Positions 1-64,000 of a stretch of 64,000 nt of DNA are shown piece by piece. A model generated the notes under the pieces. It did no database searches, had not been told where the DNA came from, and worked only from the letters and a program-made list of their open reading frames with translations. The position numbers and the translations under genes were made by a program. This DNA is from an uncultured Pedosphaera sp. (GTDB lineage Bacteria > Verrucomicrobiota > Verrucomicrobiia > Limisphaerales > Pedosphaeraceae). The number at the start of each line of letters is the position of its first letter. Position 1 is the stretch's first letter. The DNA lies in the NCBI GenBank assembly GCA_903918755.1, contig CAIXFN010000075.1:1-64000 (forward strand). Reading direction: 5' to 3'.

Positions 1-174
1 CAGTTCGTCCAGCCGGCGCATCACCGCCAGATTGTCCGCACTCACCTCCACCGGTTCGTAATAGTACCCACTGCGCGACACTCCGAGCAACTCGCATTGA
101 CGGCGCAGGCTCAGTTTTTCCTCCGGCGTGATCCATTCGTGCCGCTCCTTTACAGCCCCAGCTGCTTGCACTTT
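1..174 (-). CDS. IS3-family transposase OrfB, N-terminal part (3' end outside window)
   Basis: In the -1 frame relative to orfA the reading stays open to base 1. It encodes the typical OrfB entry segment: a basic stretch with CELLGVSRSGYYY, the N-terminal helix-turn-helix (HTH_21) region that precedes the DDE integrase core. No good start codon lies in this frame before the conserved segment, so it is probably made only as an OrfAB fusion by -1 frameshifting. The DDE catalytic residues would lie beyond the window edge. Confidence 0.8.
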
Positions 175-443
175 TTTTTAAGCCAATCCGCCTCCACGGT
201 CAGTTGGCCGATCTTCTCGTGGAGTTGCGCGATCAATTCCTGGCTGTCCGGCGCTTCGGGCGCCCGCGCCTCGAACAACTCCGGCAGCCGGTCACGAACC
301 ACGCCTTTCCATTGCGTCACTTGGACCGGATGCACCTGGTTTTCTCGGGCGATCTGTCCAACCGTCTTGATGCCCATCAAGGCTTCCAAACCCACCTTGG
401 CCTTGAAGGCACCAGAATACCGTTTGCGTTTTCCTTTACTCAT
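150..443 (-). CDS. IS3-family transposase OrfA (HTH_Tnp_1)
   Basis: A 97-residue basic protein beginning MSKGKRKRYSGAFKAKV, characteristic of IS3-family OrfA. An N-terminal helix-turn-helix (about residues 10-55) binds the element's ends, and a C-terminal leucine-zipper-like helix (about 65-95, ending KKKCKQLGL) mediates multimerisation. The length is normal for the family. The stop codon lies 22 bases past an A8G run, so OrfA is the terminating product and OrfAB the frameshifted, active transposase. Confidence 0.9.
   Translation of the reverse strand: MSKGKRKRYSGAFKAKVGLEALMGIKTVGQIARENQVHPVQVTQWKGVVRDRLPELFEARAPEAPDSQELIAQLHEKIGQLTVEADWLKKKCKQLGL
171..179 (-). other. Programmed -1 frameshift site (A8G) of the IS3 element
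   Basis: On the minus strand orfA reads CTT AAA AAA AAG TGC. Slipping back one base on the A8 run gives AAA GTG CAA and continues without a stop into the orfB segment. A-run slippage is the established way IS3-family elements make OrfAB. I did not identify a downstream stimulatory structure with confidence. Confidence 0.75.
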
Positions 444-507
444 AACTCCACCGATTTGACATGCCCGGCAGAGCCTGAAAAGTCTAACTTAAATCGCGGT
501 CCGAAAT

Positions 508-1074
508 TTGGGGTCCATTACTGTACTCTTACTTTTCCTGTACCCGCTGACTGTTGCCTTGATTAATCGAACTATTCGCACGCAGTTCAAAAATGGAGAT
601 CGCCTCGAGATGAGGCAGGCTTCATTATACCAAGCGTTTACGGATGGACAATGCGAGATTCATATCGAAACCACTTCGGGAAAAAAAGCCAACCTTACCC
701 TTTACGAGGGGATCTTGGACCTTCCTGTCATTGTCCTCCCTTTGAGTTCGAATGTGTTTATTTGTGTTTATGACTATGATGTCGATTTCCAGCTATTGAA
801 GATTGATGTAAGCCAGCCGTTTCAGCCAATGATGAGCAAGCTTTTCGTAAAATCGATCGTCAGGAATTCATCCTGCAAATTCGATAGAGTCGAAAACGGC
901 GACACCGCCACCTGGGAAGCGGCACGCATTGCCCTCCAACAGCTTCCAGCCAAGGACTACAAAAAGCAAGCGGCAGGGTTTAATTTACTTTTTTGCACCG
1001 CGCGCACAGGACAGCAGACTTTGGTGGAGGAGCTTAAAAAATACAGCTATCAGGGATACCCAGAGGGTTTTTAA
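508..1074 (+). CDS. Hypothetical protein, AT-rich, possibly 5'-truncated by the IS
   Basis: A 188-residue open frame of unknown family. Residues 4-20 form a hydrophobic segment (VLLLFLYPLTVAL), so the product may be membrane-anchored or exported; the rest is mixed alpha/beta with no motif I recognise. The only start giving the hydrophobic segment is a TTG at 508, inside the presumed IS terminus. The next ATG, at 610, would remove the segment. Base composition is visibly more AT-rich than the flanking genes. It may be a gene whose native start was displaced by IS insertion, or a horizontally acquired fragment. It may not be expressed. Confidence 0.45.
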   Translation: MGSITVLLLFLYPLTVALINRTIRTQFKNGDRLEMRQASLYQAFTDGQCEIHIETTSGKKANLTLYEGILDLPVIVLPLSSNVFICVYDYDVDFQLLKIDVSQPFQPMMSKLFVKSIVRNSSCKFDRVENGDTATWEAARIALQQLPAKDYKKQAAGFNLLFCTARTGQQTLVEELKKYSYQGYPEGF

Positions 1075-1283
1075 GGCCTCCTGCTCACTCTTTGCGCCGA
1101 AGGCAAGCTTTCGGGTTCGGATTCAACATAATCGAGCATCAGCCTGATGTCCCCAAGCGGGATGGTGGCAATAAGTTCCACAGGAAGCTCCCGGGTCGAA
1201 CAGCGTTCGCCCGCTGAATAGCCGGTCCATTGGTCGTAAAGCGGAAATTGCATGATCTCGGCATGCCGAAGTTGCGAAAAAAG

Positions 1284-3386
1284 TCAATTTTCTGCGAAAT
1301 CGCCCAGTTGGGCCAGGCACTTGCGGTTTTCCTCGGATAGGCGCTGGCGGTCCGGCGGGGTCAATCCCCGGGGATCAAAGCGGTATTGGTAATGGAGTCG
1401 GATGAGTTCCGACCATTGGATGCCGCGATTCGCCAGGATGGGATTGCCCCCGACGCGACGGAGCCAGGCATGGGCGGATTCTCCGGGCAAGCGCGGGAAC
1501 CCGCCGGCGGCCAGGCGACGGGCCAGTTCGAAGAACTCGGAATCCAATCCCGGCCAGACGGGCGGCGGGACGGCGACGGACTTCGGCTGGCGGCGGCGGC
1601 GGATGCCGCCGCGGTAGAAAATTTGGAACGCTAGCAGTCCTAGTGCGGGAATCAGCAGCCAAAGCAGGTATTGCCGGAGATTACTCTGTCCCCAGCGCAA
1701 ACGCGAAATCTCGAAGACCAGGCGCGACCACCCATCCCCCAGCCATTGAAACCAGCCGGTGGGCGGGGCATCGGTTTCCATCCAGGAGGTGGGCGTGGTG
1801 TCGTAGTCCTCCCAATACTTGCCCTGCTCATGCCAGACCAGACACCAGGCATGGCCGTCGTGTTGCCGGACCACGTAATGACTGCCCGCGCCTTCGTGCA
1901 CCGAAAAGCCCACGGCGTAGCGGGCCGGGATCTTAAGTTCGCGCAGCAACAGGACCGTGGCGGTGGCAAAGTATTCGCAATGCCCGCTATGGGTGCGCAA
2001 CAGGAAGCGCGTTAGGGGCGTTTCTTCGGCAGGAGCTGCTTTTTTTCCTTCCGCTCCACCCAAGGCATAGCGAAATTTTCGTTGGAAATACTGCTCGATG
2101 GTCCGCAGGGCGGCCTCCGGGTGGGCGGGATCGGTGTCCCGCAAGTGCAGTTCATCGATCACCTCCTCGAGCGCGGCCATTTCTTTGGGAGGTACTTCCA
2201 GATCGTCCGCGGTGCCAGGAGAATCCATGGTCTGCCCGGGGCCGTAGTGGGCATCGAAAATGACCAACCCCGGCCCGTTGGCCAGCACGGCGCCTTCGGA
2301 ATTATTTTGCAGGGTGAACGCGGCGAGATTATCCAGCCGGGAAACTCCCGAAGGCAGCGGCAGGAGGGAACCCTTGGGGGCCAGGTAGCAGGCCAGGTTT
2401 ACCGCAGCGGCTTTCCGCACGCCCGGCTGCAAGTCCCAGCTCGTGCCCATTTCCGGATCCGGGGTCACGGTCTGGAAGGCCTCCCGCGTGGCCCCGGTGG
2501 ACCAGATTGGGGAACGGTAGCGGCGGTAGGAGGCCTCGCGCAAATAGGTCGGCGGGGGATGATGGTCCGGGGTTTCGAGGCGCACGACAATCCGGGCCGA
2601 AAGCTTCAGCCGGGAACTTTCGCCGATGTCCGTCTGACTTTGCTGCGGATCCGAGCCCCGGCGGGCGGCCACAGAAAGCCACTGGGGATTGTAGCCTTCC
2701 AAAAAGCGCTCCAATTGGATGATGCCCCGCTGCCCGCCGAAGCCTGCCGCAGTACCCACAATCGTCCAGGCCAGACAGGTGTACCAGCGGAACCGCGGCG
2801 AACGGCGGGGCCACAGCGCCCAGATGAGCAAAATGCCCGTTCCCCAAAAAAACGTGATGTCCTGGCCCCCATGCGCACTGGCGGCAAACAGGCAGATCGC
2901 CAGGTAGGGGTAGCCCAGATGTGTGAGGCGGGGGGCGGGCAGCGGCTGCCCGCGACGCTTGGCCCGGTTCCAGCGGCGCCGCAGAATCAAGGAAACCATG
3001 GTGAGGGAGATCCCCTCCCGCGTGCTGTAAACCTGCGCCAGGACGAACGGAAACAGCGTCATGGGCAGGCTGCGCAAGAGCATCACGGCAGTGCGCGCGC
3101 TGGAGTGGCCGGCGCTGGCCTGGGTGCGAAAATTGGGATCATTGAACAGGCCGCGAAAACTTTCCGGGCCGCCGTTGGTGGAGAAGGAATAAAACGCGGA
3201 AACGATCACCAGCAGGGTGCAAAAAGTCCAGATCCGCGTAAAATCATCGTCGGAAAACTCCAGGCGGGTGCTAACCAAATGGACCGCCTCCAGCAGGACC
3301 GCGAGGGTCACGCCGATGGCCAGGAAACCGGTTTGCCAGCCCCAGAAGACCAACCCCGCGCCCAGCAGGAATCTTGGCGGTTTCAT
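1284..3386 (-). CDS. TgpA-like membrane transglutaminase
   Basis: A 700-residue membrane protein. The N-terminal third carries several hydrophobic helices (about residues 10-38, 52-68, 108-120, 158-192, 202-216; DUF3488/TgpA-type). A periplasmic transglutaminase-core domain follows, then a transmembrane helix (about 572-592) and a cytoplasmic DUF4129-like tail. The catalytic triad is visible: Cys470 in GHCEYFATA, His512 in GHAWCLVW and probably Asp529 in EDYDTTP. It is the last gene of a minus-strand operon, overlapping the DUF58 gene by 4 bases (ATGA). MoxR-DUF58-TgpA sets are widespread and linked to envelope or cell-wall processes; the actual substrate is unknown. The domain assignment is confident. 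Confidence 0.9.
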   Translation of the reverse strand: MKPPRFLLGAGLVFWGWQTGFLAIGVTLAVLLEAVHLVSTRLEFSDDDFTRIWTFCTLLVIVSAFYSFSTNGGPESFRGLFNDPNFRTQASAGHSSARTAVMLLRSLPMTLFPFVLAQVYSTREGISLTMVSLILRRRWNRAKRRGQPLPAPRLTHLGYPYLAICLFAASAHGGQDITFFWGTGILLIWALWPRRSPRFRWYTCLAWTIVGTAAGFGGQRGIIQLERFLEGYNPQWLSVAARRGSDPQQSQTDIGESSRLKLSARIVVRLETPDHHPPPTYLREASYRRYRSPIWSTGATREAFQTVTPDPEMGTSWDLQPGVRKAAAVNLACYLAPKGSLLPLPSGVSRLDNLAAFTLQNNSEGAVLANGPGLVIFDAHYGPGQTMDSPGTADDLEVPPKEMAALEEVIDELHLRDTDPAHPEAALRTIEQYFQRKFRYALGGAEGKKAAPAEETPLTRFLLRTHSGHCEYFATATVLLLRELKIPARYAVGFSVHEGAGSHYVVRQHDGHAWCLVWHEQGKYWEDYDTTPTSWMETDAPPTGWFQWLGDGWSRLVFEISRLRWGQSNLRQYLLWLLIPALGLLAFQIFYRGGIRRRRQPKSVAVPPPVWPGLDSEFFELARRLAAGGFPRLPGESAHAWLRRVGGNPILANRGIQWSELIRLHYQYRFDPRGLTPPDRQRLSEENRKCLAQLGDFAEN

Positions 3387-4726
3387 AGTCGGGCCAATCC
3401 TTCCGCCAGCCGGCCGACTTCCAAGGCATGCAAGCGCCCGGTCGGCCCCCCGAAAGGTCCCGGATCCAGCCGGGTGTCGGCTCCGGCGGGAACAATTACC
3501 AAAGCCAGGACCGGCACGCCGTAACCCAGAAGTTTGCGCACCAACTCCCGGCGTTCCTCATCCCAGGCCAGAAGCACGCAGATACAACCGCTTAAGCGAC
3601 TGGCATGACCCAGCATCAGCCGTTCCAAAGTGGCTATCGACTGATCCCCGCAAGGCTGCACCGTGGCCAGAATCTCGAGCATTTGATCCGCATGCGCCAA
3701 TCCGCGGCCAGTGGTGAAGCAAAAAGCCTGCGCGCCCACAAACAGCAGGTCCAGCAGTGATTCCTGGGTCTGCACGGCCCAGGCAAAGGAGGCCGCGACG
3801 GAAACCGCCTCCTCGAAAACCGCGCTGTGGCGTTGCCGGGTGAAAGTATCCAAGACCAGGGCATGCCGGACAAAGTACTCATCCTGGAACTCTTTCACAA
3901 TCGGTCGCCCCGTCCGGGCCCAACTGCGCCAGTGAATATGCCGCACCGGATCTCCCCGCCGGTAATCCCGCAAGGAAACGAACTCATCGCTTTGTCCGAC
4001 ATTGGAAGTGAGATTCACCCCCCCTTCCTGGTATTTCAACGTACCGGGCAGCTGCAACGTCGGCAGCGGATAGCGTTTGGGCAGGATGAGCGCCCGCTGG
4101 GGCGCGGGGGTTCGCGAAAAGGCCCGGAACAACCCCAAAGGATCCGGACGCGCCAGAGTCACCCCGGTAAAGTGCAGGAGACCGCGGCGGTTGGGGGTCA
4201 ATTCCAGGCGCACTTCCTGCTCGGCATCAAGTAACAAAGTGGCGACGGCCTTTTCCTTGATGTTGATCGCCTGAAAAACATCATGGTGGGGACGCTGGCC
4301 GATCTTGAAAGAGCGGAAGTACTCGGCATCCGCCAACTGCTCGGCCCGCCATTCCTTGAGCGAAGGCCGGGGATCGGCGAGATCCTCCAAAACGGTCAGA
4401 CCGACCTGTGGGCGGGGACTCAGACTCCGCAAATGCAGCCGGTAGGAAAAGGGCTCGCCGACGGTCCCAAACCGCGGGAGGGTACGGGAGGCGGTAAAGC
4501 GGAGGCGGAAGAACCAACTGAACAAAAAAGCCTGCAGCAGAAGGCAAAACAGCAGGGCAAACACCTGGTAGGCCACGGTGTTTTCCGTGTCTGCCCCCAG
4601 CATGGCCGTGATGGCCAGACCACCGAGCAAGGCCAGTCCCGGGGGCGCAAACCGGCGCAGCACCCAGTGGCGCGTCCCGGACAGCATCCGCTGCAGGCGA
4701 TACAGCAGGCGCCAAAGCAGATTCAT
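3383..4726 (-). CDS. DUF58 domain protein (MoxR-associated)
   Basis: A 447-residue protein with two N-terminal membrane helices (about 29-44 and 52-72) and a large soluble part. The DUF58 signature SLRDYRRGDPVRHIHWRSWA starts at residue 251. A von Willebrand A-like segment follows, with HALVLDTF around 288-295 as a possible metal-site start. DUF58 proteins are typically partners of MoxR ATPases, probably clients or adaptors in assembling an envelope complex. The next gene overlaps by 4 bases and the MoxR gene lies 11 bases upstream, so translation is probably coupled. Confidence 0.9.
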   Translation of the reverse strand: MNLLWRLLYRLQRMLSGTRHWVLRRFAPPGLALLGGLAITAMLGADTENTVAYQVFALLFCLLLQAFLFSWFFRLRFTASRTLPRFGTVGEPFSYRLHLRSLSPRPQVGLTVLEDLADPRPSLKEWRAEQLADAEYFRSFKIGQRPHHDVFQAINIKEKAVATLLLDAEQEVRLELTPNRRGLLHFTGVTLARPDPLGLFRAFSRTPAPQRALILPKRYPLPTLQLPGTLKYQEGGVNLTSNVGQSDEFVSLRDYRRGDPVRHIHWRSWARTGRPIVKEFQDEYFVRHALVLDTFTRQRHSAVFEEAVSVAASFAWAVQTQESLLDLLFVGAQAFCFTTGRGLAHADQMLEILATVQPCGDQSIATLERLMLGHASRLSGCICVLLAWDEERRELVRKLLGYGVPVLALVIVPAGADTRLDPGPFGGPTGRLHALEVGRLAEGLARL

Positions 4727-4737
4727 AAATTCCGCCC

Positions 4738-5754
4738 TTAAGCCGGAACCGGCGTCTTCTTCAAAAGTTCTTCCACCACGCCCCGGCCGCTGGCGCCGGA
4801 AAAGCGCGCCTGCGGATCCATCACCACGCGGTGGGCGATGACCGGGACCGCCAGTTCCTGGATTTGATCGGGCGTCACAAAATCCAATCCTTCGAACAGG
4901 CTCAGGGCCTGGGCGGACTTCATCAAAGCCAACGAGGCCCGGGGACTGGCGCCCAATTGGACGCCAGCGGCCTTGCGGGTGCCGCCTACCAGATCAACGA
5001 TGTACCGCTTTAACTCCGCGCTCACCAACACACTCTCCACCGCTTGTTTCAGGCTGACCACCTCCGCGAGGGTGGCGCAAGGCCGCAGGGAATCGAGCGG
5101 GTGGACGTGTTGTTGCGCCGTCAACAGGAGGGCTTCCTCCTCGGGCGGGATGTAACCCAGGGTGAACTGCATCGCGAACCGGTCCATCTGAGCTTCGGGC
5201 AGCGGATAGGTGCCGCGAAACTCCACCGGATTTTGGGTGGCGATCACAAAAAACAGCTCCGCAAGTTGATGTCGTTCGCCCTCCACGCTCACCTGATTCT
5301 CACCCATGGCCTCCAACAACGCGGACTGCGTGCGGGGCGAGGCCCGGTTGATCTCGTCCGCCAGCAGAATGTTGGTGAAGATCGGCCCTTCATGGAACCG
5401 GAATTCCTGATCGCGTTGGTTGAAGATCGAGACGCCGAGAATGTCAGACGGCAGGAGATCGGGCGTAAACTGAACCCGTTTGAACCGGGCATCAATGGAG
5501 CGGGCCAGGGCCTTGGCGAGGGTGGTCTTGCCGGTGCCTGGAAAATCCTCCAGCAACACGTGCCCCCCGCCAGCGAGCGCGGCCAGTAACCGGCGCACGG
5601 CACCCGTCTGGCCTTGCATGACCTTGCCTATATTGGCGGCAATCCGTTCATAAATCTCGCGGGCCGCCAGTTGGCTGGGAGGTGGTGGCGCGGCACCTCC
5701 CCGGGAACTGACTCCCAAGGTGCCGGCCGAGGTGGAAAGCGTTGGCCGAATCAT
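4738..5754 (-). CDS. MoxR-family AAA+ ATPase
   Basis: A 338-residue AAA+ ATPase. Walker A is DFPGTGKTT at about 70-78 (Lys76), Walker B is LLADEIN at about 130-136 (Asp133, Glu134), sensor 1 is FVIATQNP at about 169-176, and the MoxR-typical GTYPLPEAQMDRF follows. The first 25 residues are low-complexity and Ala/Pro-rich, so the true start could be later, though no better-supported start codon is evident. It heads the MoxR-DUF58-transglutaminase operon. MoxR ATPases act as chaperone-like remodelling factors for their DUF58/VWA partners. Confidence 0.93.
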   Translation of the reverse strand: MIRPTLSTSAGTLGVSSRGGAAPPPPSQLAAREIYERIAANIGKVMQGQTGAVRRLLAALAGGGHVLLEDFPGTGKTTLAKALARSIDARFKRVQFTPDLLPSDILGVSIFNQRDQEFRFHEGPIFTNILLADEINRASPRTQSALLEAMGENQVSVEGERHQLAELFFVIATQNPVEFRGTYPLPEAQMDRFAMQFTLGYIPPEEEALLLTAQQHVHPLDSLRPCATLAEVVSLKQAVESVLVSAELKRYIVDLVGGTRKAAGVQLGASPRASLALMKSAQALSLFEGLDFVTPDQIQELAVPVIAHRVVMDPQARFSGASGRGVVEELLKKTPVPA

Positions 5755-5864
5755 TCCCGGGTCTTCCCGTTCAACAGTCGCGCTGCGTTTGGCTCCATAT
5801 TATTAGCCGCATCCTAATTAGCGCTGCCAGCCACCGCAAATCAAATCCGGGATTGGCTTGGGAC

Positions 5865-5880
5865 GGCGGGTCGGCCCGCC
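5865..5880 (-). terminator. GC-rich hairpin downstream of the DUF5069 gene
   Basis: GGCGGG-TCGG-CCCGCC forms a perfect 6-bp stem with a 4-base loop, 27 bases after the minus-strand stop at 5907. There is no T-tract on the minus strand, so it is not a canonical intrinsic terminator. It may stop or stabilise transcripts, or simply be an extragenic palindrome. Confidence 0.3.
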
Positions 5881-5906
5881 AGCCCGCCCGGAGTTAGACG
5901 GATCGG

Positions 5907-6329
5907 CTAAATCCGCTTTTCATCGGCATCGATAAAATCCACGAACGTGGTGATATCTTCCCGGTGTTCCAAACCGCATTCCACTTTCCGGGTCTGCAAA
6001 CGCTCCGTGATTTCGCCGCCCTCGGTACCACGCTGGAGGATAAAATCCCGGAACGCCGCCTTTTCATCGTCCGTCTTCTGGACATTCTTGGCCACCCAAT
6101 CGGCCACCTGGCCATCGGTGATGGAGTTCTCCACCAGTTCGATCATCTGCTCGGCCGTGACGCCGGCCGCCTTCAGCCAGGCCGCATCAAATCCCTTGGT
6201 GAAATTCGTCTGATAATCCGCCGGCAACTGGCCCACCAGATGCAAACGAATCTTGTCCACAAACCGCGGCAGGTACACCCAGCCTGACATCACTTCGCGC
6301 GGACTGCGCGGATAAATTAAATTTTCCAT
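5907..6329 (-). CDS. DUF5069 domain-containing protein
   Basis: A 140-residue soluble protein beginning MENLIYPRSPREVMSGW, which matches the DUF5069 family seen mostly in PVC bacteria; function unknown. A longer frame begins at 6374, but the family's conserved YPRSPRE segment starts right after the internal ATG chosen here, and a GGAGGG lies 16 bases upstream of it. The conserved W-x-LPR-x-VDKIR segment (about residues 17-28) is present. It stands alone and diverges from the flavoprotein gene, with about 95 bases between the two starts. Confidence 0.8.
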   Translation of the reverse strand: MENLIYPRSPREVMSGWVYLPRFVDKIRLHLVGQLPADYQTNFTKGFDAAWLKAAGVTAEQMIELVENSITDGQVADWVAKNVQKTDDEKAAFRDFILQRGTEGGEITERLQTRKVECGLEHREDITTFVDFIDADEKRI

Positions 6330-6424
6330 CGCCGCATATTCCAATCCCTCCGCGCTTCTGTCAATCATCCACACGCAAATACAATTTGCTTCCCCCCGCC
6401 GATGGCCCGATCCTATTTCTCATC

Positions 6425-7819
6425 ATGACAGCCCAATTCGATCTGGCGGTTATCGGCGGCGGGAGTGGCGGTTATGCGGCCGCCCGCACCGCGGCGGCCG
6501 CGGGTTTGCGCACGGCGGTGGTCGATGGCGCCCGCGAACTGGGCGGCCTGTGCATCCTCCGGGGATGCATGCCCACGAAGGCCCTCCTGAGCGCCGCCGA
6601 AGTCCTGCATCGCGCCACCCATCCGCAAGCCTGGGGGATTCGCAGCGCCCATGTCGGTTTCGATTTCGCGGCGGTCATGGAACGTAAAGACGCCCTGATC
6701 CGGGAGTTCGCCGAATACCGGCAGGAACAACTGGCCAAGGGCAGTTTCACCTTGGTGCGGGCGCAGGCCCGTTTTGTCAGCCCGCACGAAATCGCGCTCA
6801 GTAATGGCGGGAGCCTGACCGCCGATCACTTCATCATCAGCACCGGCTCGACCATAACCCACCCTCCCCTGCCCGGCCTCGCCGCGACCGGCTGCCTGAC
6901 GAGTGACGACGCGTTGTCACTTTCAAGTCTGCCCGCCTCGCTCATCATCCTCGGCGGCGGGGCCATTGCGATGGAATTCGCTCAATTCTTCGCGCGGTTT
7001 GGGGTGGCGGTGACGGTGATTCAACGCGGGCAACACGTCCTGCGCGATTTCGATCCCGATGCGGCGGCCGTGGTGGAGGAAGTGCTCCGCCGCGAGGGAG
7101 TGACGATCCATACCGGGACGGAACTCCGCGAAGTCAGTGGTGGCAGCGGCAACAAGAGCGTGCGCTTCCTCCAGGCCGGTCAGGAGGTAACCGTCAGTGC
7201 CGCGGAGATTCTCCTAGCCCAGGGCCGGGAGCCCAACACCGCGGGATTGGAGTTGGGGGCGGCCGGCGTGGCGGCGGAGAACGGCCGCATTATAACGAAC
7301 GAGGAAATGCGCACTTCCGCCCCGCATATTTTCGCGGCCGGCGACTGCACTGGAAAGCATGAGATTGTCCACATCGCCATCCAACAGGGGGAGATTGCCG
7401 CGCACAACGTCGCCCAGCCCACCCGGACGCGCCGGATGGACTACCGCTTGCTTACGTCTGTGGTCTTTACCGAACCGCAAATCGGCGTGGTGGGATTGAC
7501 GGAAAATCAGGCCCAAGCCGCGGGGATTCCATACCTGGCGGCGGCCTATCCCTTCGCGGATCATGGAAAATCCATGATTATGGAGGCGCGGGACGGATTT
7601 GTAAAATTGCTGGCGGACCCGCATTCCGGAGAAATTCTCGGGGGCGCCTGTGTGGGACCGCAGGGAGGCGAACTGATCCATGAGATCATTGCCGGGATGT
7701 CGAAGCGCATGACCGTACAGGAACTGGCGGTCCTGCCGCATTACCATCCCACCCTCGCGGAAATCTGGACTTATCCGGCGGAGGAATTGACGGCCAAAAT
7801 CCCCGCAACATCCCCGTGA
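6425..7819 (+). CDS. Dihydrolipoamide dehydrogenase-like FAD disulfide oxidoreductase
   Basis: A 464-residue class I pyridine nucleotide-disulfide oxidoreductase. FAD-binding VIGGGSGGYAA lies near residues 9-19. The redox-active disulfide is Cys43/Cys48 in GGLCILRGCMPTK. The NAD(P)-binding IILGGGAIAMEFA is in the middle, and the C-terminal dimerisation domain supplies His441-Glu446 in HYHPTLAEIW. Lipoamide dehydrogenase, mercuric reductase-like and related enzymes share this plan. No 2-oxo-acid dehydrogenase genes and no extra metal-binding cysteines are seen nearby, so the substrate is open. The ATG at 6425 was chosen because FAD-domain homology starts there; the frame extends to 6386. Its stop overlaps the next gene's GTG by 4 bases. 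Confidence 0.88.
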   Translation: MTAQFDLAVIGGGSGGYAAARTAAAAGLRTAVVDGARELGGLCILRGCMPTKALLSAAEVLHRATHPQAWGIRSAHVGFDFAAVMERKDALIREFAEYRQEQLAKGSFTLVRAQARFVSPHEIALSNGGSLTADHFIISTGSTITHPPLPGLAATGCLTSDDALSLSSLPASLIILGGGAIAMEFAQFFARFGVAVTVIQRGQHVLRDFDPDAAAVVEEVLRREGVTIHTGTELREVSGGSGNKSVRFLQAGQEVTVSAAEILLAQGREPNTAGLELGAAGVAAENGRIITNEEMRTSAPHIFAAGDCTGKHEIVHIAIQQGEIAAHNVAQPTRTRRMDYRLLTSVVFTEPQIGVVGLTENQAQAAGIPYLAAAYPFADHGKSMIMEARDGFVKLLADPHSGEILGGACVGPQGGELIHEIIAGMSKRMTVQELAVLPHYHPTLAEIWTYPAEELTAKIPATSP

Positions 7820-9072
7820 ACGCGCGCTGCCTGGCCTTCGCCTTCCTCTGCTGCCAGGCCTGGACCGCGGCCCTGGCCCAGACCGCCCTTCCGCAGGAAG
7901 CCTATGTCTGGCAGCGCCATTGGACGCCGGAATTGCGCGTCGCGATCACCAACCATGCTCCGAGCTTTTCCGGCTACGTCGCGTTAGCCATGGAAATCGC
8001 ATGGCGGCGGGGGCAACCGGAAATCATCCGGGTTCCCATCGATTTTGCCACCCTGCGCGCCAGCGGAAAACCCATCGGCCTGGCCTTGCGCATCGGGCCC
8101 TTTCCCGGTCCGTTTCTAGCGGACGACGCCACCGCCCGCTTCTTAAGGGAACGGGCTGCGGAAGTGGTCGGCGAAGCGAGAGCCGCCGGGGTGATTCCCC
8201 GCGAACTGCAAATTGATTTTGATTGCGCCACCGCCAAACTCTCCGGTTACCAGACTTGGGTGGAAACGCTTCGCCAGAAGATTGCGCCTGTGCCCCTCAT
8301 CATCACCGTGCTGCCTGCTTGGTTGCCGCAGCCGGAGTTCCGTTCACTGGCGGCGGCAGCCGATGGGTTCATTCTGCAAGTGCATTCCCTCGATCGTCCG
8401 CAACATTGGGAAAGTCAATTCACTCTTTGTGATCCCGTGGCCGCCCGGAAGGCGGTCGCAGCGGCGGCCCGGCTCGGACTGCCCTTCCGCGTCGCGCTGC
8501 CCACTTACGGCTATCATGTGGCTTTCGATGGGGCGGGCCAATTCCTGGGCTTGTCCGCCGAAGGCCCGGCGCGTTCGTGGCCGCCCGGCGCCCGGGTGCG
8601 CGAGGTGCGTTCCGACGCCCCCGCCCTGGCCGGGCTGGTGCGCGATTGGGTGGCCGCAGCTCCGCCCCACTTGCAGGGGATCATCTGGTATCGCCTCCCG
8701 ATTTCGCTCGACGCCCTGAACTGGCCATGGCCTACTTTGCAGGCAGTCATGGAAGGTCGCGTCCCCCAGGAACATTGGCGGGTGGAGCGTCGCCCGTCGA
8801 TGACCGAACTGGTCGAAATCGAATTGCAAAACGACGGCGAAATGGAACTGACCCGATTTCCAATAATCGACCTTGCCTGGCACGGAGCCCGTTTGGTGGC
8901 CAGTGATGGATTGCAGGGTTACGCGGCCGGCTCCGCCGGTCCGGATCATTTGACCCTGCGCCCGCAGGCTGACCGGCCGGGGCGGGCGCTTTCCCCCGGC
9001 GGCAAACAGACGGTCGGCTGGCTGCGCTTCGACCGGAAAGCAGAGGTAAACATTGAAAGCAATCTCCCGTAA
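7816..9072 (+). CDS. DUF3142 domain-containing secreted protein
   Basis: 418 residues with a GTG start and an N-terminal signal peptide (about 1-22, cleavage after AALA). The body resembles DUF3142, a TIM-barrel-like family. Its hallmark is ELQIDFDCATAKLSGY (about 134-149), followed by PLIITVLPAWL and FILQVHSLDRP segments typical of glycosidase-like barrels. No substrate is known. It overlaps the upstream reductase gene by 4 bases and the downstream TPR gene by 20 bases, implying a tightly coupled three-gene transcript. Confidence 0.75.
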   Translation: MNARCLAFAFLCCQAWTAALAQTALPQEAYVWQRHWTPELRVAITNHAPSFSGYVALAMEIAWRRGQPEIIRVPIDFATLRASGKPIGLALRIGPFPGPFLADDATARFLRERAAEVVGEARAAGVIPRELQIDFDCATAKLSGYQTWVETLRQKIAPVPLIITVLPAWLPQPEFRSLAAAADGFILQVHSLDRPQHWESQFTLCDPVAARKAVAAAARLGLPFRVALPTYGYHVAFDGAGQFLGLSAEGPARSWPPGARVREVRSDAPALAGLVRDWVAAAPPHLQGIIWYRLPISLDALNWPWPTLQAVMEGRVPQEHWRVERRPSMTELVEIELQNDGEMELTRFPIIDLAWHGARLVASDGLQGYAAGSAGPDHLTLRPQADRPGRALSPGGKQTVGWLRFDRKAEVNIESNLP

Positions 9073-11299
9073 ACTTTGGGGACTTATCCTGGCGGCACTC
9101 CTGGCGGCGGGTCCCGTGCCGGCCTGCGGGCCACAATTCCCCAACAACTTTCTGGAGTCCGGGGAGACCACCCTCTTCGCCGCGCCACAGGCGGAATTTT
9201 ACGCCGCGCTCGACCGCATCAAACTGCCGCCACCCCGCTTCCACGCCTCCGTGCCAACCAACGGTGTTTACGGTTACGCGGCCCAGACCACCGCGACGGA
9301 TTTGGCCGACCTGCGCGCGGCGCTTCGCCTGGCCAAGGTCCCCACCCGGGAGAAAGATGCCCTGCTCAAAGCCCACGCCGCCGAGCGGGAGAAACTCGAT
9401 AAGTATTCCGAAGAATCGACCGAATGGCACGAATCCAACCAATGGGGTTGGACGGACGGCGAATTCAAACTCCTGCGCAAGCCCACGCCGCCCAAATTCC
9501 CGGCGGTGCAGGTGGTGCCGGGCCTGCCGCCTGAAATCGGGGATTATTTTCGCGGCAGTGTGGCCTGGCATCAGGAGCACACGAACGAGGCGAGGGCCAT
9601 CTGGTCCGCGCTCCTGGCCCGGCCGGCGGCCGAGCGGCATTTTCGCTCGACCTGGGCCGCTTATATGCTCGGGCGCTCCGCGAACTCAAATAAGTGGGAT
9701 CAGGCCCTCCAGTCTTTCCAACAAGTCCGTTCCCTCGCCACGGAGGGGTTCGCCGACACCCTGGGATTGGCTGCAGCCAGTCTCGGCTGGGAAGCCCGGA
9801 TTCACCTCCAGCGAAACCAATTCGAGGCGGCAATTGAACTTTATCTCCAGCAATACGCCACCAGGGACTGGACGGCCGGGGAATCCCTGCGCGTCACAGC
9901 GGCCAAGGCGTTTCATTCGGACGGAGCCCCCCTGAGCGAGCTCGCGCGCAACCCCCACACCCGCGCCGTGCTCACCGCTTATGTGCTTACCCGGGACGAT
10001 CGCGGCATGCACCTGGCCCCGGGTCCCCAGGCTCCCGTGCGGGCCTGGCTGGCCGCCGTGGAAGCCGCTGGCGTCCGCGACGTGGGCTCCGCCGAACAAC
10101 TGGCCCTCGCGGCCTACCAGAATGACGACATGGAAACGGCCCAGCGGTGGATCAACCGGGCGGCCCGGTCCCCCACCGCGCAGTGGCTGGAGGCTAAATT
10201 ATTGCTGCGCGAAGGAAAAGTGGACCGCGCCGCGAAGTTGCTGGCCAGCGTGGTGGATGCCTTCCCCATAGAGCCCGCCACGACGAACGCGCGGCCCAAA
10301 ACCACTTTCGCCGACAGCCTCGAGATGGACTTCCCATACAACGATCCCGCCCAACAAACCGTTGCCATCCAAGTGCGGGCGGAATTGGGGGCCTTGCGCT
10401 TAACCCGGCGGGAATACTTGGAATCGCTCGACGCCCTCTTGCGCACTGGTTACTGGCTGGATGCCGCTTACGTGGGGGAACGCGTGTTGACCATCGAAGA
10501 GCTCCAGGCTTACGTGGATCAACAATGGCCCGCTGGCGATGCCGGCCAGTCTAGCCCGGCCACCGCCAATCCGAGTGAACCGCCCCACCCTGAAACCGAC
10601 GGAGTGACCCCCCCGCCGCCCGGGGAACTGGCGCCGGAACTCCTGCGGGAGCGAATTCGCTACCTACTGGGCCGACGGCTCACCCGGCTGTCCCGGGGCG
10701 CGGAAGCCGCCCCCTACTTCCCCCCCGCTTATCGCCCGCGCCAACAAGCCCTGCTCCAGGCCTTGGACACGGGCCGCGACCCGGCGCTCTCCGCCGACGC
10801 CCGGGCGGCCTCGCTCTTCGCCGCCGCCCAGATCGCCCGGCATGAGGGGATGGAGTTGTTCGGCACGGAGTGCGCGCCGGACTGGCATTACACGGGGGGC
10901 AATTTTGAATTCGAACTCACCCCGCAAGATCGGGCGACGAACACCACAACGCGCGCCCTGATTCCCTCGGCGGATGAATTGCGCCGCTACGCGGCCAGCG
11001 GCCCGGATCCCAACACGCGGTTTCATTACCGCTATCAGGCGGCCTTCCTGGCTTACGAAGCGGCCGGACTGATGCCGGATAATTCCCCGGCCACGGCCCT
11101 CGTGCTCTGCACCGCCGGTTCCTGGCTCAAAGCCAGGGACCCCCAAACAGCGGACATCTTTTACAAGGCCTTGGTCCGTCGCTGCCGCAAGACCGCCCTG
11201 GGAGCGGAGGCGGATCGGAAGCGCTGGTTCCCCGAGCTGGATGCCAATGGCGAGGTGATCAAACCGAGCGCCGTCGGCATTCCGCCGGACCAGCAGTAA
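9053..11299 (+). CDS. Secreted TPR-like repeat protein of unknown function
   Basis: 748 residues from a TTG start preceded by AGAGGT at about 6-base spacing. The signal peptide is about residues 1-24 (ILAALLAAGPVPACGP); the Cys after VPA makes lipidation conceivable but not convincing. The rest is dominated by amphipathic helical pairs (for example around 160-300 and 340-470) resembling tetratricopeptide repeats, with a Pro-rich linker near 500-530. No catalytic motif is seen. Its 20-base overlap with the DUF3142 gene suggests the two secreted proteins work together, perhaps as scaffold and barrel partner. Confidence 0.7.
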   Translation: MKAISRKLWGLILAALLAAGPVPACGPQFPNNFLESGETTLFAAPQAEFYAALDRIKLPPPRFHASVPTNGVYGYAAQTTATDLADLRAALRLAKVPTREKDALLKAHAAEREKLDKYSEESTEWHESNQWGWTDGEFKLLRKPTPPKFPAVQVVPGLPPEIGDYFRGSVAWHQEHTNEARAIWSALLARPAAERHFRSTWAAYMLGRSANSNKWDQALQSFQQVRSLATEGFADTLGLAAASLGWEARIHLQRNQFEAAIELYLQQYATRDWTAGESLRVTAAKAFHSDGAPLSELARNPHTRAVLTAYVLTRDDRGMHLAPGPQAPVRAWLAAVEAAGVRDVGSAEQLALAAYQNDDMETAQRWINRAARSPTAQWLEAKLLLREGKVDRAAKLLASVVDAFPIEPATTNARPKTTFADSLEMDFPYNDPAQQTVAIQVRAELGALRLTRREYLESLDALLRTGYWLDAAYVGERVLTIEELQAYVDQQWPAGDAGQSSPATANPSEPPHPETDGVTPPPPGELAPELLRERIRYLLGRRLTRLSRGAEAAPYFPPAYRPRQQALLQALDTGRDPALSADARAASLFAAAQIARHEGMELFGTECAPDWHYTGGNFEFELTPQDRATNTTTRALIPSADELRRYAASGPDPNTRFHYRYQAAFLAYEAAGLMPDNSPATALVLCTAGSWLKARDPQTADIFYKALVRRCRKTALGAEADRKRWFPELDANGEVIKPSAVGIPPDQQ

Positions 11300-11374
11300 A
11301 AGTGGATCTGGTGGGCGGGTTTTGCCCCGCAAAAACCTGCTGGAATTTTTTGCTATTTCCGGCATGTTGACGGC

Positions 11375-12373
11375 ATGGCAAATATCATCAAGCGCCCCGG
11401 TTGGAATCTTCCCGAGAATCTGGTTACTCCCGAAGCGGCCTTCCTGAATCGCCGGCGATTCCTGCGGGAAGCCGGGTTTGCCACTGCCGGTTTGCTCTCC
11501 GCCTCGCTGATTGGCTGCTCCCGGCCAGCCGATGGCGCACCCGCTGATCCACCGGCCAAGGGCGGCACACCTGCCGCGTCAGGCCCGACGACCCGGGGCT
11601 ACCCCGCCGCGCGGAATTCCGACTTCAACCCGGGCTGGCCGTTGAGCAATGAAAAGGTGGCCGCGAACTACAATAATTTCTACGAATTCTCCACCAGCAA
11701 ATCCGCCGTCGCCAAGCTGGTGGGAAAATTCACCACCACCCCCTGGCCGCTGAAAATCAGCGGATTGGTCGGCAAACCGCTCGAAATCGACGCCCAGGAA
11801 TTGATCGATCAAATGACCCTGGAGGAACGGGTTTACCGATTTCGTTGTGTCGAGGCCTGGGCCATGATTGTGCCGTGGACGGGGTTTCCCCTCGCCAAGT
11901 TGATTGAGAAGGTGCAGCCCCAGGCCGGGGCTAAATTCCTGCGGTTCGAGACCTTTAACCGCCCCGAACAGGCCCCCGGCCTGGCGAGCCTGCACGATTA
12001 TCCCTGGCCCTACACCGAAGGTTTGCGCCTGGAGGAAGCCATGAACCCGCTGGCGATGGTGGTGACCGGGATTTACGGGAAGCCGCTGCCCAAGCAACAT
12101 GGGGCTCCCCTGCGGATCATCGTGCCTTGGAAGTACGGTTACAAGAGCGCCAAATCCATTGTCAAAATCGAGTTTGTGGACAAACAACCCGCCACGCTCT
12201 GGGAAACCATCAATCCGCGGGAATACCCGTTTGAGTCCAACGTCAATCCCCGCGTGCCGCATCCCCGCTGGTCGCAAGCCACGGAGCGGATGATCGATAC
12301 GGATGACCGGGTCCCCACCCAAATGTTCAACGGCTACGCCAAGTACGTCGAAAGCCTTTATCCCAAGGCTTGA
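11375..12373 (+). CDS. msrP: Protein-methionine-sulfoxide reductase catalytic subunit MsrP
   Basis: A 332-residue molybdopterin oxidoreductase of the YedY/MsrP family that repairs oxidised methionines in exported proteins. The Tat signal is RRRFLR at 26-31. The Mo-ligating cysteine is Cys158 in YRFRCVEAWAMIVPW. Further family blocks include LHDYPWPYTEGLR and HGAPLRIIVPWKYGYKS. Unusually, the signal region ends SLIGC (Cys48), a good lipobox, so this may be a Tat-exported lipoprotein. The haem membrane partner MsrQ is not adjacent; the next gene is an MFS carrier. Confidence 0.95.
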   Translation: MANIIKRPGWNLPENLVTPEAAFLNRRRFLREAGFATAGLLSASLIGCSRPADGAPADPPAKGGTPAASGPTTRGYPAARNSDFNPGWPLSNEKVAANYNNFYEFSTSKSAVAKLVGKFTTTPWPLKISGLVGKPLEIDAQELIDQMTLEERVYRFRCVEAWAMIVPWTGFPLAKLIEKVQPQAGAKFLRFETFNRPEQAPGLASLHDYPWPYTEGLRLEEAMNPLAMVVTGIYGKPLPKQHGAPLRIIVPWKYGYKSAKSIVKIEFVDKQPATLWETINPREYPFESNVNPRVPHPRWSQATERMIDTDDRVPTQMFNGYAKYVESLYPKA

Positions 12374-12456
12374 GGCCGCTCCCCGCCCGGGTGACCGAAC
12401 ATATCCCCGGCCCGGACTTGACAGCCCCGGGGACGGACTGAAACGCTCAGCGGCAC

Positions 12457-13755
12457 ATGACCACCGCTGTTGCCCCGGCCGCCAAACCGCCTCCGACGAC
12501 GACGATTTCCCGCGTGCGGTGGGTGGTTTGTGGTCTGCTGTTTTGTGCCACCACCATCAATTACATGGACCGGCAGATCCTCGGACTTCTCGCCGGCACC
12601 CTGCAAAAGGAGATCGGATGGAACGAGATCGAATATGCCCGAATTGTGATCGCCTTCCAAGCCGCCTATGCCCTGAGTTACGCGGGCTTCGGCCGGTTGA
12701 TTGACGTCATCGGCGCGCGCAACGGCTACTCGCTGGCCATTACCTTTTGGAGCCTCGCCGCCATGGGCCATGGACTCGCCCGCACGGTGTTTGGATTCGG
12801 GGTGGCCCGGTTTGCCCTGGGGTTAGGCGAAGGCGGGAATTTTCCCGCGGCAATCAAGGCGGTAACCGAGTGGTTTCCCCGCAAGGAGCGGGCGCTGGCC
12901 ACGGGTTTATTTAATTCCGGCGCGAATGTTGGAGCGGTGGTGGCCCCCATTTTGGTACCGTTCCTCACTTTGCGCTTTGGATGGCAGATGTCCTTCGTGG
13001 TGATCGGTGCGGTGGGCTTTGTGTGGGTGTTCTTCTGGTGGTGGCTCTACGAGTCCCCGCGGAATTCCCGGCGGGTTTCCGCAGCGGAGTTGGCCCTGAT
13101 CCATGCCGATCCGCCCGAACCGCCCCCGGTGAAGCTGCCCTGGCATCGGTTGCTGGGTTACCGACAAACCTGGGCCTATATCGTCGGCACCTCCCTCTCC
13201 GCGCCGATCTGGTGGTTTTATCTCTACTGGTTGCCCAAGTTTCTGAACAAGCAATACGGCCTGGACCTGGAACATCTCGGCCCGCCGCTCGTCGTCATCT
13301 ACTCCCTCACCTGCGTGGGCAGCATCGGCGGAGGCTGGCTCTCCGGCTACCTCCTGCGCCGGCATTGGTCGCTGAATGCCAGCCGCAAGACTGCCCTATT
13401 GCTCTGCGCCCTGGCGGTCATGCCGGTCATGCTGGCCCCGCAAGTTCCGCAACTCTGGATCGCCACCCTGCTCGTCGGGTTGGCCGCTTCCGCCCATCAA
13501 GGTTGGTCCGCCAATCTTTACACCCTCGTATCGGACCTGTTTCCGAAACAGGCCATCGCCAGCGTGGTGGGCCTGGGCGGAACGTTCGGCTCCCTGACCG
13601 CCATGGTCTTCTCCCAATCAGCGGGCACGATTTTGCAGAAGACCGGGAGCTATTGGAGTCTGTTCATTATTGCCGGCAGTTCGTACATCGTCGCCCTGGG
13701 CATCATCCACCTGCTGACGCCCCGGATGCAGCCGGCCGATTTGAGCCGGAGTTAG
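12457..13755 (+). CDS. MFS transporter, anion:cation symporter type (hexuronate-like)
   Basis: 432 residues with about 12 transmembrane helices. The start TINYMDRQILGLL and the GLGEGGNFPAAIKAVTEWFP segment are hallmarks of the ACS subfamily (ExuT/GudP-like), which imports hexuronates, hexarates or related sugar acids with protons. A hexuronate role fits the CE15 glucuronoyl esterase 5 kb away but is inference. It runs convergent with the sirtuin gene, with only 15 bases between stops. Confidence 0.85.
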   Translation: MTTAVAPAAKPPPTTTISRVRWVVCGLLFCATTINYMDRQILGLLAGTLQKEIGWNEIEYARIVIAFQAAYALSYAGFGRLIDVIGARNGYSLAITFWSLAAMGHGLARTVFGFGVARFALGLGEGGNFPAAIKAVTEWFPRKERALATGLFNSGANVGAVVAPILVPFLTLRFGWQMSFVVIGAVGFVWVFFWWWLYESPRNSRRVSAAELALIHADPPEPPPVKLPWHRLLGYRQTWAYIVGTSLSAPIWWFYLYWLPKFLNKQYGLDLEHLGPPLVVIYSLTCVGSIGGGWLSGYLLRRHWSLNASRKTALLLCALAVMPVMLAPQVPQLWIATLLVGLAASAHQGWSANLYTLVSDLFPKQAIASVVGLGGTFGSLTAMVFSQSAGTILQKTGSYWSLFIIAGSSYIVALGIIHLLTPRMQPADLSRS

Positions 13756-13758
13756 CAC

Positions 13759-13771
13759 AGGGGCTGCCCCT
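13759..13771. terminator. Short triloop hairpin between convergent genes
   Basis: AGGGG-CTG-CCCCT makes a 5-bp stem with a 3-base loop exactly in the spacer between the MFS gene and the sirtuin gene stops. Its position suggests a bidirectional 3'-end structure. There is no T-tract. Confidence 0.3.
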
Positions 13772-14658
13772 CACAAAGCGTTCAGCAGTCGGCGAATCCC
13801 TTCGGCCCCGCCCAGCGGCAGGCCGATTTGGCCACGGGGAACCGTCGCCTCGCGGGTGTTTATGCGGATGAGCCGTCCACCGTTCAGCCGGGCCACATAT
13901 TCCGTCCACAGCCGCACCGAGGGGACGGCCGTGCCGGCGCCAATTTCCACAATCACCAGAGGCGCGTTATCCGCCGCCACGGCGCGCATCCACGGTTCCC
14001 AACGCGCGGCCTGTGCGTCGGTCCGTTGGGAAAGCCAAAGCCGATCATCAAACATCAAAACATTGGGGCGGGCCAAACCACCACAGTGACGGCAGGCGGG
14101 CAAGGGTGGTTCCGCCAGGAAAGTGGTTTCGTTCACGATCACGGTCTCGCCCGCGGCATCCCAAATATCCTTGGTGCAAGGCGCCTGACATTGAAAATGG
14201 TGAATCGAACCATGACACTCGATGATGCGATCTTCCGGAAAACCCGCCTTTTGGAAATGTCCGTCCACGTTCGAAGTAAACACGAAAGCGCCGTGCGGCA
14301 ACCTCGTACCCAGTTCCAGCAATTGCCCGAAGCCGGCATGGGGAACCGTGGCCCGGTAGAGATTCATCCGGTGACCGTAAAACGCCCAGGCCAGGGCCGG
14401 ATCTTCGGCAAACCAACGCGGCTGGGCCATCGCCTCAAAGCGCAACCCCCGGCGGGCGATGGCCGGATAAGCCCGCCAAAATCCGTCCGTCCCCCGAAAA
14501 TCCGGCAGACCCGAATCCACTCCCATGCCCGCGCCGGCCGCGATGATCAAAGCCCCGGCTTCGCGCAGATAACGCGCGGCCCGGGCTATGTCCGGGGCCA
14601 GCGGATCCTTGGGAGCATCACCGGGAGAATGCCCGCTGTCGGGTGGGGTGAGTTTCAT
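13771..14658 (-). CDS. SIR2-family NAD-dependent deacetylase (sirtuin)
   Basis: 295 residues from the chosen ATG; the frame runs 60 bases further upstream. NAD-binding GAGMGVDSGLPDFRG is at about 42-56, with Met-Gly in place of the usual Ile-Ser. TSNVDGHFQKAGF, the catalytic His in ECHGSIHHFQC, and two zinc-type cysteine pairs (QCQAPC, CRHC) follow. It is expected to remove acyl groups from protein lysines with NAD. It stands alone, convergent with the MFS gene. The altered GAGxS box may shift acyl preference, but that is speculation. Confidence 0.88.
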   Translation of the reverse strand: MKLTPPDSGHSPGDAPKDPLAPDIARAARYLREAGALIIAAGAGMGVDSGLPDFRGTDGFWRAYPAIARRGLRFEAMAQPRWFAEDPALAWAFYGHRMNLYRATVPHAGFGQLLELGTRLPHGAFVFTSNVDGHFQKAGFPEDRIIECHGSIHHFQCQAPCTKDIWDAAGETVIVNETTFLAEPPLPACRHCGGLARPNVLMFDDRLWLSQRTDAQAARWEPWMRAVAADNAPLVIVEIGAGTAVPSVRLWTEYVARLNGGRLIRINTREATVPRGQIGLPLGGAEGIRRLLNAL

Positions 14659-14760
14659 CGGTGGCAGGTTATCACGGACCAGTTCACCCCGGCAAGGTGC
14701 CGGGCCGCTCAATATCAATTTGGCTTGCCGCGGAAATAACGCACTTTCATACTCGCGGCC

Positions 14761-16167
14761 ATGGATTTGAAGCGCCCACTGTTACTCGCCACGGTATTCA
14801 CCGCCCTCTGCGGGCAGCCGGTTTCCGCCGGTGTCCTGACCGCCCAGCAGAAGGATTGGCTGGCCCTGGCGCATCGTTCGGAACATCACGGTTGGACCTA
14901 CCTCCACCTGCAGGGCGAGGCCGCCGCCCTCGGATTCCAGCATGGCTACCTGCTCTCTGGCGAAATCAATGAAGTGCTGCGCACCCACCGGATCAGCTGG
15001 GAATACCGCAGCGGGATGACATGGAACTGGCTGGTGGGTCGCGCCGGGCAGTTGTTGACGCCAAAAGTGGACGCGGAAAACCTGGCGGAAATCGACGGCC
15101 TGGTCGCCGGCTTGCATGCCGCTGGCGTTGAAACCACCCGGGATGAAATGGTGGCCTACAATGCCCAACTGGAATTTGAGGGTTACTGGTGGCCGCTCGA
15201 GAAAAAGAATTTGCCGGAGGCCAAGTCCCCGCCCGCCAAGGATCGGTGCAGCGCGTTTGTGGCCACGGGTTCCTATACCAAGGGCCACGGGATCGTGATG
15301 GGTCATAACACGATGTTTGATTACGTGGAGGCGGTGGCGAACGTGGCGGTGGATATTGTGCCGGCGAAAGGCCAGCGCATTTTCATGCAAGCCCAGCCGG
15401 GTTTCATCCACAGCGGCACCGACTTTTTCCTCACCAGCGCCGGCCTGGTGGGGTGCGAAACCACGATTGGTCAGTTCTCGGGCTTCGACAGCAATGGGCT
15501 CCCCGAGTTTGCCCGGATGCGCCGGGCCACCCAGGACGCCCGCACCATCGCGGAATGGTGCGACATCATGAAACGCGGCAACAACGGCGGCTATGCCAAC
15601 GCCTGGCTGCTCGCGGATGCCAACAGCGGGGAAATCGCCCGGCTGGAACTCGGGCTTAAATTTGTGAGCTTGGAACGCACCAGCGACGGCTATTATGCCG
15701 GCTCGAATGTCGCGGAGAACCGGGCTTTGCTCCGCCTCGAAACCGAACGCAGCGAAACGGACATCCGCAAATCGGCGGCGGCGCGCCGGGTGCGCTGGAA
15801 GGAACTGATGGAAAAGAACAAGGGCCGGATCACCGCCAAAATGGGGGAGAAATTCCTCGCGGATGACTACGACGTTTACCTGCAAAAACGCCAACCGGGG
15901 TCCCGGACCCTGGCGGGACATTTTGAATTGGATGCGGAACAATTCGGCGGTCCGGAACCGTTTGATCCTTCGGGCACCTTCGACGGCAAGGTGGTGGACG
16001 CCAAACTCGCCAAACAAATGAGTTTCCTCGCCCGCTGGGGTTCGGCCGACGGACTGCCCTTCAAGGCGGAGGAGTTTCTGCGCCAACATCCGCAATACGA
16101 CTGGCAGCGCGGACTGTTGAAAGACCGGCCCACCCAACCGTGGATCCTGCTCCGCAGCGGCCAATAA
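14761..16167 (+). CDS. Secreted C45 / phospholipase B-like Ntn-hydrolase
   Basis: 468 residues with a signal peptide (about 1-23, VSAG). The Ntn-hydrolase nucleophile is the conserved Cys163 in DRCSAFVATG, followed by GHGIVMGHNTMFDY and TSAGLVGCETTIGQ. This is the pattern of the phospholipase B-like / C45 autoproteolytic acyltransferase superfamily, in which cleavage before Cys exposes the nucleophile. The natural amide or ester substrate is unknown. It may be co-transcribed with the SRPBCC gene 60 bases downstream. Confidence 0.82.
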   Translation: MDLKRPLLLATVFTALCGQPVSAGVLTAQQKDWLALAHRSEHHGWTYLHLQGEAAALGFQHGYLLSGEINEVLRTHRISWEYRSGMTWNWLVGRAGQLLTPKVDAENLAEIDGLVAGLHAAGVETTRDEMVAYNAQLEFEGYWWPLEKKNLPEAKSPPAKDRCSAFVATGSYTKGHGIVMGHNTMFDYVEAVANVAVDIVPAKGQRIFMQAQPGFIHSGTDFFLTSAGLVGCETTIGQFSGFDSNGLPEFARMRRATQDARTIAEWCDIMKRGNNGGYANAWLLADANSGEIARLELGLKFVSLERTSDGYYAGSNVAENRALLRLETERSETDIRKSAAARRVRWKELMEKNKGRITAKMGEKFLADDYDVYLQKRQPGSRTLAGHFELDAEQFGGPEPFDPSGTFDGKVVDAKLAKQMSFLARWGSADGLPFKAEEFLRQHPQYDWQRGLLKDRPTQPWILLRSGQ

Positions 16168-16227
16168 TTCCGCTCGTCTGCCCTCGCGGCTCCGATTTTC
16201 CGCTTAAAAACCCAACCCACCCATATC

Positions 16228-16767
16228 ATGCTCAAAAAGATCCTCATTGCCCTCGCTCTGATAATCGTCGTTTTTCTGATCATTGTTTCCCTCCAACCCG
16301 CCACGTATTCCGTGATGCGGAGCGCCAAGGTCGCCGGAACACCAGCGACGGTTTTCGCCCAAGTCAACGACTTCCACAAGTGGGAAGCCTGGTCACCCTG
16401 GGGCAAACTCGATCCCGCCATGAAAACCACTTTCAGCGGCGCGGCTGCGGGCAAAGGCGCGGTTTACAACTGGGTGGGTAATGACAAGGTCGGGGAAGGT
16501 CAGATGACCATCCTGGACTCCCGCCCGGATGAGCTGATCAAGATCAAATTGGAGTTCATCAAACCCTTCGCGGCAGTTGCGGCGAATGATTTCGCGTTCA
16601 AAGTGGAGGGGAATCAAACCGTCGTCACCTGGACGATGAGCGGACAGAATAATTTCATTGGCAAGGCCATGTGCCTCTTCATGAATATGGACAAAAGCAT
16701 CGGGCCCGATTTTGAAAGAGGACTGACGCAACTCAACACGGTTACTTCGGCGCTGCCCAAACCCTGA
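16228..16767 (+). CDS. SRPBCC-family protein with an N-terminal membrane anchor
   Basis: 179 residues. An N-terminal transmembrane helix (about 4-22, ILIALALIIVVFLIIVSL) precedes a START/polyketide-cyclase-like fold with the VFAQVNDFHKWEAWSPW block (about 43-59) typical of SRPBCC proteins that bind small hydrophobic ligands. No catalytic residues are predictable. It converges on the rhamnulokinase gene with 22 bases between them. Confidence 0.85.
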   Translation: MLKKILIALALIIVVFLIIVSLQPATYSVMRSAKVAGTPATVFAQVNDFHKWEAWSPWGKLDPAMKTTFSGAAAGKGAVYNWVGNDKVGEGQMTILDSRPDELIKIKLEFIKPFAAVAANDFAFKVEGNQTVVTWTMSGQNNFIGKAMCLFMNMDKSIGPDFERGLTQLNTVTSALPKP

Positions 16768-16789
16768 GTACGACGCCTCTGCGGGCGGT

Positions 16790-18283
16790 TCAACGGGCTG
16801 CGGCGCGGCCGGATTGGAATCTGGCGGCCGCGTCCTCCCAGACCGGGGATTGGACGGGTTCGTAAGTAATCAACTGACTGGACTGGCGAACCACGGTTCG
16901 CAGTTCAGTCAATGATCCCAAGGCTCCCGCCGCCCGGGCTTGGGTCAGCACATTGCCCATGACCGTGGCTTCCACGGGACCCGCAATCACCGGCCGGCCG
17001 CAAGCATCGGCGGTGAACTGATTGAGGATGGCGCTTTGCGAGCCGCCGCCCACGACGTGAATTACTTCAATCCGCTGGCCCGTCAACTCCTCCAGGGAGT
17101 GCAACACTTCCCGGTACTTGAGGGCGAGGCTCTCATAGGCACACCGAATCAACTCCCCTTCCCGACGGGGAATCCGCTGGCCGGTGGCCCGGCAATACTC
17201 CTGGATGGCGCGGGGCATGTCGGGTGGGTTGAAGAAGCGCGAATCATCTGGATCGACCAGCGAGCGCAACGCCGGGGCACCTGCGGCCAGGTCCGCCAAC
17301 TCGGCATAGGTCCGTTTGGCACCCCGCCGTTCAAAGGACTGTTTGCACTGCTGGACCAGCCATAAACCCATGATGTTGCGGAGCAGCCGGAAGGTGCCGT
17401 CCACCCCGCCTTCGTTCGTGAAATTCAGTTCCAGAGTGCGGGCGCTGAGCGACGGTTCCGCTACCTCCACCCCCATCAAGGACCAGGTCCCGGAACTGAT
17501 GTAGGCCCAGTCGGGCTTCCCGGTCCGGGTCGTGGGGACGGCGGCCACCGCGGCGGCGGTATCATGCGTCGGCGGAGCCACCACCCGCAAATCACCCAAT
17601 CCGGTGCGGGCGGCAACGCCGGCGCGCAATTTACCCAGTTCGGTTCCGGCCGTGACGACGGGCGGCAGGATCCGCGTGGGCAGGTCCAACTTCCGGAGCA
17701 AGCCGCGCGCCCAGTCCCGCGTCTTGGGGTTCATGAACTGCGTCGTAGTGCCATTGGAATGCTCCACCACCTTCGCCCCGCAAAGTGCCCAGTGAATGAA
17801 GTCCGGCATCAGCAGCAACCCTTGCGCAGCGGACAACAGCTCCGGACGCGTGGTCTGCAAAGCGAGCAACTGATACAGCGTGTTGATTTGCATGAATTGC
17901 AAACCGGTTTGCCGGAAAATCTCCGCCCGGGGCACCACCTTGAACGCCCGGGCCATCTGGTCATTGGTGCGGGCGTCGCGATAATGATAAGGCTGCCCCA
18001 GCATTTCGTCACCACGGCCAAGCAAGACAAAATCCACGCCCCAAGTGTCAGCCCCCACGGAAACCACCTTGCCCCGGTAAGCGCGCGCGCCGGCCGTCAA
18101 CCCGTCCTGGATCTCCGCCCAGAGGCGCAGTACATCCCAACGGAGCGTGTCCGCCAACGCCACCGGCACATTGGCAAAGCGATGCAACTGCTCGAGCCGC
18201 AGTTTCCGGCCATTCCAAAGCCCGGCCATCACCCGCCCGCTTTCGGCCCCGAGATCGATACCCAGATAGACTTGATCTGCCAT
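16790..18283 (-). CDS. rhaB: Rhamnulokinase
   Basis: A 497-residue FGGY-family sugar kinase that phosphorylates L-rhamnulose to L-rhamnulose 1-phosphate. The N-terminal phosphate loop is YLGIDLGAESGR, the catalytic-Asp block is PPTHDTAAAV, and SSGTWSLMGVE matches rhamnulokinases closely. The ATG at 18283 is preceded by GGAAAGAG; an upstream extension to 18388 would cover the previous gene's end. It lies 14 bases after the CE15 esterase stop, so the two are probably one transcript. No rhamnose isomerase or rhamnulose-phosphate aldolase is adjacent; the isomerase/aldolase pair at 37.6-40.0 kb is a possible complement. Confidence 0.92.
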   Translation of the reverse strand: MADQVYLGIDLGAESGRVMAGLWNGRKLRLEQLHRFANVPVALADTLRWDVLRLWAEIQDGLTAGARAYRGKVVSVGADTWGVDFVLLGRGDEMLGQPYHYRDARTNDQMARAFKVVPRAEIFRQTGLQFMQINTLYQLLALQTTRPELLSAAQGLLLMPDFIHWALCGAKVVEHSNGTTTQFMNPKTRDWARGLLRKLDLPTRILPPVVTAGTELGKLRAGVAARTGLGDLRVVAPPTHDTAAAVAAVPTTRTGKPDWAYISSGTWSLMGVEVAEPSLSARTLELNFTNEGGVDGTFRLLRNIMGLWLVQQCKQSFERRGAKRTYAELADLAAGAPALRSLVDPDDSRFFNPPDMPRAIQEYCRATGQRIPRREGELIRCAYESLALKYREVLHSLEELTGQRIEVIHVVGGGSQSAILNQFTADACGRPVIAGPVEATVMGNVLTQARAAGALGSLTELRTVVRQSSQLITYEPVQSPVWEDAAARFQSGRAAAR

Positions 18284-18297
18284 GATAACTCTTTCCG

Positions 18298-19629
18298 CTA
18301 AGGCGCAATTCGCTGCAGCCCAACCCGTTTCTCGGGCGTCGGCCGTGGTTTCAAATGCAAATCCGCAAACGTGAGATATTGCTGCCAATCAAAGGGCAGC
18401 ACATCGTGCTTTCCCGGGCGGACGTGATAGCCGATGCGACCGAACACCGGCTGGCCCACCAACGGCGGGACTTTCGCCGGCAGCCCTTCATTGTGGAAAA
18501 GTTCGAACACCGGGCTGGCGAGTTGGGCGCTCAGAAATTCTCCGGCGGGATCGGCGTGCAAATCCTCCTCCGCACTGGCCACATAGACCGGCCGGGGCGC
18601 GATCAAGGAAATCACCATATGCTGGTCAAAGGGCATTTCCCGGTCGCGACCATTGTACTTGCGGAAATTTCCGCAAAACCAATGAGGGAAAACCGTATTC
18701 AGCCGCTCGATGGTTTCCCCGACGCCGTGGCGGAACAGCTTGGCTCCGCCCGCGCCCGATTCATGGCTGATCGCCAGCGCAAATCGCTCATCCGTGGCCG
18801 CCGCCCAGAGCGCCGTCTTGCCTAGCCGCGACCAGCCAAACACCGCCACGCGCTCGGCGTCCACCCGCGGGTCGGTCACCAGGTAATCCATGGCCCGGCT
18901 GAGGCCCCACGCCCAAGCCCCGATGGTCGTAAAATTATCGCCGCGCCCCTGCAATTCCGGGTAGAGCGCATGGAGGGAATTCGTGAAGCCATCAAATTTA
19001 TCCGGCGCGATGTCACCCCGGTAAATGGTGGCAAAGCCATACCCGCGCTCCAGAATGGTTTCGATGGGCCATTGGCGGGCGTTGATCCCGCGGCACGCCT
19101 CGGTGGCCACGCCGTTCGTCACTCCGGAAAGATCCACCCAGGAATTGCGGTTGGATTCCATCCAATTTTGGGTGATGCGGATCGCCGGATCGGCGATCAC
19201 GGCGTGGTTGCCCCAGAAATTCAGCGTGAGAAAAGTGGGCACCGGCTGCGCCATATTGTTGGGCAGATAAAGCAGGACATCCATCCGCGGGCCGTTGGTC
19301 TGGCCGTTGAAGTAAACCGCGATCTGTCGCCGCGTCGCCCGTCCTTGCAACGCCTTGGTATCTTCCTCAAAAACTTCAAACTTCATCCCCGGTGGACGCC
19401 CCGGCGCCTGCCCGTACATTTCGCGATGGAAGAGCGTCAGTAATTCCGGTCGGCGACGCTCCAACCATTGCTCGCGGTTCGTGACGAGAGTGCCGTCGTC
19501 GAAAAGTAAAGGATCCGGGGTTCCCGCCGGCGCTTCCGCTGCGGGGGAGGAAAGAATCCCCAACGCTAGCAGCGCCATGACTATCAGGATGCCCGCCTTC
19601 CACTCGATGATCGTGTCGGGGATGCTCAT
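18298..19629 (-). CDS. CE15-type glucuronoyl esterase (secreted)
   Basis: A 443-residue alpha/beta hydrolase with a signal/anchor segment (about 13-31). Catalytic residues: Ser267 in GWSRLGKTALW (CE15 consensus GxSRxGK), Glu290 in ISHESGAGG and His408 in RPGKHDVLP. CE15 enzymes cleave ester bonds between lignin alcohols or methanol and glucuronoyl groups of xylan; related bacterial members may have broader substrates. Cys replaced by Trp beside the nucleophile is seen in some bacterial members. The ATG at 19629 was chosen because the signal segment follows it and earlier starts overlap the DUF2721 gene. It is followed directly by rhamnulokinase. Confidence 0.87.
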   Translation of the reverse strand: MSIPDTIIEWKAGILIVMALLALGILSSPAAEAPAGTPDPLLFDDGTLVTNREQWLERRRPELLTLFHREMYGQAPGRPPGMKFEVFEEDTKALQGRATRRQIAVYFNGQTNGPRMDVLLYLPNNMAQPVPTFLTLNFWGNHAVIADPAIRITQNWMESNRNSWVDLSGVTNGVATEACRGINARQWPIETILERGYGFATIYRGDIAPDKFDGFTNSLHALYPELQGRGDNFTTIGAWAWGLSRAMDYLVTDPRVDAERVAVFGWSRLGKTALWAAATDERFALAISHESGAGGAKLFRHGVGETIERLNTVFPHWFCGNFRKYNGRDREMPFDQHMVISLIAPRPVYVASAEEDLHADPAGEFLSAQLASPVFELFHNEGLPAKVPPLVGQPVFGRIGYHVRPGKHDVLPFDWQQYLTFADLHLKPRPTPEKRVGLQRIAP

Positions 19630-19702
19630 ATTGGTTTCGCAGTATTGGAGAATTATGGCCGGAAGGAAAGCGCGCCGTGCAAAGTTCGTCGGCGGGGTCT
19701 CG

Positions 19703-20230
19703 TCATCCCCCGGGGGGAGTCGCCGCCTCGGTGGAAATTTGTCTTTGCTCACGGCGCCGAATCAAGGCGGCTTCCTCCGATATGTTCTGCATCGAGATGC
19801 GCGTAGCCCAAAGCAAATTCATGCTGCCCCACACCAAGCCGCCCACGCCGGTGAAACCCACGAGCAAACCCAACCCCACCATCAACTGAAACAACACCTG
19901 GAATTGCGTGCCGGAAAGACTGGCCCCCAGGATGGAGATGAGACTGGCGCTCGCAAAGCACCCCAACGCCACGTACACCGCATGCAAGGCCCGCAGGAGC
20001 AGGACGGATTGCCGTTCCACGCGTTCGACCTGGGCCAGCAGGAAGGCATGCTTTTCCCGGGAATTACCCCCGGATTCCAACTGGCCCGCCAATGCCCGCA
20101 TCCGGTCGCCCGACCGGAGAATCCGGTTGATCGTGCTGAGCGCGAGCACGGAGGTGGCATTGGTGAGCAAAGCCGGAGCGGCCACCAAGGTCAGAACTGC
20201 AAAAGGATTTTCGCTGATTGGAACAGCCAT
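19703..20230 (-). CDS. DUF2721 family membrane protein
   Basis: 175 residues with an N-terminal hydrophobic stretch (about 10-30), a charged amphipathic middle (about 38-80) and two strong helices (about 83-105, 112-137). The pattern of LTNATSVLALSTINRILR followed by QVERVERQSVLLLRAL fits DUF2721, small membrane proteins of unknown role. It is on the same strand as the esterase, 73 bases upstream of it. Confidence 0.8.
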   Translation of the reverse strand: MAVPISENPFAVLTLVAAPALLTNATSVLALSTINRILRSGDRMRALAGQLESGGNSREKHAFLLAQVERVERQSVLLLRALHAVYVALGCFASASLISILGASLSGTQFQVLFQLMVGLGLLVGFTGVGGLVWGSMNLLWATRISMQNISEEAALIRRREQRQISTEAATPPGG

Positions 20231-20357
20231 GGCTACCTACCATCACATGAAGTGATCGCCACCCCGGACCAGCCACGGTTCCCGGCGTTGCCCAAAGGCA
20301 CGCCGGCCAAAATCTGCCCGTCGAGTGATCGCAGGAACACTCAAGGAGCCGGTTTCC

Positions 20358-21653
20358 TTACTCAGCGCCGCCAGAACCGCCCTTCGGCGAAATGTCCAGG
20401 CAAACACCTTCCTTGGTGCTGCGGGCATAGAGGCGGCCATTGCTGATTGCCGGCACATTCCAGCACTTGCCCGCCAGAATGTGGCTGCGGGTGATTTCGG
20501 TGTACTCCGTCGTCACCGGCTTGATCAAAACCAAGTCGCCGGCATCGCTCAAAATCATCAATTGCCCGTCCACCAACAGACAGCCACCCGGGCCGAATCC
20601 GGGCTTGCTCCACATTTCCTTGCCGGTGGCCAATTCCAGGCACTTTAAGGGCGCCTTGCCGTAAGCAGCCTGATTGCAAATTCCATAGAGGTAACCGTCC
20701 TTGACCACCGGCGTGCTCCAGTGGTTGGCCTTGCCGTTACCCGCCTCAAACCAGAGCTGGGTGGAGGTGAATTCCGCCCCATTCTTGGCGATGCGATAGG
20801 CACCGGCTCCCACGCCATACGCCGCCGAGCAATAAACGATGTCGCCGGAAACCACCGGGGAAATCCCCGTGGAGGTTTTGTAAGGAAAAGCCTGACGCCA
20901 CAAAACGTTACCGGTTTTCGGCGCCACGCCGACCAATCCAGCTTGGGTCAGAAAAATGACCTGCCGAACGCCCAAAATCGTCGCGGCAATCGGCGTGGAT
21001 TGCGTCATCTTGTCGTCCTGGCCTTTCCAGGCGACCTTGCCGGTTTGGGCATCAAAAGCCATCAAGGCCTCGCCATTTCCGCCGCCCGCGACAAACACCA
21101 GGCCGTCCTCCACCAAAGGTGAGGCGGCGTTTTCCCAATAAATATTGCGACCGCCGTGATCTTTGATCAGGTCGGAACTCCAGACTTCCTTCCCCGTGGC
21201 GGCCTCGACGCATTTCAAAACCATCCGCGAAGAGTAAAGGTAAACATGGTCGCCCACCACCGCCGGCGTGGAACGGGGGCCGTCGCCGCCCTTGTTGTCC
21301 TGGGTTCCGCTATCGCCGCCACCGTCATACTTGGCGATTCCCATCGGCACCGCCCAAAGTTCCGTCCCGGTCGCGGCGTCCATCGCCACCGCCACTTCCT
21401 GGTTGGCGCTCTCGATTTCCCGGGCGACGACCGTGAAAACCTTGCCCCCGCCCACGGCGAAGGAACTAAAGCCGTCTTTGAGGGGCTTCTTCCAGAACTG
21501 GTGCAAACCGGCCTCGGGCCAGGCTTGCGAAATCTTGTCCGGGCAAACCCCATCATGGGACGGGCCGCGATATTGCGGCCAATCGGCCGCCGTGATTTGC
21601 AAGGTGAAAGTGATGGTGACACCGGCGAGCAGGGCGAGCGGTTTCCAATTCAT
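20358..21653 (-). CDS. Secreted PQQ-like beta-propeller repeat protein
   Basis: 431 residues with a signal peptide (about 1-22, LQITAADWPQYRGP). Repeats with the PQQ/BamB pattern are visible: AMDAATGTELWAVP, CVEAATGKEVWSSD, AFDAQTGKVAWKG, APKTGNVLWRQ and CLELATGKEMWSK. The WPQYRGPSHDG opening is common in planctomycete and verrucomicrobial secreted quinoprotein-like propellers. No dehydrogenase partner or active-site Asp is evident, so an enzymatic role is unproven; substrate binding or scaffolding is possible. Confidence 0.88.
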   Translation of the reverse strand: MNWKPLALLAGVTITFTLQITAADWPQYRGPSHDGVCPDKISQAWPEAGLHQFWKKPLKDGFSSFAVGGGKVFTVVAREIESANQEVAVAMDAATGTELWAVPMGIAKYDGGGDSGTQDNKGGDGPRSTPAVVGDHVYLYSSRMVLKCVEAATGKEVWSSDLIKDHGGRNIYWENAASPLVEDGLVFVAGGGNGEALMAFDAQTGKVAWKGQDDKMTQSTPIAATILGVRQVIFLTQAGLVGVAPKTGNVLWRQAFPYKTSTGISPVVSGDIVYCSAAYGVGAGAYRIAKNGAEFTSTQLWFEAGNGKANHWSTPVVKDGYLYGICNQAAYGKAPLKCLELATGKEMWSKPGFGPGGCLLVDGQLMILSDAGDLVLIKPVTTEYTEITRSHILAGKCWNVPAISNGRLYARSTKEGVCLDISPKGGSGGAE

Positions 21654-21666
21654 AGTATTGTGAGAA

Positions 21667-21695
21667 ACCCTAGTCGCGGACAGGCCAATTGCCAA
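21667..21695 (-). promoter_or_regulatory. Possible promoter of the PQQ-propeller gene
   Basis: On the minus strand TTGGCA (21695-21690), a 17-base spacer and TAGGGT (21672-21667) lie just upstream of the ATG at 21653. The -35 matches the sigma-70 consensus at 5 of 6, but the -10 is weak. It would leave a very short leader, so it is low confidence. Confidence 0.25.
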
Positions 21696-21813
21696 GCGAA
21701 ATGCAAACACCAAGCAGGGCCAAAAAATCTCAAAAATTTTTCAGTTGGACCGCCCCTGTCCTACCCCTCCCGGCAGAATCATGCGCGAAGGTTATCCCAA
21801 CGGCCAAGGAGGT

Positions 21814-21881
21814 GCCCCTTCGGGGCGGATGATCGGCAGCGAGGGGTTGGGGAATCCCGGCTTTGGCCTCCGGCCAAAGCC
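21814..21881. repeat. Pair of triloop palindromes in the 21654-21909 intergenic
   Basis: GCCCC-TTC-GGGGC (21814-21826) and a perfect 10-bp stem GGCTTTGGCC-TCC-GGCCAAAGCC (21859-21881). The second lies 28 bases past the minus-strand stop of the HAD-Nudix gene and could form its transcript 3' end. Both share the short-stem, 3-base-loop design seen at 37427-37605 and 48600-48930. Confidence 0.6.
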
Positions 21882-21909
21882 TCCCCTCCCACGCTCGCGC
21901 CGCCGCATA

Positions 21910-22971
21910 CTAGGGTTGGCGAGTTTGCACCCACTCCAGCAGCACGCGCGTAGGCTGGTTGATGGGCATCGCGATGGCCTCTGCCACGGTCAGCCAGCGG
22001 AATTCCCGGGCCTCGTCATTCAACCTCACCTCCGGTTCACCCACCACCTGCGCCGTGTAATTCAGCAGGATGAAATGCGCGTCTTTATAAAATTCGCGGG
22101 AATGAATGCAATCCTGCACCAACGCGAACTGGATGCCCGTGATTTCCAGGTTCGTCTCCTCCCGAATTTCCCGCCGCAAAGCTGCTTCGGAATCCTCGCC
22201 CCACTTGATTTTGCCCCCGGGGATCCCCCAGAGGTTCGACCATTTGTGGGTTCGCACCAGCAGCACCCTTTCCGATGAATCAAAAATCAGCGCCCCTACC
22301 GTCGGGACGGGGATCCGGGAAGTCCCCGCCGGCAACGGCCATTCCCAGCCACTGGTCGTCAAATGGTCACGCAATTCACCCAGGTGCTCCACGATCAGGT
22401 CCGGCGCGCTGGCCCGGAGTTGTTCGAGTCCGTTGTAGCCCGTGAGCACCGCGCAGGAATGCACTCCGCCGTGCTTCGCGGTGTCGATGTCATGTTGCAT
22501 GTCGCCAATGAACAGGGTCTCACCAGGGGCCAGCCCGTTCTCCGCCAAAATGGCGTGAATGCGTGCGGTCTTGTCCACCACTCCCAGGTAAGGCCGATCC
22601 ACAAAGCCTCCCAATCCCGTGGCTTCCGCTTGGATGGCATAATACGCGGGATGCACGGCGGTCAGGAGAAAGGTCCGCACGCCCTGACTGCGGCAAAACT
22701 CCAAAAAGTCACGGGCATGCGGCAACGCGATCACCGCGGCCTGACTTTCCTTGAAGTGGCGGTGGAACCAAACTTCCAATTGGGCCAGCGGCACATGGGG
22801 TAGTTGCCGCTCATAAAATCGCGTGAAGGGCAGGCAGAATTCGGCCCGGAACTGATCGAGGGTCATTTCCTCCTTCTGGGCCTGCGCCAGGACATAATTG
22901 GTGGCCTGCCACACCGCCGGCAGGTCATCCACCAGGGTTCCCGACCAATCAAAGATGATGTTGCGAATCAC
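21910..22971 (-). CDS. HAD phosphatase - Nudix hydrolase fusion
   Basis: 353 residues with two complete domains. Residues 1-205 are a HAD-superfamily phosphatase: nucleophile Asp8 in FDWSGTLVDD, Thr104 in LLTA, Lys134, and Asp157/Asp161 in IGDMQHDID. The usual second Asp of DxD is Ser10. Residues 220-350 are a Nudix hydrolase with box GKIKWGE (253-259) then REIREETNL (267-275), in which Asn274 replaces the consensus Gly. The fusion suggests consecutive steps on a nucleotide or sugar-phosphate, for example pyrophosphate cleavage then dephosphorylation; the substrate is unknown. It is a single gene with about 150 bases between its start and the divergent ECF sigma gene. Confidence 0.85.
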   Translation of the reverse strand: MIRNIIFDWSGTLVDDLPAVWQATNYVLAQAQKEEMTLDQFRAEFCLPFTRFYERQLPHVPLAQLEVWFHRHFKESQAAVIALPHARDFLEFCRSQGVRTFLLTAVHPAYYAIQAEATGLGGFVDRPYLGVVDKTARIHAILAENGLAPGETLFIGDMQHDIDTAKHGGVHSCAVLTGYNGLEQLRASAPDLIVEHLGELRDHLTTSGWEWPLPAGTSRIPVPTVGALIFDSSERVLLVRTHKWSNLWGIPGGKIKWGEDSEAALRREIREETNLEITGIQFALVQDCIHSREFYKDAHFILLNYTAQVVGEPEVRLNDEAREFRWLTVAEAIAMPINQPTRVLLEWVQTRQP

Positions 22972-23123
22972 CCGGGCACTTTAATTCCCGTAAGCCGGCG
23001 TGCCAGCAAAATCCCCCCGGTAGCGCATCGCCGGGCCTCCAAGTCCCACTGGCAGGGTGAAACGGGCGCCCGCATATTTTTATACAAATTCCCGCCCAAC
23101 TGGTGTCTATTGGTTGAATTACA

Positions 23124-23675
23124 GTGCCAAACAGCGCGCAACCGATGTGGTGTCAGGAGCTTTACGAGGCGAAAGCCGCGGGCCTGATTCTGTACGGACG
23201 CGCCTTGGGACTCTCGCACTCCGAGGCGGAAGATGTCGTGCAGGAAACGTTTATCGCCTTGATGCAACTGCCGGCCGTGCCCGAACAACCCGATCACTAT
23301 TGTGTGCGGTGCTTTCGGAACCGGGCCTTGAATTACCGCCGGGGGCTGTGGCGGCGGATCACGCGGGAACTGGAATCCCGGCGCTGGTTTGAGCGATCCT
23401 CCAGCGAAACGCCCCGGGAAAAGGCGGCCATGCACTGCCTGGCTCAACTGCCGGCCGAGCAGCGGGAAGCCATCGTGCTGAAAATCTGGCAGGAATATAC
23501 GTTTGAAGAAATCGGCCAACTCCTGGGCCTTTCGCCCAATACCGTGGCGGGCCGCTACCGGTATGGCCTGCAAAAAATGCGCTGCTGCCTGAAAGATGAC
23601 AATTATGAACGACTGGAATCAATGGGAGAAGCATTTGCGATCCTGGACTCCGCGCCCCCCGTCGGCGAGGCTTAA
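23124..23675 (+). CDS. RNA polymerase sigma factor, ECF type
   Basis: 183 residues from a GTG; an ATG at 23145 is an alternative. Region 2 is HSEAEDVVQETFIALMQ (about 32-48). Region 4 is LPAEQREAIVLKIWQEY with the helix-turn-helix FEEIGQLLGLSPNTVAGRYR (about 109-146). The 3' end overlaps the next gene, a small membrane protein, by 71 bases, an arrangement usual for ECF sigma/anti-sigma pairs. Its targets are unknown; the directly downstream DUF2723 genes are candidates. Confidence 0.9.
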   Translation: MPNSAQPMWCQELYEAKAAGLILYGRALGLSHSEAEDVVQETFIALMQLPAVPEQPDHYCVRCFRNRALNYRRGLWRRITRELESRRWFERSSSETPREKAAMHCLAQLPAEQREAIVLKIWQEYTFEEIGQLLGLSPNTVAGRYRYGLQKMRCCLKDDNYERLESMGEAFAILDSAPPVGEA

Positions 23676-24030
23676 ACAACAGCTTTTCGGGCGTCCCTCC
23701 GGTGGGTCCGCCGTGGCGGAACTGCCCCATCATGGGGTGCTGGCCTGGCTGACTCCGGCCACCTGTGCGGCTTTGTTCCTGCTCGCCTGCTGGTTCGTGC
23801 GGCAGCAGACACCCGGCGGCCCGGCGGGCAGCGGTAATTTGCTCGCCACGCTCCCGTTCCCGGGTCACACCTCGACCGGGCCGGCCTTGGCCATGGAATT
23901 TCCCGCGGCCAACCATTCGCCCACGTGGAATAACTGGTCGGCCGCCCGGCTGGACCTGACCAAAGCGGCGCTTTCAATTTCCACCACGGGGATTTTTGCC
24001 TCCTGGAAAACCAATACCCAGAAACTCTGA
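23605..24030 (+). CDS. Single-pass membrane protein, candidate anti-sigma factor
   Basis: 141 residues from the ATG at 23605, which has GAAAG 9 bases upstream; an in-frame ATG lies at 23596. A cytoplasmic N-terminus (about 45 residues, including SARLKQQLFG) leads to one transmembrane helix (about 50-65, TPATCAALFLLACWFV) and a non-conserved exterior. I recognise no zinc anti-sigma motif. Its 71-base overlap with the ECF gene and its topology suggest it holds the sigma factor at the membrane. Its stop is 3 bases before the DUF2723 start, so sigma factor, membrane protein and glycosyltransferase-like gene look like one operon. Confidence 0.6.
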   Translation: MNDWNQWEKHLRSWTPRPPSARLKQQLFGRPSGGSAVAELPHHGVLAWLTPATCAALFLLACWFVRQQTPGGPAGSGNLLATLPFPGHTSTGPALAMEFPAANHSPTWNNWSAARLDLTKAALSISTTGIFASWKTNTQKL

Positions 24031-24033
24031 CCA

Positions 24034-27000
24034 ATGGCTGCTGTTCCTTCCAAAACTCCTTCCGCCAAGCGCGGTGCCGGTGCTCCGGGTGCCTCCGCCG
24101 CCCCCGCCCTCGTCAAAGCCGTTTCGCCCCCCCCTGCCCCCCTTGGGCCGGTGCCTCCGCTGTTCCGGCGGATCGATTGGATCACCCTCGCCGTTACTTC
24201 TTTCCTCGTCTTTATCGGTTACCTGCTGACGATGGCGCCGGATTTGACGCTGGAGGATTCCGGGGAGCTCGCCACGGGTTCATTCTACGCCGGGGTGCCC
24301 CACCCGCCCGGCTATCCGCTGTGGACCATGTTCACCTGGTTCTTCACGGTGTTAGTGCCGGTTTCCAATATTGCGTATCGGGTGTCCATCGCCTCGGCCG
24401 TTTCCGGCGCGCTGGCCGCGGGTTTTCTTGCCCTCATCACCTCGCGTGGCAGCAGCATGATGATCGAGAGCATCCCGGATTTTAAGGATATTTCCAAACG
24501 CGTGGAGGGTGCCATCTGCATGGTGGCGGGTTTCGTTGCGGGCATGCTGCTGGCCTTTAACGGCTACATGTGGAGCCAATGCGTCATCGTGGAAGTCTAT
24601 CCCTTCAGCGTCCTTTCGCTCATGGGCGTCGTCGGCTGCCTCCTTCGCTGGATTTACGCCCCGCATCAACGTCGTTTCCTATATTTCGCCTGGCTGCTGT
24701 TCGGGGTTTGTTTTACCAATCATCAGACGCTGATTGTGGCCGCCATGGGGATTGAGGTCACCATTCTGGCGGCCAATCCCCGCTTGGGACGCGACTTGCT
24801 GCTCGCCAACGCCACCGTCTACTTGATCGGTCTGTTTGTGCTGGCGAGCCATTTGCTCGGCACCTTTGAACCGAATGGCATGGTCCAGAATATCTTCCAC
24901 ATTGTCGGCATCAGTTCCATCCTGGGCTGCGGCTGGTTGACCATGAAAACCCGCCGACTGGGCACTGAGATCCTCCCGGTGGTGTTCATGTTCCTGCTTT
25001 GGGGCCTGGGCGCGGGCATTTACTTCTACATGCCGCTCGCTTCCATGTCTAATCCCCCGATGAATTGGGGTTACGCCCGGACTGTGGACGGATTTATTCA
25101 CGCCCTATCCCGCGGGCAATACGAAAAGACCAACCCCACCAATTTCTTCAACGACCCCTGGCGCCTGGTGATGCAATTGAAGTTGTATTTCGAAAGCGCC
25201 ACGGATGAATTCAACATCGTCAACCTGGTGCTAGCCGTGGTGCCCTTCATCTTCATCTGGCGCCTGCAAAAGCGGGAGCGCGCCTGGTTGATCGGTTTGA
25301 CGGCCATTTGGGCCTGTCTGGCCATCTTGTTGATGATTCTGCTCAATCCCACGCCGGATCGCGCCACCCGCAGTTTGATCCGGGTATTCTTCACCTCCTC
25401 CTACGCCATCATCGCGATCCTGGCCGGCTACGGTTTGACGCTGATTGCGGCCAGCATGGCCACCCAATATGGGCGTTTCCGTCGCTGGGGAATGATTGGC
25501 GGCGGCGTGGCGTGTCTGCTCGCGCTGTATTCACTGGGGCAGACGGCGGTCACCTTCTTCGGTGACGTCCCAGGCAAGAACCACGTGCAACTTTTCTTCT
25601 ATGCCATCGGGCGGGTGTTCCAAAAGGACCAATACGGTCTCCCGGTGATCGCCGGTCTTATCCTCCTCGCACTGGCCATGGTGTATCTGGTGCTGGTGGT
25701 GGTTTCACCCGCCAAACCCCGCCTCGCCATTGTCCTGGGAATCTTTGCCCTGCTGCCGGTGCATTCCATGCTGTCCCACTGGTCAGACAACGAGCAACGC
25801 GATCACCTGTTCGGCTACTGGTTCGGGCATGACATGTTCACGCCGCCGTTTAACTTGTATCCGGAAATGACCCGCGATGCGATCCTGTTCGGCGGCACAG
25901 ATCCAGGCCGTTTCTGCCCCACCTACATGATTTTTTGCGAGAGCTTCATTCCGCCGGAGAAAAAGCCGCGCGACCCCAAATTTGATCGCCGGGATGTGTA
26001 TATCATCACGCAAAACGCCCTGGCCGACCCGCCCTATCTTGAATACATCCGGGCGCATTATTTCCGGAGCGCGCAGATCGACCCGCCCTTTTTCCAGGAA
26101 CTGCTGCGGACCAAAGCGGAATTGCGCGAGGGCTACCGTACCAATTTCCTCGCCAGCCTGGCCTATAACATTTTGGACCGCCCGTTCCTTTCCCTCGGCG
26201 CCAAAATTGAGGCCCGCCGCCGGGCGGAAGGCGTTTATCCCCAAAAAGAAATCTACACCCCCTCGATGGAGGATCACGGTCGGTGCTTCAACGAATACAT
26301 GGCCGACGCCCAGCGCCGCCTGGAACATGACACCCGGGCTCCCAACGAACCCCGCCAGATCAAACCGGGGGAGGAAATCCACCAGGATCAGGGCCGGATC
26401 ACCATCAACGGGCAGGTCGCCGTCATGTCCATCAACGCCCTACTCACCAAGGTGATTTTTGATCGCAATCCCACGAATGAGTTCTTCGTAGAGGAAAGTT
26501 TTCCCTTGGAATGGATGTATCCCTACCTGACCCCTTCCGGCGTCATCATGAAACTCAACCGCCAACCGCTGCCGGAACTCTCCGCGGAAATTCTCCAAAA
26601 GGACCATGAATTCTGGAGCAAATATTCCGAGCGCCTGATCGGCAATTGGATCACTTACGACACCCCGGTCCAGGAGATTGCCAATTTTGTCGAAAAAGTC
26701 TATTTGCAGCGCGATTTCAGCGGCTTCAAAGGCGATCGCAAATTCATCCGCGATGATACCGCGCAAAAGGCCTTTTCCAAACTGCGCAGTTCCATCGGGG
26801 GCGTTTATACCTGGCGCATCGCCAACGCCAAAACCTCCGAAGAGCAACAACGCATGTTTCGCGAAGCGGATTTCGCTTTCCGGCAGGCCTTCGCCTTTTG
26901 CCCGGACAGCCCGGAAGCCGTGGGCCGTTATTGCCAATTGCTGGCCGCTCCCGGACTCAATCGCATTGACGACGCCATCATCGTGGCCAAAACCTGCCTC

Positions 27001-27543
27001 AAGCTCGATCCGGATAATGCCAACATGGTCGGGCTATTGCGCCAATTGCAAGGCATCAAGCAGCAGTCCGGCGGGCAGGTCAAAATCCCGGAATTGGAGC
27101 AGGTCGTCAAATCCCAACCGGATAACTTCCCGGCCGCGTTCAACCTCGCCAACGCCTACCTGCAGAGCATGCAACCGGATCAGGCCGGGCGGGTTCTGGA
27201 CGCCGTCCTGGCCCATCCCAAGGTGACGTCCGACGCCGCATCGGCCGTCGCCCGGTTCTACGCCCCGCAAGGACCTTCTCCCCGACTCGAGGCCGCCCTG
27301 GCCAAACTCACCCAATTGAACCCCGCCTTCCCGGAGGCCTGGTACGATCTCGCCGCCCTGCAGGTGGGCTTTGGCCGCACGAACGAAGGCCTGGCCAGCT
27401 TCCGCACGGCCATCCAAAGAAGCAAGGAACGCCTGGCGGGGGATCCCAAGGCGGCCAATCTCCAGTTGGCCGCCCGCGGCGACAAGCGATTCGATCCCAT
27501 CCGCTCCCGCCCGGAATTCCAGCAACTCGTTCCTGGACAGTGA
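24034..27543 (+). CDS. DUF2723 multi-pass membrane protein with C-terminal TPR (copy 1)
   Basis: 1169 residues. After a Pro/Ala-rich cytoplasmic tail (1-45), the first helix (about 49-68) leads to the GT-C-like loop LTLEDSGELATGSF (acidic Glu74, Asp75, Glu78) and PHPPGYPLW (90-97). Around ten further helices run to about residue 590, then a large soluble region and TPR-like repeats (about 920-1160). DUF2723 is related to eukaryotic TMEM260, described as a protein O-mannosyltransferase, so transfer of a lipid-linked sugar to exported proteins is the best guess. It directly follows the ECF/anti-sigma-like genes and is the first of a tandem pair. Confidence 0.85.
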   Translation: MAAVPSKTPSAKRGAGAPGASAAPALVKAVSPPPAPLGPVPPLFRRIDWITLAVTSFLVFIGYLLTMAPDLTLEDSGELATGSFYAGVPHPPGYPLWTMFTWFFTVLVPVSNIAYRVSIASAVSGALAAGFLALITSRGSSMMIESIPDFKDISKRVEGAICMVAGFVAGMLLAFNGYMWSQCVIVEVYPFSVLSLMGVVGCLLRWIYAPHQRRFLYFAWLLFGVCFTNHQTLIVAAMGIEVTILAANPRLGRDLLLANATVYLIGLFVLASHLLGTFEPNGMVQNIFHIVGISSILGCGWLTMKTRRLGTEILPVVFMFLLWGLGAGIYFYMPLASMSNPPMNWGYARTVDGFIHALSRGQYEKTNPTNFFNDPWRLVMQLKLYFESATDEFNIVNLVLAVVPFIFIWRLQKRERAWLIGLTAIWACLAILLMILLNPTPDRATRSLIRVFFTSSYAIIAILAGYGLTLIAASMATQYGRFRRWGMIGGGVACLLALYSLGQTAVTFFGDVPGKNHVQLFFYAIGRVFQKDQYGLPVIAGLILLALAMVYLVLVVVSPAKPRLAIVLGIFALLPVHSMLSHWSDNEQRDHLFGYWFGHDMFTPPFNLYPEMTRDAILFGGTDPGRFCPTYMIFCESFIPPEKKPRDPKFDRRDVYIITQNALADPPYLEYIRAHYFRSAQIDPPFFQELLRTKAELREGYRTNFLASLAYNILDRPFLSLGAKIEARRRAEGVYPQKEIYTPSMEDHGRCFNEYMADAQRRLEHDTRAPNEPRQIKPGEEIHQDQGRITINGQVAVMSINALLTKVIFDRNPTNEFFVEESFPLEWMYPYLTPSGVIMKLNRQPLPELSAEILQKDHEFWSKYSERLIGNWITYDTPVQEIANFVEKVYLQRDFSGFKGDRKFIRDDTAQKAFSKLRSSIGGVYTWRIANAKTSEEQQRMFREADFAFRQAFAFCPDSPEAVGRYCQLLAAPGLNRIDDAIIVAKTCLKLDPDNANMVGLLRQLQGIKQQSGGQVKIPELEQVVKSQPDNFPAAFNLANAYLQSMQPDQAGRVLDAVLAHPKVTSDAASAVARFYAPQGPSPRLEAALAKLTQLNPAFPEAWYDLAALQVGFGRTNEGLASFRTAIQRSKERLAGDPKAANLQLAARGDKRFDPIRSRPEFQQLVPGQ

Positions 27544-27641
27544 GCAGGCCCACGAAGGATTTGGATGGACAAATCGGCCCGAATGACTATCAACTACCGC
27601 TCTTTTTCGTGCCCGGCATCGAAAATCGGACACATTGACCA

Positions 27642-30600
27642 ATGATTACTGACAATACGAAACCAACGGCCAGCGCCGACAAGGCCAAAGTCGTCGGCAC
27701 GAAGCCGGCCCCGCTCAAATCCGCGGCGGCCATCACTCCGCCCCCCACCCCCACCTTGGTGGCGCCACCGCCCCTCTTCCGGAGAGTCGATTGGCTGACT
27801 TTTGCCTCCACCGTGGTGCTCGTCTTGATCGGCTATTTGATCACCCTTTCCCCGGACCTCACTTTGGAGGATTCGGGCGAATTGGCCACCGGTTCATTTT
27901 ACGCCGGGGTGCCGCATCCTCCGGGCTATCCCCTGTGGACCCTGTTCACCTGGCTGTTCACGGTACTCGTCCCAATCTCGAATATTGCCTTCCGGGTCTC
28001 CCTGGCTTCCGCGGTCTCCGGCTCTTTGGCGGCGGGCTTCCTGGCCCTGATCACCTCCCGCGGCAGCAGCATGCTGATCGAGAGCATTCCCGATTTCAAA
28101 GACATTTCGAAACGGGTCGAAAGCGGCATCTGCATGGTGGCCGGCTTCGTGGCCGGCATGCTGCTCGCCTATAACGGCTACATGTGGAGCCAGTCGATCA
28201 TCGTGGAAGTGTATCCTTTCAGCGTCCTATCGCTCATGGGCGTCGTCGGCTGCCTGCTCCGTTGGATTTACGCCCCGCATCAACGCCGCTACCTTTACGT
28301 CGCCTGGCTGCTGTTCGGCGTCTGCTTCACCAACCATCAGACGCTCATCGTGGCGGCCATGGGTATTGAAGTGGCGATCCTCGCGGCCCAACCCAAACTC
28401 GGCCGGGATCTGCTGCTCGGCAACTCAGTCTTTTACCTGCTGGGAGTCCTGATCCTCGCCTCCCACTTGATGGGCACGTTCGAGCCCAATGGCATGGTGA
28501 AAACCATTTTCCACATTGTCGGGGTCGGTTCGATCATCGGCTGCGGCTGGCTCACCGTCCAGACGCGCAAGCTGGGCACTGAGTGGCTCCCGGTCATCGC
28601 CATGTTCTTACTCTGGCTCGTGGGCGCCGGCATCTATTTCTGGATGCCGCTGTCCTCGATGTCCAACCCTCCGATGAACTGGGGTTATCCCCGCACGTGG
28701 GAGGGCTTCCTCCACGCGCTGACCCGCGGTCAGTATGAAAAGACCAACCCGACCGACTTCTTCAACGACCCCTGGCGTTTGGTGATGCAGTTGGGTCTGT
28801 ATTTTTCGTGCGCCTCTGAAGAATTCAACCTCCTCAACCTGGTCCTCGCGGCGGTCCCGTTCTTTTTCCTGTTCCGCATGCAGAAGCGGGAGCGCGCCTG
28901 GATCATCGGTTTGACCGCCATCTGGTCCTGCCTGGCCATCCTGCTGATGATTCTGTTAAATCCGACCCCGGACCGCGCCACCCGGGATCTCATCCGCGTG
29001 TTTTTTACCTCCTCGTACGCCATCATTTCCATCCTGATTGGGTACGGCATCACATTGATCACCGCCTACATGGCCACCCATTACGCGACCTTCCGCCGCT
29101 GGGGCCTGATGGGCGGTGGCGTGGCCATCGGTCTGGCGTTGTACTCGCTCGCTGAAACCGCCCAAAGCTTCTTCAGCCATGTGCCCGACAAAAACGGTTT
29201 GCAGTTGTTCTTTTACGCCATCGGCCGCGTGTTTGTTAAGGATCAGTACGCCCTGCCCATCATCGCGGGAATGATCCTGGTCGGCATTACCCTGCTTTAC
29301 GTCCTGTCCCTCTCCGTGATGCGCAAGCAGGCGCCCATGGCTTTTGCCCTCGTGCTATTTGCCATGCTGCCGGTCCGCTCCATTCTGGCGCACTGGTCGG
29401 ATAACGAGCAACACGGCCACTTGTTCGGTTTCTGGTTCGGGCATGACATGTTCACCCCGCCGTTCAATATTTACCCCAAGATGACCCGGGATGCCGTGCT
29501 CTTTGGCGGCACCGACCCCGGTCGATTCTGCCCCACCTACATGATTTTTTGCGAAAGTTTCATCCCGCCGTCCAAGCGCCGGGATCCGGACTTTGACCGC
29601 CGGGATGTTTATATCATCACCCAGAACGCGCTCGCCGATGGTACTTATCTGGAATACATCCGTGCCCAATACAACCGTAGCACCCAGATCGATCCTCCTT
29701 TCTTCCAGGAAATGCTGCGGACCACGAAGGAAAAAGAGCGCGATTACAATACCAATATCCTCGCCCGTTTGGCCTTTGCGACCCTCGACAAGCCCTTCCT
29801 GAGCCTGGGCAAAAAAATCGAGACCCGTCGGCGCGCCGAAGGGGTCTTCCCGCCCAAGGAAATTTACACTCCCACCATTGAGGATTCCCAACGTTGCTTC
29901 TCCGAATACCTCGCCGACGCCCAACGCCGGGTCCAGCACGATACCAGTTTCCCCAATGAACCGCGCCAGATCAAACCCGGCGAGGACGTGCACATCATCG
30001 ACCAACGGGTCCAGGTCTCCGGCCAGGTGGCGGTCATGTCCATCAATGGGCTGCTCACCAAGGTCATCTTCGACCACAACCCCACCAACGAGTTCTTCGT
30101 CGAGGAAAGCTTTCCGTTGGACTGGATGTATCCCCACCTGACGCCCTTCGGCGTGATCATGAAGATCAACCGCCAGCCGGTGCCGGAATTCACGGAGGAA
30201 ATTGTCAAAAAGGACCATGAGTTCTGGTCCAAATACTCCGAACGCCTCATCGGCAACTGGGTGACCTACCAGACCACCGTGCAGGACATCGCCAACTTTG
30301 TCGAAAAAGTTTATCTGCAGCGCGACTTCAGTGGTTTCCTCGGGGATCGCAAATTCATCCGCGACGATACCGCGCAAAAAGCCTTCTCCAAACTCCGCAG
30401 TTCGATCGGCGGCATTTACAGTTGGCGCATCTCCGCCTCCCGCAGCCCCGAGGAACGGAAACGCATGGTTCAAGAAGCCGAGTTTGCCTACCGTCAGGCC
30501 TTTGCGTTCTGTCCCTACAGCCCCGAGGCCGTGTACCGCTACGTCACGCTGCTGGCCTCCCCGGAATTGAACCGCATCGACGACGCCATCCTCGTCGCCC

Positions 30601-31175
30601 GCACCTGTCTCAAATTGGACAAATACAACGTGTCCATCGAGGGATTGGTCAAAAATCTTGAGGATATCAAGGCGCACATGGTTAATGGCCAGATTCCCCA
30701 ACCGCCACCCCCGCCCAATTTTGCCGAGCTCGAGAAGGCGATCGCGGACAACCCGACCAACTTCCAAATGGCCTTCAACTTGGTCTCCGCTTACTTCCAA
30801 TCCCAGCAAAGCGAAAAAGCCATGGCCGTGCTCGATACCATCCTGGCCAATCCCCGCGTGGATGTGCCGGCGGTCTCCACCGTCGCCCAGTTCTATGCTT
30901 CGCGCGGCATGAACGCCAAACTGGAGCTCGCCCTCGAACGGCTCACCCAATTGAATACCAACTTCTCCGAGGCTTGGTACGATTTGGCCTACCTCAAGCT
31001 CAACGCGGGCAAGACGAACGAATCCCTGGATTCCTTGCGTCGCGCCATCGTGACCAGCAACCAGCGTCTCGCCCAGAATCCGGGCGCTTCCAATCTGCTC
31101 AAGAGCGCCAAGGTGGATGCGCGGTTCGTGCCGTTGCGCGAAAACGCCGCTTTCAAGGAATTGGTCAAGCCCTAG
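27642..31175 (+). CDS. DUF2723 multi-pass membrane protein with C-terminal TPR (copy 2)
   Basis: 1177 residues, colinear with copy 1 over the whole length and clearly a tandem paralogue. Long blocks are near-identical: LTLEDSGELATGSFYAGV, SNPPMNWGY and NPTNEFFVEESFPL. The acidic loop is Glu76, Asp77, Glu80. Divergence concentrates in the Pro-rich N-tail and the TPR tail, where copy 2 has an inserted PQPPPPPNF linker near residue 1030. A conserved catalytic loop with diverged TPRs suggests the same chemistry on different clients. The 98-base gap to copy 1 shows no evident terminator. Confidence 0.85.
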   Translation: MITDNTKPTASADKAKVVGTKPAPLKSAAAITPPPTPTLVAPPPLFRRVDWLTFASTVVLVLIGYLITLSPDLTLEDSGELATGSFYAGVPHPPGYPLWTLFTWLFTVLVPISNIAFRVSLASAVSGSLAAGFLALITSRGSSMLIESIPDFKDISKRVESGICMVAGFVAGMLLAYNGYMWSQSIIVEVYPFSVLSLMGVVGCLLRWIYAPHQRRYLYVAWLLFGVCFTNHQTLIVAAMGIEVAILAAQPKLGRDLLLGNSVFYLLGVLILASHLMGTFEPNGMVKTIFHIVGVGSIIGCGWLTVQTRKLGTEWLPVIAMFLLWLVGAGIYFWMPLSSMSNPPMNWGYPRTWEGFLHALTRGQYEKTNPTDFFNDPWRLVMQLGLYFSCASEEFNLLNLVLAAVPFFFLFRMQKRERAWIIGLTAIWSCLAILLMILLNPTPDRATRDLIRVFFTSSYAIISILIGYGITLITAYMATHYATFRRWGLMGGGVAIGLALYSLAETAQSFFSHVPDKNGLQLFFYAIGRVFVKDQYALPIIAGMILVGITLLYVLSLSVMRKQAPMAFALVLFAMLPVRSILAHWSDNEQHGHLFGFWFGHDMFTPPFNIYPKMTRDAVLFGGTDPGRFCPTYMIFCESFIPPSKRRDPDFDRRDVYIITQNALADGTYLEYIRAQYNRSTQIDPPFFQEMLRTTKEKERDYNTNILARLAFATLDKPFLSLGKKIETRRRAEGVFPPKEIYTPTIEDSQRCFSEYLADAQRRVQHDTSFPNEPRQIKPGEDVHIIDQRVQVSGQVAVMSINGLLTKVIFDHNPTNEFFVEESFPLDWMYPHLTPFGVIMKINRQPVPEFTEEIVKKDHEFWSKYSERLIGNWVTYQTTVQDIANFVEKVYLQRDFSGFLGDRKFIRDDTAQKAFSKLRSSIGGIYSWRISASRSPEERKRMVQEAEFAYRQAFAFCPYSPEAVYRYVTLLASPELNRIDDAILVARTCLKLDKYNVSIEGLVKNLEDIKAHMVNGQIPQPPPPPNFAELEKAIADNPTNFQMAFNLVSAYFQSQQSEKAMAVLDTILANPRVDVPAVSTVAQFYASRGMNAKLELALERLTQLNTNFSEAWYDLAYLKLNAGKTNESLDSLRRAIVTSNQRLAQNPGASNLLKSAKVDARFVPLRENAAFKELVKP

Positions 31176-31284
31176 ACATTCCCTCCCCGGTTGCCCACAT
31201 CGGGGTTGCCAACCGCCGATTATGGTATATTTTTCCCCACGGCTCCGGCTCATCCGGGGCCGGGATCAAACTTAAAGAAACATC

Positions 31285-31833
31285 ATGGCTGAATCAGAAG
31301 GAACAGTAGCATCAGAGGAAACGCCGGTCGCCGGCACTGAAACCGTCGGCGGGGCCGAGTTGGAAGCCTTGAAGGCCCGGGCCGCCAAGGCCGATGAAAA
31401 TTGGGAACGGCTCCTGCGCGCCACCGCGGACTTTGATAATTATAAAAAGCGCGCCGCCCGGGAACGGGACGACGCTCTGAAATACGCCAACGAGAATCTC
31501 ATGAAGAAACTCGTCCCGGTGCTCGACAGTTTCGAAATGGCCCTCTCCGCGGGCAACCAAAGCCCCGGTCAGGCCGGCGCGACGCAGTCCCTCCAGACGG
31601 GGATCCTCATGATCCTGCAGCAGCTCAAGAGCGCCCTGGCGGAAAGTGGTCTCGAAGAAATTGATGCTGCCGGCCAGCCGTTTGATCCGAATTGGCACGA
31701 AGCGGTTTCCCAACAGGAATCCGCCGACGTCCCCGAAGGCCACGTTTTGCAACAGCTCCGCCGCGGCTTTAAGTTGCGGGACCGCCTCCTGCGTCCCTCC
31801 CTGGTCATTGTCGCCCGTCCTCCCGCCAACTAA
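31285..31833 (+). CDS. grpE: Nucleotide exchange factor GrpE
   Basis: 182 residues. After an acidic N-terminus come the long dimerisation helix and the GrpE signature: RATADFDNYKKRAARERDDALKY (shown in part) and LVPVLDSFEMAL, then the beta-wing with FDPNWHEAVSQQES and VLQQLRRGFKLRDRLLRPSLV. GrpE releases ADP from DnaK. It is followed 3 bases later by dnaJ, so they are cotranscribed. dnaK itself is not in the window. No CIRCE element was seen in the 109-base upstream gap. Confidence 0.96.
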   Translation: MAESEGTVASEETPVAGTETVGGAELEALKARAAKADENWERLLRATADFDNYKKRAARERDDALKYANENLMKKLVPVLDSFEMALSAGNQSPGQAGATQSLQTGILMILQQLKSALAESGLEEIDAAGQPFDPNWHEAVSQQESADVPEGHVLQQLRRGFKLRDRLLRPSLVIVARPPAN

Positions 31834-31836
31834 CCC

Positions 31837-32967
31837 ATGGCCAAACGCGACTATTACGAAGTCCTCGGCGTGGAGCGGGAAGCGGACGCCGAGGAAATCA
31901 AAAAGGCCTACCGCAAGCTGGCGGTCAAATATCACCCGGATAAAAATCCCGGGGACAAGGCGGCCGAGGATAAGTTCAAGGAACTGGGCGAAGCTTACGA
32001 AGCCTTGAGCGACCCCCAAAAGCGGGCCGCCTACAACCAACACGGTCACGCCGCCTTTGATCCCCGCTCGCGCGCGGGTGCCGGCCGCGCCGGCGGTTTT
32101 CATGATCCTTCCGACATCTTTCGCGACGTGTTCGGCGGGGGCGGAATCTTTGACGACCTGTTCGGCGGTGGTCGGGGGGAATCGACGTCCGGCCAACGCG
32201 GAACCGACCTGCGCTATGACATGGAGATTACCTTCGAAGAAGCCGCCCACGGCTGCGAGAAGGAAGTTTCCGTCACCAAGCCCGGTCGCTGCGAATCGTG
32301 CAATGGCACCGGGGCGGAAACCGGCTCCAAGGCCCGCGGATGCACGACCTGCGGTGGCCGTGGCCAGGTCATCAGCTCCCGGGGTATTTTCAGTATTGCC
32401 CAGGCTTGTCCGCGTTGCGAAGGCACCGGCCGGATTCTCGAAAAACCCTGCCAGCAATGCGCGGGCGCGGGCCGCCGGGAAATCAGCACCAAGATCAAAT
32501 TGCGCATTCCAGCAGGCGTGGACACCGGCTCCCGCCTCCGTTCCACGGGGAATGGTGAGGCCGGTCTTCGCGGCAGCCCTCCCGGCGATCTTTATGTGGT
32601 GTTGCACGTCAAAGCGCACGACATTTTCCAGCGGGATGGCGACGACCTGATTTGCGAAGTTCCCATCAGCTTCGTTCAGGCTGCTCTGGGCGCCGAGGTG
32701 GAGGTCCCCACCCTGGAAGGCAAGATGCCCATCCGCGTGCCGGCCGGCACCCAGTCCGGCACCGTGTTCCGGGTCAAAGGCAAAGGGGTAAAGAACATCC
32801 AGGGCTTCGGTCATGGCGACCTGCACGTGCGGGTCAATGTGGAAGTCCCCACCCGCCTGAACCAGGCCCAGCGCACCAAGCTCATGGAATTTGCGGAAGT
32901 TTGCGATGAGACGGTTAACCCGTTGACCCAGGGCTTTTTCGAGAAGGCCAAAAAGCTCTTCCGCTGA
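31837..32967 (+). CDS. dnaJ: Chaperone DnaJ (type I Hsp40)
   Basis: 376 residues. The J domain (1-70) carries the HPD motif at 33-35, which stimulates DnaK ATPase. A Gly/Phe/Arg-rich linker spans about 75-120. Four CxxCxGxG zinc-finger repeats follow at about 152-159, 169-176, 191-198 and 205-212, then the substrate-binding C-terminal beta domains. The length and order are those of a full type I DnaJ. It is coupled to grpE with a 3-base spacer, with rsmE 38 bases downstream; dnaJ-rsmE adjacency is common in bacteria. Confidence 0.97.
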
Positions 32968-33005
32968 TCCCGCTCCCGCTCCCGCTCCTTTCGCCGCGCT
33001 CCGCT

Positions 33006-33761
33006 ATGCATCGCTTTTACCTGCCGCCGGAAAAATGCTCGGGCAATCTGCTCACCCTGGATCACCGCGAAGCGCATCATGCTCTCACTGTGCTCCGCCT
33101 GCGGGCCGGCGAACGGCTGATGGTGCTCGACGGAGCCGGCACGGAACTGCTGTGCGAGGCGCAACCCGGCGAGCGCGATCGCCTCACGCTCCGGGTGGCG
33201 CAACGGAACCTCATTCCCCCGCCGCCCTGTCTCATCACGCTGATCCAGGCCATTCCCAAGGGCAAGCTGATCGAGAGCATCATTCAAAAAGCCACGGAAT
33301 TAGGAGTTCATCGCGTGGTGCCGTTGATTTCCGATCGGGTGGCGACGCATTTGGATGATGACTCGGCCGCCGCCAAGGCGGAAAAGTGGCAACACACGGC
33401 GATTGAGGCCATCAAGCAGTGCGGCTCCGCCTGGCTGCCCCGGATCGAAATACCCGTCACCCCCCGTGAGTATCTGGCCTCGGGCGAAAAATTTGATCTC
33501 GCCCTCATCGGCTCGCTGCAAGGCGATGCCCGTCACCCGCGGGCCTACTTCCAGACGTTTCGCCAGGAACGGCAGCGCGAGCCCCAATCACTCAGCGTCT
33601 GGATCGGTCCGGAAGGCGATTTCACCCCGGCGGAAATGAACGCCGCCAAATCTGCCGGTGTGCTGCCCATCACCCTGGGCCGTTTGGTGCTCCGTAGCGA
33701 GACGGCCGCGACTTACGCGCTCTCGGTGCTGAACTACGAGTTGCAAGCCGGCCCCGACTGA
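33006..33761 (+). CDS. rsmE: 16S rRNA (uracil(1498)-N(3))-methyltransferase RsmE
   Basis: A 251-residue SPOUT-class methyltransferase that methylates U1498 of 16S rRNA using SAM. An N-terminal PUA-like domain (MHRFYLPPEK, HHALTVLRL) precedes IQAIPKGKLIESIIQKATELGV. The SAM-knot segments are SVWIGPEGDFTPAEM and LGRLVLRSETAATYAL. The usual GPEGGF reads GPEGDF here. It is probably the last gene of the grpE-dnaJ-rsmE operon. Confidence 0.96.
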   Translation: MHRFYLPPEKCSGNLLTLDHREAHHALTVLRLRAGERLMVLDGAGTELLCEAQPGERDRLTLRVAQRNLIPPPPCLITLIQAIPKGKLIESIIQKATELGVHRVVPLISDRVATHLDDDSAAAKAEKWQHTAIEAIKQCGSAWLPRIEIPVTPREYLASGEKFDLALIGSLQGDARHPRAYFQTFRQERQREPQSLSVWIGPEGDFTPAEMNAAKSAGVLPITLGRLVLRSETAATYALSVLNYELQAGPD

Positions 33762-33856
33762 TTTCTTACCCGCTCAGGGACTCGCCGTGCGACCACCAGG
33801 TTAATTATCCCGGGCTTGTCGGCTGGCCTGAAATGAGTTCATCATGGCGCCACACC

Positions 33857-36400
33857 ATGAAACACCGTTTCTTCCTCGCGGCCTCGCTCCTCGTCCCGGT
33901 CGTTGGTCTGCCCCTGGTCCTGGTGGCCGCGGATTCCGGCTCGGTGCTGCAACCGGAAACTTTTGCTCCCCTGGTGCAACAGTTCAATCGGGACGATGAG
34001 GAATTATATCGCAGCGAAATCCCCAATGCGACGGCGTGGGATTACCTGAAAGATCGGATTCCGCTCCTCGATTGCCCGGATCCGGAAATCCAAACCACTT
34101 ACTATTTCCGCTGGTGGGCTTACCGGAAGCATATCAAAAAGACCCCCGCCGGTTATATCGTGGATGAATTCCTGCCCCCGGTCGGCTGGGCGGGAAAATA
34201 CAATTCCATCGATTGCGCCGCCGGGCATCATCTCTACGAAGGCCGCTGGCTCCGGGATCCCCAGGTGATGGATGACTATTCCCGTTTCTGGTTCCGCGGG
34301 GGTGGCGAACCCCGCCGCTACAGCTTTTGGGCAGCCGACGCCCTCTGGGCGCGGTACTGCGTCACGGGCGATGCCGCGCTCCCGCTCGCACTTTTGCCCG
34401 ACCTGGTCACCAATTATGTGGCCTGGGAAAACTCCCATCGGGATACCAACGGGCTCTATTGGCAAAATGACGGCAATGATGGGATGGAGGTCTCCATCGG
34501 CGGCAGCGGCTACCGTGCCACCATCAACAGCTACCAGTATGGCGATGCCCTGGCCATTTCCCGGATTGCCGACCTGGCCGGCCAGTCCGATCTGGCCCGT
34601 AGTTATCGGGAAAAAGCCGCCCGGATGAAGCGGTTGGTTCAGGACAAGCTGTGGGATCGGGCCGCGCAGTTTTTCAAGGTGCTCCCGCGCGGAACCAACC
34701 AAAGCCTGGCCCAGGTCCGGGAGGAACATGGTTTCACCCCTTGGTATTTCAATCTGCCGGACGCTGCCTACACCGTCGCCTGGCAACAAATCATGGATCC
34801 GCAGGGGTTTTACGCCCCCTTCGGTCCCACCACCGCGGAACAGCGCTGCCCGCAATTTGCCGTCGCCTATACGGGTCACGAGTGCCAGTGGAACGGACCG
34901 AGCTGGCCCTTTGCCACCGCAGTTACCCTCACCGCCCTGGCCAACCTTTTGAATGGCCCCGACCAGGAAACCGTGACCGCCCGGGATTATTTCACGCTGT
35001 TGCGCAATTACGCGAAATCCCAGCGCCTGCAACTTCCTGATGGCCGAATTGTGCCCTGGATCGACGAAAACCAGAATCCCACCAACGGGGACTGGATCGC
35101 CCGCACCCTGTTGATCCAGCGCGGTCGCCAGATCCCGGAACGGGGCAAGGATTACAATCACTCCACGTTCGCCGACCTCATTATTAGCGGCCTCGTGGGG
35201 CTCCGTCCCCGCAGCGATCAAATCGTGGAAATCAACCCGCTCGTGCCGGAAAACTGGGATTATTTCTGCCTCGATCGCGTGGCATACCATGGCGTCACTT
35301 TGACCATCCTCTGGGATCGGGATGGCAAGCACTACCGTCGCGGCGCGGGTTTGCGGGTTTTTGCCGATGGCCGGGAAATTGCCGCCTCGACGTGGCCCAC
35401 CCGCCTGCGGGCTCCCCTCCCCGCCCGTCCGCTAACCACTTCCCTTGCGCCCGACCATGCTGCTATCACTGCGCCTTCGACGGAGCCTGCGTTCGGCGGG
35501 TGGCAAAAATACGCCCAAAATCCGGTCTTGGGCGGTCAATACGGCACCTGCTTTGATATCGGAGTCTTGCACGAGGCGGATAAATATCGCATGTGGGTTT
35601 CCTGGCGGCCCAAAAAGTCCATCGCGCTTGTCGAAAGCGCGGACGGATTGCATTGGAGCGGTCCGCCCCAGGTCGTGCTCGGCCCCCGACCGGAATCCGG
35701 GTGGGAGGATGACATCAATCGTCCCTATGTGCTGAAACGCGGCGACACCTACCATATGTGGTACACCGGCCAGGTGAAGCCCGGAGCACGCGATGGCCAT
35801 TCCTGGATCGGCTACGCCACCAGCCCGGACGGCGTGAACTGGAAGCGCATGAGTGACAAGCCCGTTCTCACCTTCGACCAACCCTGGGAATTGGGGATCG
35901 CCGTCATGTGCCCTTCCGTGCTGTGGGATGAGACCATGGGCCGATTCTGCATGTGGTATTGCGGAGGCGAACAGAATGAGCCAAATGCGATTGGTTACGC
36001 CACCAGCCCCGACGGATTGGTTTGGACAAAATGTTCGGCCAACCCGGTTTTCCATTCCGACCCCAACCTCCCCTGGGAAAAACACAAAGTAGCGGGCGTC
36101 CAGGTCACCCGCCAGGATGACTGGTATCTGCTATTCTACATCGGTTACCGGGATGAACCCGGCGCCCAGATTGGACTCGCCCGCTCGCGCAATGGCCGCT
36201 CCAACTGGCAACGCCACCCCGCCAACCCCATCGTTCGCTCCGGCCAGGACGATTGGGATTTTGACGCCTGCTACAAACCATTCGCGCTATTTGACGGCGC
36301 CCAATGGCTTCTGTGGTACAACGGTCGCCATGGGGGACTGGAACAAATCGGCGTCGTCCAGCATCCCGGTGCCGACCTGGGATTTGAACCGCCCCGGTAA
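33857..36400 (+). CDS. Two-domain secreted glycoside hydrolase: MGH1-like barrel plus GH43/GH130-like propeller
   Basis: 847 residues from the ATG that begins a signal peptide (MKHRFFLAASLLVPVVG). Roughly residues 30-500 form an (alpha/alpha)6 barrel of the GH63/GH37/MGH1 type, with the conserved NDGMEVSIGGSGYR and AYTGHECQWNGPSWPFAT blocks carrying likely catalytic acids. A short linker leads to residues about 545-840, a five-bladed propeller with GYATSPDG repeats, GVNWKRM and MWYTGQVKP, resembling GH43/GH130-type glycosidases. The substrate cannot be read from sequence; alpha-linked oligosaccharides fit the N-domain. Two glycosidase folds in one chain are unusual. Confidence 0.75.
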   Translation: MKHRFFLAASLLVPVVGLPLVLVAADSGSVLQPETFAPLVQQFNRDDEELYRSEIPNATAWDYLKDRIPLLDCPDPEIQTTYYFRWWAYRKHIKKTPAGYIVDEFLPPVGWAGKYNSIDCAAGHHLYEGRWLRDPQVMDDYSRFWFRGGGEPRRYSFWAADALWARYCVTGDAALPLALLPDLVTNYVAWENSHRDTNGLYWQNDGNDGMEVSIGGSGYRATINSYQYGDALAISRIADLAGQSDLARSYREKAARMKRLVQDKLWDRAAQFFKVLPRGTNQSLAQVREEHGFTPWYFNLPDAAYTVAWQQIMDPQGFYAPFGPTTAEQRCPQFAVAYTGHECQWNGPSWPFATAVTLTALANLLNGPDQETVTARDYFTLLRNYAKSQRLQLPDGRIVPWIDENQNPTNGDWIARTLLIQRGRQIPERGKDYNHSTFADLIISGLVGLRPRSDQIVEINPLVPENWDYFCLDRVAYHGVTLTILWDRDGKHYRRGAGLRVFADGREIAASTWPTRLRAPLPARPLTTSLAPDHAAITAPSTEPAFGGWQKYAQNPVLGGQYGTCFDIGVLHEADKYRMWVSWRPKKSIALVESADGLHWSGPPQVVLGPRPESGWEDDINRPYVLKRGDTYHMWYTGQVKPGARDGHSWIGYATSPDGVNWKRMSDKPVLTFDQPWELGIAVMCPSVLWDETMGRFCMWYCGGEQNEPNAIGYATSPDGLVWTKCSANPVFHSDPNLPWEKHKVAGVQVTRQDDWYLLFYIGYRDEPGAQIGLARSRNGRSNWQRHPANPIVRSGQDDWDFDACYKPFALFDGAQWLLWYNGRHGGLEQIGVVQHPGADLGFEPPR

Positions 36401-36449
36401 CCATATTTTTCGGCACTGCGGGGTCGGGTTTCCGGCGAACCGGCATCGC

Positions 36450-36575
36450 TCACTTCCCGAGCATCTTGGCGATGACGAAGATGACGAAAGCTCCGAATAA
36501 TCCTCCGCCACCGAGCAGATAGATCATGGAGTAGCCGGCGGCGGCGAACATGGGGAACATCAAGGTTGCAATCAT
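36450..36575 (-). CDS. 41-residue membrane microprotein
   Basis: This short minus-strand frame begins MIATLMFPMFAAAGYSMIYL and ends AKMLGK. It is almost entirely hydrophobic, with a four-glycine hinge at residues 22-25 between two short helices, or one bent helix, and a basic C-terminus. It lies between the glycoside hydrolase (convergent) and the coiled-coil protein gene (same strand, 62 bases upstream). No strong ribosome-binding site is visible, which is common in this window. Function unknown. The clean hydrophobic pattern and lack of interruption make it more likely real than chance. Confidence 0.5.
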   Translation of the reverse strand: MIATLMFPMFAAAGYSMIYLLGGGGLFGAFVIFVIAKMLGK

Positions 36576-36637
36576 AAGTAGGCGTTTTGTTTTAGGAATC
36601 CGAATCGACTCAGTTAAATCGTGCCCCGACCCCGCCG

Positions 36638-37411
36638 TTAGAGAATGGTCAGCCCCATCGGTTCCGCGAGGGCTGGGGCTATGCTGTCGGCTTCATCTAC
36701 GGACAATCGGCGGTTCTTGCGCATCCGCACTTCGGGTGGCTCCACCCACATCCACAAGCCTTTGACCACATCCAAAAAACCGAGAAACTCGTGATGCTCC
36801 TTCTCCAGCGCGCGCGCCGCGTTCCGGAATTCATGATCATACAATTCCAGCTTGCGGCTTCCGCCTTCTCCGCGCTGGGGAAGTTTGGCCACCATGCCGC
36901 GAATAAATTGTTCGGCCGCTTCGCGGGAATGGCTTTTGAGCAATTCGAGCTTGATCCGCAGCGCCTGGGCGCACCAATGTACGGCCGCAAATTCATCCTC
37001 CAGTTTGCGGGCCAGCACATTCCAATCCTTCCGCCCGGCGGCTGCCAGTTCGTTCACCAGCCGGCGGATCTTTTCCAACTCGGAATGCAGGCGCTCCGCC
37101 ATCCCCTGCAGGGTCTCCCAAATCGCCATCGCCCGCTGGTGCCCCGCATCGCCAGTGTCGTCGAGTGTGTTGGCCAGTTCCACCATCGAGGCGCTGATCA
37201 GTGTCTTCACCACGGCCACCCGATCCCATTGCCTCCGCCAGTTTGCTTTCCAGTCCGGATTCGCCGTGGCGGCCACTCCAAATTCCCGGGCCTTTTCCAA
37301 TTCCTGGTCCAGCACCAATTCCCGGGCCTTTAATTGCGCGGCATCCACTCGCAATCCAATTTCCAAGAGTCGGGCAACCTCGTTTGCGTCTTCCTTCGGC
37401 GGGCTTTTCAT
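36638..37411 (-). CDS. Hypothetical helical (coiled-coil) protein
   Basis: 257 residues starting MKSPPKEDANEVARLLEIGL. It is strongly helical and charged, with heptad-like stretches at about 20-45 (LRVDAAQLKARELVLDQELEK) and 95-125, and a single Trp/Cys-containing patch AAVHWCAQALRIKLELLK. No membrane segment or known domain is evident. The frame continues upstream to 37606, but that stretch overlaps a cluster of palindromic repeats and looks non-coding. Possible roles as a structural or adaptor protein are guesses. Confidence 0.6.
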   Translation of the reverse strand: MKSPPKEDANEVARLLEIGLRVDAAQLKARELVLDQELEKAREFGVAATANPDWKANWRRQWDRVAVVKTLISASMVELANTLDDTGDAGHQRAMAIWETLQGMAERLHSELEKIRRLVNELAAAGRKDWNVLARKLEDEFAAVHWCAQALRIKLELLKSHSREAAEQFIRGMVAKLPQRGEGGSRKLELYDHEFRNAARALEKEHHEFLGFLDVVKGLWMWVEPPEVRMRKNRRLSVDEADSIAPALAEPMGLTIL

Positions 37412-37426
37412 AATGGCTGACGGCGC

Positions 37427-37605
37427 ACCGGGATTTCCCGGTCGCAGCCCGGCCCCGGACAATTTGGCAGCAGGTCGCCAAATTCCGGGACACCTTTTCG
37501 GATCGCGGGTTCCGGTGGACTGCCACCAGTCGCCCCACGCTTCCGACGGATGCTGCAAGGCAATATGCCCGCCCGCCACTAGCTCCGCCATGGGGTGAAA
37601 CCCCA
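37427..37605. repeat. Cluster of extragenic palindromes
   Basis: Four hairpins lie in the gap between the coiled-coil and aldolase genes: ACCGGG-ATTT-CCCGGT (37427-37442), AATTTGG-10-CCAAATT (37461-37484, extended by CCCGG/CCGGG with a 2-base bulge), GGTGG-ACTG-CCACC (37514-37527) and TGGGGT-GAA-ACCCCA (37591-37605). The last sits 9 bases past the aldolase stop on the minus strand and may be its transcript end. The others resemble a REP-like mosaic element. Confidence 0.6.
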
Positions 37606-37613
37606 CCCTCCTC

Positions 37614-38375
37614 TTACAACTTCAAAACGCGCTGCCGCAAGGCTTCGTCCGGTCGTTGCGCAATGCGCGCCCGGTCGTGCGGGGTCAGGCAGACGGGTCC
37701 GCCCAGGGCCGCCGCCGCCAGCCAAATCCGCGCCGCCTTCTCCGTCATCAGCATTGCCGCCAACACCGCTTCCGCCGTCCGGCCCAGCGTGATCACTCCG
37801 TGGTTGGCCAGCAGAACGACGCGCGGGGGCCGCTGATGCCGCGCCAGAAAGTCCTCCGTGCGCGTGGCAATCTCCTGCGCCAGGCGCAGGCCCGGATCCG
37901 TGTATGGCACATAAACCGATTCCACATCGCAGCACACAATCGCATCCGGAAAAGTGCGCTCTTGCGCAAAGGCCGGCCCTAGGGGCGAACACAAGATGCC
38001 GGTGCTGGCCACCGGGTGCGTGTGCCCCACAAAATTGATCCCGGGCAGGTTCAACAGCCACGCATGAAACAGCGCTTCCACCGACGGCTTGCGGGCATCC
38101 GAGCGCACTCGTGATTGCAACAGGGCTGCATCCACCGCCGCATCCGCCATCCCGGTTTCCTGGATCAATGGCACCAGCACGCCGGGCTGGCATTCCACCA
38201 CCCCGTTTTCATCCAGGGTCGCCAGGTTGGAGCCGCTGGCCTTGACCAGGAACGTGCCGGATTCCAGCCGGGTCGAGGTGTTCCCTTCGCCCAGGATGGC
38301 CAGCGAATGTTGCGGATCACCCAGTTGGTGCGAGAGGCGCAGCAAGGCGCCCAGAGGTGTGGCGGGATCGATCAT
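37614..38375 (-). CDS. Class II aldolase (fuculose/rhamnulose-phosphate type)
   Basis: A 253-residue zinc aldolase of the AraD/FucA superfamily. Phosphate-binding blocks are GEGNTS (29-34) and KASGSN (45-50). The catalytic acid is probably Glu100. Zinc ligands are His118 and His120 in VGHTHPV and His192 in LANHGVITLG. Members split sugar 1-phosphates into dihydroxyacetone phosphate and an aldehyde, or act as epimerases. The start ATG overlaps the upstream isomerase stop by 4 bases (ATGA), so the two form a coupled pair for deoxy-sugar or aldose breakdown. The exact sugar is unproven. Confidence 0.88.
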   Translation of the reverse strand: MIDPATPLGALLRLSHQLGDPQHSLAILGEGNTSTRLESGTFLVKASGSNLATLDENGVVECQPGVLVPLIQETGMADAAVDAALLQSRVRSDARKPSVEALFHAWLLNLPGINFVGHTHPVASTGILCSPLGPAFAQERTFPDAIVCCDVESVYVPYTDPGLRLAQEIATRTEDFLARHQRPPRVVLLANHGVITLGRTAEAVLAAMLMTEKAARIWLAAAALGGPVCLTPHDRARIAQRPDEALRQRVLKL

Positions 38376-40009
38376 GCGCGGGTCGCTTTCAATCCCACAT
38401 TCCCGCAGAAATGCACTTCCAAGCCCAATTCCGCCAGCATCGCCGCCTTGGTCCGGCAGGCGCTCTGGGCGGCTTTTAAGTCGGGAGCGTACACCACCTG
38501 AATATGATTGGACTTGTGGCGGGCCATCATCTGATCGCGCGTCACGCCATCCAGCACGGCGTGCATGATGGGCCATTGCGGGGTCGTTTCGCGCCAGCGC
38601 CGTTCCGTCTCCGCAGCCGGCAATTCCACGACCTTGGCCACGCCCAAATCGCAATGCAATTTGCCGTCCATGATGAACACCCGGCTCCACACAATGTGCC
38701 CCGGCTTGCTGATGCCTTTCAACGTGCCGCCCCCCAACCGGAAATACATCGCCGGCTGGCGTTCGCTGCTGGCGCCCTTCCAGCCCCCGGTGAAATGCTT
38801 CGGCGGAGCAGCGCCCGAAATCAGGAACACCCACACATACTCCCCGGTTTCGGCATAAGTCTGCCCCCAACGCAAATCGTGCAACGTGTTTTCCGGGTCC
38901 AGCCCCAGTTCGCGCCATAAACGGTAGGTCACCAGACCGTCCAGTCCGGCGCATTCATCCACTTCGTTGAAATGCGGCAGGGCCTCGCCGCGGAAAAGTA
39001 ACTTGCCCGTGACCGGCGATTTCACCGGGGGCCGGTCCACATTGTTCAGCGTGCCTTCCACCAGATCGCTGGCCGGGGTGAGATCCTTCAAACCTTGTTG
39101 ATATTGAATGCCGATGGTCGCGCAACCGAAAGTATCGGCGATGCGCAAAGCGGCAATGTACATTTTGCACTGCTCCAGCGTCTGGCGCTTGGTGAGGCCA
39201 TTTTGCTCGTCCTCGCTCCAGGCAAATTTCAAGCCACGCTTCACATACCAATCGAGCACCCCCTTGGCCTCCGCATCACTCACCGTTTGCATTTCCGCGT
39301 ACAGGGAGGACTGGCTGAGGCGTTCCTTGAAAATACCGGTCGGATGCAACAACTCATCCGGGATGATCGCGTTGAACATGCCCATGCACCCTTCATCAAA
39401 CACGCCCATGATGGCCTTCTCCGTCCGCAGGCGGCGGCCAGCCGCGCGACCCAGCTTTTCCTCGGCGGCGGGCAATTTGACCGCGCTGAGATCCCGCACA
39501 TGGCTCTCGTCATGTTTGACCGAGCCCTTGGTCAGCCATCGCCGCAAGCCTTGAGTGAACTGGCTGTCCGTGAAATCCTCGCTCCACAAACTGCTAAACG
39601 CCACGCCCGCCTTGGTCATCGAGCCATTGAGATTCAACATGCCGACCAACCCGGGCCAGGTGCCGCTCCAATTCGCCACCGTCAGGATCGGACCGCGATG
39701 CGTCAGGAGACCGTGCAAGAGGTGATGGCTGTATTGCCAGACCGTTTCCGCGACGATCAAGGGCGCATCGGGATCCAGTTGCCGGAAAACCTCCATGCCC
39801 ATTTTCTGGGAATCGATGAACCCGTGCTCCTTCTCCCGGTCATAGGCATGGGCCCGCACGCAACTCCAGCCCTCCGCGGCCAGCGCCTTCACCAGGACGG
39901 CCTCCATTTTGGCCTGTTCGGGCCAGCATTTCCGGTTTGCGGCCAGGCGCAAGTCCCCATTCGCCATCAGGTAGGCGGTCTTCGGCTTCAATTTCTTGAT
40001 CGTGTTCAT
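38372..40009 (-). CDS. L-fucose isomerase family protein
   Basis: 545 residues from the ATG before NTIKKLKPKTAYLMANGD. It matches the fucose/arabinose-isomerase superfamily in layout: an N-terminal substrate-domain core (AETVWQYSHHLLHGLLTHRGPILTVANW in part), a central region with FDEGCMGMFNAIIPDELL and TFGCATIGIQYQQGL, and a C-terminal barrel ending MMARHKSNHIQVVYA, where metal-site histidines reside. It probably interconverts an aldose and ketose such as L-fucose/L-fuculose, feeding the overlapping class II aldolase. No fuculokinase is adjacent; rhamnulokinase is 20 kb away. Confidence 0.78.
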   Translation of the reverse strand: MNTIKKLKPKTAYLMANGDLRLAANRKCWPEQAKMEAVLVKALAAEGWSCVRAHAYDREKEHGFIDSQKMGMEVFRQLDPDAPLIVAETVWQYSHHLLHGLLTHRGPILTVANWSGTWPGLVGMLNLNGSMTKAGVAFSSLWSEDFTDSQFTQGLRRWLTKGSVKHDESHVRDLSAVKLPAAEEKLGRAAGRRLRTEKAIMGVFDEGCMGMFNAIIPDELLHPTGIFKERLSQSSLYAEMQTVSDAEAKGVLDWYVKRGLKFAWSEDEQNGLTKRQTLEQCKMYIAALRIADTFGCATIGIQYQQGLKDLTPASDLVEGTLNNVDRPPVKSPVTGKLLFRGEALPHFNEVDECAGLDGLVTYRLWRELGLDPENTLHDLRWGQTYAETGEYVWVFLISGAAPPKHFTGGWKGASSERQPAMYFRLGGGTLKGISKPGHIVWSRVFIMDGKLHCDLGVAKVVELPAAETERRWRETTPQWPIMHAVLDGVTRDQMMARHKSNHIQVVYAPDLKAAQSACRTKAAMLAELGLEVHFCGNVGLKATRA

Positions 40010-40357
40010 CGTATTGAAAATTCTTGCCCAAATCATGGACCGCCGAAGCGCATCAGGTCAAGAGGCGGTTCCGTTCCCCGACCGAGCGAGGTAGCAGCGC
40101 CCGGGGTTCGAGGAGAACCATGGCTGCCGAGAAGCACCGCGTTTATAGAAATGCCCAAAAACCAGATCCTCCAAGCTCCGTAGAAGCGCCATGAAAACGA
40201 TCCTGTGCCATTTTCCTCAGTGCTTCCCTCAGCCTACCGACCCGTTTGGGCTTCTGCATGATTGGGAATGCAGGCCAATCAGCAAGTCGTGTCTCTGAGT
40301 GGGTAATCAGGCCATAAAAAAACCGTTCCTCTCGTCCGACACCATGGCGCCAAACAA
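40010..40357. other. 348-base gap with no convincing gene
   Basis: It holds the upstream region of the isomerase gene and the downstream region of the Sel1 gene. A hairpin GGTTC-GAGGA-GAACC (40105-40119) is the only clear structure. Open frames here are short, lack supportive starts and do not look protein-like. The isomerase promoter is probably here, but I cannot place it. Confidence 0.5.
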
Positions 40358-40891
40358 TCACCCGACCGCTTTCTTGACCGGCCCGTGCCACGGACAGTGC
40401 CGTTTGGCCAGGCGCGGACGGAGGTGCCGACGACAAATACAAATGCTTTGAACATCAACTGACTCCGCCATCCACAGAAGGTTTTCGGCCTGCGGATAAT
40501 CACCGTCCACATTGGCAGCGCGCAGCAGTTTCACTGCGGCGCGGCGCGTAGCGGCTGATTGCCGACCCAATAACAGAACCGCCAGATGATACATGGCCTC
40601 CTCGCGGGCGTAATCCGTGATCCATTTGGCGCAAATGGCCGCGCGGTACGCTCGTTCCGCCGCGGTCAACTCCATTGGAACGCCAATGCCGTGCTGCAGG
40701 CAATAGCCCCAATCAGTATAGGCATCGCCGTCGCCATTTTCCGCGGCCTTCCGATACCATTTAGCGGCCAGTCTAAAGTTTTCCAGAATGCGATATGCCG
40801 CCGCGACGTTCGACATGGCGGTGCAATCCCCGCGAACGGCTTTGGGGCGCCATTGGCGGATGTACTGCGTTTCTCGTTCGTGCGTGGTCAT
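40358..40891 (-). CDS. Sel1-like repeat protein
   Basis: 177 residues with Sel1-type helical repeats. The best copies are AAAYRILENFRLAAKWYRKAAENGDGDA and WGYCLQHGIGVPMELTAAERAYRAAI in part (residues about 29-85), then a looser one (YHLAVLLLGR) and a basic, Cys-rich tail (ICICRRHLRPRL). Sel1 repeats are protein-binding scaffolds. It has no signal peptide, so it is cytoplasmic. It begins 15 bases after the broken gene on the same strand, so the two probably belonged to one transcript. Confidence 0.75.
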   Translation of the reverse strand: MTTHERETQYIRQWRPKAVRGDCTAMSNVAAAYRILENFRLAAKWYRKAAENGDGDAYTDWGYCLQHGIGVPMELTAAERAYRAAICAKWITDYAREEAMYHLAVLLLGRQSAATRRAAVKLLRAANVDGDYPQAENLLWMAESVDVQSICICRRHLRPRLAKRHCPWHGPVKKAVG

Positions 40892-40906
40892 GTCTGGGAG
40901 TCTCGG

Positions 40907-41550
40907 TTATGCCCAAATGTAACGAAATTCAAAACCGCTGGATGTCCTTTTGGCAAAAACATGAAAAACACTTTCCCCAAAAGGCCAATCAACAGCAAAC
41001 ATGACGTCCTGATTGGATGGGAAGGCGAGCTGCAACAAATGCACATAGCCATTCTGCAGCAAGGAAAATGCAGTGCCGACTTCGCCTTCCAGTTGCCCAA
41101 AATGGGGCACGCCTCCGACCTTGTGATCAGCGCAAATTCCGGGATTTCCCCAGGCAGCTTCGGTCGAGCATTCGGGATCGGTGGCGGGCACTCCAAACGC
41201 AAACGCAAGCGGTGGAAGTTCGCTTGTTAAGGATGAAGTCAGGTTTCGAACACTGGTTTGCTTGTGAACGACGAATTGCACCTGGGGATTGGACTCATCG
41301 TGCAGCCGGTAGGTTCCACGAAAGAAGTTGAATGAGGATGGCGCGAGGTGTAATCAAAAGTCACGAATAACGAAACATCGAGACCTTCCTCCAGGCCCAG
41401 CGTCGCAAAGTAGGACGTCAGCGGCTCCACTCGGGGAGGCATTACACCAAGGGGCGGTGCCCCTCCGATCCAGCACCGCTGATTGACCGTGGGTTCGCTT
41501 TTAAGTCGGAAGGGGACAAAGGTTCGATTGTAATCACAGTAAACATTCAT
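40907..41550 (-). pseudogene. Frameshifted hypothetical gene (about 213 codons in two frames)
   Basis: Two overlapping minus-strand frames read as one protein. The first (ATG 41550, stop 41239) carries CWIGGAPPLGVMPPRVEP and LDVSLFVTFDY. The second (open from 41353 to the stop at 40907) continues with FNFFRGTYRLHDESNPQVQF and ends HLLQLAFPSNQDVMFAVDWP...FRYIWA. The switch falls near 41325-41345 and equals loss of one base. The C-terminal part, with GGVPHFGQ and a late WPFGES block, is faintly like DUF1963/YwqG proteins, but I cannot name the family. Genuine mutation and sequencing error are both possible. Confidence 0.6.
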
Positions 41551-41563
41551 AACCTGGCTAACA

Positions 41564-41575
41564 TTAGCATGCTAA
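41564..41575. promoter_or_regulatory. Perfect 12-bp palindrome upstream of the frameshifted gene
   Basis: TTAGCATGCTAA is fully self-complementary and lies 13 bases upstream of the minus-strand ATG at 41550, in an AT-richer patch flanked by CTAAC and CTAAT. Its position suits an operator, but the regulator is unknown and a chance occurrence is possible. Confidence 0.3.
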
Positions 41576-41659
41576 ACCTAATCTCAGATTCGACGTTGGC
41601 ACAACCCACTTCGGGGTCGCCCATTGACCTCCGCAGCCGAAATTGGCACGCTCGCCGAC

Positions 41660-41953
41660 ATGGCCCGGCCATCGACTGAAAAAGATTATGGTTCGATTTT
41701 GGAGTACGCCATCGCATTGATGTTGGCGGGTATCGGCGTGGTCATCGTCGGCATCCTGATTTTGGTCGTGCTCACGCGCCAACTCGAAGCCAAGGTGGGG
41801 GTCGCCCAAAAGGCCGCGGAAGAGGCTCGCAAAGCCGAAATCGGGGCGCGTTCCGCCCTGGCCGCCCTCCAAGCCGCGCAACCTTCCCCGACTACGCCAG
41901 CGCCTGCCCGCCCATCAACCAATCCACCGCCGGCCGCGCCCCGACCGCCGTGA
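41660..41953 (+). CDS. Small single-pass membrane protein
   Basis: 97 residues from the ATG beginning MARPSTEKDYGSILEYAIAL; a longer frame starts at 41624. One strong transmembrane helix (about 17-39, LMLAGIGVVIVGILILVVL) is followed by an Ala/Glu/Lys-rich helix (about 43-72) and a Pro-rich tail. No known family. The clear tripartite design supports coding. It converges on the BNR-repeat gene with 20 bases between stops. Confidence 0.55.
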   Translation: MARPSTEKDYGSILEYAIALMLAGIGVVIVGILILVVLTRQLEAKVGVAQKAAEEARKAEIGARSALAALQAAQPSPTTPAPARPSTNPPPAAPRPP

Positions 41954-41973
41954 GGCGCACGCCCCATCTGCTT

Positions 41974-42936
41974 CTACCGCTGATACTTGAACGTCGGTTT
42001 GGTCATCGTCGAAGCATAGAAAATATTCGCGTCGGGATCCCAGGCGTAATTGGGCCCGATTCGGCCAATCCCAAATCCGGCCGGCAGCGGCGCGGCCAAT
42101 TGCCAGGTCTGACCGCCATCTTTGCTCTCCTGAAAGCCACTCTTGCCCACCACCACCAAGTGCTGTTCATCTCGACCGAAATAAGGTCCGAAACTCGCGG
42201 CCACGGGAGCGCCCAAATCCACCCAGGTTAAACCGCGGTCGGCGCTCTGGAGAATCCCTTTGCCGGTCGCCCAATAGCCTTTACCCCGGAAGACCGTGGG
42301 CACGGCCGCGCTCGGGGTGTTGCTGCTGACCAATGTCCAGTTCTTGCCGGCGTCGGTGCTGCGGAAGATCCCCGGTTCTGCGGCCCGCGTCGCCACAAAC
42401 GTGGACTGATCGAACACGCCACACCCACTGAATCCCTTCGTGAGGTCTTGCCACGTCAGACCGCCATCCGCGCTGGTGGTCAGCAGCCCGCCGCTCTCGT
42501 GGCGGATGGCCAGCAATCGTTTCCCAGTGTCCGCCCAATCCACACTGCCAAAATCCAAGTGACTCGTGCCGGATTTGCTCCAACTGCCGCCGCCATCGGT
42601 AGTCAGGGCGCTGCTTCCATAAATCATGAAGCAAAACAATCGGCGCCCTGCCGGATCCGCCTGCAAGGCCCATCCGGTTTCGCAGCGACCGCCTATGTTC
42701 TCCTGGTCCCCCCGGGCGAAGGTGGCGCCATGATCCAGACTCCGCCACAGGCCCAGATCATTCACCACCATGAACACCGCTCCCGAGGCGCGATCCACCA
42801 CCACCCCCGCAGTGGGCCCCGCGTAACCCGGCTTCAAAGACGCCGTCACCGCATCGGAGATATTCACCCATTCCCCAGCGGACGCCGAAAGGGCGAAAGT
42901 CAGACTGAGCAGCAGGCCGAATATTTGGTTCTTCAT
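41974..42936 (-). CDS. Secreted BNR/sialidase-like beta-propeller protein
   Basis: 320 residues from the ATG that begins a signal peptide (MKNQIFGLLLSLTFALSASAG). Several Asp-box/BNR blades are visible: WRSLDHGATF, LTTDGGGSWSK, TTSADGGLTWQD, FRSTDAGKNWTL, LQSADRGLTWVD and QESKDGGQTWQL. These build a sialidase- or YCF48-like propeller. No Arg-triad or catalytic Tyr/Glu set typical of true sialidases is apparent, so binding or a different glycosidase function is likely. It sits next to, and divergent from, the DUF4838 module. Confidence 0.85.
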   Translation of the reverse strand: MKNQIFGLLLSLTFALSASAGEWVNISDAVTASLKPGYAGPTAGVVVDRASGAVFMVVNDLGLWRSLDHGATFARGDQENIGGRCETGWALQADPAGRRLFCFMIYGSSALTTDGGGSWSKSGTSHLDFGSVDWADTGKRLLAIRHESGGLLTTSADGGLTWQDLTKGFSGCGVFDQSTFVATRAAEPGIFRSTDAGKNWTLVSSNTPSAAVPTVFRGKGYWATGKGILQSADRGLTWVDLGAPVAASFGPYFGRDEQHLVVVGKSGFQESKDGGQTWQLAAPLPAGFGIGRIGPNYAWDPDANIFYASTMTKPTFKYQR

Positions 42937-43137
42937 AGCGGGAATTTCGCCCAGTAATCCATAACCCCGATCCCGGTGCAAGCACACATCACTTGCCCCT
43001 ATCCTTTCCTGCTTGGGCTCTTTGCCTCCTCGCCGCCAGCCCCCTCTCCGAATCCATTTCCAATCCATTCCCAATCCTGTCAAAAAATTTCCCCTCCCCA
43101 GATCATTCCTGAGCTTGCGGTTTCAATTTCCCCCCGC

Positions 43138-43167
43138 CATCCCATTTTGCCACATCCCATTTTGCCA
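43138..43167 (+). repeat. Tandem 15-bp direct repeat (2 copies)
   Basis: CATCCCATTTTGCCA occurs twice without spacer, about 48 bases upstream of the DUF4838 gene start, in a C-rich leader that also repeats TCCATTTCCAAT/TCCATTCCCAAT-like words. It could be a regulator site pair or simple slippage. Confidence 0.5.
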
Positions 43168-43214
43168 CTTGGCCTTTCCCGCCCATCCCCATAAAATAAG
43201 GCCGCTCTCGACTT

Positions 43215-45107
43215 ATGAAATTCGTACCATTCCACCACCGGTTTTGCCACCACGGATCACTTGCCTTTTCCCTGCGGGCTCAAGCCTGTCTCCTGATTCT
43301 CCTGCTGGCCATCCTCCCATCCACCACACCCGCTGAAGTGCTGATCGCCGAAAAGGGCCAGGCCCGAACCACCCTCATTCTGCAACCCGGCGCGACGATT
43401 GCGGAAATCGAGGCTGCCCGGGAACTCGCGCAAACTTTAACCCTGATCACGGGTGCGGAATTCCCCCTCAGCACCAATGCCGACACCGCGCCGGAATCCG
43501 CCATTCTGATTGGTCCGGGACCGTTGGCGGAAAAGTATTTTCCCGGAATCGTCTGGAAAAAATTGGGCGACGAGGAAGCCCTGCGCCGCACCGCTGGCGG
43601 ACGCCTTCTCCTGGCCGGGGGACGCCCCCGCGGCACCCGTTATGCGGTCAATCGCTTCCTCGAGGAACAAGGTGCCGTCCGCCGCTGGACGCCTTGGGCC
43701 GCCACCGTCCCCAAGAATCCCGATTTGCGGGTGCCGGACTTGAACCGCCAGGAAAAACCGGCGTTTGAATACCGGGAACCCTTCTGGTTCTCCGCGTTCG
43801 ACGGTGACTGGGCCGCGCGGAATTATTACAACGGGAACAGCGCCCGCGTCACGCCCGCCCAGGGTGGCAAGGTCAGTTACCAGGGTTTTGTTCATACGTT
43901 TTATCCGCTCGTCCCCCCGGAGACCTATTTCAAGGACCATCCCGAATGGTACAGCCAGGTGAAAGGCAAGCGCACCAAAGACCGGGCGCAACTTTGCCTC
44001 ACCAATCCGCAACTCCGTGATTTCGTGGTGGACCGGGTCCGCGCCTGGCTTAAGGAATCGCCCGAGGCCAGCATCATTTCCATTTCCCAAAACGACTGGC
44101 AGGGCGCTTGTGAGTGTCGCGATTGCCAGATGCTGGATGATGCCGAGGGCAGTCACGCAGGCACGATGATCACCTTTGTCAATTACGTGGCGGAAAAGCT
44201 GGAACCGGAATTTCCTTTTGTGGCGTTTGACACCCTGGCCTACCAGTACACCCGCCACCCGCCCAAAACCGTTCGCCCCCGCTCGAACGTAATCGTGCGC
44301 CTGTGCTCCATCGAATGCAATTTCAGCGTGCCGCTGGACTATCCCGAGAACGCCAAGTTCGGTCAGGACCTGCTGGATTGGTCCCACATCTGCCGCCGCC
44401 TTTATATTTGGGATTACGTCACGGATTTCTCCCACTTCGTGCAACCGCACCCGAACTGGTTCGTGCTCGGCCAGAACCTCCGCTTCTTCGCCGCCCACAA
44501 TGTGCGCGGCGTCTTTGAGGAAGGCGCGTTCCCGTCCAACGGCGCGGAGATGGCGGAACTGCGGGCCTGGGTGCTGGCACACCTTTTGTGGAATCCCCAG
44601 CAGGACGACAAGGCGTTGATCCAGGAATTCCTCGACGGCTATTACGGTCCCGCCGCAGGCAAAATCATCGCGCAGTATATGAAGGACCTGAGCCTCGTGT
44701 CCCGCGGTCACAACCTGACCTGCTTTGGCGGCACCGACGCCCCGTTCCTCAAATTCACCCCGCTGAGCCACGCGGAGCAGCTCTGGCAGGCGGCGGAGGC
44801 TGCCGTAAAGGATGATCCCGAGAAACTCTGGCGCGTTCGTCAGGCGCACCTGCCCGTTCAATATGTCTGGCTGGCGCGCTGGACCAAATTGCAGCAGGAA
44901 GCCAAGGAAGCGGGCGTGGCCTGGCCCCTGCCCGCTTCCCGCAAAGCGGTGGCGGATGCCTGGCTGGCCACGGCAACCGGCCCCGGGCCGGTCGGTTGGT
45001 CCAAGATGACGACGCTGCGCGAGGCGGGTCTGACGCCCGAGGCGTTCGTGGCCCAGTTCGCGGTGGATCCCCCGGTCGCTGCAGCCACCCCGGCGGACAA
45101 AAAATAA
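43215..45107 (+). CDS. DUF4838 domain-containing secreted protein
   Basis: 630 residues with an N-terminal signal/anchor (about 20-40, RAQACLLILLLAILPSTTP). Residues about 50-180 resemble the alpha-glucuronidase-type N-domain (AARELAQTLTLITG, AILIGPGP). The core shows the DUF4838 hallmarks: YFKDHPEWYSQVKGKR, LCLTNPQLRDFV and SISQNDWQGACECRDCQ, with two Cys pairs, then RRLYIWDYVTDFSHFVQPHPNW. DUF4838 proteins are putative glycoside hydrolases in PVC and Bacteroidota genomes with no proven substrate known to me. It leads a plus-strand run with 7 bases to the Tat protein gene. Confidence 0.85.
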   Translation: MKFVPFHHRFCHHGSLAFSLRAQACLLILLLAILPSTTPAEVLIAEKGQARTTLILQPGATIAEIEAARELAQTLTLITGAEFPLSTNADTAPESAILIGPGPLAEKYFPGIVWKKLGDEEALRRTAGGRLLLAGGRPRGTRYAVNRFLEEQGAVRRWTPWAATVPKNPDLRVPDLNRQEKPAFEYREPFWFSAFDGDWAARNYYNGNSARVTPAQGGKVSYQGFVHTFYPLVPPETYFKDHPEWYSQVKGKRTKDRAQLCLTNPQLRDFVVDRVRAWLKESPEASIISISQNDWQGACECRDCQMLDDAEGSHAGTMITFVNYVAEKLEPEFPFVAFDTLAYQYTRHPPKTVRPRSNVIVRLCSIECNFSVPLDYPENAKFGQDLLDWSHICRRLYIWDYVTDFSHFVQPHPNWFVLGQNLRFFAAHNVRGVFEEGAFPSNGAEMAELRAWVLAHLLWNPQQDDKALIQEFLDGYYGPAAGKIIAQYMKDLSLVSRGHNLTCFGGTDAPFLKFTPLSHAEQLWQAAEAAVKDDPEKLWRVRQAHLPVQYVWLARWTKLQQEAKEAGVAWPLPASRKAVADAWLATATGPGPVGWSKMTTLREAGLTPEAFVAQFAVDPPVAAATPADKK

Positions 45108-45114
45108 GGAAACC

Positions 45115-46473
45115 ATGCGCGCGGACCCAAATTTCGGAAGGCGGGAATTCCTCCGTCGCAGCGGGCAAATCGCCGGCGGCGCGTTGCTGGCGAGCACCCT
45201 GCCCGCGGCGGCCTTCGCGGCCAACCCACCGCGACGCCTGCGCGTGGCCGCCATCATCACCACGTTTTTCTATCACAGCCACGCCCATGTGCTGTTGGAG
45301 AATTTTGTCGCTCCGTATTTGTTCAACGGAAAGTGGATCGATCCCGGCATGGACGTGGTGAGCCTGTATGTGGACCAATTCGGCGAAGACGACCTGGCTC
45401 GCACGTTTGCCGCCCGGCACAACCTACCCATCCACCCAACCATCAGCGCGGCGCTCGGGTGCGGCGGCCCCGGGTTGGCGGTGGACGCCGTGCTATCCAT
45501 TGGCGAACACGGCAAATACCCGGTCAACGAAAAAGGCCAGACGGAATACCCCCGCAAACGGTTCTTCGACGAGATCGTCGCCGTCTTCCGCCAGGCCGGC
45601 CGCGTCGTCCCGGTTTTCAATGACAAGCACCTTTCCTACCGCTGGGATTGGGCCAAGGCGATGTATGACACCGCCCGGGAACTGCGCATTCCCCTCATGG
45701 CCGGCAGCTCGGTGCCGCTCGCCCAACGCCGGCCGCCCCTGGAGTTGCCGGCGCGCGCCCGAATCACCGCGGCGGTGGCGCTGCACGGTGGCGAAGTGGA
45801 GAGCTATGACTTTCACGGGCTGGAAGTTCTGCAATCGATGATCGAATCACGGCGCGGCGGGGAAACCGGGGTCGTGAAGGTCCAATTTCTCCAAGGCCCC
45901 GCGCTCTGGCAGGCGGCCGCTGATGGCCTCTGGTCCCCGCCCCTGGCCCAGGCCGCACTGGACGCCGAGCCCGATTCCGGCCGCCCCCCGGCGCGGGAAT
46001 TGATCCGGCCACCCCGGCCTGGCGAATCCGGCACTCCCTTCGTTACCCATGGCATTCTGCTACATTACCGGGATGGCCTGCGGGCCATAGTCCTGGCGGT
46101 GGCTTCCGGTGGTGGCATCCACTGGCATTTCGCTGCCCAATTGGCGGGCGAAGCCGCACCCCGCGCCACGAGTTTTTATGTGGGGCCATGGAACAACCGC
46201 AATCTGTTCAAAGCCCTGGCCCACGCCATCCAATTACACTTACGCGAAGGCAGGGCGCCCTATCCGGTTGAGCGCACCTTGCTCGCCACAGGCATCCTGG
46301 ACGCGGAAATGGAATCCCGCTTCCATGGTGGTCATTCGGTGGACACCCCGCAGCTTGCGCTTTCTTACCGGGCGCGCGACTGGCGTCGCGTGCGGGAAAT
46401 GGGCGCCACCTGGAAAATCCTGCAACCCGATGTGATCGAGCCGAAAGGAATTGAATTATGGAAACAACCTTGA
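45115..46473 (+). CDS. Tat-exported protein of unknown function
   Basis: 452 residues with a twin-arginine signal (RREFLRR at 9-15, then hydrophobic GGALLASTLPAAAFA). The body begins with an oxidoreductase-like strand (RLRVAAIITTFFYHSHAHVLL) and includes YLFNGKWIDPGMDVVSLYVD, HLSYRWDWAKAMYD and a C-terminal RFHGGHSVDTPQL. I do not recognise a named domain; similar unannotated proteins occur in planctomycetes and Verrucomicrobiota. Tat export suggests a folded or cofactor-bearing protein. It overlaps the creatininase gene by 16 bases, so function is probably shared with that enzyme and DUF4838. Confidence 0.65.
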   Translation: MRADPNFGRREFLRRSGQIAGGALLASTLPAAAFAANPPRRLRVAAIITTFFYHSHAHVLLENFVAPYLFNGKWIDPGMDVVSLYVDQFGEDDLARTFAARHNLPIHPTISAALGCGGPGLAVDAVLSIGEHGKYPVNEKGQTEYPRKRFFDEIVAVFRQAGRVVPVFNDKHLSYRWDWAKAMYDTARELRIPLMAGSSVPLAQRRPPLELPARARITAAVALHGGEVESYDFHGLEVLQSMIESRRGGETGVVKVQFLQGPALWQAAADGLWSPPLAQAALDAEPDSGRPPARELIRPPRPGESGTPFVTHGILLHYRDGLRAIVLAVASGGGIHWHFAAQLAGEAAPRATSFYVGPWNNRNLFKALAHAIQLHLREGRAPYPVERTLLATGILDAEMESRFHGGHSVDTPQLALSYRARDWRRVREMGATWKILQPDVIEPKGIELWKQP

Positions 46474-47198
46474 GCGCGCCGGAAATCCGGCTCGGCCGGC
46501 TCACGCGCCGCGAATTCCGGGAACGCCTGCGCGCGGGCGAACTCAAGGCCTGCATCCTCCCCCTCGCGGCCATCGAACAGCACCTGGAACATATGGCCAT
46601 GGAACACGACTGGCGCAGCGTCCAACACGTCGCCCTCGCGGTGGCGGAACGGCTCCGTCCGCAAGTCCTCGTGGCGGAAGGCCTGCTGGCCGGCATCAGC
46701 GAGCATCACATGCGGCATCCCGGTACCCTGTCCCTGCGACCCGGCACGTTCCTCGCCGTGCTTTCTGATCTACTCGAAAGCCTCGTGCGCGCCGGATTCC
46801 AAAACATCCTCGTGCTCAATGGTCACGGCGGCAACACCGCCCCCATCCGGGGCACGTGGGAGCAATTCCAGCGACTGAACCAGGTGAATCTCCATTTCCT
46901 CTCTTATTGGGATGTCCTGACGGAAACCGACGCCCAGGAGTTGCTCCGGAGCGGGCATCGCCTTCCGGAGGACCTGCCGGGCCACGCCCAGGAATTCGAA
47001 ACCGCCATCGGGCTCGCGGCGTTTCCTGAAAACGTGCGCACCACGATGTGGATCGACCAGCCCGATCCAACACCGTCCCTCGCCACCGCCGCCACCGGCG
47101 AGGAACTCCTGCGCCGGATCGTGGGTCGGTTGACCATTTACGTTCAGGAAATGATCGCCGGAAAAAAGGTCTCCTCAGTCCCGCCCTACTTTCCCTGA
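46458..47198 (+). CDS. Creatininase-family amidohydrolase
   Basis: 246 residues. Metal ligands of the creatininase/FAPy-deformylase fold are in place: Glu40 and His42 in LAAIEQHLE, Asp51 in MEHDWRS, His123 in LNGHGGNTAPI and Glu179 in GHAQEFETAI. Canonical members read EQHGPHLP; here it is EQHLEHMA, so the substrate pocket differs from creatininase. Family members hydrolyse cyclic amides or lactams. Its start overlaps the Tat gene, indicating coupled translation, and its end overlaps the convergent MFS gene by 13 bases. No signal peptide: cytoplasmic. Confidence 0.85.
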   Translation: METTLSAPEIRLGRLTRREFRERLRAGELKACILPLAAIEQHLEHMAMEHDWRSVQHVALAVAERLRPQVLVAEGLLAGISEHHMRHPGTLSLRPGTFLAVLSDLLESLVRAGFQNILVLNGHGGNTAPIRGTWEQFQRLNQVNLHFLSYWDVLTETDAQELLRSGHRLPEDLPGHAQEFETAIGLAAFPENVRTTMWIDQPDPTPSLATAATGEELLRRIVGRLTIYVQEMIAGKKVSSVPPYFP

Positions 47199-48427
47199 GC
47201 CGCCGGCCACGCCAGCGGCTCAATCCGCGGCACGAGCGTCAACAGACACACCGCCCCCAGCACCAAAAAGGCGCTGGCCACTCCGAACGCCAGAAAGAAC
47301 GAACCCGTCCGCTCCACGATCAGCCCCGCGACGATCGGCGACGCCACGCCCCCCAGATTCCCAATAAAGTTTTGGATCCCTGTCCACCGCCCGGCCGCCA
47401 ACGGACCGGATAAGGTCTGCGTGATCGCCCAGATGTTGGACGTCAACAACCCCAGCGACATGGTCGCCGCAATCAGGAATCCCAAAGCCCAGGCTGGATC
47501 CGTCACCCACGCCGCCGGCAGCATTAATGCCGCGCAAAGTAGCAGGCCCGCCAGTGCAAAAGACTTCCGCACCACCGTCGCGGTATGGCCCCGGGCGATC
47601 AATTGATCCGACACCCACCCACCCGCTAACGACGTGGCCGCCATACCCAGAAAAGGCAGCGATCCATACCGGGCCATTTGTTCCAGCGAATAATGGCGCT
47701 CCTTGACGAGGTACGAAGGCAGCCAGGTCAGCAGAAACACCCATGCATAGCCGAGCGCAAACATCCCCAACGAAGTCCCCCAAACTTCCCGCCGTCCCAG
47801 CAAACTCAGCATCCCCGGCCCCCTCGCCCCCGCCGACGACGATTCCCCGCGCGACCGATCCGTGGGCGCCAACCAGATCCAGGGCGCCAACCACAGCAAA
47901 CTTCCCAGCCCCACCCCAATGAACAGCGCCCGCCAGCCATAGGTTTTCACGAACAACCCGCCCAGCAACGTGCTCAAAAACGGTCCCAACTTCGTCCCCA
48001 TATCCACCAGCGCATTGGGCAGCCCCCGCTGATCCGCTGCAAACAGCCGGACCACGATCTTCGATACCGAAGGCAAAAACACACTCTCCCCCACCCCCAA
48101 CACCAGCCGCGCTGCAAACAACCACGCAAAACTGGAAGCCAACCCCGTCGCCGCCATCGCCAGCGACCACACCAGAAATCCGGCCAGGTACACCCATTTC
48201 ACTTCGAATCGGTCCACCAGCCATCCCACGACCAGTTGCATGACCGTGTAACTCCAGAAAAACGCCGACAACAAATACCCCAACTGTCCCGGCGACAAAT
48301 GAAACTCCGCCGACAACACCGGCGCCGCCACCGAAAGACTCCCCCGGTCGATGTAGTTGATCCCCACCGACAGCAGCAACAAAACAACCACCACCCAGCG
48401 GTTGGAATTTGGTGGTGGAGGGTTCAT
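47186..48427 (-). CDS. MFS transporter, ACS family
   Basis: 413 residues from the ATG beginning MNPPPPNSNRW, with 12 predicted helices. The INYIDRGSLSVAAPVL opening and GVGESVFLPSVSKIV segment mark the anion:cation symporter subfamily (GudP/ExuT-like), importers of sugar acids or other organic anions. It converges on the creatininase gene with overlapping 3' ends, placing an importer beside the DUF4838/Tat/creatininase set. Confidence 0.85.
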   Translation of the reverse strand: MNPPPPNSNRWVVVVLLLLSVGINYIDRGSLSVAAPVLSAEFHLSPGQLGYLLSAFFWSYTVMQLVVGWLVDRFEVKWVYLAGFLVWSLAMAATGLASSFAWLFAARLVLGVGESVFLPSVSKIVVRLFAADQRGLPNALVDMGTKLGPFLSTLLGGLFVKTYGWRALFIGVGLGSLLWLAPWIWLAPTDRSRGESSSAGARGPGMLSLLGRREVWGTSLGMFALGYAWVFLLTWLPSYLVKERHYSLEQMARYGSLPFLGMAATSLAGGWVSDQLIARGHTATVVRKSFALAGLLLCAALMLPAAWVTDPAWALGFLIAATMSLGLLTSNIWAITQTLSGPLAAGRWTGIQNFIGNLGGVASPIVAGLIVERTGSFFLAFGVASAFLVLGAVCLLTLVPRIEPLAWPAAQGK

Positions 48428-48599
48428 GGATTCGAGATCGAACGAGCAAGAGTTTGCCATGCGTCGATGCGGTGAGGCAAGCCGCAGATTATTCGCCGAC
48501 GTTCGTGTTCCAGCGCCTAATTTTGGTCTCCCATCCTATTGAGGACATAACGCGAGACGCACAGAGACGGCCGGCAGTACTCCGAGTGCCGTTACTTTC

Positions 48600-48930
48600 T
48601 GCCCCGAAGGGGCAATGGACATTAGCCGGTGGCAAGCGCAGCGCCGCCAGCGGATCTCGCGCCCCAATTTCATCCCAGCCCCGGAGGTGGCGGCGGAACG
48701 CGGATCAATTGACATCGCAGCCGCCTCGGAGTCGGAATGACTTGGTGATGAGGATGCACGTGCGGTTTGCACATGCGATCGCTCAACAGATTGAACAATA
48801 CGCCGAGATTCGCCGAAGGACGCGACCCTTTTCGGGATCTTTCCTAACGGCCCAAAGGGCCGTGACTCCTCAGCCCGGCCTAACAGGCCGGGTTTAAAGC
48901 CATCAAATTCCGGCGCCCTGAAAGCGGCGC
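48600..48930. repeat. Extragenic palindrome cluster
   Basis: TGCCCC-GAA-GGGGCA (48600-48614), ACGGCCC-AAA-GGGCCGT (48847-48863), CCCGGCCT-AAC-AGGCCGGG (48874-48892) and an imperfect GCGCC-8-GGCGC (48913-48930). All but the last are perfect stems with 3-base loops. The middle two are only 10 bases apart and could terminate the STAND transcript coming from the right, but no T-tract follows. Confidence 0.65.
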
Positions 48931-48973
48931 GATACCATGTATGGCGCGTGATGATGGATCAATCGCTTGAAAC

Positions 48974-49030
48974 GGCGAATGCCGGGTAGCTGGCAAACGC
49001 ACCGGCCGCGTAAACGCGGGACTCCGAACC
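48974..49030 (+). repeat. Direct repeat copy A, flanking the STAND gene
   Basis: Contains GGCGAATG, then GCCGCGTAAACGCG (49005-49018) followed by GGACTCCGAACC. The same order of words in the same orientation recurs at 52331-52368. Copy A begins about 100 bases, and ends about 48 bases, from the STAND stop codon. Confidence 0.6.
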
Positions 49031-49077
49031 CCGACTGCGGCTGGCACCCCTCGCCGAATTGCCATCCTCTTCCCCCC

Positions 49078-52000
49078 TCACAACTCCGAATCCAGACTTT
49101 CCGGATCCACCCAGAACTCGTCTTTGGGATTCAACTCCACATTGGGCAGCGGCTCGAACTTCGATTCATCGAAGGGCGCAAGTTGCGGTTCGGGCGCGCC
49201 GAGCTCCTGGAGATGTTTACGGGCGTTGGTTAGGCCAAAGTGATAGGCGTAGTACAGTTTGCCATCGGCGGAGATACCATCACACCAGGCCAGCGCATAG
49301 GCTTTCGCGGCGGCGGCAATGGCGGCATACCGATTGCCCTGGTCGCGCTCAATTTGAGCGAGGACGTTTAGGGCGTCAGCATAGAAGAGCGGATACGGGC
49401 CGGGCTCGGCGGTATCCCAGAACTGGTCGAGGAGTTCGCGGGCGATGGCTGATTCGTTCTTGCGCCGGTGGAGTTCAGCGAGGGAGGTGAGCGTGGGGAG
49501 TTCCTCTTGGATGCGACTGACCGCGCGGGCGCGAGTGAGCGCGTGCTGGAGGCGTTCGGCAGCGGTATCGAAGTCGTTCAGGCCGAGAGAAGCGGTGCCG
49601 AGAAGACGCGCGGCGCGGATGAAGTCGGCTTCCAAGCGTTGAACTTTCGCAAGTTCCCAAGCGCGCTGGGCGAGAGCAAGCGCCTGGTTGGGATCGCCAA
49701 TCCGAAGGAGACGATCGGCAAGGTGAGCATTCACGAGGCCTTCAACTTGCGGATGGTTCCCACAGATCCAGGCATTCAGTGACCGTCTGAGGGCGATTTC
49801 GGATTCGGCGCGAACGCCACAGAGAGCCTGATTAAGTCCCCGCTCATATTCTCCCACTCCTTCCGAATAACGATCCTGATGGTTGCGGCCCAACTGAATC
49901 GCGCGCCCGCTGGCTGAATCGGCCTCACGCAAAGCCCCAGAAAGCCGCAGGGAGTCGGAAAGATTGCACAATCCAACAGCGGTGTTCGTCGGTTCATTCC
50001 CGCGCTCTAGAATTTCGATGGCACGTCGGAGAAGAGGGACGGCTCGACCTGGCTCACCGCGCATGTGGTAAGCCGCAGCCAGCGAGTTGAGAGCGTAACT
50101 CTGATCTCGAGCGGTTTGCAGACGAGGCAGTTTCTCGACACCATTGGGAAAAAGCCGCTCCAATAGTTGGGCGCGCTGACGACTGGCGCTAAGGCGCCAG
50201 AGGGTGGCGTCACTCAAGTAGTCGCGGAAAAGAAGGAATGCATCCTGATGGCGATCGAGGCCGATAAGGGCTTCGTAAAGCTCAATTGCGGGCGTGAGGT
50301 CTTCGAGGCTTTCGACCTTCAAATAGTGAGGTGGCCGGGCCACAGCGTCGAAGTAGGTATGCAGCTCGGCATAAATAACCTTACGGGCTTGGCCGTCGAG
50401 CGCCTGCCACACGACGCCGCGCACGATGGGATGAAGGTCGTAGCGATTGGCTTTCTTGTCCCAGCCCACCAGCCCGCGATCTTCGAGTTCGGTGAGAATC
50501 AGGTCGAGAGCCTGGTCCGTGACGCAGGGCTTGGGCGCAGCGACTTCACTTGAAGCAGCCGGTGTGAGGAGGCTCTCATCTCCTGCAGGCTGAGAGATTT
50601 GAGCCTCAAGTCGGTTGCTAACAACAAGCAACGCGCGCAGAGTCTCCCACGTCGCGGGCATACAGAAGGCAGAAATCGTATGGAGGACTTTACGGTGTCC
50701 GAGCTCGAGACCACGAAGGGCATATTCGAGGACGTGTGTCTTCGCATTTTTCAAGTCAAATTGTCCGGGATTGAAATCGGGATTGTCTGCAATCCATTTA
50801 TCAAAATTTCCGGGACCCGGCTTGTACTCAGCGATTTCGCCGGCCAAGGCGCGAATCAGGAGCGGGTAGTTGCCGAAGGCATTAAACTGCTTTAGTAGCT
50901 GTTCGCGCGAACCGGAGACACCAAATTCCCTCCAAAGATTGATGGCATCATCGTCCTTCATTCCATTGAGCTTCAAGGGATAGCAACCGCGCATTGGTTG
51001 GGCCGTCGGGGTCTCAAGTTCTGCCGGGCAGAGCCGAGTAGTGATGAGAATCCGCGATGAACGGACTGTCGCCAGTCGGCGAATAAACCTTCCTGCGCTT
51101 GCATCCATGCACTGGCGAAGGCGATGTTTTTGCAGATATGTCTCGCGGATGTTTTCTGGAATGCCGGCGAACATTCTTTCACCATGGGCGGTTTCTTTGT
51201 CGAAATCGTCATCCAGCATCTGCGCGGCATCCATGCGCACGTACGCGAGGAGGATGCGCTCCATCCCGTCGAGTACGAGCAGGAACGGGTGCTGGTCGAA
51301 GCTGCGCCAGAGTTGTTCTTCGCGGTCCGGCGCTTTCAACTCGCGCACCACTTTCTCTGATTGCCCTGAGACGTAGGCGAGGGCACGAATGATGAAGTTT
51401 TCCCAGCGCGCGTCGCTTTCGTAAAAACTCCACCACAGGCGTCCGTCGAGTTTGGGCAGTTCGTTGGGCGCGATGTCGTTGAACCATTTCCAGGTGAGCG
51501 CACTCTTCCCCAGCCCGCCAATGGCCTCGACGGTGATGATGCGCGTGCCGGCGGGCACCACCCGGTTCGTCGTCACCCAATCAGTGAGAAGATTCAACTC
51601 ATCCTGGCGCCCCACAACGTCCTTGGTCTGGAGCAGCGAGTACGGATGAGCGATGTAGGCTTCGGGCGGCTTTGGGATGAGGTTGGGCGGGTGGAAGTCG
51701 GGCGTAGCCATTTCGCCGGACGATCCTTGTTCGCGTTTTTTGAGGTCGGAGAGGGCGTGAACGACTTCGGCGCGTAAATCGTGTGTCGATTTGAATTCGC
51801 TGCGTCCGCGTCCTTTGCTGGCTCGGGCTTTCAACTCGGCGAGTTTCTTTTGCGCGTCTTTGTCAGTCTCGACCATCTCAATGGTCAGCGGGTGCTCAGT
51901 ATGAATGAGGAAAACAAGAATCGGAATCTTCCGCTCTACGGCACGATTGAACTCCATCTCGGTAATGGAAATCTTCCCAGGATTGTCGAATTCCGGCACC

Positions 52001-52236
52001 CAGCCGTAACGCCACGCGTAAATACCGATGTAGATGTCCGCCTTATCTACCATCTCCAGCGAGACCTTGATGCCGGAAGCATCTCGCGCGGGCAAATGCT
52101 CCATGGCAATGGGGAAAACGTCTTGGCGCAGACAGGCTTCGACGACTTCTTTGCGATGCTCCGGCAGATCCACCGCCGTGCTGCTGATCATCGCCGTTAG
52201 TTGGCCGGGTCTGGAGTGAAGTGCTAAATCGGGCAT
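49078..52236 (-). CDS. DUF4062-STAND NTPase-TPR protein (NLR-like)
   Basis: 1052 residues. Residues 12-165 are a DUF4062 domain, a TIR-related effector or sensor module (MISSTAVDLPEHRKEVVEA, ADIYIGIYAWRYGWVP, SITEMEFNRAV). Residues about 205-600 are a STAND/NB-ARC NTPase: Walker A GGLGKSA with Lys244, Walker B LLVLDGME with Asp323, sensor SSRILITTR (393-401), then a winged-helix-like region. Residues about 640-1040 are TPR repeats (ALNSLAAAYHMRGEPGRAV and similar). This architecture matches bacterial NLR-like proteins, several of which are antiphage sensors. It is a lone gene bracketed by direct repeats. A defence function is inference; signalling is the alternative. Confidence 0.82.
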   Translation of the reverse strand: MPDLALHSRPGQLTAMISSTAVDLPEHRKEVVEACLRQDVFPIAMEHLPARDASGIKVSLEMVDKADIYIGIYAWRYGWVPEFDNPGKISITEMEFNRAVERKIPILVFLIHTEHPLTIEMVETDKDAQKKLAELKARASKGRGRSEFKSTHDLRAEVVHALSDLKKREQGSSGEMATPDFHPPNLIPKPPEAYIAHPYSLLQTKDVVGRQDELNLLTDWVTTNRVVPAGTRIITVEAIGGLGKSALTWKWFNDIAPNELPKLDGRLWWSFYESDARWENFIIRALAYVSGQSEKVVRELKAPDREEQLWRSFDQHPFLLVLDGMERILLAYVRMDAAQMLDDDFDKETAHGERMFAGIPENIRETYLQKHRLRQCMDASAGRFIRRLATVRSSRILITTRLCPAELETPTAQPMRGCYPLKLNGMKDDDAINLWREFGVSGSREQLLKQFNAFGNYPLLIRALAGEIAEYKPGPGNFDKWIADNPDFNPGQFDLKNAKTHVLEYALRGLELGHRKVLHTISAFCMPATWETLRALLVVSNRLEAQISQPAGDESLLTPAASSEVAAPKPCVTDQALDLILTELEDRGLVGWDKKANRYDLHPIVRGVVWQALDGQARKVIYAELHTYFDAVARPPHYLKVESLEDLTPAIELYEALIGLDRHQDAFLLFRDYLSDATLWRLSASRQRAQLLERLFPNGVEKLPRLQTARDQSYALNSLAAAYHMRGEPGRAVPLLRRAIEILERGNEPTNTAVGLCNLSDSLRLSGALREADSASGRAIQLGRNHQDRYSEGVGEYERGLNQALCGVRAESEIALRRSLNAWICGNHPQVEGLVNAHLADRLLRIGDPNQALALAQRAWELAKVQRLEADFIRAARLLGTASLGLNDFDTAAERLQHALTRARAVSRIQEELPTLTSLAELHRRKNESAIARELLDQFWDTAEPGPYPLFYADALNVLAQIERDQGNRYAAIAAAAKAYALAWCDGISADGKLYYAYHFGLTNARKHLQELGAPEPQLAPFDESKFEPLPNVELNPKDEFWVDPESLDSEL

Positions 52237-52330
52237 GGCTTTATTGGCTTCTTTCGGAGGGCCATCCTATCGGATCCGCTTGGTCAGATGCAATAAGCGA
52301 TGGGGTGGCCATCGCGGAAATGGGGGTTTT

Positions 52331-52368
52331 GGCGAATGTACCTGCCGCGTAAACGCGAACTCCAAACC
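52331..52368 (+). repeat. Direct repeat copy B, flanking the STAND gene
   Basis: GGCGAATG (52331-52338), then GCCGCGTAAACGCG (52344-52357) and AACTCCAAACC. It shares 14 identical core bases and near-identical flanks with copy A, in the same orientation 3.3 kb away. It lies about 95 bases upstream of the STAND start. Confidence 0.6.
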
Positions 52369-52523
52369 ATGCAGCAGGCGGTTTCAAGCTTTGCCCCGTG
52401 TCCTTCTTCGAGACTTTGGAGAAGGTGAAATGATCTCCTCCCTTCTAGGTCAAACCTCGGAGCCGTTACTCCAAGTTAAATTTGCTTCATGCCCGTGGCC
52501 TGCTTCGTTTGACACCCTGCCGG

Positions 52524-52550
52524 CCTCCGCGAACTCCGCGCCTCCGCGTG
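52524..52550 (+). repeat. 9-nt-phased array 1
   Basis: Three 9-base units: CCTCCGCGA, ACTCCGCGC, CTCCGCGTG, followed by AGCATTCC. The consensus is close to CTYCGCGNN. Confidence 0.6.
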
Positions 52551-52624
52551 AGCATTCCCGCCTCGGTCCCTTTTGCGATTTTTGAGGCTAAAATTCCGAG
52601 GCATTTGGTGTTTGTGCCGTTTCG

Positions 52625-52651
52625 GCTTCGCGGCCTTTGCGAGCTTCGTGT
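52625..52651 (+). repeat. 9-nt-phased array 2
   Basis: Three 9-base units: GCTTCGCGG, CCTTTGCGA, GCTTCGTGT, followed by GAAAACG. Same period and orientation as arrays 1 and 3. Confidence 0.6.
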
Positions 52652-52788
52652 GAAAACGTCCTCTTCTTTCCGAGTCCAACATGGCAACTGTCCTATTGAA
52701 CTTCAAAGGTGAGTTAAGTCATACGATGAAAGCAAGTGCTGGTCCGAAAGGCCATAGTGGCAAACCTCTGCCCTCTCAGCCATTCCCC

Positions 52789-52815
52789 GTTCGCGATCTT
52801 CGCGACCTTCTGTGA
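52789..52815 (+). repeat. 9-nt-phased array 3
   Basis: Three 9-base units: GTTCGCGAT, CTTCGCGAC, CTTCTGTGA, followed by AAAATTCCGAG. It ends 38 bases before the stop of the small minus-strand gene, so it lies in that gene's 3' region. Confidence 0.6.
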
Positions 52816-52853
52816 AAAATTCCGAGTCCCGTTTCGGGCTGCTTGCCCCCAAC

Positions 52854-53138
52854 TCAGCTTTCCGTCTCGGTGGTCAGCGGCGTTGTGGGTGTGGCGGCCA
52901 CGGGCTCAGTTGTGGCAACTGCGTTGGCGATCTCCGCCAATCCCCGAACTTCCTCCGGGGTCATCAAAATCGCATGTTTGATCAGGCGGCAAAATTCCTT
53001 CTTGGTACAACTTTGATGGAGGCCGTCCCGGTTTTGGAGGTTCTTCATCGCCTTGTACTCCACGGCCAGGCGTTCCAGGCTCACGATGCGGAAGAATTGA
53101 TCCCCGAGATTCCAGGTTTGGCCCTGTACTAATTTCAT
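52854..53138 (-). CDS. Conserved hypothetical small protein
   Basis: 94 residues beginning MKLVQGQTWNLGDQFFRIVS. It has a compact N-terminal core (QGQTWNLGDQFFRIVSLERL, VEYKAMKNL) and a basic helix TKKEFCRLIKHAILMTPEEV, with a Thr/Ala/Pro-rich tail. The pattern recalls short proteins often annotated as hypothetical in Verrucomicrobiota; function unknown. It is cytoplasmic, stands alone, and lies on the same strand as the STAND gene, about 620 bases upstream across a repeat-filled gap. Confidence 0.65.
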   Translation of the reverse strand: MKLVQGQTWNLGDQFFRIVSLERLAVEYKAMKNLQNRDGLHQSCTKKEFCRLIKHAILMTPEEVRGLAEIANAVATTEPVAATPTTPLTTETES

Positions 53139-53350
53139 ATAATGTGCTGCGCGCTAATCACTTGCGACAAATATACCACGCTTTGATCCAAACTCCAGTC
53201 CAATCGGCCTGCTCGACCCGCTCCGACGTCATCTAGTTTGCATCCTTTCCTCCAGTCGGAAAAACGAAATCTCGAATCCCCGTTCCAGCTTTGTTAGCCT
53301 CCGCGGCGGGGCGACCGGAAAACCGACCGCGTCCCACCGATATCGAACAC

Positions 53351-54778
53351 ATGCATTGGAGTCTAGTTTATCTGATCAGCGAATGGGCCGTACGGCTCGT
53401 GATGCTCGTGTACGTGCCCCAAAAGCGCAACGCGGCGGCGTCCCGGACCTGGTTGCTGCTTATTTTCCTACTGCCCCTCCCGGGGCTCATTTTATACGCG
53501 ATGTTCGGCCGTATTTATCTGCCCCGCAAGCGCATCGCCCAGCAGCGCCGGGCGTCCCGCATGATTCGCGCCACCCAGGAGCAGATGGGAGCGTCCCCTG
53601 CGCTCGCGTCGGAGGAATCGCCGCCATTGGACCCGAAATGCGCGCGCCTGGCCGCGTTTGCCCGGCGGCTCGGCGATTTCCCGCCCGTCCCCGGCAACCA
53701 CCTGGAATTGCTCGCCGATTACGACGGGATGATTGCCCGGTTGATCGCCGATATCGACGCGGCGTCGCATCATGTTCACCTGCTCTATTATATTTATGGC
53801 GACGACGAACCGGGCCGGCGGGTGGCGGAGGCGTTGCGCCGGGCGCAGCGGCGCGGGGTGGCGTGCCGGCTGATGCTGGATGCGGTGGGTTCCAAGGAGG
53901 CGCTTACCCGGCTCGCTCCGGGTCTCGCCATGGAGGGCATCGAAGTAACGCCCCTGCTCCCGGTGGGATTGTTCCGGCACAACGCCGCGCGGTTCGACCT
54001 GCGCAATCATCGCAAAATCGTGGTGATTGACGGCCGCGTGGGTTACACGGGGTCGCAGAACATTGTAAACCCGGAGTTTGTGAAAGGTTATGCCAATGAG
54101 GAATTGACCGTCCGCCTGACCGGTCCGGTCGTGGCCCAACTCCAGGCGGTGTTCATGGCGGATCGCTATTTCGAACGGGGCGGCAGTCTCGACCATCCGG
54201 AGTTGTTTCCCGCGATCACTCCGCAACCGGGATGTGTGGCCCAGATGGTGCCCAGCGGTCCGGGGTATCAGCGGAAAAATGGTCAGCAACTGTTCATTAC
54301 GCTGCTATACGCGGCCCGGGAACGGGTGGTAATGACCACGCCCTACTTTGTGCCGGATGAACCGTTTCTCGAAGCCATCTATTCGGCGCGCCTGCGCGGG
54401 GTGGAGGTCAACCTCGTGCTGTCCCAGCACGCGAACCAACTCCTCACCCAACTGGCTCAGCGCTCGTACTACGAAGAATTGCTCGCGGCCGGCGTCCGCA
54501 TCCATCGGTATCAACCGCACTTCCTGCACGCCAAGCACCTCAGCATCGATGATGAATTGGTGGTGATCGGATCCACCAATATCGACATCCGCTCCTTTGC
54601 GCTGAATGCCGAGGTCAACCTGGTGTTGTATGGCGCGCAGCCCGTGGCGGCGTTGCGGGAGGTGCAGGAGCGTTATTTCCGCGCCAGCCGGCTGTTGACC
54701 GAGGAAGAGTGGAACCGCCGTTCGGTGGGCATCCGTACGGTGCAAAACATGGCCCGCCTGGCTGATTCGCTGCTCTAA
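53351..54778 (+). CDS. Cardiolipin synthase (PLD superfamily)
   Basis: 475 residues from the ATG before HWSLVYLISEW; the frame extends to 53291. Two N-terminal membrane helices (about 4-22, 33-51) end in the short-loop motif typical of ClsA. Two HKD motifs catalyse phosphatidyl transfer: HRKIVVID (His220, Lys222, Asp227) and HAKHLSID (His393, Lys395, Asp400). It makes cardiolipin from phosphatidylglycerol at the inner membrane. The length fits ClsA-type enzymes. Confidence 0.92.
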   Translation: MHWSLVYLISEWAVRLVMLVYVPQKRNAAASRTWLLLIFLLPLPGLILYAMFGRIYLPRKRIAQQRRASRMIRATQEQMGASPALASEESPPLDPKCARLAAFARRLGDFPPVPGNHLELLADYDGMIARLIADIDAASHHVHLLYYIYGDDEPGRRVAEALRRAQRRGVACRLMLDAVGSKEALTRLAPGLAMEGIEVTPLLPVGLFRHNAARFDLRNHRKIVVIDGRVGYTGSQNIVNPEFVKGYANEELTVRLTGPVVAQLQAVFMADRYFERGGSLDHPELFPAITPQPGCVAQMVPSGPGYQRKNGQQLFITLLYAARERVVMTTPYFVPDEPFLEAIYSARLRGVEVNLVLSQHANQLLTQLAQRSYYEELLAAGVRIHRYQPHFLHAKHLSIDDELVVIGSTNIDIRSFALNAEVNLVLYGAQPVAALREVQERYFRASRLLTEEEWNRRSVGIRTVQNMARLADSLL

Positions 54779-54803
54779 CCCTCGCGCCCTTTGGGGCCCC
54801 GCC

Positions 54804-55259
54804 TCACCCCGGATAGCTGCCCGAAATGTACGCCTCCATCTGATGGAGCGCGGTGTTCTGCGCGGAAATGATCCAATTAACCACATCGCCAATGGAAACG
54901 ATTCCTACCAGGCGATCCCCTTCCAACACGGGCAGATGGCGGATGCGATGCTCCGTCATGAGGTGCATGCAGTTCTCGATGGTGTCACGAGGTTCCACGG
55001 TGATCACGTCGGTGGAAATGATTTCGCGCAAGCGGGTCTGCCGGGACGACTTGCCTCGCAGCATGACTTTGCGCGTGTAATCCCGTTCGGAAAAAATACC
55101 CAGGAGTTCCCCGTCCTCCACCACCGGCAAGGCGCCGATGTTTTGGTTGGCGAGCAGTTGGATGGCGTCAAAAACCAAGGCCCCGGGCTCGATGGACCAT
55201 ACCTCCGTCCCCTTCTCTTGCAACAACGATGCGACTGTTCCAGCGATCTTCATAGGCAT
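54804..55259 (-). CDS. CBS-pair domain protein
   Basis: 151 residues made of two CBS motifs (about 18-75 and 85-145): VFDAIQLLANQNIGALPVVEDGELLGIFSERD in part, and VEPRDTIENCMHLMTEHRIRHLPVLEGDRLVGIVS in part. CBS pairs bind adenine nucleotides and act as energy or redox sensors. It is a stand-alone pair without a fused enzyme. It converges on the cardiolipin synthase gene with 25 bases between them. Confidence 0.93.
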   Translation of the reverse strand: MPMKIAGTVASLLQEKGTEVWSIEPGALVFDAIQLLANQNIGALPVVEDGELLGIFSERDYTRKVMLRGKSSRQTRLREIISTDVITVEPRDTIENCMHLMTEHRIRHLPVLEGDRLVGIVSIGDVVNWIISAQNTALHQMEAYISGSYPG

Positions 55260-55358
55260 GACGGGTCAGTTAAGAACGCGACTAAGGCGCGTGCTGTTTT
55301 TTAAGGCGTGTCCCCCTAATTAACTCCCGTTCGCCCGGCTTGTAAAGGGGTATTCTCG

Positions 55359-56996
55359 CTATTTTTCATGAACCACCCGGCCATTCACGAGGGTAACCAG
55401 CACGGTAGCCGCGGTGATCATCGCCGGATCAATCGTGAACAAGTCGCGATCCAGGATGACCAAATCCGCCAGTTTTCCGGGCGTGATGGAACCTTTGACG
55501 TGTTCGGCAAACTCCGCGTAAGCCGAACCCATCGTGTACGCCCGCACCGTTTCCTCCACGGTTAGCTTCTGTTCCGGCAACCAGCCGCCGGGATGCCGGC
55601 CATCGAGCGTCTGACGCGTGACCGCGGCGGTGATGCCCGTCAAGGGGTCCAGCGGTGCGACCGTCCAATCCGAACCGAAAGCGAGCACCGCGCCCGCGTT
55701 CAACAGGGAGCGGAACGCATAAGTGTGCCGGGTGCGTTCCGGACCGATGCGCGCCTCACACCAGCAGCCGTCATCGACCGCGTGATAAGGCTGCATGGAA
55801 GCGATAACGCCTTCGGGACCGAACCGCGCGATCTCGGCGGGACGCAAATGCTGGGCGTGCTCGATGCGCGACCGGCGATCCCGTGGTCCATTGACCGCCA
55901 CCACCTCGTGGTATAGGTCCAGTACCACTTGGTTGGCGCGGTCCCCGATCGCGTGGGTGACCAATTGCAACCCGGCCCGATCCGCCGCGAGCATTCGTTC
56001 CCGGGCGGCGCCGGCGGGAAAAAGATCCGGTCCGGGCAGCCCGCAATTGCCGGGATCGTTAAGGTAGGGGTCGAAGAACAAGGCGGTGGCGGAGCCCAGG
56101 CTGCCATCGGAAAAGGCTTTCATTCCGCCAATCCGGAGGAAGTCATTCCCAAACGGCGCCTGAAGGCCGGTGGCGGCGAGGCGTTCCCAACGGGAAAGCG
56201 GGGTCATCCCGTAGATGCGGGTCCGCAGTTCGCCTTCCGCCAAAAGTTGCTGGTAAACTCCAAGGTCCGCGCCGGTCGACATGTCCTGCACACTGGTCAC
56301 GCCCAACTGGGCGGCATGGCGGCTGGCGGCTCGCGCGGCGGCCAGCTTTTCCGCAAAGGTGTTGGCGGGAATCACCTTTTCCACCAACCCCATCGCGGTG
56401 TCCTTCAGCAAACCGGTTGGTTCGCCAGTGCGGGGATCCCGGACTACGAAGCCAGCTGCGGGATCCTCCGTATTCCGGTTGACCCCCGCGAGGGCCAGCG
56501 CCCGGGAATTGCCGACTGCCATGTGGCCATCCAGGCGGCTCAAAAATACCGGATGATCACCCGCCGCGGCGTCCAGCCATTCGCGGGTCGGCAAGGGCGC
56601 CCCCGGCCAGCGCTCGTGGTCCCATTCGCCGCCGAGAATCCATTGTCCATCGGGCACTTGCGCGGCATGCACGCGGAGCCGTTCGGCGAACTCTTCCGGG
56701 GAACGGGCGTCGCGCAAGTCCACCTGGCCCAGTTGGAATCCGCCCATCAGGAAATGGACGTGAGCATCATTGAAACCTGGCAACACCAAGCCACCGCCCG
56801 CATCCAGAATCTGGGTGCGGGGCCCGGCCAGTCCGCGCAACTCTCCGGCCGCGCCGACTGCGGCGATGCGGTTGCCATAAACGGCCACCTCCGCGGCAAC
56901 CGGCTGGTCCGGGTCCATTGTCCGGACAATCGCGTTGGTAATCAGCAAATCCGCTTTAAGCGAGTGCCCGGAAGCCGGGGATTCGTTATGCAACAT
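55359..56996 (-). CDS. YtcJ-like metal-dependent amidohydrolase
   Basis: 545 residues of the amidohydrolase_3 type. The N-terminal beta-sandwich leads to GFNDAHVHF with metal ligands His79 and His81. Later ligands and family blocks include [20 protein letters not shown] and [13 protein letters not shown]. The C-terminus ends [18 protein letters not shown] as in YtcJ-like enzymes, which hydrolyse amide or related bonds of unknown natural substrates. No signal peptide. It lies 56 bases downstream of the PVC dehydrogenase gene on the same strand and may share its transcript. Confidence 0.9.
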
Positions 56997-57052
56997 CTTG
57001 CCCGCACGCTAAAACCTGCCGCAAGCGAAGCAAGAAAAAAACTGACTTTGGA

Positions 57053-59617
57053 CTACCGGATTTTCAGCAACTCGGATTCCGTCCAGCCATCTTGACGGGT
57101 AGCGGTGGCCGCGCGAACCTCGCGCACCGCTTCAGGAGTGATGGCAGCGCCGGTGTGCTCCCAGGAACGTCGAATATAAGTGAGCACTCCCGCGAGTTGC
57201 TCATCGGTAAAGGAACCGGCCAATGCCGGCATGTCCAGGTCGTAATCGCGACCGTTGACCAGCAACTTCCCATGGGCTCCGTGCAACGCAATACGAATCA
57301 GGCGGGCATCGGGGCCCAGCACCCACTCGGAATCCGCCAGCGGCGGAGCCAAACCCTCCTGCCCCAACCCGTGCGGTTGATGGCATTGGGCGCAAGTGGC
57401 GGCAAATAGTGGTTTACCCAGTTCGAACAAGACGGTTTCACCGGCGGTCAACGGAATGACGGGCGGTTCGGGCGCGAATCCCGGTTGACCGGGCCAGGTG
57501 AGTACCTTGGCAATCCTGGCCAACCGACCCGCAATCGCGGGATCCGCCGAAGCTTGCAAGGCCGACCAACCAGCCGGTTCCGAGGGGAGGCGTATGAATT
57601 TGACTGAACCGCTGCGTTGGCCTTTGCGCGGGGCGGGAGCGGTGGCGGCCAGGCCATCCAGCAGGGCGAGCCGTTGCCATTCCGGGGTGGTCGCGGTGGC
57701 GGCGGCCTGCTCCAGAATCCGGCCGACGCGTTTGGGTTTGTACTCGGCGAAGACGCAGCGGGCCAGGCCCGCCAACATCTCAGCGCGCCCGGGCGCGGCG
57801 GATCGCCACGCCGGATCAGCCAGCAATTTTTCCGTAAATTCCAATTCGCGCACCACCAGGCCGCTGAGCAGGGCATCCCGGATGTAAACATTGGCGGCGG
57901 CGCGTTGGGCAATCGCGAGCATCCCCTGCTCCGCCAGCGGATCGTTCACCTGTCCCAACGTGAATGCCAGTTGCAATTGCGGGTCGGCGTTGGGCTCCGT
58001 CCGCGCCAGGGCGGCGAGACGGGAGAGCCAATCGCCTTTGGCGTCCGTCTTCAAAAACGGTTCACTGAGCCGGACTCCCAACGCGCGAACCTTCGGATGC
58101 GTGGATTCGAGGGCGGCCAGAACGGTGGGCTGGTCCAAGGCGCCCATGCCCTGCAGCGTCCAGAGCGAATGTACCCGGCCGAGTGGGTTCGGATCATTCG
58201 CCGCCTTGGTCCGCAACGCCGGAATCACCGCCGGGTTTCGCCGCTCCACCAACAATCGCTGGGCGGTATCCCGCCACCAGCCATTGGGATGGGATAAATA
58301 CCCCACCAAATCGGCGGAACCTTTCTGGCTGAGCCGCGGCGCCGGGCCGGCCGGGGTGCCCTCGTGGAGGATCCGGTAGATGCGGCCCTTGTGCACGTCC
58401 TTCTCGAGATCACGGCTCAAAATCTGTTGCCGCAAATAGCTGGTTACAAAAATCCGGTGCTGCAGGACGCCGTGATACATGTCCACCACATACAGGCCGC
58501 CATCCGGCCCGGTGGACAGGCTCACCGGCCGGAAGCGTTCATCCGTCGAAGCCAGAAACTCCGAGTTCGGGTACGCCCGCCGGGCGGTGATGGCGATATC
58601 CTGCTCGGTGAGCAGATCGCGCTTGATAAGATTGCCGGCTGGTTCGCAAATAAAAGCGTTGCCCCGGAATTCCGCCGGGAAATTGTCCCCCCGGTAGATG
58701 GTCGGGCCGCACGCGGCGGTGAAGGTGGCCAGCGTGCCATCCGGACGCAACTGCCCGGGGCGGTAGCCTCGGTTCACGCCGGGATTGACCCGGATGGGGA
58801 AAACCGCTTGATCCTTGATGACCTGCACATTCAGCCCGGCCGGATTGCGCAGGTTGGGATTCCGAAAAAGATAGGCGGCCGGGACGTAATCGCAGCGAAG
58901 TTGGTCCTCGTTGGAATTGAAAAACAGGCGGCCGAAATCATCCTGGGCGATCCCCCACTGTCCGCGGAAGGCGGTTGGCTCCCGTTTCCAGTCCTCCTCC
59001 CCGCTTTGAAACCGAAAAGTATAATTGGCGCTGTAAATCCAGTTGTCGACGCCATGTAGCAAACCGTTCGCGGTGTGCTCGGGACTGGTTCGGGCGCCGT
59101 AATCTTTGGCCACTTCCACCCGCTCATCCATCCGGCCATCGCCATCCGTATCCCGCATGAACCAGAGCTTGGGCGGTTCCGCGACCAACACGCCGTCCCG
59201 CACCAGGGCGATGGCCCGGGGCATGACCAGTCCGTCGGCAAAAACCGTCCGCTTGTCCATCTTGCCGTCGCCATCGGTGTCCTCCAGCATCACGACCCGA
59301 CCAATAGGCGGATCCTCGCCATGGGCGTCCACATCCAGCATGAAACCCCGCATTTCCACCACCCACACGCGGCCGTCGGGGTCAAAGGCCATGGCCACCG
59401 GATCTTCCACCAATGGTTCGCTGGCAATGAGATCCAGATGGAAACCGGGCGCGATCTGGAACGTCTTGAGCGCGTCCGCCGGGGTCAGATAAGGGGCGGA
59501 CGGAACGGAAAATGTGGGTTGCGACTGCACTTCTCCCGAGCGGTCACCCTGTTGAGCGCGGGCCAGCGGCAACAAGCCAAAGATTAACGATATAGTGAGA
59601 ATTCTAGAAACGTGCAT
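57053..59617 (-). CDS. PVC-type membrane-bound dehydrogenase with C-terminal cytochrome c
   Basis: 854 residues from the ATG at 59617, which starts the signal peptide (MHVSRILTISLIFGLLPLARA). Residues about 40-420 form a sorbosone/glucose-dehydrogenase-like propeller with calcium-type DTDGDGKMD and DTDGDGRMDE loops. HEAT-like helices span about 430-690. The C-terminal cytochrome c has CAQCH at 742-746 and a candidate distal Met796. Such proteins abound in Planctomycetes and Verrucomicrobiota and are thought to oxidise sugars or alcohols in the periplasm; the substrate is unknown. Confidence 0.88.
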   Translation of the reverse strand: MHVSRILTISLIFGLLPLARAQQGDRSGEVQSQPTFSVPSAPYLTPADALKTFQIAPGFHLDLIASEPLVEDPVAMAFDPDGRVWVVEMRGFMLDVDAHGEDPPIGRVVMLEDTDGDGKMDKRTVFADGLVMPRAIALVRDGVLVAEPPKLWFMRDTDGDGRMDERVEVAKDYGARTSPEHTANGLLHGVDNWIYSANYTFRFQSGEEDWKREPTAFRGQWGIAQDDFGRLFFNSNEDQLRCDYVPAAYLFRNPNLRNPAGLNVQVIKDQAVFPIRVNPGVNRGYRPGQLRPDGTLATFTAACGPTIYRGDNFPAEFRGNAFICEPAGNLIKRDLLTEQDIAITARRAYPNSEFLASTDERFRPVSLSTGPDGGLYVVDMYHGVLQHRIFVTSYLRQQILSRDLEKDVHKGRIYRILHEGTPAGPAPRLSQKGSADLVGYLSHPNGWWRDTAQRLLVERRNPAVIPALRTKAANDPNPLGRVHSLWTLQGMGALDQPTVLAALESTHPKVRALGVRLSEPFLKTDAKGDWLSRLAALARTEPNADPQLQLAFTLGQVNDPLAEQGMLAIAQRAAANVYIRDALLSGLVVRELEFTEKLLADPAWRSAAPGRAEMLAGLARCVFAEYKPKRVGRILEQAAATATTPEWQRLALLDGLAATAPAPRKGQRSGSVKFIRLPSEPAGWSALQASADPAIAGRLARIAKVLTWPGQPGFAPEPPVIPLTAGETVLFELGKPLFAATCAQCHQPHGLGQEGLAPPLADSEWVLGPDARLIRIALHGAHGKLLVNGRDYDLDMPALAGSFTDEQLAGVLTYIRRSWEHTGAAITPEAVREVRAATATRQDGWTESELLKIR

Positions 59618-59891
59618 GCAATCCAAGGCCAATCGGACGCACCGGCGGCTGATGCGGTTACAGAAAAGCCTGAACCCGACCGTTTCCGGAGCATCAGAGC
59701 GGCCCAGTCTGGGGTAAACTGATTTGACTTTGTGCGCCTTTCAAGTTTAAGTAGTGGGAAGCCGAGACTGCGAGCCAGCGCAATTGCGCCGCAGTGATCC
59801 GGCGACCAGTGGACCCGCCTTGCCAGCCGGTCCCGGCGGAACAATCGGATCGCAGAAACCGGCCTTTGCCGTATGCCCATGGCCGGTGAGC

Positions 59892-62800
59892 ATGAACTTT
59901 GGTTGTCAATTGTTGCAGCGATTAGTCTTGCTGGGAGCGTGCCTTGGGCTACTTAGCCCGGGTCATCGTTGCCTTGCCGCCAACCCCGCCCAAAACCCCA
60001 TCCAATATCCCAATTTTGACCACCGTCCGATGGCCCATAGCCGGGCAGTTCCTGCGGCGGAACAGCAAAGGGCATTAACCCGGCTTCAGGGAAGGGTGCC
60101 AGCGATCAAAGTCGATTGGGATGATGGATTGGGCAGTCCGAAGTGGATCAGGAATCCCCGGGGACTGCTCACCGATCCTCCAACCACCCCCGCTTCTGTC
60201 GGCGCCGACCCGGATGAGGTGATCAAGCGTTTCCTGGGGGAATATCCCGACTTGTTCGGCCACGGCCCGGAAGCACTGACAAACAGCCGCGTCACCCGGG
60301 AATTTGTGGGATCGAACAATGGTTTGCGGACCGTGGTCTGGCAGCAACAGTGGGCGGGTTGGCCGGTATTCGGAAGCCGCTTGACGGCCCATACCACCCG
60401 CGACGGACAATTGGCCAGCCTCTCCAGTCTTTTCCTTTCGAACCCGGAAGCGGCCGCCCGGCGGGGCGGCGGTTTGATCGACGGCAGGATCGCCGCTCCA
60501 AATATTACGGCGACCACGGCTATCGCCCGCGCCGCCTCCAACATCGGAGTGGCGCTAGCGGCAACCAACTTGGTGGCCGTCCCCGCTGGCACGGAGCCCC
60601 TGCCCAGCGGTCATGTCCGCTACACGGCGGGGGAACTGGCCGGCGCGGCGGACGCCCAACTGGTTTGGCTACCATTGGACCGCCAAACCATGAGCCCCGC
60701 CTGGGAAATCATCCTGATGAGCCGCGCGCGTCGCGAGATGCACCGGGTTTTGATCGATGCCCGCACCGGTGAAGCGTGGTTGCGCCACAGTCTGACCGAA
60801 CACAGCGACCCGGCGAGTTACCGGGTTTTCCTGGCGGATAGTCCCACTCCGTTTTCACCGGCTTACGCGACGCCCAACGCCACGCAACCACCCACGATTG
60901 CGCGGGTGCTCGTCACGACCAACGCCTATGATTCCACGGCTTCGCCCAATGGCTGGATCAACGATGGCGATAACCAAACCCTGGGCAATAACGTGGATGC
61001 CTTTCTGGATGGAAACGGGACCGATACCCCCAGCATACCCCGGCCGCAGGGATCGCCATTCCGCGTTTTCGACGCCCCGTTAAACCTGGCGCAAGCGCCG
61101 TCCAGTTATCCCGACGCGGCCGTGATCAACCTGTTCTTTTGGAACAACTGGATGCACGACCAACTCTACGAACTCGGCTTCACCGAGGCGGCCGGCAATT
61201 TTCAAACCGACAACTTCGGCCGCGGCGGCGCGGGGAATGATGCCGTCCAGGCCGAAGCCCAGGACGGCGGGAATGACAGCAGCGATAACAATGCGAGCTT
61301 CACCACCCCGCCGGATGGGATGCCGGGCATCATGGAAATGCACATCTGGACCGGACCGACGCCCAACCGGGACTGTGATCTGGATACCCAGATCATTCTG
61401 CATGAGTACGCCCATGGTCTCAGCAATCGCCGGGTGGGCGGCGGGGCCGGCATCACCGCGCTGCAGTCCCGGGGGCTGGGCGAAGGATGGTCGGATTTTT
61501 ACAGCCTCGCCCTGCTCAGCAAACCCGGGGACGATGTCAACGGCACCTATCCGGAGGCGTCCTACTCCGCGCGCCTCTACAACGGCCTCACCCAGAATTA
61601 TTATTATGGCATCCGCCGTTACCCTTACTCCACGGACCTGACGAAGGATCCGGTGACTTTCAAGGATATTGATCCCAACCAAATCTCGCACCATCCCGGC
61701 GTCCCCATCAGTCCGGTGGCCGGTCCGCAGCCGGCCGAGATCCACAATCAAGGGGAAATCTGGGGGGCGGCGCTCTGGGAAATCCGGGCCAACCTGATTC
61801 GCGTCTATGGCGATGTCCCGGGCAACCGCCTCAGCCTGCAACTGGTCACTGACGCGCTGAATCTGACCCCGGCCGATCCCACGTTCACCCAGGCCCGCGA
61901 CGCGGTCATCCTCGCCGACATCGTGGACAATCAAGGCACCAATTTCACATCTTTGTGGCAGGGTTTCGCCAAACGCGGACTGGGTAGCCGGGCGGTGGCG
62001 CCCGCCAACACCACCACGGTCGGAGTCGTGGAATCGTTCACCGTTCCCGATCCACTGGTCATCACTCCCGCGGCAGACTGGGACGTTGCGGGGCCGCTGT
62101 TGGGTGCCTTGCTGCCCGCGGCGCAGGTCTATACCCTGGAAAATACGCTCACGAACCCCATCTCCTGGCGGGCATCAGTCAACGTTTCCTGGGCTACGCT
62201 TTCCGCCAGCAGCGGGGTTTTGCCTCCCAACGGGGCGGGCACTAATGTGGCAGTCCAACTCAGCCCCGACGCCAGCACCCTCCCGGCGGGAGATTACACC
62301 GGCCTGTTGACTTTCACCGATGGCGCCACCGGCGCCACCGAGACGCGCAAACTGGCTTTGTCGATTTCGGCCCCCCGTCGCTATTTCGAAGGCTTGGACC
62401 AGGACCCCGGATGGTCGCGCCAGGGCCAGTGGGAATTTGGCCGCCCGCAAGGGCTGGGCGGCGCCCAGAACGGCCATGCGGACCCGGACAGCGGCAAATC
62501 GGGAACCAATGTTTTCGGGGTCAACCTGGCCGGGGATTACGACAACTCCGGCGGCGGGCCTTATTATCTCACGGCCGGACCCTGGAATTTTACCGGCATG
62601 GCGCACCTCGCCCTGCAATTCGCGCGTTGGTTGAACACCGATGCGGCGCCCTTTGCCACCGCCACGGTGGAAATTTCCAATGACGGCATCAACTGGAATT
62701 CCGTTTATGCCAACGACACCTCCCCGGTGACGGATTTTGAATGGACCACCGTGCTCTATGACATTTCCGCGTGGGCGGACAACCAACCGGCAGTTTATGT

Positions 62801-64000
62801 GCGCTGGGGATATGGCGCCAGCCCGATGGCTTTTGTCTATTCCGGCTGGAATATCGACGACGTTGCCATTCTGGGATCGCTCCAGCTTTCCGTGGGCCTG
62901 CCGGCGGTGGCGACCAAAGGCGCCGGTCTTTTGGCAGGCCAGGGACGGTTGACAATTGCCCAAGCACCCACCAACGACCTCCGGGTCTCCCTCACCTCCA
63001 GTGATCCGTCCCGACTTTTGGTGCCGGATGCGGTTATTATTCCCGCCGGCCGGACGCAAGCCACGTTTGATCTGACGATCCCCGACAACCATTTGCTGGA
63101 TGGCACCCGCCGCGTTTCAGTTGTGGCGGGCAGTCTGGCAACGGTTAATGCCACCAATTCCATGGACATACTCGATAACGAGTCGGCCTTGCTGACGCTG
63201 AATCTACCGGCGGAAGCAACCCAGGGTGACGGGGCCATCCCGGGCCTGGTCTCCGCCAGCGCGGCACCCGCCGCGGACATTGTGGTAAGTCTTGTCTCCA
63301 GCGATCCGCTCAGCCTGCAAGTGCCCCCCACCATCGTGCTGCCGGCCGGTCGGTTATCCGTAACTTTCACCGCCACGGTACCGGTGGATTCGCGACTGCT
63401 GGGCGATCACACGGTGGTGGCTATCGCCCAGGTGACCAATTGGACGACGGGAACCGGAGGCATCCTCATCCATGGGAGTACCAATTTCGTTCTGAATCTG
63501 CTCTTGCCAGGTCAACTTCGCCCCAGCAACGGCACCGTTATGGATGCGGGCGCCGTCCAGATCCCGGGACCCCTGCTCACCAACCTTTCGGTTTCCCTAG
63601 CCGGCAGCAATGCCACGGGACTGGTTTTTCCGGCGACGGTCATCCTTCCGGCGGGGCAGGTTTCCACCACTTTCAATCTTGGGCTAATCCCGCTGACTAT
63701 CCCCGGCGGATCCACCACCGCGGGACTGAGCGCGAATGCGGATGGTTTTGCGGGGACGACCGGCAACCTCCAGTTGGTGGATGATCAAACGCCCCCGCCC
63801 CCTTTCAACCCCAACCCGCCCGACCTGTCCTACACCAACCCGGTGACCGTCCAACTTTCCTGGCTGCCAGGTCTGGGGGAAGGCGTGGAGCAGCTTGGCA
63901 ATGGTGATTTCGAATCGGGTTCATTGGCCGGTTGGACGGCAACCACTGGAACCAACGGCGGTTTTTACATCGATGATGGCAGCGTTAGCCCCCCCAGCCA
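59892..64000 (+). CDS. M36 (fungalysin-type) metallopeptidase with long repeat tail, 3' end outside window
   Basis: At least 1369 residues, open to the window end. A signal peptide (about 1-34) is followed by an FTP-like propeptide (QQQWAGWPVFGSRLT). The M36 zinc site is HEYAH at 504-508 with third ligand Glu531 in GLGEGWSDF. A PA-like or ASPRC region and a jelly-roll-like domain (FEGLDQDPGWSRQGQWEFG) follow, then at least three Ig/Calx-beta-like repeats with SSDP and VILPAGR motifs. It is a secreted or surface-anchored protease-adhesin; anchoring signals such as PEP-CTERM may lie past the edge. Start chosen at ATG 59892 with GGTGAG upstream. Confidence 0.85.
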   Translation, partial: MNFGCQLLQRLVLLGACLGLLSPGHRCLAANPAQNPIQYPNFDHRPMAHSRAVPAAEQQRALTRLQGRVPAIKVDWDDGLGSPKWIRNPRGLLTDPPTTPASVGADPDEVIKRFLGEYPDLFGHGPEALTNSRVTREFVGSNNGLRTVVWQQQWAGWPVFGSRLTAHTTRDGQLASLSSLFLSNPEAAARRGGGLIDGRIAAPNITATTAIARAASNIGVALAATNLVAVPAGTEPLPSGHVRYTAGELAGAADAQLVWLPLDRQTMSPAWEIILMSRARREMHRVLIDARTGEAWLRHSLTEHSDPASYRVFLADSPTPFSPAYATPNATQPPTIARVLVTTNAYDSTASPNGWINDGDNQTLGNNVDAFLDGNGTDTPSIPRPQGSPFRVFDAPLNLAQAPSSYPDAAVINLFFWNNWMHDQLYELGFTEAAGNFQTDNFGRGGAGNDAVQAEAQDGGNDSSDNNASFTTPPDGMPGIMEMHIWTGPTPNRDCDLDTQIILHEYAHGLSNRRVGGGAGITALQSRGLGEGWSDFYSLALLSKPGDDVNGTYPEASYSARLYNGLTQNYYYGIRRYPYSTDLTKDPVTFKDIDPNQISHHPGVPISPVAGPQPAEIHNQGEIWGAALWEIRANLIRVYGDVPGNRLSLQLVTDALNLTPADPTFTQARDAVILADIVDNQGTNFTSLWQGFAKRGLGSRAVAPANTTTVGVVESFTVPDPLVITPAADWDVAGPLLGALLPAAQVYTLENTLTNPISWRASVNVSWATLSASSGVLPPNGAGTNVAVQLSPDASTLPAGDYTGLLTFTDGATGATETRKLALSISAPRRYFEGLDQDPGWSRQGQWEFGRPQGLGGAQNGHADPDSGKSGTNVFGVNLAGDYDNSGGGPYYLTAGPWNFTGMAHLALQFARWLNTDAAPFATATVEISNDGINWNSVYANDTSPVTDFEWTTVLYDISAWADNQPAVYVRWGYGASPMAFVYSGWNIDDVAILGSLQLSVGLPAVATKGAGLLAGQGRLTIAQAPTNDLRVSLTSSDPSRLLVPDAVIIPAGRTQATFDLTIPDNHLLDGTRRVSVVAGSLATVNATNSMDILDNESALLTLNLPAEATQGDGAIPGLVSASAAPAADIVVSLVSSDPLSLQVPPTIVLPAGRLSVTFTATVPVDSRLLGDHTVVAIAQVTNWTTGTGGILIHGSTNFVLNLLLPGQLRPSNGTVMDAGAVQIPGPLLTNLSVSLAGSNATGLVFPATVILPAGQVSTTFNLGLIPLTIPGGSTTAGLSANADGFAGTTGNLQLVDDQTPPPPFNPNPPDLSYTNPVTVQLSWLPGLGEGVEQLGNGDFESGSLAGWTATTGTNGGFYIDDGSVSPPS

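Follow-up and report, generated by a model that had tools for sequence, protein, structure and literature searches.

One of the questions raised by this locus is what an exported protein encoded between a glycosidase-like gene and a creatininase-family gene does, and whether the genes around it describe a catabolic route. The window, by which we mean the whole 64,000-nucleotide stretch analyzed here, had been read in an initial annotation as carrying a module of five genes: a BNR propeller, a DUF4838 protein, a Tat-exported protein, a creatininase, and an MFS importer. All five open reading frames are present in the window sequence, and the features relevant to the argument are as follows:

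41974..43083, minus strand: BNR-repeat protein (BNR, 42.8 bits), a divergent neighbor outside the conserved module
43215..45107, plus strand: DUF4838 (listed as GH163) glycosidase-like protein, 630 amino acids, with a Sec-like N-terminal signal
45108..45114, plus strand: spacer of 7 bases between the DUF4838 and Tat genes, of equal length in three genomes
45115..46473, plus strand: Tat-signal protein, 452 amino acids, with a predicted Gfo/Idh/MocA fold that lacks the dinucleotide loop (AlphaFold2, fold search, hhalign)
45259..45282, plus strand: Tat protein codons 49-56, the T-x-aromatic-x3-S-H loop in place of GxGxxG (76-sequence alignment)
45505..45507, plus strand: codon of Tat protein E131, invariant (76/76)
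45622..45630, plus strand: Tat protein codons 170-172, DKH at the place of the Gfo/Idh/MocA EKP (alignment, profile comparison)
45814..45825, plus strand: Tat protein codons 234-237, with a His and a Glu, both conserved, around the position of the fold's catalytic His
46458..46473, plus strand: overlap of 16 bases between the Tat and creatininase-family genes, containing an alternative 4-base XTGA overlap
46458..47198, plus strand: creatininase-family metal hydrolase, 246 amino acids, without an export signal
47186..48460, minus strand: convergent MFS importer of the ACS type (TIGR00893); an in-frame ATG lies at 48427 as well

The 7-base gap between the DUF4838 and Tat genes is conserved base for base in relatives. 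The 16-base overlap that had been described between the Tat and creatininase-family genes is real and equally conserved base for base, but a second candidate start, XTGA with a 4-base overlap, is conserved just as well, so the overlap may be of either 16 or 4 bases. The 3' end of the MFS gene overlaps the creatininase-family gene by 13 bases. The BNR gene most likely starts at the signal-peptide ATG at 42936 rather than at the TTG at 43083. Scans for promoters and terminators gave signal at or near chance.

The four genes other than the BNR gene show dN/dS values of 0.10-0.15, indicative of purifying selection, and protein identities of 68-78% (both relative to genome G411, with G461 used for the MFS gene); these are therefore genes under selection and not chance open reading frames. 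A Tat gene followed by a creatininase gene of the same subfamily was found in six genomes of four families (G461, G411, G581, G485, G506, and G000, which is the window's own genome), the creatininase-family protein being 75-78% identical in the five relatives. The DUF4838 gene precedes this pair only in G000, G461, and G411, which belong to two families; the gap is 7 bases in 3/3, and the orthologs in G461 and G411 are 68% identical to the window protein. The 16-base overlap is identical in G000, G461, G411, and G581, the spacing is about 20 bases in G506, and it is a few hundred bases in G485. In the tree, the cassette Tat proteins form two supported clades, one of G000, G461, G411, and G581 (100/99) and one of G485 and G506 (100/100); we use only the branch supports of this tree and set aside its label count, in which some cassette members lacked a label and one paralog had been given one wrongly. 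An MFS relative adjoins the cassette in five of the six genomes (such relatives lie at loci L052, L053, L054, and L064), and the contig of the sixth stops inside the creatininase gene. The lack of any recurrence of the DUF4838, Tat, and creatininase genes elsewhere had been named as grounds for abandoning the grouping; since the triple recurs in G461 and G411, and the Tat-creatininase pair also in G581, G485, and G506, those grounds are absent. The BNR gene had been counted as part of the set, and we rejected it as a member: in no other genome does a BNR relative stand beside the cassette.

It is formally conceivable that the neighborhood is accidental, with creatininase and DUF4838 proteins that serve other routes and whose genes came to lie beside the Tat gene in just one lineage. 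Creatininases of the cassette subfamily occur without a nearby Tat gene in at least 20 other genomes, close DUF4838 relatives are likewise found without one, and DUF4838 joins the pair in one clade only. Such an accident is nevertheless unlikely, for the link between Tat and creatininase genes survives about 25% protein divergence and spans four families, with junctions unchanged in four genomes. A Tat-family gene is also present in 28/29 genomes with a cassette-type creatininase compared with 130/293 genomes of the order overall (Fisher p 4e-10, a value inflated by relatedness), the latter count coming from a profile search with the Tat protein. We consider with high confidence that the DUF4838, Tat, and creatininase genes form a coupled, conserved operon, the full three-gene set of which is narrow in distribution. 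Within the window's own family, the Tat gene was found in one of eight sampled genomes, that of the window itself, and the cassette is therefore accessory. Near DUF4838 genes there is weak enrichment of Gfo/Idh/MocA genes (5/96 versus 15/816) and of MFS genes (4/96 versus 4/816, a figure that includes the cassettes themselves). At L135:212-4908, a DUF4838 relative is flanked by two Gfo/Idh/MocA genes on one strand.

Upstream of the module, positions 16790-40036 of the window hold a plant-sugar type cluster with FGGY kinase, glucuronoyl-esterase-like, PQQ-propeller, and MGH1/GH65/GH43-like proteins, together with a class II aldolase and a weakly matching fucose-isomerase-like protein; none of the genes of this cluster that were tested adjoins the cassette in relatives. 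On the other side, a lone minus-strand gene at 49078-52236 encodes a 1052-amino acid DUF4062 and AAA/TPR protein.

At the center of the cassette is the Tat protein. Neither Pfam nor NCBIfam provided a family for it or for 18 aligned relatives beyond Tat-signal models and scattered weak matches; PF01408 matched none of the 19 family members at E up to 1, and PF19051 did not match the Tat protein. At least 97% of 66 relatives keep the twin arginines, R9 and R10. With E values no higher than 1, TIGR01409 is matched by 7/19 members, the best value being 2.7e-4; the window protein itself is matched by no Tat-signal model. Structure prediction, which the initial annotation had suggested as a check, gave an AlphaFold2 model (pLDDT 87.2, pTM 0.86) with a Rossmann domain and an alpha/beta C-terminal domain, as in Gfo/Idh/MocA proteins. 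Its best fold match is GenD2 (Z 25.5, rmsd 4.0, 288 aligned positions, residues 38-419), followed by inositol dehydrogenases, sulfoquinovosidases, and GFOR. In hhalign, the family aligned with ordinary Tat-exported Gfo/Idh/MocA proteins of the same loci at 92.8% probability, with its DKH placed on their EKP/QKP, and RgNanOx gave a weak profile match over the same stretch. On the strength of the model, the Tat protein very probably has the Gfo/Idh/MocA fold, whose hallmark is sugar chemistry with NAD(P).

The motif GxGxx[GA] is found in the loop after strand 1 in 0/76 aligned Tat-family sequences. Most of them read T-x-[W/Y/F]-x3-S-H there, the final histidine (H56) being conserved in 74/76. 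The residues E131, K171, R246, and R387 are invariant in all 76, D170 is conserved in 75, H172 in 73, and H234 in 75; E237 is found in 70 and is Asp in the remaining six. The EKP motif itself is absent, DKH being read in 73/76 with the lysine retained in 76/76. D87, after strand 2, is commonly but not universally acidic, with His or Leu in more distant relatives; where acidic, it would fit some nucleotide binding. Judging from the alignment, the canonical dinucleotide loop has almost certainly been lost from the family, and a different conserved loop has taken its place, so that it is replaced rather than decayed. With the loop replaced and the cleft positions kept, we infer that the Tat protein is an active enzyme with a changed relation to NAD(P). 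If it were instead a noncatalytic descendant of a dehydrogenase, serving to bind sugar or as a scaffold, loss of the cofactor loop would be expected, yet E131, D170, K171, and H234, which the alignment places in the cleft, are retained in 75-76 of the 76 sequences over several phyla, which suits catalysis better and makes this explanation highly improbable.

A more serious alternative is that the protein is an ordinary oxidoreductase that is exported with tightly bound NAD(P), like glucose-fructose oxidoreductase, the cofactor being held by a different loop. The fold is common to GFOR and aldose-aldose oxidoreductase, loading of the cofactor in the cytoplasm suits Tat export, K171 and H234 are kept, and D87 is mostly acidic. 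Against this stand the complete absence of GxGxxG from the alignment, the bulky aromatic residue usually found in the replacement loop, and the His or Leu at position 87 of more distant relatives, and we regard an ordinary oxidoreductase as possible but doubtful. Because the dinucleotide loop is missing, ordinary NAD(P) redox chemistry would be less likely than either a nonredox reaction (isomerization, epimerization, elimination, or hydration) that needs no such loop or the use of a cofactor held in some other manner. Consistent replacement of the loop, with the active site positions retained, would reveal altered chemistry on the Gfo/Idh/MocA fold.

The Tat family extends well beyond the cassette. 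Relatives occur in 12/199 sampled genomes of Planctomycetota and in 11/297 genomes of the phylum of G880, the gene content of which looks, in our judgment, like that of Acidobacteriota. The metagenome-assembled genome of L017 (VFZK01000082.1), titled Acidimicrobiia, groups with the acidobacterial-looking genomes and may be wrongly labeled. Copies per genome range from one to fourteen, with 14 matches in the planctomycete G680 (the genome of L016). A 34%-identical relative, apparently without a Tat signal, follows MarR and MFS genes on the conjugative Arthrobacter plasmid AP014720.1 (L150:11401-13260). Many verrucomicrobial genomes carry tandem pairs of Tat-family genes, and shorter paralogs lie in tandem at L080, L081, L082, L083, L084, L085, L087, L088, and L089; the pairs at L080 and L081 have an amino acid permease gene and a Gfo/Idh/MocA gene nearby. 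A cluster of proteins of about 250 amino acids with no Pfam match, represented by L008:11401-12156, directly adjoins Tat-family genes of both forms and is also found at L055, L057, L080, L081, and L084. Most Tat-family genes have neither a DUF4838 nor a creatininase gene nearby, and in the planctomycete-type loci L009-L021 tblastn detected neither linked to the Tat gene. The family must therefore serve other routes too, and the cassette supplies a metabolic context in which its substrate and reaction become testable.

The partners of the Tat protein give some indication of what that context could be. The module had been called unassigned; its DUF4838 protein belongs to PF16126 (371.5 bits against a cut-off of 26.6), and proteins of this family are already listed as GH163 (PMC9870897), a GH163 enzyme being known to cut GlcNAc-containing N-glycan antennae (PMC10154615). 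No solved chain matched it in sequence. Its predicted model (pLDDT 81) is closest to GH115 (Z 16.7), GH84, and GH67 enzymes; GH163 chains are absent among the fold matches listed, which is no evidence against GH163. The predicted fold suggests a uronide or N-acetylhexosaminide substrate.

The creatininase-family protein is a clear member of PF02633 (144.2 bits against a cut-off of 31.3). Its metal site had been described as rewritten, a claim we reject: alignment with the solved creatininase 1q3k shows all five ligand positions (E, H, D, H, and E) in place, and the loop LEHMAMEHD resembles GHHMCMNVD of creatininase. The MFS carrier has TIGR00893 as its best family, but its 201.3 bits stay well under the cut-off of 395 and do not allow a substrate to be assigned; among solved structures it comes closest to the D-galactonate transporter DgoT (6e9n, E 1.8e-39).

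We propose a route in which the DUF4838 protein would cut a sugar residue, by its fold of the uronide or N-acetylhexosaminide type, from a glycan or glycoside outside the cytoplasm. The Tat protein, exported in a folded state, would modify the freed sugar at K171/H234/E131/D170. The MFS carrier would import the anionic product, to be hydrolyzed in the cytoplasm by the creatininase-family metal enzyme. The localizations follow from sequence signals, and each reaction is suggested by fold or family. An outside-in route, as initially put forward, thus fits a set of glycosidase-like, dehydrogenase-fold, importer, and hydrolase proteins, but none of our tests points specifically to an amide or lactam sugar, a reading drawn solely from the name of the creatininase family. 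A route that takes up and hydrolyzes such a sugar would be in keeping with the amide hydrolases included in PF02633, with the intact metal ligands, and with the room left for N-acetyl sugars by the GH84-like fold and the GH163 listing (PMC10154615). It is quite improbable given that the creatininase-family protein falls far short in score of every equivalog in that family, among them IolN, whose substrate is a cyclic ketone, and that the best fold matches of the DUF4838 protein are glucuronidases and that of the carrier a sugar-acid transporter. Counting against our own route, DUF4838 joins the pair in three genomes of two families only, and the whole chain of release, modification outside, anion import, and hydrolysis inside is offered tentatively. 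In our view, the Tat protein is most likely an enzyme that is exported to modify a sugar, within a catabolic route running from the outside in.

The composition had been thought to lack a described pathway, and this agrees with our search of open-licence papers, in which we found none on a DUF4838-creatininase or a Tat/Gfo-creatininase route and no description of the Tat-protein family; PHROGs and a viral fold library added nothing. The gene combination is real and conserved, undescribed within our search, and has at its core an exported branch of a known fold that carries no annotation. A broader suggestion, which we put forward with some reserve, is that a widespread, mostly exported family of the Gfo/Idh/MocA fold has swapped its NAD(P) loop for T-x-aromatic-x3-S-H and carries out non-NAD sugar chemistry outside the cytoplasm, here in an undescribed DUF4838-Tat-creatininase operon.

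Each component of the cassette can be set beside a known system. Within GH163, the DUF4838 protein shares the strong Pfam match, and its model is nearest to GH115, GH84, and GH67. The carrier has the same best family as the ACS-type MFS proteins DgoT and sialin, with DgoT as its best solved relative. With creatininase, MftE, and IolN, the cytoplasmic enzyme shares PF02633 and all metal ligands, whereas its scores of 73, 67, and 58 bits lie far under the respective NCBIfam equivalog cut-offs of 235, 172, and 245; the creatininase family of NCBIfam also takes in nonamide enzymes, 3-dehydro-scyllo-inosose hydrolase among them. The closest comparison for the Tat protein is with the Gfo/Idh/MocA enzymes (GFOR, the inositol dehydrogenases, GenD2/KanD2, and the oxidoreductive sulfoquinovosidases), with which it shares the predicted two-domain fold over residues 38-419, a lysine at the EKP place, and a conserved histidine, and, with GFOR, Tat export. 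It differs from them in the absence of GxGxxG from 76/76 sequences and in DKH for EKP, and where the ordinary Gfo/Idh/MocA proteins of the same loci read IATPDHWHA the Tat family has IGEHGxY.
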